From Chlorobiota bacterium (lineage in GTDB: Bacteria; Bacteroidota; Bacteroidia; Bacteroidales; JAADGE01), in contig JAADGE010000036.1 in NCBI GenBank assembly GCA_013152535.1, positions 1 through 46,883 on the forward strand: DNA of 46,883 bases. Reading direction: 5' to 3'. The position numbers were made by a program, and so were the translations under genes. Every line of letters begins with the position of its first letter. Position 1 is the first letter of the stretch. Shown here in pieces: positions 1 to 46,883 of the stretch. A model generated the notes under the pieces. It was not told the origin of the DNA, ran no database searches, and saw only the letters and a list, made by a program, of their open reading frames with translations.

Positions 1-400
1 TTGCCCATGCACTAACCATATGAACAGGAGATTTTTTCCCTTTTGACTTTGCTCCTCTTAATGTTTTCCCGTCTATTGCAATAACTTGCCCTTTTGAAAT
101 ATCTGCTATTGAATTAACCCATGCTATAAAATAATGTTCAAATTGAGAACTGTCAATTGAAGAAAATACTCGATTAATAGTGTCATCTGATGGAATTCCA
201 TCAGGTAATTCCAAGAATTTTTTCAAAAAATCTTCTTTTGAATTTGCAAACTCAACTATTTGCTTCCATGTTTCAGCCCCGCAAATAACTGATATTATGC
301 CGATTAGGAGGATGTCGGTTAGTTTGTGAAGTTGGTTAATATGGCTTCCGGGGTCTTCTATACTGCCAAAAATACCGATTAATTTATTGTCATTTTTCAT
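1..400 (-). CDS. ISAs1-family transposase, N-terminal part (cut by window edge)
   Basis: Reading the minus strand from ATG at 398-400 gives 133 uninterrupted codons running off the left edge. The product begins MKNDNKLIGIFGSIEDPG and contains LIGIISVICGAETW, LPDGIPSDDTINRVFS and AIDGKTLRGAKSKG. This order (an N-terminal DDE_Tnp_1-associated domain, then the first catalytic Asp in IDGKTLRG) is typical of ISAs1/H-repeat transposases, which cut and paste DNA with a DDE active site. The remaining two thirds, including the other acidic residues, lie outside the window, so intactness cannot be judged. A possible element end lies about 100 bp upstream of the start, at 493-502. Confidence 0.85.
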   Translation of the reverse strand, partial: MKNDNKLIGIFGSIEDPGSHINQLHKLTDILLIGIISVICGAETWKQIVEFANSKEDFLKKFLELPDGIPSDDTINRVFSSIDSSQFEHYFIAWVNSIADISKGQVIAIDGKTLRGAKSKGKKSPVHMVSAWA

Positions 401-492
401 GTCTGTTAATTATTTGATTAACAGGTTAATATACAAATATTTAATGAGAAAAACAACTAATATAATACATGTTTTTTAGAAAAAAAGTATGA

Positions 493-502
493 GTTTGCCC
501 TG
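493..502 (-). repeat. Possible terminal inverted repeat end of the ISAs1-type element
   Basis: Read on the minus strand the sequence is CAGGGCAAAC, about 100 bp upstream of the transposase start. ISAs1-family elements commonly begin with CAGGG, so this may be the outer end of the insertion. The opposite end is outside the window and no target-site duplication can be tested. Confidence 0.4.
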
Positions 503-620
503 ATGTTTCAGATACTGTTATTCTTGAATAATTAATTGAAAAACCGATAATACTAAAGGTCTTTGTTTTTTCAAGTAGGTAACTTGAGTTTTCAAGGTAG
601 AAAGTCTACCATATACAAAA

Positions 621-703
621 GCATATATTAAAAAAGCTATATTGCTTTATATCAGTTTTATACAAAACATACAGCTTAAAATCAGCCGATTTAAGTAACT
701 TTA
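621..703 (+). repeat. Copy A of an 83-bp IS-derived direct repeat
   Basis: It aligns without gaps to 3770-3852 in the same orientation, with about 65 of 83 identical positions by hand count. Translated in frame it reads KAYIKKAILLYISFI and then QLKISRFK, matching the C-terminal frame of the decayed transposase at 3554-3953. It is therefore a second, shorter remnant of the same or a related insertion sequence. It lies just past the end of the CDP-alcohol phosphotransferase gene. Confidence 0.75.
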
Positions 704-709
704 TATTTT

Positions 710-1348
710 TCAAGCTTTATTATACAGAATCCAACCAAAAACGGATGTCAGTGTAATTACATAAATAACAAGTACATAAATCCATTTTCCGCCAAATTTA
801 GGAGTTGGAATTGAGCTTAAGTTTAATGCTGACAGAATCATTAAGATGACATAAATAAATATTGAAAAAGTGGAATGCTTGAAGAAATGTTCAAATAAAA
901 AGACAAAAGCAAGAATAAGTACATTATTATCAAGAGCCAAACCTTTATATGTTTTACTGTCAATAAGACCATAAACATTAAAGTAACTTAAACGGATAGT
1001 ACCGGTAGCAATAATTACAAAAGCTCCGGGTATAAACCATACACTATAATTTCCGTAGCTTAAGAGTATTATTGCAGGTAAAATTCCAAAGCTTACAATA
1101 TCAATCATCGAATCAAGTTGAGCTCCGAAAATACCTTGTATTTTTGTCCTGCCTTTCAATTTTCGGGCAATAATTCCGTCGTACCAATCGAACAGAACTG
1201 CCCAAAGTACTCCGATTATTGCTGCCGGAAAATTTCCTTTTATTGCGAAATATATTCCTAATACAGCACTTAATAATCCGATTAATGAACAAATATTAGG
1301 TAAATCTTTGGCAAAAGTAAGCATGCCGGGCTGTTTTTTGTTAGTCAT
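710..1348 (-). CDS. CDP-alcohol phosphatidyltransferase family membrane enzyme (PssA-like)
   Basis: This 212-residue integral membrane protein belongs to the family that moves a phospho-alcohol between CMP and a lipid hydroxyl. The catalytic motif is present: D54, D57-G58, A61-R62, G75, D79 and D83, followed by IVSFGILPA as in phosphatidylserine synthases. About six hydrophobic segments are visible. One oddity is that AR and the downstream Gly are 12 residues apart, where the usual spacing is 8, so there is a four-residue insertion in the signature. It is the last gene of a three-gene minus-strand operon, 4 bp after the PLP enzyme. Context suggests it uses a CDP-activated amino-alcohol made by its neighbours, with diacylglycerol or a related lipid as acceptor. 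That substrate is inferred. A conventional phosphatidylserine synthase is the main alternative. Confidence 0.85.
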   Translation of the reverse strand: MTNKKQPGMLTFAKDLPNICSLIGLLSAVLGIYFAIKGNFPAAIIGVLWAVLFDWYDGIIARKLKGRTKIQGIFGAQLDSMIDIVSFGILPAIILLSYGNYSVWFIPGAFVIIATGTIRLSYFNVYGLIDSKTYKGLALDNNVLILAFVFLFEHFFKHSTFSIFIYVILMILSALNLSSIPTPKFGGKWIYVLVIYVITLTSVFGWILYNKA

Positions 1349-1352
1349 ATCA

Positions 1353-2483
1353 TTAACTTTTTAAATACATTACATCCTTCAAAGCTACAATAAGTTTACT
1401 GTTTTCCTCATTGGTGCGACTTGCAATTCGAATATATCGGTCGGCATCGGGTTGTGTTTTCTCTGCACTGTCTTTTATATAAATATTGTGTTTAATAAAT
1501 AAACGCTTTGTTATTTCCGGTCCGCTTAAAGCTGTATCGGGTAAGCGACAGAAAATATAGTTTGCATCGGGTTTAAAAACTGTCATCCCTTCAATAGCCG
1601 ACAGCTTTTTATAAAAAATATCACGATCTGATTTAACTCGTTCGCAACTTGCTTCAAATTCTTGTTTGTAACGGGGCAAAATACGCATAAACTCTTCGGC
1701 AAATCCGTTGATGTTCCAAATATGAATGCCGTTTCGAACTGCTGCCGCAAATTTTAGGTTAGCTGTTAACAAATATCCGATTCTAAGTCCGCAAATTCCG
1801 TAAGCTTTACTCATGCTTTTAAGAATAGCCATATTGGGGTATTTATCAATATCTTGTTCCAAACTTATTTGCACCTTGTTTTCAGCAAAATCAAGAAAAG
1901 ATTCATCAATAATCAGCATACAATTATGCTTTTCCAGCTTCTGCGCAAGTCGAATTAAATCGGCTTTCGGCACCAACAACGATGTAGGATTATTTGGTGT
2001 TACAACAACAGCGATGTCGGCTTTAACTTTAATAATCTCGGAGGCAAATTTATCTATATCCAGTTGAAAGGATGGAAATTCAAGCGGAAATTCTACCACA
2101 TGATTTTTAGGTGCTGCATTTGCATATTCGTTAAACGAAGGTACCGGAACAATTATTTTTTTTGCTAAATGGCCGGACAGTATTTTTATAATTTCAGCAG
2201 CACCGTTTCCGACAACAATTCTTTCACCGGGTTGCTGAATTATTTCCCCGATTAATTCGGCAAGTGCATTTTGTGCCATAGGGTAATTCAACACTAAGTT
2301 CTCAATGTTATCTTTAAGGTGGGAGAATACTGCTTTAGGAGGAAAATAGAGATTGTATAAATAGGCATGATCGGTAAAATTATGCCTATAATAGCCGCCG
2401 TGTTGTTTTGATATGTATTCGTATTTCTCCGCCTGTGTTTTATATTTATTCTTCATCGTATATTTATTTGAAACACTATGCAT
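1353..2483 (-). CDS. PLP-dependent fold-type I enzyme, HisC/CobD-like (possible phospho-amino-acid decarboxylase)
   Basis: The 376-residue product has the class I/II aminotransferase core: TPNNPTS (about 162-168), IIDES with the PLP-pyridine Asp at 193, SMSKAYG with the Schiff-base Lys at 226, GLRIGY (232-237) and a carboxylate-binding Arg near 352 (IRIAS). The N-terminus carries HGG at 28-30, a motif also found near the N-terminus of CobD, the threonine-phosphate decarboxylase. That favours a substrate bearing a phosphate or phosphonate group. Its ATG overlaps the upstream cytidylyltransferase stop by 8 bp, implying translational coupling; a second Met at residue 10 is an alternative start. 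In some bacteria the two domains are one fused protein, as far as I recall. Decarboxylation of phosphoserine to phosphoethanolamine, or formation of aminoethylphosphonate, are both possible. The fold is certain and the substrate is not. Confidence 0.85.
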   Translation of the reverse strand: MHSVSNKYTMKNKYKTQAEKYEYISKQHGGYYRHNFTDHAYLYNLYFPPKAVFSHLKDNIENLVLNYPMAQNALAELIGEIIQQPGERIVVGNGAAEIIKILSGHLAKKIIVPVPSFNEYANAAPKNHVVEFPLEFPSFQLDIDKFASEIIKVKADIAVVVTPNNPTSLLVPKADLIRLAQKLEKHNCMLIIDESFLDFAENKVQISLEQDIDKYPNMAILKSMSKAYGICGLRIGYLLTANLKFAAAVRNGIHIWNINGFAEEFMRILPRYKQEFEASCERVKSDRDIFYKKLSAIEGMTVFKPDANYIFCRLPDTALSGPEITKRLFIKHNIYIKDSAEKTQPDADRYIRIASRTNEENSKLIVALKDVMYLKS

Positions 2484-3273
2484 ATGTCTTTTCCGGCTTG
2501 ACCCGTATTTTCATTTCTGCCGGGAAAAGTTTTTCTGCTTCAGCTAAATCATTTACAGTATCAATCTCGTACCACGCTTTATTGTCGTACGAAACGGATT
2601 CAAACGACAATGTTTTATTTTCAACCATTTCAGAAAAAACAGTTTCGTAGTAACAGTTAACACTTCCCACAGCAATATACCGGTTAAGCATCTTAACAAT
2701 TGCTTGCCATGAAGCAAGCGAAAAGCTGTAAATATTAACTGTTTTATAACGAATATCAGTATATGTATCTGTTGTCCCTTTGTGAAACTTAGTTACTTGA
2801 TTTTGTTTATTAAGGGAAACGGTGGTTCCGTTTAACCATGGTTGCATTTCAGCTACGGCCATTTTATCGGGATAAACCATTTCATCGAGCAAGGATGTAT
2901 TTAAAACCAAATCACTTTCGAACAGAACAAAAGGTTCATTTATGATATTGCGAGCCATCCATAACGAATAAATGTTGTTAGTGGTACGGTACAACGGACT
3001 AAAAATATACTCAATGTTTAAATCTCCTGATTTGCTGCCCAGAAAATCCATAATACATTCATTTTTGTAGCCGGTAACAATTACAAGACGTTTAAACCCT
3101 TGTTTTTTTAAATTATTGATAAGTCGCTCAAGAATTGACTTTTCATTTACAAGGGTTAGGCATTTGGGATAATTTTTTGTTAAAGGGAAAAGACGACTGC
3201 CTGTACCTGCCGCAAGAAGTAATGCAGTGGAAATACGATTGTCGCCATAATAATTGTCTGAATTAATATTCAT
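2476..3273 (-). CDS. Sugar-phosphate/choline-phosphate-type cytidylyltransferase (LicC/PntC-like)
   Basis: The 265-residue product is a single NTP_transferase (GT-A-like) domain. The nucleotide-binding motif spans residues 18-39 with AAGTGSRLFPLT and a Lys at 37, followed by YRTTNNIYSLW (about 95-105). A metal-binding Asp lies in FESDLVL (121) and a second in WYEIDTV (about 238). The TNN-IYSLW segment is typical of LicC-type phosphocholine cytidylyltransferases and relatives acting on phosphoethanolamine or 2-aminoethylphosphonate, which couple a phospho-amino-alcohol to CTP. It is the first gene of the operon and overlaps the next start by 8 bp. Together with the following PLP enzyme and CDP-alcohol phosphotransferase it would provide the activated head group. 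A hexose-1-phosphate nucleotidyltransferase is less likely given its partners. Confidence 0.85.
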   Translation of the reverse strand: MNINSDNYYGDNRISTALLLAAGTGSRLFPLTKNYPKCLTLVNEKSILERLINNLKKQGFKRLVIVTGYKNECIMDFLGSKSGDLNIEYIFSPLYRTTNNIYSLWMARNIINEPFVLFESDLVLNTSLLDEMVYPDKMAVAEMQPWLNGTTVSLNKQNQVTKFHKGTTDTYTDIRYKTVNIYSFSLASWQAIVKMLNRYIAVGSVNCYYETVFSEMVENKTLSFESVSYDNKAWYEIDTVNDLAEAEKLFPAEMKIRVKPEKTYA

Positions 3274-3376
3274 ACTTTATTCAATTTGTGTCATCAAAAA
3301 AAACGAAAATGCTCGACTAAAAGCTCTTAGGCGTACTAAATATTAGTACTTTGACGTGTGGACTTATTACTGATAA

Positions 3377-3514
3377 CTCAACTATAAGTATGAAGTTTGC
3401 GAATGCGATGAAAGGTCGCTTAAAAAAGCACATCAACAAATTAATAGTAAATATTTGATGTCAAAAGACAAGGAATCCGTGTACAAAGGTACTCTAATAA
3501 TTAAGACTGACTAA
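3377..3514 (+). pseudogene. Possible internal fragment of the same transposase
   Basis: An open stretch reads LNYKYEVCECDERS, then SLKKAHQQINSKYLMSKDK and ends at TAA 3512-3514. Its style resembles the central region of IS1182-type transposases and it lies just upstream of the convincing C-terminal fragment. If genuine, the catalytic middle of the gene has been deleted between about 3514 and 3554. The resemblance is from memory only. Confidence 0.3.
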
Positions 3515-3769
3515 TGTTTATTTTTTGTACTGTCTTTTCCTGAAATCGGTTGACTGAAAATTCGGCACTTTAAATACAAAATAAAAACCTATCGCAAACA
3601 AAGGCAGGCAATTGTTTAGCATCCCTGCGAAACCATTAAACGACAGTGGGAATTTAATCACATTATTATTCGGAAATACAAAATGAGAGCCGAAGCAGGA
3701 GTCGGCTTAATATTCACGGCATATAATTTATGAAGATTAATAAGCATGCTTGGAACAGATGTATTGAAA

Positions 3770-3852
3770 GCACATATTAAAAGTGCTATATTACTCTGTA
3801 TCGGTATTATATAAACTGTACAGATTAAGTTCAGCCGATTTAAGCAATTTAA
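3770..3852 (+). repeat. Copy B of the 83-bp IS-derived direct repeat
   Basis: It aligns without gaps to 621-703 in the same orientation (about 78% identity by hand). It lies within the transposase remnant and reads KAHIKSAILLCIGII, stop, then VQIKFSRFK. Copies A and B bracket the three-gene cassette. Confidence 0.75.
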
Positions 3853-3894
3853 TTGTTTCGACAGTTTTTATATTCTAAAATCAAAACAATTATT

Positions 3895-3902
3895 TATATT
3901 TG
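3895..3902 (+). promoter_or_regulatory. Candidate -7 element for the permease gene
   Basis: TATATTTG matches the Bacteroidota -7 consensus TAnnTTTG. No exact TTTG is visible 19-21 nt upstream, so the match is partial. It lies at the edge of the IS remnant, about 95 bp before the permease start, so the element may have contributed the promoter. Confidence 0.4.
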
Positions 3903-3997
3903 AGCAAAATTTTATTATTCCGGGAGTTTACAGACAGACTGCCGTTGCGGGGTAATTCAAAGAGGATAAAGTATTGTACAAACAGTAAAGAAATACA

Positions 3998-5287
3998 ATG
4001 AAAAAAAATAAGAAACTTAGTTTAATAGAAGTAATATCTATGGCCGTAGGCACAATGATAGGTGCCAGTATTTTTTCAATTTTCGGCTTAGGAGCTAAAA
4101 TTGCCGGAAATGATTTACCTGAGGCGTTTATTCTCTCAGGAATTTATGCTTTAGTAGTGGCTTATTCATATGCTATTTTGGGAGGAAAGATAATATCTAA
4201 TGCGGGTCCGATTGCATTTATATTAAAAGGTCTCGGAGACAGCATTGTAACAGGGGCTTTAAGTATTCTTATGTGGTTAACTTATGTGGTGTCTATTTCT
4301 CTGTTTGTTAAAGGTTTTGCGGGTTATCTGCTTCCTTTCATTCATGTTGCACCTACAACATTGACCACCGGAATAGTTGAAGTAATTGTTATTTCATTTT
4401 TTACTGCATTGAACTTTTTTGGCAGTAAAGCTGTCGGAAAAGCTGAATTTTATATTGTTGTAGTTAAATTATCAATTTTACTTGTGTTTATTTTAGGCGG
4501 CTTTATGACCATTAATTGGGGAATGGTTAAACCCGGCTTTGATTCAGCTCACACAAGCGGTTTGCTAAATGCGTCTATTATCTTTTTTCTTTCTTATATG
4601 GGATTCGGACTTATCACAAATGCATCTGAAAATATAAAAAATCCCAAAAAGAATGTTCCCTTAGCAATATTTATAAGTATCATATTTGTGATGATTTTCT
4701 ATATATTAATTTCTGTTGTTACTATCGGAAATCTACCGTTACAAGATATTATTAAAGCACAAGAAAATGCTTTGGCTATTGCTGCTAAACCTTTTTTGGG
4801 TAATTTTGGATTTATTCTTATTACAATCGGAGCCTTATTTTCTATTTCATCTGCATTAAACGCAACTATTTTTGGCGGTGCAAATATTGCTTATTCTTTG
4901 GCAAAGGATGGTGAATTACCTGAAACTTTTGAAAGAAAAGTTTGGTTCAAGTCAACCGAAGGTTTATATCTTACAGCAGGTTTAGGTCTTTTATTTGCCT
5001 TATTTTTTGATTTAGGAGCTATTGCATCAATTACAAGTACTGTTTTTACTGTTATTTATATTTTTGTATTAATTTCACATATTAAGTTACAAAAAGAATA
5101 CGGAGGAAATAAAATTCTTATTATTTTTAATTTAATAATTCTTTTGGCGGTTTTTTCTGCGTTGATGAAATATCAGTGGGATACTCAAAAAAGTGCTTTT
5201 TATGCCAGTATCTTCACATTTATCGGAGCTTTTATAGTTGAATATATATTTAGAAAATACAGAAAACGAGAAATAAAAGGCAAATAA
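3998..5287 (+). CDS. APC-superfamily amino acid permease
   Basis: The 429-residue product has about 12 strongly hydrophobic segments and no signal peptide. The first helix carries GTMIGASIFSIFG at residues 18-30, the unwound substrate-binding segment typical of amino acid/polyamine/organocation transporters, and a second conserved stretch reads GFGLITNASENIKNP. Such carriers take up amino acids or polyamines across the inner membrane, usually with H+ or Na+. The substrate cannot be read from sequence. The gene stands alone, reading away from the IS remnant, and ends in a Lys/Arg-rich cytoplasmic tail (FRKYRKREIKGK). Confidence 0.85.
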   Translation: MKKNKKLSLIEVISMAVGTMIGASIFSIFGLGAKIAGNDLPEAFILSGIYALVVAYSYAILGGKIISNAGPIAFILKGLGDSIVTGALSILMWLTYVVSISLFVKGFAGYLLPFIHVAPTTLTTGIVEVIVISFFTALNFFGSKAVGKAEFYIVVVKLSILLVFILGGFMTINWGMVKPGFDSAHTSGLLNASIIFFLSYMGFGLITNASENIKNPKKNVPLAIFISIIFVMIFYILISVVTIGNLPLQDIIKAQENALAIAAKPFLGNFGFILITIGALFSISSALNATIFGGANIAYSLAKDGELPETFERKVWFKSTEGLYLTAGLGLLFALFFDLGAIASITSTVFTVIYIFVLISHIKLQKEYGGNKILIIFNLIILLAVFSALMKYQWDTQKSAFYASIFTFIGAFIVEYIFRKYRKREIKGK

Positions 5288-5405
5288 ATCAGAACTTATT
5301 CAAAACATTAAATATAGTATTGAAGGTTATTAACTTGTATTTTAAATTGAAACAGAAGATTATTTTTAAAATATGTTGTAAGTTTAAGCAGGCGGAAAGT
5401 CGTAT

Positions 5406-5445
5406 TTCAGTTGTAAATATTTTGTACAAAATATTTACAACTGAA
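5406..5445. repeat. 40-bp perfect palindrome over the end of the FemAB-like gene
   Basis: Two 20-bp arms (5406-5425 and 5426-5445) are exactly complementary and centred on GTAC, with no loop. The palindrome covers the last four sense codons and stop of the minus-strand gene ending at 5435 and lies 118 bp beyond the permease stop. Neither side has a T-run, so it is not a standard intrinsic terminator, though it could act as one for the convergent genes. Confidence 0.85.
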
Positions 5446-6298
5446 TCTTATACCAAGGATATTTAACGGCACTCATTTCTGAGAAAAACTGTTCCGGAAA
5501 TTCGTTTAATTCAAAAAAATCAAGTGTCAGTGCTTTTTCCGAACGGGTTTTAATATAGTAATCAATCAGTCCGTACAGTGCTTTTTTGTTTTCTGCTTCT
5601 TTGGTTTGCACGGCATAAATTATATTTACTTTAAAATGTGAACTCATAAATAACACAGCGGCAATCAGTCGGTTATGTTGATTGAAAGCACCGTATATGT
5701 GTCCTGAATTTTTTCGTAATGATGTTGCCGCTAAGCGTCTTAATGTATTGATATTTTTTTTGTTTAACGATTTTGTGAGTGATGAAAGAAGGGTAATTCC
5801 GTTGGGTAAAATGCCGGTATTAAAAAATGTTTTATGAGATTCGGAGCTGTTTAATTGCTTAATAATAAAATCAGAGGCGGAATAATTGATATCTTTATAG
5901 GGACGAATTAAATCTAATTTGTAAGAATAAAAGGTTTTGAATTTTTTTGCCGTTTTTAACAATGATTTATTTTCGCTTGTAAGAGTAATATGTTTTGAGA
6001 GTGTTCCGGCAAGTTCCAAGAATTCTTGTATTATTTTATTACTGATTTCTTTAGGAGAGTAAATGTCAGTTTTACTTTGAAATTTATAATTTTTTACTGA
6101 AATGAAGCCGAAATATCGATTTACCGGCAAAGGCATAACGATTTGATAATTTCCTTTAACAATACCGAACCAATCATTACTTACAGTATCCAGAAACCAA
6201 GAATAACCGAAGATATCGCCGTTTTCTGAACGGGATATACACCTGTCCCACAGGATAGTATCTATATCTTTGTTCTTTATGATACGTATTTCGGACAT
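5435..6298 (-). CDS. GNAT/FemAB-like acyltransferase family protein, function unknown
   Basis: The 287-residue soluble protein has no signal peptide or membrane helix. Its layout suggests two GNAT-type halves, as in FemAB/FemX or BioF2-like (Acetyltransf_6) proteins: an N-terminal half with DIFGYSWFLDTVS and GNYQIVMPLPV, and a C-terminal half with IYGAFNQHNRLIAAVLFM and KALYGLIDYYIKTRS. Phrases like these recur in Bacteroidota proteins that transfer an acyl or aminoacyl group, but I recognise no specific substrate. It is a single gene convergent with the permease, and its last codons lie inside the 40-bp palindrome. The family call is moderate; the function is unknown. Confidence 0.65.
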   Translation of the reverse strand: MSEIRIIKNKDIDTILWDRCISRSENGDIFGYSWFLDTVSNDWFGIVKGNYQIVMPLPVNRYFGFISVKNYKFQSKTDIYSPKEISNKIIQEFLELAGTLSKHITLTSENKSLLKTAKKFKTFYSYKLDLIRPYKDINYSASDFIIKQLNSSESHKTFFNTGILPNGITLLSSLTKSLNKKNINTLRRLAATSLRKNSGHIYGAFNQHNRLIAAVLFMSSHFKVNIIYAVQTKEAENKKALYGLIDYYIKTRSEKALTLDFFELNEFPEQFFSEMSAVKYPWYKIQL

Positions 6299-6433
6299 TG
6301 TTGGTTTTTTTAAAATCGTTTAATGTTTTTGTTAATACTTTAACAAGAAAAAGTTTATAAAAGTAATAGATTTTACTTAAAACGAATTTAAGTTTATCGG
6401 TATATTAATTTATAATTTTTGATTAATAATTTA

Positions 6434-7129
6434 TTAAATCATACTTTCATCAGCAAAGCTGTAGTAATTGCTGTATGCAACAATAATATGATCGAGCAGA
6501 GGAATATCAATTAATTCACAGGCTGCTTTTAATTTTTTTGTCAAACTGATATCCGAATTGCTTGGTTTTATATTTCCGGAAGGGTGATTATGACAGACAA
6601 TAATTCCTGATGCGGTTTTTTCGATAGCTGCTTTTAAAATGATTTTAATATCGGTAACCGTTCCTGATACTCCGCCGGCACTAATTTTTCGTATTTCAAT
6701 AATTTTATTTGCTCGGTTCATTATCATTAACCAAAATTCTTCATAGGGCAAATCTCCCAATTTCTGACCGAAAATTTCAAAAATATCTTTGCTGCTTTTA
6801 ATTTGTTTACGTTCGATAACATTTGCAATATTTCTTCGTTTTCCGAGTTCCGAAGCAGCTACAATTGATATGGCTTTTGCTTCACCGATGCCTTTATATT
6901 TTTGTAAATCGGCAATGCTTAATTTTGCAAGTTCGTTAAGATTATTTTTGTTGTCGGATAAAATTCGTTTCGACAGTTCAACGGCAGACTCGTTTCTGTT
7001 TCCGGAACCGATTAATACGGCAAGTAATTCGGCATCGGATAATGTTTCAATGCCTTTAGATAATAATTTCTCTCTCGGACGGTCGTCTGCTGCCCAATTT
7101 TTTATGCTTTTTCTTTTAAACTCTTCCAT
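6434..7129 (-). CDS. radC: RadC/DUF2466 family JAB-domain protein
   Basis: The 231-residue product has an N-terminal UPF0758/RadC region with a helix-hairpin-helix-like stretch (LQKYKGIGEAKAISIVAASE) and a C-terminal JAB1/MPN-like metalloprotease fold. The metal-binding signature is complete: His180 and His182 in HNHPSG and Asp193 in KPSNSDIS. Length and order match full RadC proteins. The old link of RadC to recombinational repair is not well supported and its biochemical role remains unclear. The gene is monocistronic on the minus strand. Confidence 0.93.
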   Translation of the reverse strand: MEEFKRKSIKNWAADDRPREKLLSKGIETLSDAELLAVLIGSGNRNESAVELSKRILSDNKNNLNELAKLSIADLQKYKGIGEAKAISIVAASELGKRRNIANVIERKQIKSSKDIFEIFGQKLGDLPYEEFWLMIMNRANKIIEIRKISAGGVSGTVTDIKIILKAAIEKTASGIIVCHNHPSGNIKPSNSDISLTKKLKAACELIDIPLLDHIIVAYSNYYSFADESMI

Positions 7130-7307
7130 TTTTGAGTTTTAAGTATTATTAATTGTCAATGTCTCAGTAGTTTATGATTTTATTATAAAAAAATAAATTA
7201 TTTTTTATGGAATTTATATAATCGGAACATCTCTATATCAAACAACATAAACAAGCAACTAAACTAAACTTTAAAACTACACAAACCTGAATCAAAAAGC
7301 AAGGAAA

Positions 7308-7336
7308 ACTTTTGAACTGCTCTGTTAACCGGAGCA
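7308..7336 (+). terminator. Plus-strand hairpin with T-run and no evident plus-strand gene
   Basis: The plus strand reads GAACTGCTC, loop TGTTAACCG, GAGCAGTT and a T-run. The T-run is on the plus strand only, but the nearest genes on both sides (radC and the TPR-phosphatase) are on the minus strand. It may end an unannotated plus-strand transcript in 7143-7342, or simply be a structure at the end of the minus-strand gene. Boundaries are approximate to a few bases. Confidence 0.5.
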
Positions 7337-7342
7337 GTTTTT

Positions 7343-9433
7343 TTATAATTTAATTCCCATTATCATAATATCATCAACTTGCTCAAAATTTCCTTTCCAT
7401 TTATTAAATTCAGAGTTCAGGATATTTTTCTGTTCTTTCATAGGTTCGGACGAAATCGAAAGCAATAATTCTTTTAATCGTTTTGAAGAATATTTTTTAT
7501 TATACATTTCACTGAATTGATCCGGAAATCCGTCCGTAAACATCCATATTATATCATCTTTTTTAAGTTTTATATTGTGGCTTTTAAAGGGTTGTTCACG
7601 ATAATAAATACCTACCGGCTGTCTGTCTGCTTTATATTTTACAATTATTTTTTTCCCTTTATCTTCCGTGATAACATACATCGAATTAAATGCACCGGAA
7701 AATTGTGTTTCTTTTGTTTTCAGGTTAATTGAAAACAAAGCAATATCCCAACCGTCCTTATGTTCTCGAAAATTTCCGTTTTGATTTAGTCGTTGTTTAA
7801 TTTTATTTCTCAAATTATTTAAAACCACATCGGTTTGAATAAAATCTTCCGTAACGATTTCATTTAAAAACGACATACCCGTGATGCTTAATAAAGCTCC
7901 GGGAATTCCGTGACCGGTACTGCCTCCTACGGCAATAAAAACAGTATTATTTATTTTTTTTGACCAATAAAAATCTCCGCTTAAGGTGTATGCAGGCTTG
8001 TAAAGAATAATAAATTCGGAAAAAACTTTTAATGTATCGGTAAATGAAGAAAGCATTACATTCTGGATTTTTCCTGCGTAATTAATACTTCCTTTGATAT
8101 CGGAATAAGCATTATTTAATTCTTTATTTTTTTCGGAAAGAGTATTTGTTATTTTTTTATTTTTTAAGTTAAATTTATAAAGTAAACCGGCAAATAAAAT
8201 TATTATTACCAATAATGCGGAAATAATACTGATAATAAAAGATTGTCTTTTATTAATCATTTTTTGATATTCTTGTGCTTTTTTCAAGAAAAGATTTTCT
8301 TTTTCTGCATTCTCAGTTTCATATTTTATTCGTATTAAATTTATTTTATTTTGAACGTTTTCTCCTGTAATTGAATCTTTTATTGTGTCTTTTTTAAGTA
8401 TATATTCATACGCTTTTTTGTAATTCCCGGTTTTTGCATATAATAAATGCAGTAAATTATAAATATTCGGAAGTTCTCGTTTCTCTTTTGTTAAGTTAAT
8501 AGAGTACAGGGCTTTTTTAAGTGCTTTTTCAGCATTTTTATATTGTTTTGTTTCAATATATAACTTGCCGGTAGCTTCATATAAAAATATTAAACCGGAA
8601 TAATATTTATGTTTTTTTTCAATAATAATTGCTTGATTGTAGAGATTTAAAGCTTTTGAATATTTCTTTTCAACTTCATAAGTTTCGGCAATATTGCCGA
8701 TTTCTATCGCTGCAGACAGTTCATCATTTAAGAGTTGATAAAGATTTAATGCTTTAGTATAAAAATATCCGGATGCGGAATAGAATTTTTTGTAAAATTG
8801 TATAACGCCTTTTTTTTCATATATTCCTGCAATTAATACAGTGTCATAATTGTTTTTTTTATTGTTTAAAACATCATCGTAAATTTTCTCAGCTTCTTTT
8901 AAATTTTTTAAATCCAGATAAACAGATGCTGTATTTAATTTTGTAACAGTAATATTATCGGAATCATTCAATTCCTCAAAAATATTAATTGCTTCGTTTC
9001 CTGATTTTACAGCTTTGTCATAAAGTCCTTGTATCCAAAACAGTTGTAAAAAACCGTTTAATGCAATTCCTTGATAATGTTTATTTTTATTTTTTTTTGC
9101 TTTGTTAAAAAGTTCTGTGTATAGTTTGTAACTTATATTAAACTTTGAAAGTTTAAATTTATTTCTTGCTAAAAGTTCTAAAAATGCCATTTCTGAATCT
9201 GAATGTTTTGTTCTTGAAAGTTTCAGACCTTTTTCTGCATAATAAACAGATTTGTCATAGTAATTTTCCGAAAAGTACAGCTCTGTTAATTTTTTAAGAA
9301 CGGAAATTTTGTTTTCAATATTATTAGTTTGGTTAAGGCTTTTTTCAAGAGAGTCAATATTTTTATTTTGTGCAAAAATAAACATTGTGCTTGCACAAAA
9401 CAGAAAAATTAATATTGACGTTTTTTTAATCAT
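7343..9433 (-). CDS. TPR-repeat membrane protein with C-terminal SpoIIE/PP2C-type phosphatase domain
   Basis: The 696-residue product begins with a signal peptide (MIKKTSILIFLFCASTMFIFA). About eight TPR-like helix pairs follow (e.g. GNIAETYEVEKKYSKALNLY), then a transmembrane helix near 400-420, a short coiled coil, and a SpoIIE domain from about 474. This layout (periplasmic TPR sensor, cytoplasmic Ser/Thr phosphatase) is common in Bacteroidota and usually acts in partner-switching or stress signalling. Metal-site residues Asp487 (SGDFYW), Asp634 (FTDG) and Asp687/688 (QVDD) are present. However, the segment normally reading ADCTGHG is GGSTGHG, so the usual metal-binding Asp is Gly504. Activity may be altered or lost. 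It follows the hydrolase gene by 50 bp and may be co-transcribed with it. Confidence 0.88.
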   Translation of the reverse strand: MIKKTSILIFLFCASTMFIFAQNKNIDSLEKSLNQTNNIENKISVLKKLTELYFSENYYDKSVYYAEKGLKLSRTKHSDSEMAFLELLARNKFKLSKFNISYKLYTELFNKAKKNKNKHYQGIALNGFLQLFWIQGLYDKAVKSGNEAINIFEELNDSDNITVTKLNTASVYLDLKNLKEAEKIYDDVLNNKKNNYDTVLIAGIYEKKGVIQFYKKFYSASGYFYTKALNLYQLLNDELSAAIEIGNIAETYEVEKKYSKALNLYNQAIIIEKKHKYYSGLIFLYEATGKLYIETKQYKNAEKALKKALYSINLTKEKRELPNIYNLLHLLYAKTGNYKKAYEYILKKDTIKDSITGENVQNKINLIRIKYETENAEKENLFLKKAQEYQKMINKRQSFIISIISALLVIIILFAGLLYKFNLKNKKITNTLSEKNKELNNAYSDIKGSINYAGKIQNVMLSSFTDTLKVFSEFIILYKPAYTLSGDFYWSKKINNTVFIAVGGSTGHGIPGALLSITGMSFLNEIVTEDFIQTDVVLNNLRNKIKQRLNQNGNFREHKDGWDIALFSINLKTKETQFSGAFNSMYVITEDKGKKIIVKYKADRQPVGIYYREQPFKSHNIKLKKDDIIWMFTDGFPDQFSEMYNKKYSSKRLKELLLSISSEPMKEQKNILNSEFNKWKGNFEQVDDIMIMGIKL

Positions 9434-9483
9434 AAAATGTTTTGAAGAATTAAAATTACGAATTTTACCTGAAAAGAGAAATA

Positions 9484-10272
9484 TTAATCAGTAAAACTAA
9501 AAATTCTTTTGATAAGTTCATTCTCATTCTCAATATGAATAAGATGCCCGACATCGGGAATAATTTTTATTTCGGATTTAGGCAAAACAGTTTTTATGTA
9601 AACTTTGTCGTTTTTATTGAAATAGGGTGAGTTGCCTCCGAAAATAAATAATGTTTTTATGTCTTTTACTTTTTCTGTAAGTTTTATTTTTCGTTGCATT
9701 TCGTATAGATGTTTGTAAAGAGCAGCAATGTTTATTTTCCAATAAAATCGTTCATTATTTTTTCGTATGTTTTTTAATATCAGTTGACTAATAAAGGGAT
9801 TTTGAAACTCAAGTGTTATTAATTCGTTAAGTTCTTTTCTGTTATCAGGTAATTCGAGATTTACAGTCTTTAGCTTTTCAAGCAGAAGTTTGTGGTTTAG
9901 TGCTTTTTTGAAAAATTTCTCGTCCGGAATATATTTCTCGGGAGAAATATCAATAATAATCATTTTAGTTACCCTCTCAGGAAATTTTTCTGCAAATTGT
10001 AAAACTGCTTTTCCGCCCATTGAATGCCCTGCAAAAATTGCATTTTTTATGTTTCTGTCTTCGATAAATTCTAAAATGTCGTTACTCATAGCATCGTAAG
10101 TATGAATTTCGGAATGCGGTGAATTTCCGTGGTTTCTCATATCCGGCAGATATACTTTAAAGTTTTCGGCAAGTTTTTTTGCAATCGGTATCCAATTATC
10201 CGACATACCGAATAATCCGTGAGTAATAATTATTGGCTCACCTTTTCCGTATTCTCTGTAAAATAATTTCAT
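9484..10272 (-). CDS. Alpha/beta-fold hydrolase, YbfF-like esterase
   Basis: The 262-residue cytoplasmic protein has the oxyanion motif THGLFG (about 18-23), DMRNHGNSPH (44-53), nucleophile Ser84 in GHSMGGK, a probable acid Asp in IIIDISPEKY (about 108) and catalytic His243 in DVGHLIHIE. This order matches YbfF and related esterases that cleave short acyl or thioester substrates. It lies 34 bp downstream of the adenylate kinase gene and 50 bp upstream of the TPR-phosphatase gene, all on the minus strand, so the three may form one transcript. The physiological substrate is unknown. Confidence 0.9.
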   Translation of the reverse strand: MKLFYREYGKGEPIIITHGLFGMSDNWIPIAKKLAENFKVYLPDMRNHGNSPHSEIHTYDAMSNDILEFIEDRNIKNAIFAGHSMGGKAVLQFAEKFPERVTKMIIIDISPEKYIPDEKFFKKALNHKLLLEKLKTVNLELPDNRKELNELITLEFQNPFISQLILKNIRKNNERFYWKINIAALYKHLYEMQRKIKLTEKVKDIKTLFIFGGNSPYFNKNDKVYIKTVLPKSEIKIIPDVGHLIHIENENELIKRIFSFTD

Positions 10273-10306
10273 TTAAATTTTCTGTTTTTAATTTTTTACT
10301 GTCAAC

Positions 10307-11476
10307 TTACTTGAGGTTTTTAAAACTGTTTTCAATTTCTTTTGATATTGTTTCCAGAACTTTGTTAAAAGGCGGAGTGCCGTCGATAATGGTAATATCG
10401 TGGGTCTCTTTGTATTTTTCAATTACGGGAATAGTTTTGTCTTCGTGTTCCTGCAAGCGTTTAACAATTTTTTCCGTACTGCTGTCGTAGGGCATTACCG
10501 CATCGGTTTTGCTGCGTTTGTCAAGCCGACGTATAAGTTCCAAAGTATCTACTTTTATTTCAAAAATTTTAGCAATGTAAGAATCGTATTTTTTTAAAAG
10601 TCCGTCGAGAATGTAGGATTGTACCAGTGTTCGCGGAAATCCCTTAAAAATAAATCCTCTGATATTTTTTGAATTTATTATTTTTTTCTCAATAAGAGGA
10701 ATAACAATTTCATCAGGAACTAATTGTCCGCTTTCGTACAAATTCTTAATTTTTTTACCTGTTTCGCTGCCTTTTTCAATTTCTTCTTCCAACATTTCTC
10801 CGGTTGCCACAAATTCCAGCTTATATTTTTCTGCCAAAGCTTTTCCCAACGACCCTCTGCCCGAACCCGGATGCCCGAACATTACAATATTCAGTAATTT
10901 TTTGCTTAATAAATCGTTGATTACCTTATCTATGTCTTCGGTAACTTTCGGAATTGTTTGCATTCCGTTTACGGCAATATAATTCCCTTTTTCTTTATAG
11001 AAATTTAAAACAGGCAAAGTTTTATCGTGATATTCTTTTAGTCGGTTGCGAATTACGGTTTTGTTATCATCGCTTCTGCCGGAAGTTTTTGCTCTGTTCA
11101 AAAGCCGTTTTACGCTTTCTTCTTCCGAAACTTCGATACTTATTAAGGCATCTAAATTTGAATTAAGTTTAATCATAAGTCCTTCAAGGATATACGCTTG
11201 TATGTATGTTCGCGGAAAACCGTCGAATAAAAATCCGTTGGCATCGGAATTTGTTTTTATTGTTTTTTCAATAATTTGAACAATAATTTCGTCAGATACC
11301 AAACCGCCTTGTGCGATAATATCTTTTGCCTGCATACCGAGTTTGGTTTCGGCAGCTAATTCTTTTCTCAGCAAATCACCTGTTGAAATATAGAAAAGAT
11401 TGTATTTATGAATTAAAAATTCCGATTGTGTTCCTTTTCCTGCTCCGGGCGGACCGAATAATGCAATATTTAACAT
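10307..11476 (-). CDS. adk: Tandem adenylate kinase with degenerate second domain
   Basis: From the ATG at 11476 (MLNIALFGPPGAGKG) the protein has 389 residues, about twice a normal adenylate kinase; an upstream in-frame Met would only add an unlikely 14-residue tail. The first half is canonical: P-loop GPPGAGKGTQ (Lys14), STGDLL, GFLFDGFPRT (Asp85) and GRSDD. It should make ADP from ATP and AMP. The second half repeats the fold but diverges at key sites: P-loop GHPGSGRGSLG (Lys to Arg, residue 207), VATGEML, and GFIFKGFPRT (Asp to Lys, residue 278). It may therefore bind nucleotide weakly or act structurally. The lid is short, without zinc cysteines. It is the first gene of a likely adk-hydrolase-phosphatase operon, divergent from the S46 peptidase. 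Confidence 0.9.
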   Translation of the reverse strand: MLNIALFGPPGAGKGTQSEFLIHKYNLFYISTGDLLRKELAAETKLGMQAKDIIAQGGLVSDEIIVQIIEKTIKTNSDANGFLFDGFPRTYIQAYILEGLMIKLNSNLDALISIEVSEEESVKRLLNRAKTSGRSDDNKTVIRNRLKEYHDKTLPVLNFYKEKGNYIAVNGMQTIPKVTEDIDKVINDLLSKKLLNIVMFGHPGSGRGSLGKALAEKYKLEFVATGEMLEEEIEKGSETGKKIKNLYESGQLVPDEIVIPLIEKKIINSKNIRGFIFKGFPRTLVQSYILDGLLKKYDSYIAKIFEIKVDTLELIRRLDKRSKTDAVMPYDSSTEKIVKRLQEHEDKTIPVIEKYKETHDITIIDGTPPFNKVLETISKEIENSFKNLK

Positions 11477-11556
11477 AATGAATATTTTTTCAGGTTTAAA
11501 ATTAATATAAAAATCCAAATTGAAAAATTTTCAACTTTTGAGTTAAAATAATTCTA

Positions 11557-11590
11557 AAAATGTATCTTTGAAGACTTAATTGTATAAAAT
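11557..11590 (+). promoter_or_regulatory. Promoter candidate for the S46 peptidase gene
   Basis: TTTG at 11557-11560 and TATCTTTG at 11583-11590 fit the Bacteroidota -33/-7 pattern on the sequence just ahead of the ATG at 11598, but the 22-nt spacer is slightly longer than the usual 19-21. Positions are hand-counted and may be off; the motifs lie in the 80 bp before the gene. Confidence 0.3.
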
Positions 11591-11597
11591 AAAAACA

Positions 11598-13769
11598 ATG
11601 ATAAAAAGAACTTTATTTCTTACTGCGGTTTTAACGCTTTTGTTTGCTCCGGTATTGCAGGCACACGAAGGAATGTGGATTCCTATGCTTTTAAAAAAGT
11701 ATAACATTGCCGATATGCAAAAAAAAGGTTTTAAACTTACGGCGGAAGATATATACAGCATCAATAAAGCAAGTATGAAAGATGCCGTTATGATTTTCGG
11801 CGGCGGATGCACCGGCGAACTTATTTCCGACAGAGGTCTGATAATTACAAATCACCATTGCGGATACAGCAGTATTCAGTCGCACAGCTCTTTGGAACAC
11901 GATTATTTAACTCACGGTTTTTGGGCGATGAGCGACAAAGAAGAACTGCCGAACGACGGACTTACCGTAACTTTTTTGGTAAGAATGGAAGATGTTACGG
12001 CACAGGTTTTAAAAGGCGTTACCGATGATATGTCGGAAGATGCTCGAAATAGATTAATTGAAGAACATATTAAAAAATTGAAAGAAAAAGCCGGGGAAGG
12101 CAATAATTTTCAAATAAAAATAAAACCGTTTTTTTACGGAAATCAATATTTTTTGTTTGTTGAGAATGTTTTTAAAGATATTCGTTTGGTAGGGGCACCG
12201 CCTTCGGCAATAGGCAAATTCGGCGGCGACACCGACAACTGGATGTGGCCTCGACATACAGGTGATTTTTCTCTGTTTCGCATTTATGCGGATAAAAACA
12301 ACCAACCTGCCGAATATTCGGAAGATAATGTGCCTTATAAACCTATAAAATATTTTCCGGTATCTTTAAAAGGTGTGAAAAAAGGCGATTTTACCCTTGT
12401 TCTCGGTTATCCCGGAAGAACGGAAGAATACCTGACTTCTTATGCCGTGAATATGATACAGAATAAAATCAATCCGGAGCGTATAAAAGTTCGTCAGAGT
12501 ATTATTGATATTATGTCGGCTGATATGGAAAAAGACCCGGCAATAAGGATAAAATATGCCTCGAAATATGCTCGGGTTTCAAATTATTGGAAAAAATGGA
12601 TAGGTGAAAATAACGGTCTGAAAAGACTGAACGCCGTTGCAAAAAAGCAAGAAACAGAAAAACAATTAACCGATTGGATTAACGAAAAACCTGACAGAAC
12701 GGCAAAATACGGTCATCTTTTGCCCGAATATAAACGTATTTATAAAGCATATACACCTTATAAATTAGCCGAAGAATATTTCTACGAAGCCGTATGGTCT
12801 ATGGAAAGTGTGAAATTTACGTCAAAACTTGCCGGTTTACTTCGTAAAGGTGATAAATTTACCGATAAAGATATTGAAAGCATAAAAAAATACGCAAAGA
12901 AATTTTTCAAGAACTACAATAGGGAAACCGATATAAAGATTTTTAAAAGTTTGGTAAAGTTGTATTACGAAAATGCCGGAAAAGATTTTCAACCTGAAAT
13001 TTTTAATTTTTTAGAACCTTTCAGTCATTTTGATATTGACGATGAAACGGCTTTTAATTTGTTTGCCGATGTTTATTTTGCAAAAACATTTTATTTGAAT
13101 GAAGAAAAATTTAACGATTTTATCGAAAAATATTCCTACGGAAGCGAAACCGAACAAAAGATTAAAGACACACCCGGATACAACTTTTTTTATGATTTTG
13201 TAAATGTGTATTACACAAAAATTTTGGTAAATACCGATAAATATACAAACCGTATTAACAGATTAAATCGTCTGTATATGAAATTGTTAATGCAGGCAGA
13301 TACAAACAAAGTTTTTTATCCTGATGCCAATTTTACTCTGCGTGTTGCATACGGAAACGTTGATACATACGAGCCGAAAGACGGTGTTGAATATGAGTAT
13401 TTTACAACACTTAAAGGGGTTATCGAAAAAGATAATCCGAAGATTTACGATTACAAAGTGCCGGCACGATTAAAAGAACTTTATGAGAAAAAAGATTACG
13501 GACGCTACGGCGAAAACGGAAAAATGCACGTTTGTTTTATTGCATCAAATCATACTACGGGCGGAAATTCCGGCAGTCCGGTGATTAATGCAAACGGTGA
13601 GCTTATAGGCGTAAATTTTGATCGCAACTGGGAAGGCACTATGAGCGATATTATGTACGACCCGGATATGTGCCGAAACATTTCGCTTGATATTCGATAT
13701 GCTTTGTTTTTAATTGATAAATTTGCAGGCGACAGCCGACTGGTTGACGAAATGACTATTGTTGAATGA
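11598..13769 (+). CDS. dpp11: Family S46 dipeptidyl peptidase, DPP11-like (Asp/Glu-specific)
   Basis: The 723-residue product has a signal peptide (MIKRTLFLTAVLTLLFAPVLQA) and acts in the periplasm. I chose the ATG at 11598 over an in-frame TTG at 11580 because it gives a clean signal peptide. The catalytic triad motifs are TNHHCGY (His), GGDTDNWMWPRHTGD (Asp) and TTGGNSGSPVIN (Ser658). S46 enzymes remove dipeptides from peptide N-termini. An Arg at 676 (NFDRNWE), 18 residues after the Ser, matches the Ser655/Arg673 pair of Porphyromonas gingivalis DPP11, which selects acidic P1 residues; DPP7 has Gly there. It is single, followed by a strong terminator, and probably feeds peptide catabolism. 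Confidence 0.92.
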   Translation: MIKRTLFLTAVLTLLFAPVLQAHEGMWIPMLLKKYNIADMQKKGFKLTAEDIYSINKASMKDAVMIFGGGCTGELISDRGLIITNHHCGYSSIQSHSSLEHDYLTHGFWAMSDKEELPNDGLTVTFLVRMEDVTAQVLKGVTDDMSEDARNRLIEEHIKKLKEKAGEGNNFQIKIKPFFYGNQYFLFVENVFKDIRLVGAPPSAIGKFGGDTDNWMWPRHTGDFSLFRIYADKNNQPAEYSEDNVPYKPIKYFPVSLKGVKKGDFTLVLGYPGRTEEYLTSYAVNMIQNKINPERIKVRQSIIDIMSADMEKDPAIRIKYASKYARVSNYWKKWIGENNGLKRLNAVAKKQETEKQLTDWINEKPDRTAKYGHLLPEYKRIYKAYTPYKLAEEYFYEAVWSMESVKFTSKLAGLLRKGDKFTDKDIESIKKYAKKFFKNYNRETDIKIFKSLVKLYYENAGKDFQPEIFNFLEPFSHFDIDDETAFNLFADVYFAKTFYLNEEKFNDFIEKYSYGSETEQKIKDTPGYNFFYDFVNVYYTKILVNTDKYTNRINRLNRLYMKLLMQADTNKVFYPDANFTLRVAYGNVDTYEPKDGVEYEYFTTLKGVIEKDNPKIYDYKVPARLKELYEKKDYGRYGENGKMHVCFIASNHTTGGNSGSPVINANGELIGVNFDRNWEGTMSDIMYDPDMCRNISLDIRYALFLIDKFAGDSRLVDEMTIVE

Positions 13770-13790
13770 GGAAAATGATATAAAATAAAA

Positions 13791-13826
13791 AATCCGGCAG
13801 ATTTTAAAACTTGCCGGATTTTTTTA
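13791..13826 (+). terminator. Intrinsic terminator after the S46 peptidase
   Basis: A 9-bp perfect stem (AATCCGGCA / TGCCGGATT) with a 12-nt loop is followed by a run of T. It lies 22 bp after the peptidase stop and ahead of the convergent small membrane protein gene. Confidence 0.9.
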
Positions 13827-13843
13827 TACTTTTTCGAAAAGTA

Positions 13844-14071
13844 TCAGCAATCAGAACAAACGGTTTTAATCCCTTTTACGTGTTTGTAGTTTTTGTCGAG
13901 CATAACTTGCTCTGTTTTAATGCAGTATATTTTTTTCTTACGTAATTTTTTATTGTGTCCTACACGTGTTTCGGGAAACTCTTTCTTTTTTGAAAAAAAA
14001 GTTTGAACACCCAAACCTATTAAAGCGATTGAGATTAGTATAAGTGAAAATATAAAAACAGTAAGAAACAT
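13844..14071 (-). CDS. Small membrane-anchored protein with cysteine-containing tail
   Basis: Read from the ATG at 14071 (an in-frame TTG lies 27 bp further out), the protein has 75 residues. An N-terminal transmembrane helix (MFLTVFIFSLILISIALIGLG) is followed by a basic tail with FPETRVGHNKKLRKKKIYC and the C-terminal VCSDC. FPETxVGHN is a stretch I associate with a small conserved Bacteroidota family annotated only as membrane or secreted protein. The function is unknown; the cysteines could bind metal. It is a single gene, convergent with the peptidase. Confidence 0.7.
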   Translation of the reverse strand: MFLTVFIFSLILISIALIGLGVQTFFSKKKEFPETRVGHNKKLRKKKIYCIKTEQVMLDKNYKHVKGIKTVCSDC

Positions 14072-14179
14072 AGTTTGTGTTTTAAAATAAGAATACAAAG
14101 TTATGAATAAATTCAGACACTTTACTCTTTATCCTGATTTTTTCTGTGAAATAAAATTAGTATCATTATTCATCCGTTA

Positions 14180-14428
14180 TTATTTTTTCTTTTTTCCGAG
14201 ACCGAAAATCCAAACTAAAATTCCTCCTCCCAATACGGCTGTAATTAATGACGGAATAATTCCTACGCCTACGCTGAATCCTATTAATCTGAATATCCAA
14301 CCTCCTATAATTCCTCCGATAATTCCTATAACAAGGTTCATTAAAAAACCAAAACCTTCGCCTTTAAAAAGACGTCCTGTAAGCCATCCGGCAAACCCGC
14401 CGAGAATAATATACAAAAACCAATTCAT
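14180..14428 (-). CDS. GlsB/YeaQ/YmgE-family stress-response membrane protein
   Basis: The 82-residue protein is almost wholly hydrophobic with three glycine-rich helices: ILGGFAGWLTGRLFKGEG, LVIGIIGGIIGGWIF and ITAVLGGGILVWIFGLG, ending in KKKK. This is the full pattern of transglycosylase-associated (GlsB/YeaQ) inner-membrane proteins, linked in other bacteria to general stress responses but without a defined activity. It lies 43 bp downstream of the larger membrane protein gene on the same strand and may be co-transcribed with it. Confidence 0.9.
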   Translation of the reverse strand: MNWFLYIILGGFAGWLTGRLFKGEGFGFLMNLVIGIIGGIIGGWIFRLIGFSVGVGIIPSLITAVLGGGILVWIFGLGKKKK

Positions 14429-14471
14429 AATTTTGAGATTAATTTATAAGACTTCAAATGTAATTAAATGT

Positions 14472-15110
14472 TTAAATCCATCCTAAATTTCCAAAAATAA
14501 TTAAACTTAAAATTACAATTGTAAAAATACTTCCTACTGTAACAATCTGTTTTTTAATCGATTTCATATCGTGAACCCAATAGGCAACAATAAAAAAAGT
14601 CATATAACCGAAAGGAACAATCAGCCACGGATTTTTTGCATTCCACCAGCTGTAATCCCAAGTGAGCATATTTGCAGCATTGAGAAAATATTCAATGATT
14701 ACTGAGAATACCGAACCGGCAATTATAAAAAACCAACGGTTATTGATGCCGAGAATTTTTGCATTTTTATCGTCAAGTAACATTTTAGACCAAATGATTC
14801 CTGCAATCGAAAACATAAACATAATTTCAACATTTAAACCGATGAGAACAGTATAGGCAGATTGTCCGGGCGTACCCCAAATCGGTGCATAATGCGAAAA
14901 ATGCAGTACCAATGAATTAATGATTTCGTTAATCCAATCCATTCCCCAAAATGCTAATCCTGCAAAAACAAGGTTCCAATTCTTTTTTTGTATTTCCGAA
15001 GCGTAAACGTAAAACATTATTGCTAAAAGAGGTATTACATACCATTGCAGAGTTGCAGGGTTTCTCAAATTTTCGAGTGCTTGTTTGGTAAATTCAGTAT
15101 AATTATTCAT
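14472..15110 (-). CDS. Conserved integral membrane protein of unknown function
   Basis: I do not recognise this 212-residue protein. It has about six hydrophobic helices, including LQWYVIPLLAIMFYVYASEI, LVFAGLAFWGMDWINEIINS, VLIGLNVEIMFMFSIAGIIW, WFFIIAGSVFSVIIEYFLNA and a C-terminal helix TVGSIFTIVILSLIIFG. It is rich in Trp and has acidic residues inside helices (GMDWINEI, NVEIMF, VIIEYF), as in proteins that bind ions or cofactors within the membrane. There is no signal peptide or lipobox. It sits between metG and the GlsB-family gene on the same strand, 54 bp from metG. Confidence 0.75.
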   Translation of the reverse strand: MNNYTEFTKQALENLRNPATLQWYVIPLLAIMFYVYASEIQKKNWNLVFAGLAFWGMDWINEIINSLVLHFSHYAPIWGTPGQSAYTVLIGLNVEIMFMFSIAGIIWSKMLLDDKNAKILGINNRWFFIIAGSVFSVIIEYFLNAANMLTWDYSWWNAKNPWLIVPFGYMTFFIVAYWVHDMKSIKKQIVTVGSIFTIVILSLIIFGNLGWI

Positions 15111-15164
15111 AATATTTAATTTTAATTTCTTGAATTTATTTTCTGCCCGATTTAATGTGTTTTA

Positions 15165-17195
15165 CTAGCTCACGGCAGAGCCGTTTTCAAATTTTTCTTC
15201 CGGAGAAACTAAACAAAGTTTCCCTTGCGAATTTTCTGCCGTTAAAATCATTCCTTGCGACTCTGTGCCTTTGAGTTTTCGCGGTGCCAAATTTACTAAT
15301 ACCTGAACTTGTTTTCCGATAATTTCTTCGGGTTTGTAAAATTCGGCAATGCCCGACACTACAGTTCGCTTATCGATTCCGGTATCTAATTTTAATTTTA
15401 GTAATTTTTTAGTTTTCGGAACTTTTTCAGCTTCAATAATTGTTGCCGTTCTTATATCGAGTTTTTGAAAATCATCAAAAGAAATTATTTCTTTAATCGG
15501 CTTAGGCTCAACATCGTTTTTAATATTTTCTTCCTTTGTTTTCAAAAGTTTATTTATTTGATATTCAATCTCTTTATCTTCAATTTTGTCAAAAAGTAAT
15601 TCCGGTTCGTTAATTTTATGATTTGCTTTTGTTATTCTCAAATTAACATCTTCCCATTTTGTATTTTCAAAATTAATAATTTTTTTCAATTTTTCGGAAG
15701 TGAAAGGCAAAAAAGGTTCTCCCAAAATAGCCAATGCAGCAGTTATTTGTGCGGCAACATACATAATTGTTCGAACTCTGTCGGGGTCTGTTTTTATGAG
15801 TTTCCACGGTTCGTTATCAGCAAGATATTTATTTCCTGTGCGTGCCAAATTCATATATGCTTTTAGTGCATCTCTGAATTTGTAGATTTCGATATTTTCT
15901 TCAATATCTTTTTTAGTTTTCAGAATTTTTTCCAAAACCGATATGTCGGCTTCATTAATTTTATCCGGTAAAGGAATAACTTTGTCGTAATATTTTTTTG
16001 TCAGAACTAGAGTTCGATTAATGAAGTTTCCGAGAACGGCAACCAACTCACCGTTGTTTCGTGCCTGAAAATTTTTCCAGGTAAAGTCGTTATCTTTTGT
16101 TTCCGGTGCATTTGCCGTGAGAACATAACGCAAAACATCTTGTTTGTCTTTAAAATCTTCGAGATATTCGTGCAGCCAAACTGCCCAATTTTTTGATGTT
16201 GAAATTTTATCGTTTTCCAAATTCAAAAAAGCATTTGCCGGTACATTATCGGGTAAAATATATGACCCTTCTGCTTTGAGCATTGCGGGGAAAATAATGC
16301 AATGAAATACAATGTTATCCTTTCCGATGAAATGAACAAGTTTTGTTTCTTTATCTTTCCAATATTTTTCCCAATCGGATGTTAGCTCTTTGGTTGCCGA
16401 AATATAACCGATAGGAGCATCGAACCAAACATACAGCACTTTGCCTTCGGCATTCTTAATCGGAACGGGAACGCCCCAATCCAAATCACGGCTTACGGCA
16501 CGCGGTTGTAATCCGTTGTCTAACCACGACTTACATTGTCCGTACACATTAGGTTTCCATTCTTTGTGGTCTTCTAAAATCCATTTTCTGAGGAAAGGTT
16601 CGTGTTTGTCTAACGGCAAATACCAATGTTTCGTGTTTTTTAAAGTCAGTTCCACACCGCTGATGGTTGATTTGGGATTTATTAAGTCCGTGGGATTTAA
16701 AGCACTGCCGCATTTTTCGCATTGGTCGCCGTATGCTTCTTCGTAACCGCATTTAGGACAAGTTCCTTTGATGTAACGGTCTGCCAAAAATTGATTTTCT
16801 TGCGTGTCGAAATATTGTTCGGTAGTTTTTACGATAAACTCACCTTTGTCATAAAGGTATTTAAAGAAATCAGATGCTGTTTTGTAATGGGTTTCTGAAC
16901 TTGTTCGTGAATAAATATCGAAAGCAATTCCGAAATCTATAAAAGATTTTTTTATGATATTGTGGTAACGATCAACAATTTCCTGCGGACTGACACCTTC
17001 TTTTTTTGCTTTCAGAGTAATCGGAACTCCGTGTTCGTCGCTTCCGCAAACAGAAATAACATCTTTTCCTTTCAACCTTAAATATCTGACATAAATATCA
17101 GAAGGAATATAAACTCCCGCCAAATGACCGATATGAACCGGACCGTTTGCATAGGGCAGGGCAGAAGTAACCATGTATCTTTTAAATTCGGGCAT
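15165..17195 (-). CDS. metG: Methionyl-tRNA synthetase
   Basis: The 676-residue class I aminoacyl-tRNA synthetase charges tRNA-Met with methionine. The HIGH motif appears as HIGH at 21-24 ([13 protein letters not shown]). A four-cysteine zinc knuckle is visible in [18 protein letters not shown], and the KMSKS motif appears as KISTS in [12 protein letters not shown]. The active-site stretch [12 protein letters not shown] is intact. The C-terminus adds the EMAP-like OB-fold tRNA-binding domain ([19 protein letters not shown] to [13 protein letters not shown]), giving the long MetG form. An essential housekeeping gene, apparently monocistronic or leading the small membrane genes downstream. The 286 bp upstream are AT-rich; a TAATTTTG motif on the minus strand (17333-17340) may be its -7 element. 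Confidence 0.97.
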
Positions 17196-17397
17196 AGTAT
17201 TTATTTAAGTCTAAAATTAATAACGTTAATTTTTTTTTATTTATTCAATTCTTTTAATCTTAATTATAAGTTTTATTGTATATCTCGATTTTCAGAATTT
17301 ATATCTTATCGAATAATCTTAATAATAACTGACAAAATTATCCTTTTTTATAAAAAAAAGATAAAAAAAGGTAAATATGTCATATTTTTTTGCATTC

Positions 17398-17430
17398 TTT
17401 GCACCACTTTTTAAAAAGGCATATTATTTG
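17398..17430 (+). promoter_or_regulatory. Promoter candidate for the first thioredoxin gene
   Basis: TTTG at 17398-17401, a 21-nt spacer and ATTATTTG at 17423-17430 (one or two mismatches to TAnnTTTG) lie about 50 bp before the start codon. This is the best Bacteroidota-type match in the 286-bp gap after metG. Confidence 0.4.
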
Positions 17431-17481
17431 AATGAAATATGCTGACAGAAATAAACTATTAAAAAATAAAGTAAATTTAAA

Positions 17482-17856
17482 ATGGCAAAAGTAGAATTTT
17501 TAAGCGAAGAAACATTTAAAACAAAAGTTTTTAATTTTGAAAAAAATAAAGATTGGACATTTGAAGGGGACAAACCTTGTATGATTGATTTTTATGCAGA
17601 TTGGTGTCAGCCATGTAAAATGGTTGCTCCTATTTTGGAAGAACTTTCCGATGAATATAACGGAAAAATTGATATTTATAAAATAGATACCGAAGTTGAA
17701 CGTAATTTAGCAGGTATGTTCGGAATTCAAAGTATTCCGTCATTATTATTTGTTCCTAAAGAAGGACAACCTCAAATGGCAGTTGGTGCATTACCTAAGG
17801 AAACATTCAAAAAAGCAATTGCGGATGTTCTTAAAGTTGAAGAACCGTCAGCGTAA
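17482..17856 (+). CDS. Cytoplasmic thioredoxin (WCQPC active site)
   Basis: The 124-residue single-domain thioredoxin has no signal peptide. Redox cysteines 42 and 45 lie in FYADWCQPCKMVAP and the cis-proline is Pro86 in IQSIPSLLF. It should reduce protein disulfides with electrons from thioredoxin reductase. The X residues are Gln-Pro instead of the common Gly-Pro, which can shift the redox potential. An N-terminal extension of about 20 residues (LSEETFKTKVFNFEKNKDW) is shared with the exported paralogue that follows, so the two probably arose by tandem duplication. Each gene has its own terminator. Confidence 0.92.
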   Translation: MAKVEFLSEETFKTKVFNFEKNKDWTFEGDKPCMIDFYADWCQPCKMVAPILEELSDEYNGKIDIYKIDTEVERNLAGMFGIQSIPSLLFVPKEGQPQMAVGALPKETFKKAIADVLKVEEPSA

Positions 17857-17878
17857 TAAATATTATAATTACAATGAG

Positions 17879-17908
17879 AAGCCGCTGATATTCAACGGCT
17901 TTCTTTTT
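17879..17908 (+). terminator. Intrinsic terminator after the first thioredoxin
   Basis: The stem AAGCCG / CGGCTT with a loop of about 11 nt is followed by a T-rich run (TCTTTTTAT), 22 bp after the stop codon. Confidence 0.8.
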
Positions 17909-17966
17909 ATATAATTTTTTGGTATAAATTTCGTTATAAATAATATAAATTTAAGAACATTAAGAT

Positions 17967-18398
17967 ATGAAAATTAAACGAACAATTGTATTAACTGCAT
18001 TACTTATGATATCCGGAATTACTTTTGTGAATTCACAAAATGTGATTCATTTGGATGATGCAAGTTTTAAGAAAAATGTATGGGATTACAGTAAAAATTC
18101 AAGTTGGAAATTTGAAGGTAATAAACCTGTAATTATTGATTTTTATGCTGATTGGTGCCGCCCTTGTAAAATGATTGCACCGCATTTGAAGGCAATACAA
18201 TCCGAATACGGAAATAAACTTCAGGTTTATAAAATTAATACCGATAACAATCCGCAACTGGCAAATTTATTTAAAATAAGAAGTATTCCTACGGTTTTGT
18301 TTGTTCCTGCAACCGGAGATTATAAACAAATAATAGGCTACAGAAGCAAAGAACAATTTGAAGAAATTGTGAAAAGTGTTTTGAAAGTTGAAAGATAA
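17967..18398 (+). CDS. Exported thioredoxin (WCRPC active site)
   Basis: The 143-residue protein begins with a signal peptide (MKIKRTIVLTALLMISGITFVNS), followed by a thioredoxin domain with cysteines 64 and 67 in FYADWCRPCKMIAP and the conserved IRSIPTVLFVP. The mature part aligns over its whole length with the upstream cytoplasmic protein, including the shared segment before the active site. It probably acts in the periplasm as a disulfide reductase or, with Arg-Pro between its cysteines, a protein with altered redox potential. No DsbD-type electron donor is visible nearby. Confidence 0.9.
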   Translation: MKIKRTIVLTALLMISGITFVNSQNVIHLDDASFKKNVWDYSKNSSWKFEGNKPVIIDFYADWCRPCKMIAPHLKAIQSEYGNKLQVYKINTDNNPQLANLFKIRSIPTVLFVPATGDYKQIIGYRSKEQFEEIVKSVLKVER

Positions 18399-18423
18399 AT
18401 CGGAAAATATTGCTCAAACAATA

Positions 18424-18462
18424 AAAACCGACATATTTTTTATGTCGGTTTTATTGTTTTTA
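18424..18462. terminator. Bidirectional terminator between convergent genes
   Basis: A 12-bp perfect stem (AAAACCGACATA / TATGTCGGTTTT) with a five-T loop is flanked by A and T runs. It serves the exported thioredoxin (plus strand) and, 12 bp beyond its stop, the DUF4465 gene on the minus strand. Confidence 0.88.
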
Positions 18463-18473
18463 TAAAAGGAGAT

Positions 18474-19421
18474 TTATTGTTTTATAATCTTTTTTGTAGT
18501 AACTTTATTGTTATTCCTGAGCGTAATAAAATACATTCCGGGTTTAACATTTGATAAGTTTATATTCTCGGTTTCATTACAATTGCTTTTTCTGAAAATA
18601 ATTTTTCCGGAAATGTCGGATATTTGAATATTCGAGTTTAAGATATTTGAAACAACTATATTATTTATTGCAGGATTGGGATAAACAGATATTTTTGTTC
18701 CCGACAAATCGTTAACCGATGCAGGATAATTATATGTAATATTATCTATACAAAAATATGCAGGTGTATTCATACCGTAACTGCCCGTATGTGTCGAAAC
18801 TAAATTGAAACTTAAGCTGTCAGTCAGCCCTAAAGAACTTAAATTTACAGTATTCCAAGTGTCAACAACATACGAATTTCCCGCAGTGTAATCAGCCAAA
18901 AAGAATGAAATAACTCCGGAAGATTCTCCGTTATAAAAGCCTTCAATTAAAATTTTAAAATAATCACCGTCAATAAAAGCAGTATCTCCGAAATCGGAAT
19001 CTCCGTTAATAATTACGTCTGCCGTTTTTTTGTTATTTGTGATGTCAACTGATTGAATTTCAACGTGATTTGTAAATTTGCAAACAATCGGAATATTGTC
19101 ATATGTTCCGCTTTGCCAATCTTGAGGGACATATCCTATGCCGAACACATGTCCTTCTTCTGAGTTTGCAAATGCTGCATATTGCGAGTCGGAAGTAATA
19201 GTGTCGTAAGCAAATGAAAAACCCGACCAACTTCCCCAATCACTGTTGTAATTGTTATAAAAAGTGATTTCATTGTCTCCGAATAATCCGCTTCCGTCTG
19301 ATCCGTTCCAATATCCCCGGCTCGGGACAGTTAATGTTTCAAAATTAAAAGGTGTTTGTGCGTTAACAGCAAATGAAAAAATTGCGATTAACACCGATGT
19401 TAAGAATAAATTTTTTTTCAT
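18474..19421 (-). CDS. Secreted DUF4465 (BtuH-like) protein with T9SS type A sorting domain
   Basis: The 315-residue product has a signal peptide (MKKNLFLTSVLIAIFSFAVNAQ), a DUF4465 domain at about 22-235 (FETLTVPSRGYWNGSDGSG, EEGHVFGIGYVPQDW, TPAYFCIDNITYN), then a T9SS type A sorting domain from about 245 (ISVYPNPAINNI ... GMYFITLRNNN). DUF4465 proteins of gut Bacteroides (BtuH) are surface cobamide-binding lipoproteins. This one has no lipobox and would reach the surface through type IX secretion instead. The cobalamin riboswitch directly upstream strongly supports a vitamin B12 role. No BtuB, BtuG or ABC importer is encoded in the window. Binding is inferred from family and riboswitch. 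Confidence 0.9.
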   Translation of the reverse strand: MKKNLFLTSVLIAIFSFAVNAQTPFNFETLTVPSRGYWNGSDGSGLFGDNEITFYNNYNSDWGSWSGFSFAYDTITSDSQYAAFANSEEGHVFGIGYVPQDWQSGTYDNIPIVCKFTNHVEIQSVDITNNKKTADVIINGDSDFGDTAFIDGDYFKILIEGFYNGESSGVISFFLADYTAGNSYVVDTWNTVNLSSLGLTDSLSFNLVSTHTGSYGMNTPAYFCIDNITYNYPASVNDLSGTKISVYPNPAINNIVVSNILNSNIQISDISGKIIFRKSNCNETENINLSNVKPGMYFITLRNNNKVTTKKIIKQ

Positions 19422-19534
19422 GATAAAAAACTTTAAAAATTAATTAATAAAAAAACAACGATATTAATCCGAGAGAAAAAGGGAATAAGAAAATAAGGAA
19501 ATGAGCATAAATGTTCCGTCCTTAAAGCTTTTTA

Positions 19535-19552
19535 TCCCGAAAGCTTCGGATA
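19535..19552 (-). promoter_or_regulatory. Hairpin downstream of the riboswitch aptamer
   Basis: On the minus strand ATCCGAAG / CTTTCGGGAT forms a short stem just 3' of the aptamer. No T-run follows, so it may be part of the expression platform rather than a terminator. Confidence 0.4.
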
Positions 19553-19559
19553 ATAATAT

Positions 19560-19733
19560 GAATCCGGCAGGTCTTCTGACTTACTCCTTATTTTAAACGC
19601 CTTCCCGTTTGCAAATTAAAAACAGTGGCAAAAGAATGTTTAAAACATTGAAGATTACAGCAGCGGGTACTGTTGCCGATTTTCACGGCATTCCCTTTTA
19701 TATTTGAATATAATAAACAAATATACCTGATTC
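19560..19733 (-). promoter_or_regulatory. Cobalamin (B12) riboswitch
   Basis: Read on the minus strand the element has the conserved cobalamin aptamer parts in order: GGGAATGCCGTGAAAATCGG, CAACAGTACCCGCTGCTGT, the B12-box sequence GCCACTG, CGGGAAGGCG, and AGTCAGAAGACCTGCC, closed by a short GAATC/GGATTC pairing. Binding of adenosyl- or another cobalamin normally shuts off expression. It lies 139 nt upstream of the DUF4465 gene, inside its leader. Confidence 0.95.
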
Positions 19734-19738
19734 TGTTG

Positions 19739-19769
19739 CAAAGTTAAATGAATAAATCCGGATTACAAA
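19739..19769 (-). promoter_or_regulatory. Consensus promoter for the riboswitch-DUF4465 transcript
   Basis: On the minus strand TTTG (19769-19766), a 19-nt spacer and TAACTTTG (19746-19739) fit the Bacteroidota -33/-7 consensus exactly. Transcription would start a few bases later, just ahead of the riboswitch. Confidence 0.8.
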
Positions 19770-19860
19770 GAAAAATTCGTGCAGCTGAAAAATACTGTCA
19801 TAATCGTTTTTGATTTTTTTTTTGTATATTTCGGGTTTTAAAAAAAGTTTTATTTTTTCA

Positions 19861-21528
19861 ATGAATATACGTACTAAAATACCGTTGTTTACAGGTATTA
19901 TTGTTTTTATAACAATTGTTGCCGTTACCGTATTTTCTGTTTTGGAGTACCGTAAAAGTACTTTTGAAAGTATTGAATCATACCGAAAAGAACAAACTGA
20001 AATTGTAAAAAAACAATTGGAAGATAATGTGAACAGTGCTTATAAAATGTTGGACAAAGCTTGGCCGAAAATTTCATCTTCTTATCATAAACATTCTGTA
20101 AAAATTAAAGATTTTCCGCCTGATTTGAAATATGCAGTCAGAGATATTGAGCAAATGACTTTCGGCGATGCCGGTTATATTTGGATAAATGAAGTGAAAC
20201 CGCCGTACACGGTAATTATGCACCCTATAAAACCTGAAATGAACGGAACGGTGCAAGTATTTTATATTCAAGATACTAAACAAAATGTTTATGAAGCATT
20301 TGCAGATGTTATAAATAAAAACGGCGGTGCCGGATTTTTAAGATATGATTATTATAAACCCGGTACGGATAAGCGAATTCCGAAACTCAGTTATATCAGA
20401 TTATTCGAACCTTTGGGCTGGGTTATAGGGACCGGAGTTTATGTGGATTATATTGATACTATGGTTGCACAAAAAACAGCAGAACTAAACAGCCAAATTA
20501 ACAGATTAATTATCGTAGTTGTAATATTCGGGTTGATATTAATCTCAATTGCTTCTGTCAGTTTGTATTATTTCGGAAAGTCTATCAGTGATTCAATATT
20601 TAAAGTTAAGGAAAAGTTATATGCTATGTCAAAGGGGCAAGAGTCTGAAATTGAGCAAGTTAACAGAGGTGATGAATTGGGCGATATGCTTAACTCTTTA
20701 AATGATTTGATTAACGGAATACATCAATATGCTGCTTTCGCTATGGAAATAGGAAAAGGAAATATTGATGCTGAATTCAAACCTTTAAGTTCAGAGGATA
20801 CATTAGGAAATTCTTTACTTGAAATGCGTACAAGTATTAAAACGGCAGGAGAAGAAGAGGAAAAAAGACATTTGGAAAATGAACGCAGAAGTCAGGCAAA
20901 TGAAGGATATGCTATGTTTACCGAATTGGTTCGAAAAAGCAGTAAAGATATTTCGGAATTATCCTATGAAATTATCAGCACCTTAGTAAATATGCTTGAA
21001 GTTAATCAAGGCGGTATTTTTCTGGTAAATGATGAATCAGACGAAAAAATTCTTGAATTAACGGCATCTACAGCATACGGAAGAAGAAAATATAAAGAGA
21101 AAAAGATAATTATAGGGGAAGGTTTGGCAGGTGCTTGTGCTTATGAAAAGAAAAAAATATATATCTCAAATGTTCCTGATAATTATGCTGAAATACGTTC
21201 GGGTTTAGGAACTGCAAATCCTAAATCAGTACTTATTGTTCCGCTTTTAACAGAAAATTTTTTAGTAGGAATTATTGAATTGGCATCGTTAAAAGAAATT
21301 GATAAATTTGATATTGAATTTGTTGAAAAAGTTTCTGCAACAATTGCAGCATCCTTATTTGCAGCAAAAATTAATGCTAAAACCGAACAACTGCAAACAG
21401 AATATAATCAGTTAGTATCAGAGAAAGAGAAAAATGTCGAAACAATTGTTCAAAAAGAAAAAGAAATTAAACGATTACGAAGAATTATTAATGATATGAA
21501 AGAAGATAAATCAATTCTTTCTGTTTAA
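19861..21528 (+). CDS. Cache-HAMP-GAF membrane sensor protein without output domain
   Basis: From the ATG at 19861 (MNIRTKIPLF; an upstream in-frame start would precede the helix with odd residues) the protein has 555 residues. Transmembrane helix 1 is about 8-30. An extracytoplasmic single-Cache domain follows (GDAGYIWINEVKPPYTVIMHP, PLGWVIGTGVYVDYID), then helix 2 (LIIVVVIFGLILISIASVSL), a HAMP-like region, a GAF domain (about 350-500; VNQGGIFLVND, GEGLAGACAYEKKKIYISNV) and a C-terminal coiled coil. No kinase, cyclase or methyl-accepting domain is present. It is the first gene of a three-gene operon: 11 bp separate it from the transporter-like gene. It probably senses a small extracellular ligand and passes the signal by contact to a partner. 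Confidence 0.88.
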   Translation: MNIRTKIPLFTGIIVFITIVAVTVFSVLEYRKSTFESIESYRKEQTEIVKKQLEDNVNSAYKMLDKAWPKISSSYHKHSVKIKDFPPDLKYAVRDIEQMTFGDAGYIWINEVKPPYTVIMHPIKPEMNGTVQVFYIQDTKQNVYEAFADVINKNGGAGFLRYDYYKPGTDKRIPKLSYIRLFEPLGWVIGTGVYVDYIDTMVAQKTAELNSQINRLIIVVVIFGLILISIASVSLYYFGKSISDSIFKVKEKLYAMSKGQESEIEQVNRGDELGDMLNSLNDLINGIHQYAAFAMEIGKGNIDAEFKPLSSEDTLGNSLLEMRTSIKTAGEEEEKRHLENERRSQANEGYAMFTELVRKSSKDISELSYEIISTLVNMLEVNQGGIFLVNDESDEKILELTASTAYGRRKYKEKKIIIGEGLAGACAYEKKKIYISNVPDNYAEIRSGLGTANPKSVLIVPLLTENFLVGIIELASLKEIDKFDIEFVEKVSATIAASLFAAKINAKTEQLQTEYNQLVSEKEKNVETIVQKEKEIKRLRRIINDMKEDKSILSV

Positions 21529-21539
21529 AAGAGACCTTA

Positions 21540-24500
21540 ATGCCGAGTTTTAAAAAAATATTGATTAATACTTTCGGGCTGAAATCGGAAGAACTGAATA
21601 AATTTTTATTATTATTCTTTCATTCATTTTTTGTCGGCTTATTTATTGCATTTTATTTTGTTCAGGCAAATTCTGTTTTTATAAAAAATTACGGTAGTGA
21701 ACATTTACCTTATGCTTATATAACAGCCGGACTTGCAGGGTATATTATTTCGACTCTATATTCTTGGTTACAACAGAAAATTAAAAGCAGAAATTTGTTT
21801 GTATCGGCATTAATTTTTATGTTGATAATCAGTCTGTTTGCCCGCTTATCATTAAATTTTATTGATTCAAAATACCTTAGTTTTTTTGTTTTCATTTGGG
21901 CTTGGCCTTTTATTTCTTTAGTCGGAATTGAATCCGGCGGATTGGCTCTTCGACTTTTGAATTTAGTACAGGTAAAACGCTTATTCGGAATGATAAATAT
22001 GGGCGGTGTTATTGCTTCTATTCTCGGTTATTTAATTATTCCGGTTTTGTCAAAATTTATCGGTACATCTTATAATTTATTGTTTATTTCGGCAGGAAGT
22101 TTAATAGTTGCTGTGCTGATTTTATTAAAAATTTATAAGAAATTCCCGGAACAAAAAGGGAAAGAAAAGGTTGCAAAGGAAAAAGTTGATACATCGTTTA
22201 AAAAGTTGATAAAAGACAAATATTTCAGGTTGATATTTATAACAGCAATCATCTCAATGACAGCTATTTATATTACTGATTTCGGATTTCTTTCTGCCAT
22301 TAAAGTTCAGGAAAAAACATTATTTGTTAAAGAAGGTTCAGTTGCCTCATTTATAGCATTGGTTTTTGCCGGATTAAAAATCGGCGAATTATTGATTTCA
22401 TATTTTTCAAGCCGAATTCTTGTAAGATACGGTGTTAAATTAGGTCTGATTGTTTTACCTTTATCTCTTACGCTAATTGTATTTATTTCATTAATTTCCG
22501 GCTTTACAATCGGAACGGTAAGTATTTTGTTTCTGATATTAATGACCTTAAACAAATCTATGGAACGAATTATGCGTCGCGGTTTGGATGATCCTTCATT
22601 TAATATTTTATACCAACCTTTACCCGCGTCGCTTCAATTAGCGGTGCAGTCAAAAGTTGGCGTTGTTATGCAATTTGCCATTGCTATTGCAGGTGCTTTA
22701 CTTTTGGGATTAAATTTAATATTAAATCTCGGCGACGGTTTCAGCTTAGAATATTACCCGGTTTTCTTTTTACCCCTGTTGATTCTTTGGGTTTTTACAG
22801 CACGAAAATTATATCTGGCTTATAAAGATAAGCTCCGAGAAATTCTTAAAGAATTAACTTCGCAAAGGCAAAAAGAAACTTCTAAATATAAATACGGAAC
22901 AGAAGTTCTTTCTAAAAAGTTTAAAAAATTTAATGATGATGTTGTTCGTTTAAGTGTTACCATTTTAGCCGAAACAAATCCGAACATTTTTGAACCTTAT
23001 GCAACCTCATTATTGAAGAAAAATGATGAGCTTATAAATAAAGCAATTTTAAAAAGTATTGATGCAACTTGGAGAGACCGAATATTAAAACAAATAAAAA
23101 CCCAATTTAAAGATACAGAAGATGCAGAAATAAAACGTTGCTACAATCAGGCAGTTTCATTGCTTACATTTGACGATATTGAAAAACTTACAGAGAAAAA
23201 ACTTTTAGGATTGTTAAACTCCGATAAACCGGGAGATGAAATTTTAATCGTAAAATATTTAGTAAAACATCCCGATACAAAGGGAATTGAAAATATTGTA
23301 CTGAAACTTTTAAAATCGAATGATAAAATAATTGTGAATTCTGCAATTCGACTTGCTGCAGGAATAAAATCAAAGAAATTAATTGAAAAATTAACTCAAT
23401 TTCTGAAATCTTCCGAATATTATCATGTAAGTACCGCTGCTTTATTGGATATAGGCGACAAAACTTTATCTCATCTGGATACAATGTATGATAAAACGGA
23501 TAACGAAAATATTAAGCTCAAAATAATTGAAATTTATGCAAAAATGGGTTCCGGAACTGCAAAATCTTTAATTGTTAAGAAAATTAATGATTCGTCAAGA
23601 AAAATTCAAATTTCAGTAATATGGGCATTATATTATTGTAAGTATCAGGCAATTGAAGCCGAAAGAGATTTGATAAAAGAAAAAATTTTCTTTGTAATAG
23701 ATAATTTGTTGAAAATTTTTGTTTCGATTAGTGATATAAAAGAAGAAAAAAATACTTTAAAATTATTTTTAGCTTTAGATCAGGAACGTGAAACAAATTA
23801 TGAATTATTGTTCAATCTATTAAGCTTCCTGCATGAGCCGCGAGTTATTAATTTAATAAAAAAGAATATTATAGGTAAAAATACTATTTATGCTCTGGAG
23901 CTGATTGATAATTTTATAGAACCGGATTTAAAACCTTATATTATTCCCATTTTTGATGATCTTTCAACGCCGCAGCGGATTAAAAAATTATCAAAATATT
24001 TTCCGCAACAGAAAATGACTTTTAACGAAAGATTAAAATGGCTGATAACTTTGGATTATAATAAAATAAGTACTTGGGCAGTTGCAAAAACGCTTGAAAT
24101 GACCGAACGTGTTCACAGAAGCAAATCAAAAAACGAAATCTCGAAAGAAGAACATACTTATGATGATATAAACCCGTGGACAACTGAAAATACTAATAAA
24201 ATATTAAAACAAATTCGAAGGAGTGAATTACCCGATGAGGTGTTTTTGTGTCTGTTTCATCCGGATGAATTAATTTATACAACAGCTGCAAAAATTATTT
24301 ACAACGAAAATCCGCAAAAATGTTTTGACTATTTAAGCCGGATGATTCCCGTAAAACAGGAACTGGTTCAAACCCTTTCGGAAGACGGAACATTGCTTGA
24401 GGATAAGGTGAAATTATTAAGAAGATATCAACTGTTTTTCAGTATTCCTGATTATTTATTAGTAGATTTGGCAAGAATTGTTAAAGTTCATAATTTAAAA

Positions 24501-24767
24501 GCGGATGAAAAAATTTCCTTAGAATCAGGAGAAGAAGAACGTATATTAATATTAATAAGAGGAGAATTATTTGAAGATAAAGGGCAAAAGAAAAAATTTT
24601 CAAAGAAAATAATTATTACACCCGGAATGAATATCGAAAGTGATATTAAATATTTAAAAGCAAGTAAAAAATCTGTCGTTTTATCGGCAAACCGATATGA
24701 ATATTTTAATCTTTTGGTTGATAATACCGGAATTTTACAACATATTTTTGAAATTATTCAGAATTAA
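21540..24767 (+). CDS. NTT-like membrane transporter fused to HEAT repeats and a cNMP-binding-like domain
   Basis: The 1075-residue protein starts with about 10-12 transmembrane helices (1-430) that resemble the Npt/NTT (ADP/ATP translocase) or MFS fold, with MINMGGVIASILGYLI and QVKRLFG. Residues about 440-930 are charged helical repeats of HEAT type (e.g. IVKYLVKHPDTKGIENIVLK). The C-terminal 130 residues resemble a degenerate cyclic-nucleotide-binding domain (LFFSIPDYLLVDLARIVKV, ILILIRGELFED) but lack a clear phosphate-binding cassette. Such fusions occur in several Bacteroidota, so it may be a signalling transporter or scaffold. It is flanked by the Cache-GAF protein and a LytTR regulator in one operon. 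What it transports, if anything, is unknown. Confidence 0.82.
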   Translation: MPSFKKILINTFGLKSEELNKFLLLFFHSFFVGLFIAFYFVQANSVFIKNYGSEHLPYAYITAGLAGYIISTLYSWLQQKIKSRNLFVSALIFMLIISLFARLSLNFIDSKYLSFFVFIWAWPFISLVGIESGGLALRLLNLVQVKRLFGMINMGGVIASILGYLIIPVLSKFIGTSYNLLFISAGSLIVAVLILLKIYKKFPEQKGKEKVAKEKVDTSFKKLIKDKYFRLIFITAIISMTAIYITDFGFLSAIKVQEKTLFVKEGSVASFIALVFAGLKIGELLISYFSSRILVRYGVKLGLIVLPLSLTLIVFISLISGFTIGTVSILFLILMTLNKSMERIMRRGLDDPSFNILYQPLPASLQLAVQSKVGVVMQFAIAIAGALLLGLNLILNLGDGFSLEYYPVFFLPLLILWVFTARKLYLAYKDKLREILKELTSQRQKETSKYKYGTEVLSKKFKKFNDDVVRLSVTILAETNPNIFEPYATSLLKKNDELINKAILKSIDATWRDRILKQIKTQFKDTEDAEIKRCYNQAVSLLTFDDIEKLTEKKLLGLLNSDKPGDEILIVKYLVKHPDTKGIENIVLKLLKSNDKIIVNSAIRLAAGIKSKKLIEKLTQFLKSSEYYHVSTAALLDIGDKTLSHLDTMYDKTDNENIKLKIIEIYAKMGSGTAKSLIVKKINDSSRKIQISVIWALYYCKYQAIEAERDLIKEKIFFVIDNLLKIFVSISDIKEEKNTLKLFLALDQERETNYELLFNLLSFLHEPRVINLIKKNIIGKNTIYALELIDNFIEPDLKPYIIPIFDDLSTPQRIKKLSKYFPQQKMTFNERLKWLITLDYNKISTWAVAKTLEMTERVHRSKSKNEISKEEHTYDDINPWTTENTNKILKQIRRSELPDEVFLCLFHPDELIYTTAAKIIYNENPQKCFDYLSRMIPVKQELVQTLSEDGTLLEDKVKLLRRYQLFFSIPDYLLVDLARIVKVHNLKADEKISLESGEEERILILIRGELFEDKGQKKKFSKKIIITPGMNIESDIKYLKASKKSVVLSANRYEYFNLLVDNTGILQHIFEIIQN

Positions 24768-24786
24768 ATTATAAAACTAATTCATT

Positions 24787-25494
24787 ATGCAATGTATTAT
24801 TATAGATGACGATAAGGTTTCTCGATTGGTAATAGAAAAATATATTAACAAAACCGATTTTTTAGAATTAACCGAAACATTTGATAATGCTGTAGATGCC
24901 GCAAATTTTTTTAATAATAAAAATATAACGGATTTAATTTTTTTAGATATTGAAATGCCCGGAATGAGCGGTGTTGAGTTTCTGGAAATTTTAGATAATC
25001 TCCCGCAAATAATTGTTGTTTCAGCCAAAGAAAAATATGCTATGCAGGCTATTGAGTACGATGTTACGGATTATTTATTAAAACCGGTCAGTTATTCTCG
25101 ATTTCTGAAAGCAGTAACAAAATCTAAAACCAAATACGAAGAAGAAAATGAAACAGTAAGTTCCGAAGGAATTTTCATTAAAAGCAGTTCATCTTCATTT
25201 GTCAGATTGTTTTATGATGATGTTTTATATATCGAAGCAATGGAAAATTATGTTCTTATTCAAACTGAGAAAAAGAAATATACAATACATTTTACTATGA
25301 AAGCGTTGTTTGATAAATTGCCTGCGGATAAATTTATTCGGGTACACCGTTCATTTATAATTAATAAAGATCGGATTGAACGCATTGAAAATAATATGAT
25401 TTTTATACAATCACTTGATAAAAATAAAAGTATTCCTTTATCAAAATCTTATAAAGAAAATTTTATGAAGAAATTAAATATTGTTAATAAATAA
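24787..25494 (+). CDS. LytTR-family response regulator
   Basis: The 235-residue product has an N-terminal receiver domain (CIIIDDDKVSR; phospho-acceptor Asp in IFLDIEMPGMSG; switch Ser in VVSAKEKYA; conserved Lys in LLKPVSY) and a C-terminal LytTR DNA-binding domain (about 130-232: YIEAMENYVLIQTEKKKY, LPADKFIRVHRSFIINKDRI). All phosphorylation residues are intact. It follows the transporter/HEAT gene by 19 bp in the same operon. LytTR regulators usually pair with a LytS/YehU-type histidine kinase, but none is encoded nearby, so the phosphate source must be elsewhere or the operon signals differently. Confidence 0.93.
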   Translation: MQCIIIDDDKVSRLVIEKYINKTDFLELTETFDNAVDAANFFNNKNITDLIFLDIEMPGMSGVEFLEILDNLPQIIVVSAKEKYAMQAIEYDVTDYLLKPVSYSRFLKAVTKSKTKYEEENETVSSEGIFIKSSSSSFVRLFYDDVLYIEAMENYVLIQTEKKKYTIHFTMKALFDKLPADKFIRVHRSFIINKDRIERIENNMIFIQSLDKNKSIPLSKSYKENFMKKLNIVNK

Positions 25495-25507
25495 AAATAT
25501 ATAAAAA

Positions 25508-26968
25508 ATGAATGAAGAATTATTAAAATTAGAACCGAAGGAAGTTTGGAAAAATTTTGTTGAACTGACAAAAATTCCGAGACCTTCAAAAAAAGAAGCT
25601 CAAATTATTAAATTTATGGAAAATTGGGCTGAAGAAAGAGGTTTGGAACATCTTACAGACAAAATAGGAAATGTTATTGTTAAAAAACCTGCAACTAAAG
25701 GTTACGAAAATCGTAAAGGAATTATTTTACAAGGACATCTTGATATGGTTCCTCAAAAAAATAATGATACTGACCACGACTTTGAAAAAGATCCTATTAC
25801 GGCATATGTTGACGGAGATTGGGTAACGGCTAAAGGAACAACACTCGGTGCCGATAACGGAATGGGAGTAGCTGCTTCAATGGCTGTTTTAGAATCAAAA
25901 ACACTGGAACACGGACCGATTGAAGTTTTAATGACTATTGACGAAGAAACCGGAATGACAGGTGCTTTTAATTTAAAACCCGGTTTATTAAACGGTGATA
26001 TTTTAATGAATCTGGATTCCGAAGATGAAGGAGAACTTTATATCGGATGTGCCGGCGGTATTGATGCAACGGCATATATGAAATATAAAGACGAAAAAGT
26101 TCCGAAAGGCTCTAAGGCTTTTGAAATAACTGTTACCGGATTAAAAGGCGGACATTCGGGTGTTGATATTCCTTTGCAAAGAGGAAATGCAAATAAAATT
26201 ATGTTCCGATTTTTACACAATTTATCTCAAGGACATAAAATCCGATTAGCAAGTATTTTCGGAGGCGATATGCGTAATGCGATTCCTCGTGAAGCTGTTG
26301 CTGTGATTACGGTTGCAGAAAAAGATGCCGAAAGTATGAAGAAATATGCCGAAAAATTCACAAAAACAGTAAAAGCTGAATTACGGTCGGTAGATTCCGG
26401 TGTACAGATTGTTGTTAAAGATACAACGATGCCGAAGAAAGTTATTGAAAATAAAGTCGCAAAAAAATTATATAAAGTTATCAGAGCAACTCCGCACGGT
26501 GCACAACGATTTCTTGATGAAATGCCCGGAACACCTGAAACATCAACAAATTTAGGTATTGTAAAATCAGAAAACGGAAAAATAATGGCTGCCAATTTGA
26601 TAAGAAGTTCGGTTGATTCATCAAAAGATTCTTTGGCAAAAGACATTTCGGTATTATTCAAACTTGCCGGTGCAAAAGTAAAATTATCCGGCGAATATCC
26701 CGGTTGGAAACCTGATTTTGATTCTCCTATTTTAGCAGCAATGAAAGCTTCTTATAATAATAAATACGGAAAAGTGCCTGAAGTAAAAATTATTCATGCA
26801 GGTTTGGAATGCGGTGTACTCGGTGCAACTTATCCGAATTGGGATATGATTTCATTCGGACCGACTATTCGTTTTCCTCATTCTCCCGATGAAAAAGTTA
26901 ATATTGAAACAGTTGCAAAATTTTGGGATTTCTTAAAAGAAACACTAAAAAATGTGCCGAAAAAATAA
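25508..26968 (+). CDS. pepD: Aminoacyl-histidine dipeptidase (M20 family, PepD)
   Basis: The 486-residue protein matches Xaa-His dipeptidase PepD in length and motifs: GHLDMVPQKN (metal His and Asp), TTLGADNGMGVA (bridging Asp), TIDEETGMTGA (catalytic and metal Glu), NLDSEDEGELYIGCAGG, and a C-terminal SFGPTIRFPHSPDE with the final metal His. It is a cytoplasmic di-zinc enzyme that hydrolyses dipeptides such as carnosine-type Xaa-His. It starts only 13 bp after the response regulator gene, so it may be read from the same transcript, though it looks like housekeeping peptide catabolism. It complements the S46 dipeptidyl peptidase encoded earlier. Confidence 0.95.
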   Translation: MNEELLKLEPKEVWKNFVELTKIPRPSKKEAQIIKFMENWAEERGLEHLTDKIGNVIVKKPATKGYENRKGIILQGHLDMVPQKNNDTDHDFEKDPITAYVDGDWVTAKGTTLGADNGMGVAASMAVLESKTLEHGPIEVLMTIDEETGMTGAFNLKPGLLNGDILMNLDSEDEGELYIGCAGGIDATAYMKYKDEKVPKGSKAFEITVTGLKGGHSGVDIPLQRGNANKIMFRFLHNLSQGHKIRLASIFGGDMRNAIPREAVAVITVAEKDAESMKKYAEKFTKTVKAELRSVDSGVQIVVKDTTMPKKVIENKVAKKLYKVIRATPHGAQRFLDEMPGTPETSTNLGIVKSENGKIMAANLIRSSVDSSKDSLAKDISVLFKLAGAKVKLSGEYPGWKPDFDSPILAAMKASYNNKYGKVPEVKIIHAGLECGVLGATYPNWDMISFGPTIRFPHSPDEKVNIETVAKFWDFLKETLKNVPKK

Positions 26969-26984
26969 TAACTGAATTAGTTAT

Positions 26985-27010
26985 ATGCCCCGTTTTTTCG
27001 GGGCATCTTT
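26985..27010 (+). terminator. Intrinsic terminator after pepD
   Basis: ATGCCCCG / CGGGGCAT around a TTTTT loop, followed by CTTT, 16 bp after the stop codon. The T-run is weak but the stem is perfect. Confidence 0.8.
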
Positions 27011-27028
27011 CACTGTAACAATATTTTT

Positions 27029-27511
27029 ATGAAGAAAAGAGAAATCACGACCGTAACTTATGAATATTCGGTTGAGGAATTGAGCAAAGAAGAACAAATT
27101 CTTATTAATACATCAAAAGATGTTGTAAGTCATGCGTATGCACCGTATTCAAAATTTAAGGTAGGAGCTGCGGTTTTATTAGAAAACGGAGAAATAATTA
27201 CAGGAACCAATCAGGAAAATGCTGCATATCCTTCGGGTCTTTGTGCCGAAAGAGTTGCTGTGTTTTATGCGAATTCAAAGTATCCCGATGTTCCGGTAAA
27301 AGCAATTGCCGTTACGGCTTTTACAAACAATAATTTTGTTAAAACACCTGTTCCGCCTTGCGGCTCTTGTCGTCAGGTTTTAGTTGAAACGGAAACACGT
27401 TTTAATACACCGATTAAAATTTATTTAGTCAGTGAAACGGGGATTACCGTAATCCATGATGCAAAAGAATTACTTCCGTTAAATTTTGATGAATCATCTT
27501 TAAGTAATTAA
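27029..27511 (+). CDS. cdd: Cytidine deaminase
   Basis: The 160-residue protein has the cytidine deaminase motifs: HAYAPYSKFKVGAAV, the proton-shuttle and zinc site SGLCAERVAV (Cys-Ala-Glu) and PPCGSCRQVL (two zinc cysteines). It deaminates cytidine and deoxycytidine to uridine in pyrimidine salvage. The single-domain, zinc-with-three-cysteines form is the tetrameric type. It sits between two terminators as a monocistronic gene. The 25-residue N-terminal segment (MKKREITTVTYEYSVEEL) is typical of the Bacteroidota versions. Confidence 0.96.
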   Translation: MKKREITTVTYEYSVEELSKEEQILINTSKDVVSHAYAPYSKFKVGAAVLLENGEIITGTNQENAAYPSGLCAERVAVFYANSKYPDVPVKAIAVTAFTNNNFVKTPVPPCGSCRQVLVETETRFNTPIKIYLVSETGITVIHDAKELLPLNFDESSLSN

Positions 27512-27528
27512 AAGCTCAAATATAAAAA

Positions 27529-27572
27529 AAACTTTGTCGAACTTGTTTTCTCGTTTCGACAAAGTTTTTTTA
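27529..27572. terminator. Bidirectional terminator between cdd and the phosphohexomutase
   Basis: A 12-bp perfect stem (AAACTTTGTCGA / TCGACAAAGTTT) with a 15-nt loop, flanked by A and T runs, lies between two convergent genes. Confidence 0.9.
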
Positions 27573-27590
27573 AAAACAAAGTTAAGTGTT

Positions 27591-29315
27591 TTATAAATTT
27601 AATGAATTTTTAATCCGTTGAATTTTTTCCGATAATTTTTTATCTGTTTCTTCAAATTTTTCTTTACAACACAAATTTTCGTTTACACTGATATAAAATT
27701 TTATCTTCGGTTCTGTTCCGGATGGTCGTACCGTTATTTTTGAGCCCTCTTCGGTAAAAAACTGAATAACGTCAGAAACCGGAAAATTTAACGGCTCAAC
27801 AGATTCTGATACAAAACTCTTAGTTTGTTGTAATAAATAATCCTTAATTTCAATAACTTTTGAACCGGCAATTTTTTCAGGCGGATTATCTCTGAATTTT
27901 TTCATCATAGTGCCAATTTCCTCTGCTCCGCTTTTACCTTTTTTTACAATATTTATTAAACTTTCTTTATAAAAACCGAATTCTGTATAAATATCAATTA
28001 ATAATTCATACATCGATTTTCCTTGTTCTTTTGCCCATACCGCAGTTTCTGCAATCAGAGCAGATGACATAACGGCATCTTTATCTCTTACAAATTCTCC
28101 CGCAAGATAACCGTAACTTTCTTCTCCGCCGCCGATAAAAAGCTCTTTTCCTTCTTTCTCTCTGATTACTTCGGCAATGTATTTAAATCCGGTTAAGGTA
28201 TTATATAAGTTAATTCCGAAAGAAGAAGCAATTGCTCCGAGAAGTTCAGTTGTTACAATTGTTTTTACAATATATTCATTTCCTTTCAGTATTTTTTTGT
28301 CAACACGTTTTTTTATTAAATAATAAATTAACAAACTTGCTGTTTGGTTTCCGTTTAAAAGGATAAGTTCATTATTAAGATTTCTCACGGCTATTCCTAC
28401 TCGGTCGCCGTCCGGGTCGGTTGCTAATACTAAATCAGCATTAACATCTTCAGCTTTTTCAATTGCGAGTTTAAGTGCTTCGGCATTTTCCGGATTAGGG
28501 GAAATAACGGTCGGAAAGTTCCCGTCAGTAATATCTTGTTCAGGTACATTATATATATTAGTAAATCCGTAAACTCTTAAAGTTTCGGGAACCAACTTTA
28601 CTCCGGTACCGTGAATAGGCGTGTAAACAATTTTAAAATCGGAATGTTTTTTTATTATTTCCGGAGATAATGATAATTCTGTTAATTTATTAATGTATTT
28701 TTTGTCAAAGTCTTCACCGAGTATAGTGATGTTTTTTTGTATTCCTTTAAAATTAATTTGGCTTATATCCGAAACAGCATTCACTTCATTAATAATATTT
28801 TTATCGTGCGGCGGCGTAACCTGAGCACCGTCATTCCAATATACTTTGTAACCGTTGTATTCTTTCGGATTATGAGAAGCCGTTATGATAATTCCGGCTT
28901 GGCATTTGAATTCTCTTACGGCAAAAGATAATTCCGGTGTAGGTCTTAAACTTTCAAAAAAATATACTCGTAATCCGTTTGCCGTGAATATATCTGCACT
29001 TATTTGAGCAAAATAACTACTGTTATTTCTGCAGTCGTAAGCAACAGCTATATTAATTTCTTTATCTGAACACACCTTACTAATGTAATTACACAAACCT
29101 TGTGTTGCAGTTCCTATTGTATATTTGTTTATTCTGTTTGTCCCGACTCCCATAATTCCTCTTAATCCGCCGGTACCGAATTCAAGATTTTTATAAAAAC
29201 TGTCAATTAATTCCTTTTCGTTATTATTAATAAGTTGTTTAACAGCTTCTCTTGTTTGTTTGTCATAATCACTGTTCAACCATTTTTCGGCTTTTTGTAA
29301 TATCTCTTTATTCAT
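27591..29315 (-). CDS. Phosphoglucomutase/phosphomannomutase family enzyme
   Basis: The 574-residue protein has the four alpha-D-phosphohexomutase signatures: catalytic phosphoserine loop ITASHNPKEYNGYKVYW, metal loop ATDPDGDRVGIA, sugar-binding GGGEESYGYLAGEFV and phosphate-binding VRPSGTEPKIKFY. The length and the QVTPPHD stretch after the first loop fit the PgcA-type enzymes of Firmicutes and Bacteroidota, which interconvert glucose-1- and glucose-6-phosphate (or the mannose or deoxyribose equivalents). Substrate choice cannot be set from sequence alone. It is monocistronic, with a TAACTTTG promoter motif 25 bp upstream. Confidence 0.95.
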   Translation of the reverse strand: MNKEILQKAEKWLNSDYDKQTREAVKQLINNNEKELIDSFYKNLEFGTGGLRGIMGVGTNRINKYTIGTATQGLCNYISKVCSDKEINIAVAYDCRNNSSYFAQISADIFTANGLRVYFFESLRPTPELSFAVREFKCQAGIIITASHNPKEYNGYKVYWNDGAQVTPPHDKNIINEVNAVSDISQINFKGIQKNITILGEDFDKKYINKLTELSLSPEIIKKHSDFKIVYTPIHGTGVKLVPETLRVYGFTNIYNVPEQDITDGNFPTVISPNPENAEALKLAIEKAEDVNADLVLATDPDGDRVGIAVRNLNNELILLNGNQTASLLIYYLIKKRVDKKILKGNEYIVKTIVTTELLGAIASSFGINLYNTLTGFKYIAEVIREKEGKELFIGGGEESYGYLAGEFVRDKDAVMSSALIAETAVWAKEQGKSMYELLIDIYTEFGFYKESLINIVKKGKSGAEEIGTMMKKFRDNPPEKIAGSKVIEIKDYLLQQTKSFVSESVEPLNFPVSDVIQFFTEEGSKITVRPSGTEPKIKFYISVNENLCCKEKFEETDKKLSEKIQRIKNSLNL

Positions 29316-29339
29316 TATTTCAGCATTTATTCATTTGCA

Positions 29340-29347
29340 CAAAGTTA
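29340..29347 (-). promoter_or_regulatory. -7 element for the phosphohexomutase gene
   Basis: Minus-strand TAACTTTG matches TAnnTTTG exactly, 25 bp upstream of the ATG. No clear TTTG at -33 was seen. Confidence 0.5.
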
Positions 29348-29534
29348 GGTTTTTTATTTTATACTTTTTAATTGAATCGAAAATAATGAATAAATCAGTT
29401 TTATTCTGTTATAATACAAGGTGTATCTTCCCTTGTTAAAAAATGTTAATATATTTAGAATTGCATAATGGGCAGTAAATTAGGTGGTTATATTATTTAG
29501 TATAAAAAATATTAAAAATAATACTGTTTCTTGC

Positions 29535-29565
29535 TTTGATAAGAATTATTTTATTATTAAGTTTG
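29535..29565 (+). promoter_or_regulatory. Consensus promoter for the SusC/SusD operon
   Basis: TTTG (29535-29538), exactly 19 nt, then TAAGTTTG (29558-29565) fit the Bacteroidota -33/-7 consensus, 45 bp before the susC-like start codon. The rest of the 294-bp gap to the phosphohexomutase gene shows nothing else distinctive. Confidence 0.8.
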
Positions 29566-29609
29566 TCTGATAAAATGAATTTTAATTGTTAACTAAAAAT
29601 TGTTTGTTT

Positions 29610-32600
29610 ATGAAAAAACTAATGCTATTATTTGCAATTTTCTCAATATTGGGATTGCAAGTTTACGCTCAAAACACGGTAACGGGTAAAGTTCTTGATG
29701 ATTCAGGTGAATCGTTACCCGGTGTCACTGTGCTTGTGAAAGGAACAACAATAACTACTATGACCTTAGGGGACGGTACTTATTCGATTGACGTTCCGGA
29801 CGGTTCTAACACTTTAGTGTTTTCTTACATTGGTATGGAGACACAAGAAGCTGTTATTACCGGAAATGTTATTGATGTTACATTAAAACCTACAAGCCAA
29901 GCTATTGATGAAGTAGTTGTAACTGCTTATGGTATTGTAAGAGAAAAACGGGAAACAACCTATCAAACCAGTAAAGTTTCAAATGATGAACTTAATATCA
30001 GTGCTCCTACCAGGGCTGCTGCGGGTTTAGTAGGTAAAGTTGCCGGATTACAGATTAACATTCAGGATAACGGTGTTAACCCTAACAGTCAAATATTATT
30101 ACGAGGGTTGAGATCTATAAGTGGAGGAAATGAAGCTTTAATTGTTATTGACGGATCAATTGCAACACAGGGTGCATTTAATGATTTAAATCCAAATGAT
30201 GTTGCATCTATTACTGTTCTTAAAGGAGCTACTGCTGCAGCCTTATATGGTTCTGATGCAAGTAACGGTGCTCTAATTGTAACAACAAAAAAAGGTAACG
30301 GATCAGGTAAACTTACTGTTGGAATCTCTTCTAATGCAACACTGGAACAAGTTGCATATATGCCTAAATTTCAAACTCAATACGGTACAGGTTGGGAAGG
30401 TGCTTATGATCCTATTGAAAATACAAATTGGGGTCCGAGATTTGACGGTACTGTGAGACAAATAGGCCCTACATTTCCTGCAGATTGGCCGGTGCCGATT
30501 CAAATGGTACCCTATGCTCCTTATAAAGATAATTTAAAAGATTTCTTTCAAACAGGTAATACATTCAGTAATACTGTTTATCTTACCGGAGGAAGTAAAA
30601 CAAGTAAATTTTATATGTCTTTTGGCGATCAAAGATCTAAAGGTATTGTAATTGACGATGCTTACCGAAGAAATACGGTAAGAGTAAATGCATCAAAAAC
30701 ACTTGGTAAAGTTGAATTGTCAACTAATATAAGTTTTTTGAATGATCATACTGATGTTGTAGGAAGTACCATCGGAACTCAAGACAGACCACTTTACTGG
30801 TATGTATTAAATACTTCTGCAAATGTTCCGTTACCTACATATTGGGATTGGCAAAATCCGCTTAGTTACGGATATAAAAATAATTATAATAACGGATATT
30901 ATCAAAATCCGTATATGGCAATAGGAACTAACAGAAATATTGATAATTCTAACAGACTTATCGGTAATTTTGCTCTTACTTATGATATTGTAGATTGGAT
31001 TAAATTTACCGCCAGATTAGGTATCAATAATACTTGGGGAAACGGAAAAAATTGGAGAGCTCGTGTTGAATACGATCCGATTACAGAACCATATCATGAT
31101 AATTCGTCTTCTTTTGTTGAAGATAGTGAATTCCAGTCTGAAATTTATAATGCGGATGCATTATTTGCAATTAACAGATCTTTCAGTGATGCATTTACTA
31201 TGAAATTAAACCTTGGTGCTACTGTAAAATCTCAATATTACAGAGGAAGTTTAATAAGAGCTGATAATTTAAGTATTGCAGGTTTTTATGATATCTCAAA
31301 TTATACAGGGCAATTAGATGCAAGTGTTAGAGAAACTCAACAACGTGAAGGCGGTGTTTTCGGTGATATGACTTTAGGTTATAATAATTATTTGTTTTTG
31401 AACTTATCAGGTCGTCAGGATTGGACATCTACATTGTCCGCCGGTAATAACAGTTATTTTTATCCTGCTGTCGGAGTTTCATTTGTTCCTACAGATGCTA
31501 TTCCTGCTCTTAATAATAACAATATTTTATCTGATGCAAAAATTACGGTTAGTAATTCAACAGTTTATACTGCTTTTAATCCGTATGCAATTAATGAAAG
31601 ATATTATCAATCATCCGGCTTTCCTTTCGGAGATGTAAATGGCTTTTATCTATCATCAACTGCTGTTGATGCCGGTATTTCTAAAGAAAAGTTAAATACT
31701 ACTGAATTTGGTTTGAATTTGTCATTTTTGAAAGGTCGTATTACGTTTGACGGTTCATATTATATGACTAAAACAACTGATTTGATTACTTATACTTCTC
31801 CTTCTGTTGCTTCAGGTGCAAGTAATTTTTTAACTAATATCGGAGAATTAGACGGCAGAGGATTAGAATTAGCATTAAACGGAACAGTGATTAATAAAGG
31901 CGGTTTCAAATGGAATATATTTGCAAATTTGACCAACTATGAAACTACTGTTACAAGAATTAAAAAAGATTTAACTGAAATTGAACTGTACGGAACAGGA
32001 CAATATGGTGTTTATGCTGTTGTCGGACAAGTTTTCCCGCAAATCAAAGCTAATGTTTATGAACGAGATCCACAAGGACGAATTGTTGTTGATCCTGTAA
32101 GCGGACATCCTTTAGAGGCTGATTCATTAGCTAATTTAGGTCGAACTACACCTAAATATATTGTCGCAATGGGAACAAACGTTAGTTATAAAGGTTTTAC
32201 TTTAGCTGCTGTTGCTGATTACAGAACAGGTCATGTTTATTATGAAGAAGGTTCTGATGTTATGGAATTTACCGGCAGATCTATGGAAAGTGTTTCTGCT
32301 AACAGACAAGATTTTATTATTCCTAACTCTGTTATTGAAACAAGTCCCGGTGTATATGCAGAAAATACAAATGTTGCAGTACAAGGAGGAAGACAAAGTT
32401 ATTGGACTGATGTTTATAACAATGTAAAATCTAATTATATAAAAGATGCTACTGCATTAAAAATAAGAGAACTTTCTTTGAGTTATACTTTACCAAAAAA
32501 AATAATTGATAAATTACCGCTTCAAAAAGTAACGGTTGGGTTTATAGCCAGAAATTTGAAAACTTGGTTACCTGAAGAAAACAGATTCTCTGATCCGGAA

Positions 32601-32720
32601 TTTCAAAATCATACAAGCAGAGGAGGAATATCTGTTCCCGGTAATGCTATTGGTTTAGGAGGATATATGCAATCTCCTCCGACAAGATCATTCGGATTTA
32701 ATCTTAATGTTGAATTTTAA
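29610..32720 (+). CDS. SusC/RagA-family TonB-linked outer membrane transporter
   Basis: From the ATG at 29610 (MKKLMLLFAIFSILGLQVYAQ; an in-frame TTG lies 24 bp upstream) the protein has 1036 residues. A signal peptide is followed by a carboxypeptidase-regulatory-like domain (VTGKVLDDSGESLPGVTVLV), the TonB-box region (IDEVVVTAYG), a plug (GLQINIQDNGVNPNSQILLR, LIVIDG) and a long beta-barrel ending in an aromatic residue (FNLNVEF). SusC proteins import oligosaccharides or peptides through the outer membrane using TonB energy. It leads an operon with SusD and two lipoproteins. The barrel lacks any visible substrate clue, and there is no sigma/anti-sigma pair nearby. Confidence 0.96.
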   Translation: MKKLMLLFAIFSILGLQVYAQNTVTGKVLDDSGESLPGVTVLVKGTTITTMTLGDGTYSIDVPDGSNTLVFSYIGMETQEAVITGNVIDVTLKPTSQAIDEVVVTAYGIVREKRETTYQTSKVSNDELNISAPTRAAAGLVGKVAGLQINIQDNGVNPNSQILLRGLRSISGGNEALIVIDGSIATQGAFNDLNPNDVASITVLKGATAAALYGSDASNGALIVTTKKGNGSGKLTVGISSNATLEQVAYMPKFQTQYGTGWEGAYDPIENTNWGPRFDGTVRQIGPTFPADWPVPIQMVPYAPYKDNLKDFFQTGNTFSNTVYLTGGSKTSKFYMSFGDQRSKGIVIDDAYRRNTVRVNASKTLGKVELSTNISFLNDHTDVVGSTIGTQDRPLYWYVLNTSANVPLPTYWDWQNPLSYGYKNNYNNGYYQNPYMAIGTNRNIDNSNRLIGNFALTYDIVDWIKFTARLGINNTWGNGKNWRARVEYDPITEPYHDNSSSFVEDSEFQSEIYNADALFAINRSFSDAFTMKLNLGATVKSQYYRGSLIRADNLSIAGFYDISNYTGQLDASVRETQQREGGVFGDMTLGYNNYLFLNLSGRQDWTSTLSAGNNSYFYPAVGVSFVPTDAIPALNNNNILSDAKITVSNSTVYTAFNPYAINERYYQSSGFPFGDVNGFYLSSTAVDAGISKEKLNTTEFGLNLSFLKGRITFDGSYYMTKTTDLITYTSPSVASGASNFLTNIGELDGRGLELALNGTVINKGGFKWNIFANLTNYETTVTRIKKDLTEIELYGTGQYGVYAVVGQVFPQIKANVYERDPQGRIVVDPVSGHPLEADSLANLGRTTPKYIVAMGTNVSYKGFTLAAVADYRTGHVYYEEGSDVMEFTGRSMESVSANRQDFIIPNSVIETSPGVYAENTNVAVQGGRQSYWTDVYNNVKSNYIKDATALKIRELSLSYTLPKKIIDKLPLQKVTVGFIARNLKTWLPEENRFSDPEFQNHTSRGGISVPGNAIGLGGYMQSPPTRSFGFNLNVEF

Positions 32721-32734
32721 AAAAAACATAAATT

Positions 32735-34240
32735 ATGAAGAATATAATAAAAAATACAACAATCTTATTATTTGTTGCAGGATTGTTAGTATTTTCATCT
32801 TGTGAAAAATTCCTTGATGTTAATACTGATCCAAACAATCCGACAGTAGTAACACCAGATTTGGTGCTTTCTGTTGCTCAAAAATATACGGCAAATCTAA
32901 TTGATGATTCCGACGGCGGGGGCAGGAGATTGAATACACTCGGAAATTTAATGATGTACAATTGGAGCCAAAGTGACGGATTTGCTTGGTATCCCGATGA
33001 ATTTAAATATCTTGTAACAGCATCTTTTTATCAAAGTATATTCGAACAATCATATACGAATGCTTTGAAACAATATAATTTACTTGAAAATTTAGATGCA
33101 AAGTACGATTATTATAAAGCTATAGGTATGATTATGGAAGCATTTCACTATCAGTTATTAGTTGATTGCTATGGTGATATTCCGTATTCTGAAGCCTTAC
33201 AAAGAGGTGAGTTATCTACTCCCAAATATGATAAAGCTCAAACTGTGTATGAAGATTTGATGAAGAAACTTACGGATGCTGTTGCATTAATTAATAAAGC
33301 AGGAGAAGCAGATGATATTGTAACTCCGGCTGGTGATGACATTATGTTTGGCGGTGATATGTTAAAATGGAAACAATTTGCTAATACCGTAAAATTGAGA
33401 ATTTTAGTTCGTCAAATGAGTATGTCAGGAAGAAGTGCTTATATTCAAACTGAATTTGATAAAATTACTGCCGAGGGTGACGGTTATATGAGTGAAGATG
33501 TTTCAGTTAACCCGGGATATATTTCTGGAACCGAAGGAAAACAAAATCCTTTTTATAATCATTACGGTCTTGATGCCAGCGGTACTCAAACTATGACCGG
33601 TAATGCTACATGTGCAACTGATTATATAATTGATTTTTTAGAAAATCAAACACATGATCCCAGAATTGATTATATATATGAGAAACCTGCATCAGGACAT
33701 TTAGGAGTTCCTCAAGGTCTTCTTGATTATGATACACCTGTTCCGGATGCTTATGTTCCTGATAAAGTTTCAAATATAGGACCCGGTTTATTGAAAAGTG
33801 CTGAGCAAAATGCAGTAATTTATACATTGGCAGAATGTTATTTGAATCAGGCAGAAGCTGCTTTAGACGGTTATATAGCCGGAGATCCTAAAACATTATA
33901 TCAATCCGGTATTCAAGCATCTTTCGATTATCTTGGTGCCGGTGATGCATCTACTTATTATGGTCAATCAATTGCCAATGTAGGTTGGGATGCTTCTTCC
34001 GATAAGTTAGATGCTATTATCACTCAAAAATGGATTGCTGAGAACGGAATAACAGCTGAACAATCTTGGTTTGAATATAGCAGAACCGGATTTCCTGCTG
34101 GTTTACCTGTATCTTTGCTGGCATCAACGCCTGACAGACCTGTAAGGTTATATTATCCTGCAAGTGAATTAACGTCTAACGGTGATAATGTGCCGACACA
34201 ACCTAATGCATTTACAGCTAAAATATTTTGGGCAAAATAA
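32735..34240 (+). CDS. SusD/RagB-family surface lipoprotein
   Basis: The 501-residue protein has a lipoprotein signal peptide with Cys23 (LLVFSSCEKFLDV), then SusD-type helical TPR-like segments (YYKAIGMIMEAFHYQLLVDC, YGDIPYSEALQRGE, MLKWKQFANTVKLRILVRQM). The C-terminal half contains EQNAVIYTLAECYLNQAEA and SWFEYSRTGFP, typical of the SusD-like group that starts CEKFLDVNTDPNNP. It forms the lid of the SusC channel and captures substrate at the cell surface. It begins 14 bp after susC, so the two are co-transcribed. Members with this N-terminus are often linked to proteins or peptides as well as glycans, so substrate is open. Confidence 0.95.
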   Translation: MKNIIKNTTILLFVAGLLVFSSCEKFLDVNTDPNNPTVVTPDLVLSVAQKYTANLIDDSDGGGRRLNTLGNLMMYNWSQSDGFAWYPDEFKYLVTASFYQSIFEQSYTNALKQYNLLENLDAKYDYYKAIGMIMEAFHYQLLVDCYGDIPYSEALQRGELSTPKYDKAQTVYEDLMKKLTDAVALINKAGEADDIVTPAGDDIMFGGDMLKWKQFANTVKLRILVRQMSMSGRSAYIQTEFDKITAEGDGYMSEDVSVNPGYISGTEGKQNPFYNHYGLDASGTQTMTGNATCATDYIIDFLENQTHDPRIDYIYEKPASGHLGVPQGLLDYDTPVPDAYVPDKVSNIGPGLLKSAEQNAVIYTLAECYLNQAEAALDGYIAGDPKTLYQSGIQASFDYLGAGDASTYYGQSIANVGWDASSDKLDAIITQKWIAENGITAEQSWFEYSRTGFPAGLPVSLLASTPDRPVRLYYPASELTSNGDNVPTQPNAFTAKIFWAK

Positions 34241-34259
34241 TTTTAAAAATTTATAAGTT

Positions 34260-35090
34260 ATGAAAAAATTAAAATATATTGTATTATTTCTATTAAGTAC
34301 CGTGATAATAAGTTCTTGTGATTTATTTGATAAATCTACGGTACTTGATGCAAATTCAGAGGGCAATAATTTGGCTACATTTGAAAAACACAGTATTGTT
34401 TATTCACAAGTTGCAACAGGTGATGAATATACTTTTGATGTTCAGGTGAGAATTAAAGGTCCTTCAGTTATGAAAATGACAGGAGATGTTCCTGTTACAA
34501 TTAAAGTTGATACGAGTTCTACTGCTATTGAAGGAACTCACTATAGAATCGATAATAATAAATTAACATTAAAAGCAGATAATAATTATCTCGGTAACGT
34601 TCAAGTTACTATGATAACAGCCGGTATTGTAGCACCTTTACCGGAAGATCCTCAATTGATTCTGTATATTGTACCGTCAGGTACTTCTGAAAATGTTGTC
34701 GGAGACGGTGTTCCTTGTAAAATTGATTTAGTTTACGGATGTCTTTCTCATTTTGATGCAACTACATACAGCGTTGTTGCTACCAGAGACGGTGCTTTCT
34801 ACGATTCATGGTCGGGTGAAGTTATTACCAAAATAGGTGTGGAAACATACAGAACTACACGTGTCGGACATTGGGTTTCTCTTGGAGTTGGTACTCCGGG
34901 ATATACATTCCTCAATAAATGTGATGCTTTAACCGTTCCGAAACAAAACTTAGTTGATTATTACAGTAATCAGGTACAAGGTTCAGGTACAGCAGATCCT
35001 GTTACAGGAGTTTTGGATATTGTTTATACGATTAAAAGTTCTGGTTGGGAAAGTACGTATGAATATATTTATACCCCGGAACCTAAATAA
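34260..35090 (+). CDS. SusE-position lipoprotein with Calx-beta/Ig-like domain
   Basis: The 276-residue protein has a lipobox (VIISSCDLFD, Cys20) and a beta-rich body. The first domain (about 40-150; VPVTIKVDTSSTAIEGTHYR, LTLKADNNYLGNVQVTM) looks like the DUF1735/DUF4843 or Calx-beta-type domain common in lipoproteins of SusCD operons. The C-terminal part (VYGCLSHFDATTYSVVATRD ... STYEYIYTPEPK) I do not recognise. It lies 19 bp after susD and is probably a surface-exposed accessory that helps bind substrate. Function is inferred from position. Confidence 0.75.
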   Translation: MKKLKYIVLFLLSTVIISSCDLFDKSTVLDANSEGNNLATFEKHSIVYSQVATGDEYTFDVQVRIKGPSVMKMTGDVPVTIKVDTSSTAIEGTHYRIDNNKLTLKADNNYLGNVQVTMITAGIVAPLPEDPQLILYIVPSGTSENVVGDGVPCKIDLVYGCLSHFDATTYSVVATRDGAFYDSWSGEVITKIGVETYRTTRVGHWVSLGVGTPGYTFLNKCDALTVPKQNLVDYYSNQVQGSGTADPVTGVLDIVYTIKSSGWESTYEYIYTPEPK

Positions 35091-35117
35091 TTATTAACTA
35101 AATAATAAATGTAAAAT

Positions 35118-36083
35118 ATGAAAAATATATTTAAATATTGTGCAGCAGCACTCATACTGGTTAGTTTTATTGTAGGAGGTTGTGATAACTCGCAGGTTGT
35201 TGAAGATCCGATAACCCCAGGTGGGTACGGTTATGCAACAGCCACATTTACAACCGACTTTACCGGAAACGAGGTTTCAGAAGGTGATACAATAAAATAC
35301 ATGATTAAACTTGATAAAGCTTTAGATAGAGCATTGACTTTTACTCTTAAATTAGAAGACGGAACAGCTGATGAAAATGATTTCAGTTGGTCTCCGGTAA
35401 CTATCAATCCTTTTACTAAAGAAGCTGAATTTGATGTAGTTGTTGTTGCGGACGGTGTTCCGGAACTTACAGAGACTGCTAAATTTGAAATTGGTGTTTT
35501 CGGTTTAGGCGACAGATATTTATTAAGCCCGAAAACAGTTAATCCGGTTCTTAATCTTAATATAATAAATACATCATATGATTCCGGTGGTTTAGCTGTT
35601 GCTGTTTATTGGCCGGATACAGACGATGATTGGGATGCGTATATCATTGACGAAGCAGGACTAGGAGATCCCAACGGATGGGGTTATGATTTTGTTGGAT
35701 ATGAAGGTGCAACCAGTGCTGATCCTGAAGTTATGTTATTCTTAGAAGATTACTACGGATATTGGACTGCTCCGGACGGTGTTTACTATGTTGATGTAGA
35801 TCCTTATGATGTTTCTTCTGCTCTTACTGATTTTACTATTAGTGTAGGATATCCTAACGGAGATGTTGAATTTTTTAAATTTACTTTTGATATGGCTAAA
35901 GCTGATGCTGGAGATTATCCTATGACATGGGGCTATAGTACCTTGAAAATTGTAAAAACAGGTTTAAATTATACAGTTTCTCTGTTGCCTGCATATACTA
36001 CCGGTACTAAGTCTTTTCACACCGGAACTATAAAATCAAAAGAGTTTTTTTACTCGGCAAAAAATGCTAAAAGATTATTTTAA
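35118..36083 (+). CDS. Surface lipoprotein with Calx-beta-like domain, fourth gene of SusCD operon
   Basis: The 321-residue protein has a lipoprotein signal (LILVSFIVGGCDNS, Cys22) followed by a Gly/Tyr-rich linker, a domain at about 40-135 with EGDTIKYMIKLDKALDRALT and VVADGVPELTETAKFEIGVF (Calx-beta-like) and a C-terminal acidic, Trp/Tyr/Asp-rich region (YWPDTDDDWDAYIIDEAG, LEDYYGYWTAPDGVYYVDVD) of unknown fold. The acidic patches could bind calcium. It closes the operon, 27 bp after the preceding lipoprotein, and is followed by a strong terminator. Function is unrecognised beyond the operon context. Confidence 0.75.
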   Translation: MKNIFKYCAAALILVSFIVGGCDNSQVVEDPITPGGYGYATATFTTDFTGNEVSEGDTIKYMIKLDKALDRALTFTLKLEDGTADENDFSWSPVTINPFTKEAEFDVVVVADGVPELTETAKFEIGVFGLGDRYLLSPKTVNPVLNLNIINTSYDSGGLAVAVYWPDTDDDWDAYIIDEAGLGDPNGWGYDFVGYEGATSADPEVMLFLEDYYGYWTAPDGVYYVDVDPYDVSSALTDFTISVGYPNGDVEFFKFTFDMAKADAGDYPMTWGYSTLKIVKTGLNYTVSLLPAYTTGTKSFHTGTIKSKEFFYSAKNAKRLF

Positions 36084-36100
36084 GAATTCTTGTAATAAAT

Positions 36101-36130
36101 AAAAAAAGCCGCTTTTGAGCGGCTTTTTTT
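36101..36130 (+). terminator. Intrinsic terminator of the SusCD operon
   Basis: A 13-bp stem (AAAAAAAGCCGCT / AGCGGCTTTTTTT) with a four-base loop lies 18 bp after the last stop codon. Confidence 0.95.
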
Positions 36131-36215
36131 ATTTATGTAAACTTGTTTATTTTTTTAATTTGTATCGCAAATTTTACATTTTTAGCAATAATATTAGTAT
36201 TTTATAAAATAATAT

Positions 36216-36223
36216 TATATTTG
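36216..36223 (+). promoter_or_regulatory. -7 element for the lipoprotein/propeller pair
   Basis: TATATTTG matches TAnnTTTG and lies 33 bp before the start at 36257; no exact -33 TTTG is visible. A small hairpin GGGT-GTTTTTT-ACCC (36226-36240) lies in the leader. Confidence 0.5.
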
Positions 36224-36256
36224 TTGGGTGTTTTTTACCCATAGAACAGTACTTTT

Positions 36257-36700
36257 ATGAAATTTAAGTTTATTATTTATTTTTTCACAGTAATTTTTTA
36301 TGCTTATTCTTGTACCGGCACAAAAGATACTGTTACAAAAAATAAACATGAGATTATCAGCTATAAAGATCTTGCTTTTCAGAGGTACGGGAATGATACA
36401 ATTTTTACACTCAGTCCTGCTGGAATGTATGTATTATGCCAAAAAAGAATAAATAAAGATAATCTAAATCCGAATATATTATCAGAATTTTTTGTATATG
36501 ATTTGAAGAAAAATAAAATTATTTACGAAGATAAAATTTCAAATTCTACAATTACCTGGTTTTCTGATGCTGAATTGAAAATTTCAGTACAAAAAGGCAT
36601 TATTCATTCTTCTTCGGATAACGGAAAAATAATTTATATTTATAACTTAAAATCGCACAAAAAAAATATTATTCAGGACAAAATCATAATTAACAAATAA
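36257..36700 (+). CDS. Small lipoprotein of unknown function
   Basis: The 147-residue protein has a lipobox (VIFYAYSCTGTK, Cys19) and a short beta-rich body: LAFQRYGNDTIFTLSPAGMY, LSEFFVYDLKKNKIIYED, SDNGKIIYIYNLKSHKKNII. The repeating YD-KK-I-Y pattern resembles one or two blades of a beta-propeller. I do not recognise the family. It is followed after 7 bp by the large Asp-box protein, so the two are co-transcribed and may interact at the surface. Confidence 0.7.
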   Translation: MKFKFIIYFFTVIFYAYSCTGTKDTVTKNKHEIISYKDLAFQRYGNDTIFTLSPAGMYVLCQKRINKDNLNPNILSEFFVYDLKKNKIIYEDKISNSTITWFSDAELKISVQKGIIHSSSDNGKIIYIYNLKSHKKNIIQDKIIINK

Positions 36701-36707
36701 AAACAAT

Positions 36708-39700
36708 ATGAAAAGAAAAATTTTACTTTCAGGAATTTTAATATTCGTAATTATTCTAAGTGTATTTATTGGTCAAAAAAGGATATATAGAAATATTCTA
36801 GCTACAGGGCAAAGTGTTGACAATCAATCTGTTAAAGCAATCGATATTAAGGAAGCCGATAATCCGGATATGTTTACACAATATTTTAAAAATATTACAA
36901 CACGAATAGGAGATGCTGAATCTGCCTATAAAATGAATTATAAAACTATTGAATTAAAAAAAGCTTTAAAAAGATATCAGTCTTTAAAATTGAATAAAGT
37001 CTTATTACTATGGGTTCAAAGGGGGCCGGCTAATATCGGCGGCAGAACGCGAGCCGTAGTTGTAGATCCTGATGATACTAATCATAATACATGGTATGCA
37101 GGGGCTGCATCCGGAGGTATTTGGAAAACAACAGATGCCGGAAGTAACTGGACTAATTTGTCTGATGATTTTACAAATTTATCTGTTAATGCCTTAGTAA
37201 TGGCAAAATCAAATACGAATATTTTATATGCAGGAACCGGGGAAAGTTTTCCCGGCGGAACTCATTTAAAAGGTAATGGTATATGGAAAACAACTGACAG
37301 AGGCGTAACCTGGGTTCAATTAAGTTCAACTGCAAACGATGAGAATTTTGCATATATTAACCGAATTATTGTAAGTCCTGTTGATGCAAATATTGTTGTT
37401 GCAGCTACTGAAACCGGATTGTTCAAATCTACAAACGGAGGAACTTCTTGGAATAATGTATATAAAAGTAATTTCGGGGTTGAGGATTTAACTGCTGACC
37501 CTACGGATTTTAATATATTATTTGCCGGAGATAATTCAAAGGGAATAATTCGCTCGGCAAATGCCGGTGATACTTGGTTATATTCTTCTGAAGGAATCGG
37601 GCAAGGAACCAGATTTGAAGTTACTGTCTCAAATGTGAATCATAACAATGTATTTACCAGTGTAAATATCTCAGATACAGTATCTAATGTTTATTTTTCA
37701 GATGACAGCGGATTAACTTGGAAAAAATTTAATGATTTACAAAATTTTCTTGGCGGACAAGGAGAGTATGATAACATTGCAAGAGCTCATCCTTATAATG
37801 CTGATGAAGTATTTGTTGGCGGAGTCGATTTATGGAAAGTAAAATTTAACGGAAGTGAAACAACTTCAGATCCTGAAGTCCTTAAGGCATTTACTGGTAA
37901 TACAACGTTTTTATCGTTTATTAATTTTGGAGGTGAGTTTTTGAACGGTGGTTTAAGTATTAAAGGAGGTACAAATATTAGTCCTTCAGACTGGACTTCG
38001 GTTGAAATACGTTTCGGACCGGGATTGACTCAGAAGGCTCATCGATTTACTGTGCCTGACAATTCAACCTTCGGAGTTCCGGCATCTGATTACACTTATC
38101 AAGATTATGTTGACGTTCCGTTTCAGGTTTGGGATGTAACAAATAATACACAATTAATGGTTTCTTTCAGAGATCAGGAAAAGGACGGAGAATTTAATTT
38201 ATATGAAAGAACAAGTGATGCTTACGGTAAGTTAGGCAGAGAATATATTTTTATTAATGCTGTTCCTTATAATGCAACTGTTCCGGATCCTAATATTACT
38301 GTAAACGGGGGTCATTTATATAAAAATTTATATATGATTTGGCCTACTTTAGCAGAAGGTGAGACGTGGACACCTGCAAATCTTCCTGTTTCTAAAATCT
38401 CTGTATTATATGGTTCATTAACCTTAAAATCAGGAGTTAAAACCAGTATTGCAGATTCTTACGGTAAATGGGGAGGTCCTAACGGATATAATCAAGGTGC
38501 AGGTTTCGGAACAACATCTATTCCCGGACTTCATCCGGATCATCATGAAATCATTTTCATCCCTACCGGAAGCCCTAACTTTACGATGATTGATGCAAAT
38601 GACGGCGGAATTGGGGTATCATATGATAACGGTGCAACCTTAGATCAAATTCCAACGAATTATATTACAACTCAATATTACGGAGTGGCAAAACATCCTA
38701 CAAAAAATGAATATATAGGAGGAATGCAGGATAATGGAACTTGGCAATCTCCTGTTGGTGAAAATGCTTCAAGCAGCAGTGATTATTTTTTCAGAATTGG
38801 TGGTGATGGTTTTGAATGTCTGTGGAATACTTCGAATCCGAATTTAATGCTCGGAAGTCTTTATAATAATGCAATTAAGCGTTCTGTAAATTCCGGAAGT
38901 TCTTGGGCAAGTTCTGTAACCGGAATTTTAAATGGTGACGGACCGTTTATTACAAGGTTATCTGCTTCAAAAGAAAATCCGGATTTAGTGTTTGCAGTGG
39001 GAAATACAGGTGTTTACAGGTCTGAAAATTTTGGGCTTAATTGGACATTAAAACCAATTCATACGAATTGGGCACAAGATAATAAAGTTTCCAGTTCTCA
39101 TAATGTTGAAATCTCTTTGGCAAACGGTAAGATTGTTTGGGCAGGAGGAGGAATGGCAACTGATTACGGATTGCAATTGCAAGTTTCTTCTGATTACGGA
39201 AATACATTTACGGCTGTCAAGGATTATGATCTTGTTTCTATGAATGCTTTTATAAGTGGCATAAGTACACACCCGATTGATGAAAATACTGCTTATGTTC
39301 TGTTTTCTTTAAGTCATGCTCCCAAAATATTGAGAACAGAAGATTTAGGACAAACTTGGGAAGATATCTCAGGATTCGGAACCGGAAGCGTGAGTACAAA
39401 CGGTTTTTCGGACGTTGTTACACATTGTTTATTAGTCATGCCTAATAATCCGAATATAATATGGGTGGGTACTGATATCGGACTTTTTGAATCAACTGAC
39501 AACGGAATTAGTTGGCATATTGCTAATAACGGTCTGCCTCCTGTTTCGGTATATGATATGCAAATAGTCGGAGATCAAGTAGTAGTTGCTACTCACGGAA
39601 GAGGTATTTGGACTGTTGATATGCCGGAAATTGATAATGTTCCGTATATTACTTCTTTTAACAAAGGGAATATAGATACATTGGAAGTTGTCTCAGATTT

Positions 39701-40166
39701 TAAAGTTAATTATGACAGTGTTGAAGTTTATATTAATAATACAAAAGATACTGTCTTGATTAATCCTTCAACGGGTGTTCAAAATATTGATGTTGATATA
39801 AATCTTATTAATGAATCTGATTACGCAGCATATATAATTGGATATATTGGTTCAGAACCTTATTTTTCTAATACTATTAATTATTATTATTCAACTGTTT
39901 CAATTTTTTCTTTGCCTGAATTTATTGAATCCTTTAAAGTATATCCGAATCCATCTTCGGGAATTATATACTTTGATATTGATAATTCAGTAAAGAAGAT
40001 GAGTCTGTATATTTATAATATTAGCGGACAACAAGTATATTCTGAAAATATAGTTAATAATGAAAAAAACAGTTTGAATTTATCGTTTCTTTCAAAAGGA
40101 ACTTATTTTATGCAAATAATCTCAGATAAAAAAAGGTATTCACAAACTATTCAAATCAGCAGGTAA
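36708..40166 (+). CDS. Large Asp-box (BNR/sortilin-like) propeller protein with T9SS sorting domain
   Basis: The 1152-residue product starts with a signal sequence (KILLSGILIFVIILSVFIG). It carries about ten Asp-box repeats of the SxDxGxTW type, for example KTTDAGSNWTNL, KTTDRGVTWVQL, KSTNGGTSWNNV, RTEDLGQTWEDI and ESTDNGISWHIA, expected to build one or two beta-propellers as in VPS10/sortilin and BNR glycosidases. An unrelated segment (about 395-580; FRDQEKDGEFNLYERTSDAY) interrupts the blades. The C-terminus is a T9SS type A sorting domain (FKVYPNPSSGIIYFDI ... GTYFMQII), so it is exported by type IX secretion and attached or released at the surface. Catalytic residues are not evident. A binding or processing role is inferred. 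Confidence 0.85.
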   Translation: MKRKILLSGILIFVIILSVFIGQKRIYRNILATGQSVDNQSVKAIDIKEADNPDMFTQYFKNITTRIGDAESAYKMNYKTIELKKALKRYQSLKLNKVLLLWVQRGPANIGGRTRAVVVDPDDTNHNTWYAGAASGGIWKTTDAGSNWTNLSDDFTNLSVNALVMAKSNTNILYAGTGESFPGGTHLKGNGIWKTTDRGVTWVQLSSTANDENFAYINRIIVSPVDANIVVAATETGLFKSTNGGTSWNNVYKSNFGVEDLTADPTDFNILFAGDNSKGIIRSANAGDTWLYSSEGIGQGTRFEVTVSNVNHNNVFTSVNISDTVSNVYFSDDSGLTWKKFNDLQNFLGGQGEYDNIARAHPYNADEVFVGGVDLWKVKFNGSETTSDPEVLKAFTGNTTFLSFINFGGEFLNGGLSIKGGTNISPSDWTSVEIRFGPGLTQKAHRFTVPDNSTFGVPASDYTYQDYVDVPFQVWDVTNNTQLMVSFRDQEKDGEFNLYERTSDAYGKLGREYIFINAVPYNATVPDPNITVNGGHLYKNLYMIWPTLAEGETWTPANLPVSKISVLYGSLTLKSGVKTSIADSYGKWGGPNGYNQGAGFGTTSIPGLHPDHHEIIFIPTGSPNFTMIDANDGGIGVSYDNGATLDQIPTNYITTQYYGVAKHPTKNEYIGGMQDNGTWQSPVGENASSSSDYFFRIGGDGFECLWNTSNPNLMLGSLYNNAIKRSVNSGSSWASSVTGILNGDGPFITRLSASKENPDLVFAVGNTGVYRSENFGLNWTLKPIHTNWAQDNKVSSSHNVEISLANGKIVWAGGGMATDYGLQLQVSSDYGNTFTAVKDYDLVSMNAFISGISTHPIDENTAYVLFSLSHAPKILRTEDLGQTWEDISGFGTGSVSTNGFSDVVTHCLLVMPNNPNIIWVGTDIGLFESTDNGISWHIANNGLPPVSVYDMQIVGDQVVVATHGRGIWTVDMPEIDNVPYITSFNKGNIDTLEVVSDFKVNYDSVEVYINNTKDTVLINPSTGVQNIDVDINLINESDYAAYIIGYIGSEPYFSNTINYYYSTVSIFSLPEFIESFKVYPNPSSGIIYFDIDNSVKKMSLYIYNISGQQVYSENIVNNEKNSLNLSFLSKGTYFMQIISDKKRYSQTIQISR

Positions 40167-40195
40167 AAATCTGTTTATTATTTTGGCAAATACCG

Positions 40196-40222
40196 GCCCC
40201 TTTAATTTTAGGGGCTTTTTTT
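40196..40222 (+). terminator. Intrinsic terminator after the Asp-box protein
   Basis: GCCCCT / AGGGGC with an 8-nt loop is followed by seven T, 29 bp after the stop codon. Confidence 0.92.
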
Positions 40223-40238
40223 ATTTAAACAAACTTTA

Positions 40239-40246
40239 TAAATTTG
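40239..40246 (+). promoter_or_regulatory. -7 element for meaB
   Basis: TAAATTTG matches TAnnTTTG and lies 18 bp before the start codon at 40265; the -33 position falls in the T-run of the preceding terminator. Confidence 0.5.
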
Positions 40247-40264
40247 CAGTGTTAATTTCAATAG

Positions 40265-41338
40265 ATGAAGAAACAATCAAAATCATCCCTTTCAGTTAAA
40301 AAAGGTGTGAAAAACGTCAAATCTTTTGGTGAGAAATCAGTTTCTGACTTTAAAAAAAATAAAAAGAAAGAAATGCCGGTTAATTTTTATCTTAACGGAA
40401 TAAGAGCCGGTGATATAACTATTTTGAGTCAGGCAATAACATTGGTTGAAAGTGCGAAAAAGGAGCACAAGGAAAAGGCACAAGAAATTATAAAACAATG
40501 TTTACAGTTGAGCGGAAATTCTGTCAGAATAGGGATAACAGGTGTTCCGGGAGTAGGGAAAAGTACTTTTATAGAAACTTTGGGAATGTTTCTTCTTAAA
40601 AAGGGGAAGAAAATTGCCGTACTTGCAATTGATCCTTCCAGCGAACGTTCCGGCGGAAGTATTCTCGGCGATAAAACACGAATGGAAAAACTCAGTGTCG
40701 AAAAAAATGCTTTTATTCGTCCTTCACCTTCAGCAGGTTCGCTCGGCGGTGTTGCCCGAAAAACTGCTGAAACAATTATTTTATGCGAAGCAGCCGGTTT
40801 TGATACCGTTCTTATTGAAACCGTAGGCGTAGGACAATCAGAAATTGCTGTCAGTTCAATGGTTGATTTTTTTATGTTGTTGATGCTTGCAGGTGCAGGT
40901 GATGAATTACAGGGCATAAAAAGGGGTATTATGGAAATGGCAGATTTAATTGTTATTAACAAAGCTGACGGTGATAATATGCCTAATGCATTACGTGCAA
41001 AAGCTGAGTATCAAAATGCCTTACATCTTTTCCCTCCGACCTCTTCAGGCTGGGAACCGAAAGTTGTTACGGCTTCTGCTCAAACCGGAAACGGAATTGC
41101 CGGTACGTACAAACTGACAGAAGATTATTTGAAATTAACAAAAGATAATAGATATTTTACAAAAAAACGACATCTGCAGGCAAAATATCGAATGTATGAA
41201 ACGATTAACGAAGAATTAAAAAACAGATTTTACAATAATTCGGATACAGCAAAAAAAATAAAAGAAACAGAAAAAGATGTTTTGGCAGGGAAAATAAGTC
41301 CGTATGCGGCTGCACAAATATTACTTGACAAATTTTAA
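40265..41338 (+). CDS. meaB: Methylmalonyl-CoA mutase-associated GTPase MeaB
   Basis: The 357-residue G3E-class GTPase has Walker A GVPGVGKST (93-101), AIDPSSERSGGSILGDKTRM, the switch region VGVGQSEIAV and the guanine motif NKADGDN. MeaB guards adenosylcobalamin-dependent methylmalonyl-CoA mutase, gating cofactor loading and protecting it from inactivation. Residues 1-37 form an unusual Lys/Ser-rich extension (KSSLSVKKGVKNVKS) absent from typical MeaB. The mutase genes are not in the window. Its stop shares the palindromic TTAA with the convergent TIGR02757 gene. With the B12 riboswitch elsewhere in the window it shows that cobalamin metabolism matters to this organism. Confidence 0.95.
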   Translation: MKKQSKSSLSVKKGVKNVKSFGEKSVSDFKKNKKKEMPVNFYLNGIRAGDITILSQAITLVESAKKEHKEKAQEIIKQCLQLSGNSVRIGITGVPGVGKSTFIETLGMFLLKKGKKIAVLAIDPSSERSGGSILGDKTRMEKLSVEKNAFIRPSPSAGSLGGVARKTAETIILCEAAGFDTVLIETVGVGQSEIAVSSMVDFFMLLMLAGAGDELQGIKRGIMEMADLIVINKADGDNMPNALRAKAEYQNALHLFPPTSSGWEPKVVTASAQTGNGIAGTYKLTEDYLKLTKDNRYFTKKRHLQAKYRMYETINEELKNRFYNNSDTAKKIKETEKDVLAGKISPYAAAQILLDKF

Positions 41339-42114
41339 ATTTTTCCGAATCCTTCAAATACTCCGGTGCCGAAAAGAGCAAAATCATATTTAACAGGGTC
41401 GTTATTATCAAATTTTTGTAAATTTTCAGTGAGTTCAATTGCTGCTTTCCGGTCATTTTGTTTACGAGATAATAATTCCAAAGCTCTTGCCGTATTTCCC
41501 GAATGTACATCTAAAGGTATTATTAACTTTGATGTCGGAATGTCATTCCAAATCCCGAAATGAACACCTCTGCTGTCGTTTCTTACCATCCACATCAAAA
41601 ATAAATTAATACGTTTGGCCGCAGAGTTTTTTAAAACATTTGCAATATGTTTTTCAGTTCGTTGTTCGTGAGGTAATTCAAAGAAAATTTCTCTGAAATA
41701 TTTGATTGATGAAAAAACGGACTTTTCTTTTTTATATCCCGTTGTAAATATGTTTTCTAATCCTCCGTAATTATTGTATATATTTCTTAATGATTTTAGA
41801 AATGACTGAAAATCAACAGGTTTGAAAGTTCTGTGTCCGGTAAAGGCTGTTTTATCAAAATCACGGTCAGTACCGTTAATAATAAATTCATAAGGATTAT
41901 TTTGCAATGCCAGCATCATTTTTTTCGCATTATTAATAATCATACTTCTTTTTCCCCAAGCAATTGTGCTTGTTAAAAATGCGGCAATTTCAATATCTTC
42001 TTTTTTTGGATATTGATGCGGAATTTGTATCGGATCACTGTCAATAAAGGACGGACGATTATATAAATCGTATTTTTCGTTAAGAAATTCTTCTAATTCG
42101 GATTTGTTAAGCAT
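41335..42114 (-). CDS. TIGR02757/DUF2400 family protein
   Basis: The 259-residue cytoplasmic protein begins MLNKSELEEFLNEKYDLYN and contains DSDPIQIPHQYPKKEDIEIA, FLTSTIAWGKRS and DVHSGNTARALELL, all typical of the TIGR02757 family. Function is unknown; the helical layout with a conserved HSGNTAR segment recalls helix-hairpin-helix DNA glycosylase folds, but I would not assign activity. It is the last gene of a likely DUF4254-GT9-TIGR02757 operon and overlaps the convergent meaB by four bases with no terminator between them. Confidence 0.88.
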   Translation of the reverse strand: MLNKSELEEFLNEKYDLYNRPSFIDSDPIQIPHQYPKKEDIEIAAFLTSTIAWGKRSMIINNAKKMMLALQNNPYEFIINGTDRDFDKTAFTGHRTFKPVDFQSFLKSLRNIYNNYGGLENIFTTGYKKEKSVFSSIKYFREIFFELPHEQRTEKHIANVLKNSAAKRINLFLMWMVRNDSRGVHFGIWNDIPTSKLIIPLDVHSGNTARALELLSRKQNDRKAAIELTENLQKFDNNDPVKYDFALFGTGVFEGFGKI

Positions 42115-42182
42115 ATTATTTAATGAAATTTAGTGAATGATATTTTATTCTTCTTTTACTGAAAATTTAGTGTAAAAGAATT

Positions 42183-43202
42183 TCAGCCGGTTATCTTTTT
42201 GCAGATTCTGAGAATGTCATTCGGGTTCACGGAATAAAGACATTCAAGCGTTTTTTTATAACATTTTTTATTTCCGAAAACCGAACATGGTCGGCAATGT
42301 AAATTGTTATTTTGAATGATATGATTTTTTTCAGCAGGGACAAAAGGAGTAAACCCTGCAAAAGGGTGGGTGGCACCCCAAATTGAAATAATATTTACCG
42401 AAGTTAATGCTGCAAGGTGCATATTCCCTGAATCCAGTGTAATCATTACATCTAATTTGTTAATCAGAGCAATTTCATTTTCTAAACTGAATTTTCCGAT
42501 AACCGAAATTGTATCGGTATATTTTTTTTCAAGGTTTTCTGCAATTTCTTTTTCTTTTTTACCGCCTCCGAAAATAAAAATTTTGTAATTGTTTTCGGAA
42601 AGTAATTTTATCAATTCTTCCGTCATTTCAAGCGGATATTGTTTTTGAAGATGTTTGGCAAAAGGAGCAACACCTATTTTTTTTTCTTTTCCTTTAAGTA
42701 AATTTAGTGATTCTTCGGTAATATTAAAATTTAATGTATAAGAATTATTTAAAGTTAACGGCAAGCCGGCTTTTTTAAATGTATCTGCATAGCGTTGTAT
42801 GCTGTGCTTTAGCTGTTTAAACAGTTTGTTTTTTTTGCGTGTTAATTGTTTCTTTTCTTTTCTGCCTTTATCTATTTTTACAATATCGGTTCCTTTCAGT
42901 CTGAAAAAAAAACGAATAATCTTTGTCCTTAAAACATCATGAATATCAATAATAATATCAGGTTTTACCTCTTTTTGAAGTTCTTTAAAGAGTTTGTATA
43001 AGCCGAAAATATTTTTATGCTTACCTTTAAAATCCGGATTAATAAGTGTAATATTCGGTATTCCGGTAAATAACGGATTAAACAGCTTATTTGTAAGCAT
43101 AAAAATTTTATTTTTCGGATGTTGTTCCGAAAATGCACTTAAAACAGCTGTACTCATTGCAACATCACCCATTGCTGATAATCTGAATACTAATACATTC
43201 AT
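42183..43202 (-). CDS. Glycosyltransferase family 9 (heptosyltransferase-like)
   Basis: The 339-residue GT-B protein starts VLVFRLSAMGDVAMSTAVL, as ADP-heptose transferases do, and includes the second-domain features KKIGVAPFAKHLQKQYP, TLDSGNMHLAAL and WGATHPFAGFTPF. Family 9 enzymes add heptose or related sugars to the LPS inner core at the inner membrane. The acceptor in Bacteroidota is generally not defined. It follows DUF4254 by 13 bp, an arrangement common in this phylum and suggesting the two act together, and precedes the TIGR02757 gene by 68 bp. Confidence 0.93.
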   Translation of the reverse strand: MNVLVFRLSAMGDVAMSTAVLSAFSEQHPKNKIFMLTNKLFNPLFTGIPNITLINPDFKGKHKNIFGLYKLFKELQKEVKPDIIIDIHDVLRTKIIRFFFRLKGTDIVKIDKGRKEKKQLTRKKNKLFKQLKHSIQRYADTFKKAGLPLTLNNSYTLNFNITEESLNLLKGKEKKIGVAPFAKHLQKQYPLEMTEELIKLLSENNYKIFIFGGGKKEKEIAENLEKKYTDTISVIGKFSLENEIALINKLDVMITLDSGNMHLAALTSVNIISIWGATHPFAGFTPFVPAEKNHIIQNNNLHCRPCSVFGNKKCYKKTLECLYSVNPNDILRICKKITG

Positions 43203-43215
43203 TATCGACTTAATA

Positions 43216-43827
43216 TTATTTTTTAAAAGACGCTCTTAAAACAGGATTTAAATTCGGATCATTATACATTTTCATTTGTTTGTAGGTTTTAATAATTGCA
43301 TATCCGTTTTTAATGTTATCAAAAAGTTGGTTTATTGCAAGTGATAAGTCTTTCCTTTGTTGTAACAGAATTTTTAATTTAAACGAGCATTTTTTTAGGT
43401 GTTCATTTTCAGCATCTTCTCTTTCAGATTCTTCACGCATGTGATAAATTTTCAAATTAAGTATCGAAAGTCTGTCAATTGCCCAAGCAGGAGTTTCTGT
43501 AGCAATAAAAGCATTTTTTTTATGATTAATATTTTTAAATTCATTAAAAAACCAATCATCAATAACTTCAACTAAATCTGTTCTGTCTTGATTTGATATA
43601 TCAATTTTACGTTTTATTTTCAATGCTTTTTCTTCATTTATTTTCGGCTCTCTTATTATGTCTTCCAAATGCCATTGCACTGTATCAATCCAATTTTTTT
43701 TATATAGAAGAAAATCTAATGTATTCTCCTCATAAGGATTAATAATTTCATGGTTTATCTCATTATTAATATGATAATCAGAAATACTTTTTTCGAAAAT
43801 TTTATTAAAATGTTTGCTGTCAATCAT
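43216..43827 (-). CDS. DUF4254 domain protein
   Basis: From Met at 43827 (MIDSKHFNKIFEKS) the protein has 203 residues. I prefer it to an in-frame ATG 90 bp upstream because the extra residues are unlike the rest and overlap promoter-like motifs. DUF4254 features are present: FLLYKKNWIDTVQWHLEDII, DLVEVIDDWFFNEF and ETPAWAIDRLSILNLKIYHM. The long amphipathic helices suggest an all-alpha protein without membrane segments. The function is unknown but the gene is regularly found next to GT9 genes, so a role in outer-membrane glycan synthesis is plausible. Confidence 0.9.
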   Translation of the reverse strand: MIDSKHFNKIFEKSISDYHINNEINHEIINPYEENTLDFLLYKKNWIDTVQWHLEDIIREPKINEEKALKIKRKIDISNQDRTDLVEVIDDWFFNEFKNINHKKNAFIATETPAWAIDRLSILNLKIYHMREESEREDAENEHLKKCSFKLKILLQQRKDLSLAINQLFDNIKNGYAIIKTYKQMKMYNDPNLNPVLRASFKK

Positions 43828-43905
43828 CTGTTTAAATAAAAAAGTTTTTATAAAGTGTCCAAAGTTAAGAAAAAATAATGAAGGTTTTAGATTTGAAGTA
43901 AAATT

Positions 43906-43913
43906 ATAACTTT
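43906..43913 (+). promoter_or_regulatory. -7 element for the acyltransferase gene
   Basis: TAACTTTG matches TAnnTTTG and lies 27 bp before the start codon at 43941; the -33 is weak. A second TAACTTTG on the minus strand just before 43827 could serve DUF4254, making a divergent promoter region. Confidence 0.45.
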
Positions 43914-43940
43914 GCATGTTTAAAAATTAAAAAATTAAAG

Positions 43941-45279
43941 ATGAAACTCGGAAAAGTTGAGAAGTTTTCAATTCGCTATGCTGTTTTAAAGGTTTATGCA
44001 AAGTTTGTTCACGATAAAATATTTTATAAAAAAGTGAAATATTTTGGTACGGAAAATATTCCGAAAAATAAGCCGGTATTGATTGCTCCAAACCATCAAA
44101 ATGCTTTAATGGATGCACTTGCGATTATTTTTGCATTGGATAAGCAAATTGTGTTTTTGGCACGTTCTGATATTTTTCAAAATCGGATGGTTGCAAAAAT
44201 TTTATTCTTTCTTAAAATTTTGCCTGTTTTCAGAATGCGTGACGGAAAAGAAAAATTAAAACTGAATGAAACAATTTATAATAAAACCATTCAGATTTTA
44301 AAGAAAAAACGTCCGGTAGTTATTTTTCCGGAGGCTCAACATATTGATAAACGATAAACGGCATTTAAGACGATTGAAAAAAAGTATTCAACGAGTTGCC
44401 TTTAAACTTGAAGAGAATAGTGGTTATAATGCTGATATTCAGATAGTACCAACTGGAATATATTATTCTAATTATTGGAACTTCCGATCTAAATTATATG
44501 TTTGCTTCGGAAAACCTTTGAGTTTAAAAGATTATATTGAGGACTACAAGCAAGATCCTGCGAAAACAATGTTGAAATTAGGTAATGTGTTACACGAAAA
44601 AATTTCTGAGCAAATCATTAATATAAAAGACCTGAAAACACATGATGAGTATGATTTTCTACTTGAAGTTTACGATAAATATATTGCCGAAAAATTATTA
44701 ATAAATAACATTAAAGATTTAGGGAATAAGATTATTGTTGATAAAGAAACAGTAAGAATGTTAGATGAATTAAAAGATAAAAAACCTGAGGATTTTAACA
44801 GCTTAATGGATGATGCAAGAACATATTCAGAAGGATTGAAAAAATTTAAATTAAAAGATTGGGTGTTAGAAAAAACTGAATTAAGCAATAAACTTTTTCG
44901 GAAAATACTTTTATTAATTATTGCAGTTCCGATTTATATTTACGGAGCTCTTAATAATATTATTCCTTATTTTTTGCCGAGATTGATTACAAAAGGATTG
45001 AAAGACAGGCAATTTGAAAGTTCAATTGTGTATGGTTTGGGAATTATTACATTCCCGATTTTTTATTTGCTTCAGTCATATATTGTTTTGCTCCTTACAA
45101 ATTCGTTTATTTACGCCGGTATTTATCTTATCAGTTTGCCTGTTTTCGGCTTACTTGCTTTTATTTATTCCAGATTATATGTTAAAACATCGGCACAAAT
45201 CAGATTTAACAGAAATAAGAAAACCGATGGAATGAAAAATTTGATTAATCTTCGGGAAAGGATAATTGCCAAAATATAA
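43941..45279 (+). pseudogene. PlsC-like acyltransferase gene interrupted by a 7-bp tandem duplication
   Basis: The first frame (43941-44357, 138 residues) holds the acyltransferase start: PVLIAPNHQNALMDAL, with the catalytic His52/Asp58 pair (an HX5D variant of the HX4D motif), FRMRDGKEKL and VVIFPEAQH. It then stops at TAA 44355. The rest continues in the next frame to 45279 (RHLRRLKKSIQRVAFK ... VPTGIYYSNYWNFRSK, then a helical region and two to four C-terminal membrane segments). The break coincides with GATAAAC repeated twice (44346-44359); removing one copy restores QHIDKRHLRRLKK and a single protein of about 443 residues. Such enzymes acylate lysophosphatidate. It may be a recent mutation, phase-variable, or a sequencing error. 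Confidence 0.88.
44346..44359 (+). repeat. 7-bp perfect tandem duplication (frameshift site)
   Basis: GATAAACGATAAAC: two adjacent GATAAAC units. One unit is expected from the protein family; the extra 7 bp shifts the frame by one. Confidence 0.9.
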
Positions 45280-45280
45280 C

Positions 45281-45316
45281 ATAATAAAAAAGCACCAATC
45301 GGTGCTTTTTTATTAT
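45281..45316. terminator. Bidirectional intrinsic terminator
   Basis: A 16-bp perfect stem (ATAATAAAAAAGCACC / GGTGCTTTTTTATTAT) with loop AATC lies between the convergent acyltransferase and repeat lipoprotein genes. Confidence 0.95.
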
Positions 45317-45332
45317 GTTCAATAATACCTGA

Positions 45333-45584
45333 TTATTTAACAGCGTCAGCAGCATCTTTAGCAGTCGAATCAACAGTTTCAACAGCATCTTTAGCAGTAG
45401 AGTCAACAGTTTCAACAGCTTCTGTAGCAGTCGAATCAACAGTTTCAGCAGCTTCGTTCAGTACATTTTCCATTGCATCGGCAGCATCTTTTGCATCATT
45501 TTCGTCACTTCCGCAAGAAGTGAAGACAGTTGCAATTCCGAAAACAAAAGCTAATGCGATAATTGATAAATAACGTCTTTTCAT
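45333..45584 (-). CDS. Small repeat lipoprotein
   Basis: The 83-residue protein has a lipoprotein signal (IATVFTSCGSDEND, Cys24). The mature part is a low-complexity amphipathic helix with three near-identical 11-residue units: ETVDSTATEAV, ETVDSTAKDAV and ETVDSTAKDAA. The matching DNA repeats are 33 bp each. The 11-residue periodicity and Ala/Glu/Asp/Thr composition recall LEA-like or envelope-spacer peptides; no function can be assigned. Its leader and first mature residues resemble those of the cytochrome lipoprotein encoded next. A TACATTTG -7 motif (45626-45633) lies upstream. Confidence 0.8.
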   Translation of the reverse strand: MKRRYLSIIALAFVFGIATVFTSCGSDENDAKDAADAMENVLNEAAETVDSTATEAVETVDSTAKDAVETVDSTAKDAADAVK

Positions 45585-45625
45585 GATAAATAGAATTAAA
45601 TAATTTATAAATACTTTTAATTACA

Positions 45626-45633
45626 CAAATGTA
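45626..45633 (-). promoter_or_regulatory. -7 element for the repeat lipoprotein
   Basis: Minus-strand TACATTTG matches TAnnTTTG, 42 bp upstream of the ATG; no exact -33 TTTG was seen. Confidence 0.45.
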
Positions 45634-45687
45634 CATAAAAAAAATATAAAATGTTAAAAAAAGTTAATATTTATTTTTTTGATATAA

Positions 45688-45722
45688 AAAAACTCACCTT
45701 TATTAATAAAGATGAGTTTTAC
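45688..45722 (-). terminator. Terminator after the cytochrome c lipoprotein
   Basis: AAAACTCA / TGAGTTTT extended by CTTT/AAAG around one mismatch, flanked by A and T runs, 21 bp past the minus-strand stop codon. Confidence 0.75.
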
Positions 45723-45742
45723 AATAAATGATTTTTTGATAT

Positions 45743-46186
45743 TTATTTTTTTGCAGAAGTAATATCGTCAAGAGTAATCGCATCGGCATTATTGCCCCAT
45801 GCATGATTAACATAATTAATTACATCAACAATTTCTTGGTCGCTTAATTGATCTTTAAAAGCTGCCATAGCAGTTCCGTCTGTACCGTTTACAACAATAT
45901 CAAGATCTGCTGTTTTTCCTTTTAAAGCCGGAAATGACGGATCAACACCTTCCCCGTTTTCTTGGTGGCAGGCCATACATTTATTTGTATAAATTGTTTT
46001 TCCTGCTGAATAATCAGCTGCTTCAGTAGTATCTTCAGCAACATCTTCAGTTGTATCTTCATTTTCTGCAACCATTTCTTTTGCTGCATCATTAGCATCA
46101 TCTTCGTTGTCGCCGCATGAAGTAAAAAGTGTTGAAATGCTGAATGTGAGAATAATTGCTAAAATTGCGATTGATAATTTTTTCAT
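45743..46186 (-). CDS. Class I cytochrome c lipoprotein
   Basis: The 147-residue protein has a lipobox (STLFTSCGDNED, Cys24), an acidic Thr/Glu/Asp-rich linker (about 25-58) and one cytochrome c domain. Heme attaches at CMACH (Cys70, Cys73, His74); the probable axial Met is Met107 in GTAMAAFKDQL. The fold matches small cbb3-type or CytC6-like electron carriers (ADYSAGKTIYTNKCMACHQE, QEIVDVINYVNHAWGNN). Membrane-anchored on the periplasmic side, it could feed electrons to an oxidase or other reductase not in the window. It has a consensus promoter and its own terminator. Confidence 0.93.
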   Translation of the reverse strand: MKKLSIAILAIILTFSISTLFTSCGDNEDDANDAAKEMVAENEDTTEDVAEDTTEAADYSAGKTIYTNKCMACHQENGEGVDPSFPALKGKTADLDIVVNGTDGTAMAAFKDQLSDQEIVDVINYVNHAWGNNADAITLDDITSAKK

Positions 46187-46226
46187 AATAATAATTTTTT
46201 AATGAATATTTATAATTTTTAGAATA

Positions 46227-46257
46227 CAAACTTAAGAAATGTTACTTACTATTCAAA
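46227..46257 (-). promoter_or_regulatory. Consensus promoter for the cytochrome c lipoprotein
   Basis: Minus-strand TTTG (46257-46254), exactly 19 nt, then TAAGTTTG (46234-46227), 41 bp before the ATG; a full match to the Bacteroidota consensus. Confidence 0.8.
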
Positions 46258-46507
46258 TTTAAAATTAAAGTTTTATTCCTGTTCTTTTCAGCGGTATTTT
46301 GAAAACTGTTTAAAGATGATTTCCCTTTTGCTGCGGTTCTCTTATACAAATTCATACATTACCGTCAGGCTGCCTGAAATCTTAGTTATTAAAAAATGAA
46401 AAGTTCAGAATATTCACTGAATTATTTGTATAAATTAAAGAATATTAATATTTTCCGGTTTTTAAATTAAAAATAACAACATTAAAGCCGCAACTTGTTT
46501 TGAGGCA
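46258..46507. other. Intergenic stretch without recognised gene
   Basis: AT-rich and non-coding as far as I can see. The only structure noted is a short palindrome TCAGG-CTG-CCTGA at 46365-46377. Confidence 0.5.
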
Positions 46508-46714
46508 ATGAGTTTGTTTTTATTTGAGATTTTACATAACAAATGTATTGATGATGAATTAATGACAGAACTTTTACCGAAGGATATAAAATTAATGAAT
46601 TTTTTGCACGTTAAGAAAAATGAAAAGGGTACTTTTGCAGAAGATTACAGTAACGGAAAACAAAAGATAAAGGACAACAGAAAGAGTGCAGATGTACAAG
46701 AAGCAAAGATATAG
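46508..46714 (+). CDS. Doubtful small ORF
   Basis: The 68-residue reading frame (MSLFLFEILHNKCIDDELM ... KKNEKGTFAEDYSNGKQKI) has no signal peptide and I do not recognise it. The EDYSNGKQK segment faintly resembles a MORN/YwqK-type repeat, but one short stretch is weak evidence. There is no clear ribosome-binding site or promoter. It may be a small gene, a gene remnant, or chance. Confidence 0.3.
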   Translation: MSLFLFEILHNKCIDDELMTELLPKDIKLMNFLHVKKNEKGTFAEDYSNGKQKIKDNRKSADVQEAKI

Positions 46715-46816
46715 GTAATTATAAAACTTATCCGGCATTATGTGCTTATTTTTAAGCAAATTTAAGAGAGCGGTTTTAGAATACCATCAGATAATTCAAA
46801 AAAACAGTTAAAGATA

Positions 46817-46883
46817 ATGAAATATACAGTTATAATATTTTTAGTTTCATTGTTAAATTTAGGACAAAACAAAGAACTGCATC
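46817..46883 (+). CDS. Start of an exported-protein gene, cut by the window edge
   Basis: From the ATG at 46817 the frame reads MKYTVIIFLVSLLNLGQNKE, a clear signal-peptide-like start, and runs off the right edge after 22 codons. Nothing can be said of the mature protein. Confidence 0.55.
   Translation, partial: MKYTVIIFLVSLLNLGQNKELH

What the first reader, a model, noticed from the sequence alone, without database searches (positions are those of the whole stretch)
710..3273. Self-contained CDP-head-group cassette: cytidylyltransferase, CobD-like PLP enzyme and CDP-alcohol phosphotransferase
Three tightly packed genes (8-bp overlap, then a 4-bp gap) encode a LicC/PntC-like cytidylyltransferase, a PLP enzyme with an HGG N-terminal motif as in CobD, and a PssA-like CDP-alcohol phosphotransferase. 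Seen together they suggest a linear route: phospho-amino acid to phospho-amino-alcohol (decarboxylation), to CDP-amino-alcohol, to lipid. If the substrate is phosphoserine this would be a bacterial Kennedy-type route to phosphatidylethanolamine that needs no Psd decarboxylase; if it is a phosphonate, a phosphonolipid route. No PEP mutase is encoded here, which mildly favours the phosphoserine version. The enzyme families are established; the pathway is inference.
Basis: partly seen in the sequence, partly recalled or inferred. Interest (0 to 1): 0.78.

Follow-up and report, generated by a model that had tools for sequence, protein, structure and literature searches.

The report
Travelling gene trio for lipid heads
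Three neighbouring genes, found as one travelling unit in very distantly related sea-sediment bacteria and archaea, very probably turn a serine-like building block into an activated amine head group and put it on a lipid, a way of making phospholipids usually associated with plants and animals.

Summary
The set is a real unit: 71 of the 80 best GTDB loci hold all three in one order, at 51-90% protein identity, in about ten bacterial phyla and in methanogenic archaea. Between same-genus genomes only the cassette and its leader are shared. Best reading: O-phosphoserine is decarboxylated to phosphoethanolamine, activated as CDP-ethanolamine and transferred to a lipid. Support: the nearest solved PLP relative; two invariant CT pocket glutamates as in the AEP enzyme PntC, where choline-specific LicC has aspartates; optional fourth genes, one family nearest to phosphoethanolamine N-methyltransferase; PEP mutase in only 2 of 53 cassette genomes tested. 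Against a lipid product: one cassette-bearing isolate reports no ethanolamine lipid among its major lipids. Not foreseen: 23 Bacteroidota cassettes share a covarying three-way-junction RNA leader unknown to Rfam. Chemistry and acceptor remain inferred.

The parts
2476..3273 (-). Gene 1, CT: LicC/PntC-like cytidylyltransferase, 265 aa; E119 and E210 are the two amine-pocket positions
   Evidence: AF2 model mean pLDDT 87.1, top folds LicC and PntC
1353..2483 (-). Gene 2, PLP enzyme of the CobD branch, 376 aa; proposed phospho-amino-acid (phosphoserine) decarboxylase
710..1348 (-). Gene 3, CAP: membrane CDP-alcohol phosphotransferase, 212 aa; catalytic motif kept, PssA loop GLPxPxA replaced by a GxxxDxN loop (here GLALDNN)
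   Evidence: AF2 model mean pLDDT 90.2, nearest fold MjPSS, TM 0.70
3483..3514 (-). Promoter-like elements TTAG (3514-3511) and TACCTTTGT (3491-3483), Bacteroidetes -33/-7 type (consensus recalled)
   Evidence: sequence; conserved in the alignment; position scan
3274..3482 (-). Conserved 5' leader (about 205 nt) shared by 23 Bacteroidota cassettes
3280..3358 (-). Three-way-junction RNA element in the leader (helices of 7, 7 and 6 pairs), model R1
   Evidence: no Rfam match

Best explanation
A self-contained, horizontally spread head-group cassette. Gene 2 decarboxylates O-phospho-L-serine (made by SerC) to phosphoethanolamine; gene 1 joins it to CTP, giving CDP-ethanolamine; gene 3, a membrane enzyme of the PssA fold with an altered loop near the donor site, moves phosphoethanolamine to a lipid alcohol (diacylglycerol or another in bacteria, archaeol in archaea) and releases CMP. 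In some lineages a fourth gene then modifies the amine: a methyltransferase of the phosphoethanolamine N-methyltransferase type, an ATP-grasp ligase or, in relatives, an opine-dehydrogenase-like enzyme. In Bacteroidota a structured RNA leader usually travels with the genes and probably controls them. SHOWN here: the genes, their unity, spread, pocket residues, leader structure. INFERRED: each chemical step, the lipid acceptor, what the leader and the fourth genes do.
For: Unity: CT+PLP+CAP in one order in 71 of 80 loci; 5 of the 9 others are cut by contig ends. Window against two same-genus genomes: only cassette plus leader is alike. PLP: best solved relative 6oux, 'threonine phosphate decarboxylase-like' (I recall it as SMUL_1544, a phosphoserine decarboxylase); CobD model over HisC model. 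CT: E119/E210 invariant in 38 of 38; they align with Tde-PntC Glu104/Glu196, which face the primary amine, where choline-specific LicC has Asp105/Asp192. Fourth-gene methyltransferase: best solved relative phosphoethanolamine N-methyltransferase 1, 2.6e-23. PEP mutase over cut-off in 2 of 53. SerC in the own genome. No HisC, HisD or CobS found there, so no histidine or cobamide pathway claims the PLP enzyme. CAP is not the only PssA-like protein: another is present, and the PssA loop is lost.
Against: No assay exists. Phosphonoalanine/AEP and phosphothreonine/aminopropanol phosphate are not excluded by sequence; in Mesorhizobium a 41%-identical PLP enzyme and a CT lie beside PEP mutase. The second-best solved relative of the PLP profile is 3ftb, labelled histidinol-phosphate aminotransferase (154.5 against 181.4 bits). 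Psd is present in 45 of 53 cassette genomes, so plain PE would be redundant there. Pontiella sulfatireligans, which carries the cassette (L087), reports PG, MGDG and cardiolipins, no ethanolamine lipid, as major lipids (PMC7356697, passages). Residues that bind serine in MjPSS (Asp62, Ser63, Asp66, Phe105, with Arg101) have counterparts in CAP, so PssA-like use of CDP-DAG is not excluded by those positions. Lys replaces CobD Arg323 (my count along the alignment).
Confidence: 0.58

Rival explanations
1. Phosphonolipid route: gene 2 decarboxylates phosphonoalanine to 2-aminoethylphosphonate, gene 1 is a true PntC, and gene 3 makes a phosphonolipid.
For: CT pocket matches PntC at both amine positions. 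On a Mesorhizobium plasmid aepX, an aminotransferase, a CT and a 41%-identical PLP gene are consecutive.
Against: PEP mutase over cut-off in only 2 of 53 cassette genomes, there on other contigs than the cassette, and no match in the window's genome.
Confidence: 0.12
2. The amino alcohol is 1-amino-2-propanol phosphate, from phosphothreonine as in true CobD.
For: CobD is the best NCBIfam model.
Against: The best solved relative is the CobD-like 6oux, well ahead of CobD itself (181 against 118 bits); the own genome lacks CobS; the fourth-gene methyltransferase points to phosphoethanolamine.
Confidence: 0.1
3. The acceptor of gene 3 is not a membrane lipid: the cassette makes a soluble phosphodiester (an osmolyte such as a glycerophosphoethanolamine-like compound) or decorates a surface glycan.
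For: Present in bacteria and archaea, which differ in their lipid alcohols; a CDP-alcohol enzyme with a soluble acceptor (4mnd, IPCT-DIPPS) is in the fold lists; a LicD gene follows the cassette in L101 and the fused CT-PLP gene in L005; Pontiella major lipids show no ethanolamine lipid.
Against: CAP is on the PssA/archaetidylserine branch, whose known members act on lipids; LicD was noticed beside only one of the 80 cassettes (neighbours were not all annotated).
Confidence: 0.15
4. An ordinary PssA plus two unrelated enzymes: CAP makes phosphatidylserine and the neighbours serve surface polysaccharide.
For: Serine-site residues of MjPSS are kept in CAP; the fold is nearest to MjPSS.
Against: One order in 71 of 80 loci across phyla; a separate PssA-like protein in the own genome; PssA loop lost; below the PssA cut-off.
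Confidence: 0.05

Closest known systems
Eukaryotic Kennedy (CDP-ethanolamine) pathway, and the plant/Plasmodium serine-decarboxylase/phosphoethanolamine-methyltransferase variant (recalled)
   Same: CDP-activated head group given to a lipid alcohol; in 11 loci a neighbouring gene whose family is nearest to plant phosphoethanolamine N-methyltransferase
   Different: Phosphoethanolamine would come from decarboxylation of phosphoserine in one step, not from ethanolamine kinase; the cytidylyltransferase is LicC/PntC-type; the transferase is of the PssA branch
CDP-inositol-donor inositol phospholipid route (Jorge et al. 2015, title seen only in the reference list of PMC9246714; alternative NTP-transferase/CDP-alcohol cluster proposed in PMC9246714, passages)
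   Same: NTP transferase plus CDP-alcohol phosphotransferase with the activated head group as donor
   Different: Inositol phosphate synthase instead of a PLP enzyme; no amine
PntC / LicC activation of 2-aminoethylphosphonate and phosphocholine (PMC6697681, passages and section 8)
   Same: CT fold, and the amine-pocket glutamates of Tde-PntC
   Different: PEP mutase over cut-off in only 2 of 53 cassette genomes; the fusion partner of Tde-PntC is a class V aminotransferase
SMUL_1544 (norcobamide phosphoserine decarboxylase; recalled, paper not held) and CobD
   Same: Nearest solved sequence of gene 2 is 6oux, which I recall as SMUL_1544
   Different: Here beside a cytidylyltransferase and a CDP-alcohol transferase; own genome lacks CobS
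PssA / archaetidylserine synthase
   Same: Fold and catalytic motif of gene 3
   Different: Loop GLPxPxA replaced by GxxxDxN

Membership tests
CobD, L-threonine-O-3-phosphate decarboxylase (TIGR01140) | Whole-protein score over the curated cut-off | tested here: not met
   187 of 290.55 bits
CobD, L-threonine-O-3-phosphate decarboxylase (TIGR01140) | Genome assembles cobamides (CobS) | tested here: not met
   No CobS in G000, G001, G003; 32 of 53 cassette genomes have it
Phosphoserine decarboxylase of the SMUL_1544 kind | Closest solved relative and decarboxylase activity on phosphoserine | tested here: inconclusive
   6oux is the best match (2.2e-52 with the profile); identity of 6oux with SMUL_1544 recalled; activity not testable
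HisC (TIGR01141) | Score over cut-off and a histidine pathway to serve | tested here: not met
   146 of 276.55 bits; no HisC (E <= 1e-50) and no HisD in the own genome
PntC/LicC cytidylyltransferase | Fold and sequence nearest to PntC/LicC | tested here: met
LicC (phosphocholine-specific) | Asp at both amine-side pocket positions (Asp105, Asp192) | tested here: not met
   Glu in 38 of 38 at both, as in Tde-PntC Glu104/Glu196
PntC (phosphonate tailoring) | Genome makes phosphonates (PEP mutase) | tested here: not met
   2 of 53 genomes over cut-off, own genome none
PssA (TIGR00473) | Score over cut-off and a GLPxPxA-type loop | tested here: not met
   73 of 107 bits; loop GxxxDxN in 39 of 39, against G[LMV]PxP in 10 of 13 PssA-like proteins of cassette genomes
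CDP-alcohol phosphotransferase superfamily | DxxDGxxAR...GxxxDxxxD and PF01066 | tested here: met
   All eight motif residues invariant in 39 of 39 rows; PF01066 50.7 bits, cut-off 22. The window has 12 residues between AR and G where MjPSS has 8
Kennedy-type pathway | CDP-ethanolamine donor, lipid alcohol acceptor | not testable with these tools
   Needs enzyme assay and lipidomics

The most novel reading that the evidence does not exclude
A plug-in Kennedy pathway that moves between bacteria and archaea as one cassette, runs from universal metabolites (phosphoserine, CTP, a lipid alcohol), carries interchangeable amine-modifying fourth genes (methyl, aminoacyl, carboxyalkyl), makes not-yet-described zwitterionic lipids in both domains, and in Bacteroidota is controlled by a new class of structured RNA leader.
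Probability: 0.33. Interest if true: 0.88.

Novelty: new variant of a known kind. Interest (0 to 1): 0.75.

Why it matters
Bacteria are taught to make phosphatidylethanolamine through PssA and Psd; a one-step entry from phosphoserine into CDP-ethanolamine would be a different, portable logic. Its presence at 60-90% PLP identity in many bacterial phyla and in methanogens would make head-group chemistry a transferable trait across the lipid divide. The swapped fourth genes predict specific new lipids that can be looked for by mass, and the leader RNA is a concrete candidate for a lipid-precursor sensor.

Tried and rejected
Rejected for the window: HisC gap-filling; cobamide CobD; CAP as the missing PssA; a sugar-nucleotide role. 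Psd replacement as the general rationale is rejected for most cassette genomes tested. Phage carriage: the viral-contig scan confirmed no relative, and five phage records show 28-29% matches only. Plasmids: 17 records at E <= 1e-40, all under 60% identity. Colwellia CDP-alcohol gene (PMC7542103, passages): gave no link to this set. Searches for a published description found none in the held library: (listings only, unless a paper is cited). The leader model found nothing in the 60 loci outside its training set, among them four Bacteroidota loci with sequence upstream of CT (L041, L051, L052, L077). The leader is not in Rfam. A literature search on polar lipids led to one useful negative.
Full report
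WHAT IS THERE. The three ORFs sit exactly as described: CT 2476-3273, PLP enzyme 1353-2483, CAP 710-1348, all on the minus strand, read CT-PLP-CAP, with 8 bp overlap and 4 bp gap. Pfam gives nucleotidyltransferase, aminotransferase class I/II and CDP-alcohol phosphotransferase. None passes a specific NCBIfam cut-off: PLP 187 bits with CobD and 146 with HisC; CAP 95 bits with archaetidylserine synthase and 73 with PssA. The first 400 bases of the window (minus strand) are the start of a transposase-type gene (PF13808, DDE_Tnp_1-associated).

IT IS A UNIT. In the window's genus, 3 of the 14 genomes searched carry it (G000, G001, G003), in the same order; some of the others are incomplete. A DNA comparison of the window with about 18 kb around the cassette in each of the two others finds similarity only from window base 700/715 to 3517/3524, at 81% and 88%: the three genes plus about 245 bp upstream (blastn, E <= 1e-5). 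In 395 genomes drawn evenly from the window's phylum, its own included, only its own has a cassette-grade PLP gene (E <= 1e-60). By tblastn, CT is in 77, CAP in 74 and all three, in the same order and strand, in 71 of 80. Among these 71, the CAP of L063 and the CT of L106 are cut by contig ends, the CT of L090 matches in two pieces in different frames, and the CT of L097 has an in-frame stop. Of the nine others, five are cut by contig ends (L037, L057, L066, L093, L094); L109 has 530 bp upstream without a CT match; L071, L074 and L099 have 1.8, 0.8 and 8 kb downstream without a CAP match. One Methanosarcina contig has two copies in tandem (L064). Record titles span Bacteroidota, Desulfobacterota, Gammaproteobacteria, Spirochaetota, Kiritimatiellota, Chloroflexota, Gemmatimonadota, Nitrospirota, Acidobacteriota and Methanosarcinales, among others. 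In a PLP tree of 41 rows the three archaeal rows form one clade (100/98) inside the bacterial ones, and ten taxonomic groups need 17 changes against a minimum of 9 (shuffled mean 25.8). Most records are metagenome bins, so single phylum labels may be wrong and paralogues could add changes; five records name strains (Labilibaculum sp. K2S, Carboxylicivirga marina, Saccharicrinis aurantiacus, Flavivirga rizhaonensis, Pontiella sulfatireligans). Rare but very widely scattered: horizontal transfer is the natural reading. The vehicle was not found.

VARIABLE FOURTH GENES. Apart from the three cassette genes, few families recur near the cassettes. Two recur just downstream of CAP: an ATP-grasp protein in 17 loci (in L065 only a 113-aa piece) and a methyltransferase in 11 (9 on the same strand; L054 and L109 on the other). 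The methyltransferase profile (A7, 10 of the 11) matches plant phosphoethanolamine N-methyltransferase 1 best among all PDB chains (2.6e-23); the next is the plant phosphomethylethanolamine enzyme, and further phosphoethanolamine methyltransferases are in the list along with other methyltransferases. The ATP-grasp profile (A6, 10 of the 17) weakly matches three ATP-grasp entries, two of them named peptide or amino-acid ligases (7r8p 6e-7; 8ynd; 8yi6). On the PLP tree the three states (ATP-grasp 8 rows, methyltransferase 8, neither 23) need 14 changes; 'neither' includes loci near contig ends. More distant relatives tell a similar story: CT and PLP fused in one protein of 601-604 aa (L004, L005), beside an octopine-dehydrogenase family gene in L004 and an ornithine cyclodeaminase/mu-crystallin family gene plus LicD in L005; a Rhizobium plasmid with CT, CAP, a 41.6%-identical PLP gene, an octopine dehydrogenase family gene and a methyltransferase. 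That methyl, ligase and opine-type partners all act on the amine is inference, but it converges.

THE CHEMISTRY, STEP BY STEP. PLP: best solved relative 6oux, named 'Threonine phosphate decarboxylase-like enzyme' (154.9 bits alone, 181.4 with the 39-row profile), then 3ftb, labelled histidinol-phosphate aminotransferase (154.5 with the profile), then true CobD (118.2). I recall 6oux as SMUL_1544, the phosphoserine decarboxylase of norcobamide synthesis; that work is not held, and I saw only the title of a SMUL_1544 paper in reference lists. One substitution, Lys for CobD Arg323 (my count along the alignment), is invariant in the 39 rows. CT: alignment to Tde-PntC puts window E119 on Glu104 and E210 on Glu196. 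PMC6697681 section 8 says these two glutamates are positioned to meet the primary amine of AEP, and that LicC has the smaller Asp105 and Asp192 there; it also says Ari-PntC shares the aromatic residues of LicC, so other pocket features vary. Both positions are Glu in 38 of 38 cassette CTs and in the two fused ones. So a small primary amine fits better than choline, also in the cassettes with the methyltransferase, which then should act after activation or on the lipid. CAP: nearest fold is MjPSS (TM 0.70, 22% identity). PMC8633023 section 8 lists Asp62, Ser63, Asp66 and Phe105 around serine and a conserved Arg101; CAP keeps counterparts of all of them (Ser63's is Pro in one row), which is against my reading or at least neutral. 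But of 13 PssA-like proteins that I read from cassette genomes (a 14th was missed by my motif filter), 10 keep a G[LMV]PxP loop and 3 have variants, where 39 of 39 cassette CAPs read GxxxDxN. In my CAP model this loop lies at the start of a short helix; [quoted passage not shown] That the two are the same place is my inference. The paper's introduction also says that the hydrophobic chain of the donor (archaeal or bacterial) has no obvious effect on this enzyme class (passage), which makes service in both domains plausible.

GENOME CONTEXT TESTS. Psd (PF02666): 45 of 53, own included; missing in G062, G081, G088, G093, G094, G095, G098, G103, whose completeness the tool does not tell. PEP mutase over cut-off: 2 of 53 (G066, G081), two more below it. 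HisC over cut-off in 43 of 53, none in the own three at E <= 1e-50; HisD in 43 of 53, none in the own three. CobS in 32 of 53, none in the own three. SerC over cut-off in 29 of 53, own included (447.7 bits); 39 of 53 score above 420 bits; the archaeal genomes match this model weakly or not at all. A separate PssA-like protein, 101.8 bits (cut-off 107), is on contig 42 of the own genome. So for the window: phosphoserine is at hand, PEP mutase is not, histidine and cobamide explanations fail, and the usual PE route is already present. The cassette therefore adds a product or a second route; in the few genomes where Psd was not found it could be the main one.

AGAINST A SIMPLE PE STORY. Pontiella sulfatireligans F21 carries the cassette (L087), and its published major lipids are PG, MGDG, cardiolipins and lyso-cardiolipins (PMC7356697, passages). 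Either the operon was silent, the product minor, or the acceptor is not a membrane lipid. Also, on a Mesorhizobium plasmid, PEP mutase, an aminotransferase, a CT and a 41.4%-identical PLP gene are consecutive: there the PLP enzyme more likely handles phosphonoalanine, so a phosphonate use of this family seems to exist.

THE LEADER. Upstream of CT, 23 Bacteroidota cassettes (window, G001, G003 and 20 GTDB loci) share about 240 bp: promoter-like elements, then a leader of nearly constant length (the -7-like motif lies 211-223 nt before the CT start in 17 of 22 of them scanned). Its 3' half folds into a three-way junction; 97.4% of 460 cells are standard pairs, 5 pairs and 13 cells show changes on both sides, and 0 of 500 shuffles reach these or the covariation score (17 of 500 reach the count of pair types); slid controls reach 36-47% paired. 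The structure was derived from the same rows and the rows are related, so this is good support, not proof; helix 3 is the weakest (92.8%). A covariance model (R1) searched in 30 genomes hits 19, all with cassettes; beyond the cassettes it was built from it finds a second, contig-end copy in G062 and a decayed one in G068, where a broken CT start stands before an octopine-dehydrogenase family gene, and one weak match in G003 (26.5 bits, E 0.047), not pursued beyond its neighbours. It finds nothing in the 60 loci outside the training set, four of which are Bacteroidota loci with sequence upstream of CT (L041, L051, L052, L077), so the leader is common but not universal in that phylum. Rfam has nothing. 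Function unknown; control of the operon in response to a head-group precursor is the obvious guess.

LITERATURE AND NOVELTY. I found no description of this trio in the held open library; most subscription papers are not in it. The nearest logic is the CDP-inositol-donor route to inositol lipids and its proposed Bacteroides variant, an NTP transferase plus a CDP-alcohol transferase (PMC9246714, passages). Hence 'new variant of a known kind'. PMC11129491 (passages) describes lipids of Black Sea Labilibaculum and Lutibacter strains but does not settle the product.

VERDICT.

Noticed in passing
window 3280-3358, minus strand; 23 Bacteroidota loci: Conserved three-way-junction RNA leader not in Rfam; travels with the cassette.
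   Followed up: partly
L145:4273-5864, minus strand (Labilibaculum bin, G068): Decayed second cassette: leader and broken cytidylyltransferase start before an octopine/nopaline dehydrogenase family gene.
   Followed up: partly
L147 and L150 (Rhizobium and Mesorhizobium plasmids): Larger relatives of the cassette on symbiont plasmids, one with PEP mutase, one with octopine dehydrogenase, methyltransferase, CDP-alcohol transferase and metallophosphoesterase genes.
   Followed up: partly
L063:7026-7898: Methanococcoides cytidylyltransferase has an in-frame TAG near its C-terminus (codon 250 of the frame); possible pyrrolysine codon or simply its end.
   Followed up: no
L038, L044, L075, L082, L088, L108: A calcineurin-like phosphoesterase gene (family tested in L044) lies within about 5 kb of the PLP gene in six loci, and a metallophosphoesterase also sits in the Rhizobium relative.
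   Followed up: no
window 10307-11518, minus strand: 403-aa protein with two adenylate kinase matches, apparently a tandem adenylate kinase.
   Followed up: no
window 19549-19745, minus strand: Cobalamin riboswitch (105 bits), while no CobS was found in the genome: uptake rather than synthesis is likely.
   Followed up: no
L097:6871-7731 and L090 about 7133-7883: Cytidylyltransferase of the L097 cassette carries an in-frame TAA, that of L090 matches in two frames, while their PLP and CAP genes are open.
   Followed up: no
G062 (L034 and L144) and L064: Two cassette copies in one genome, once on separate contigs (the second cut by a contig end) and once in tandem.
   Followed up: no
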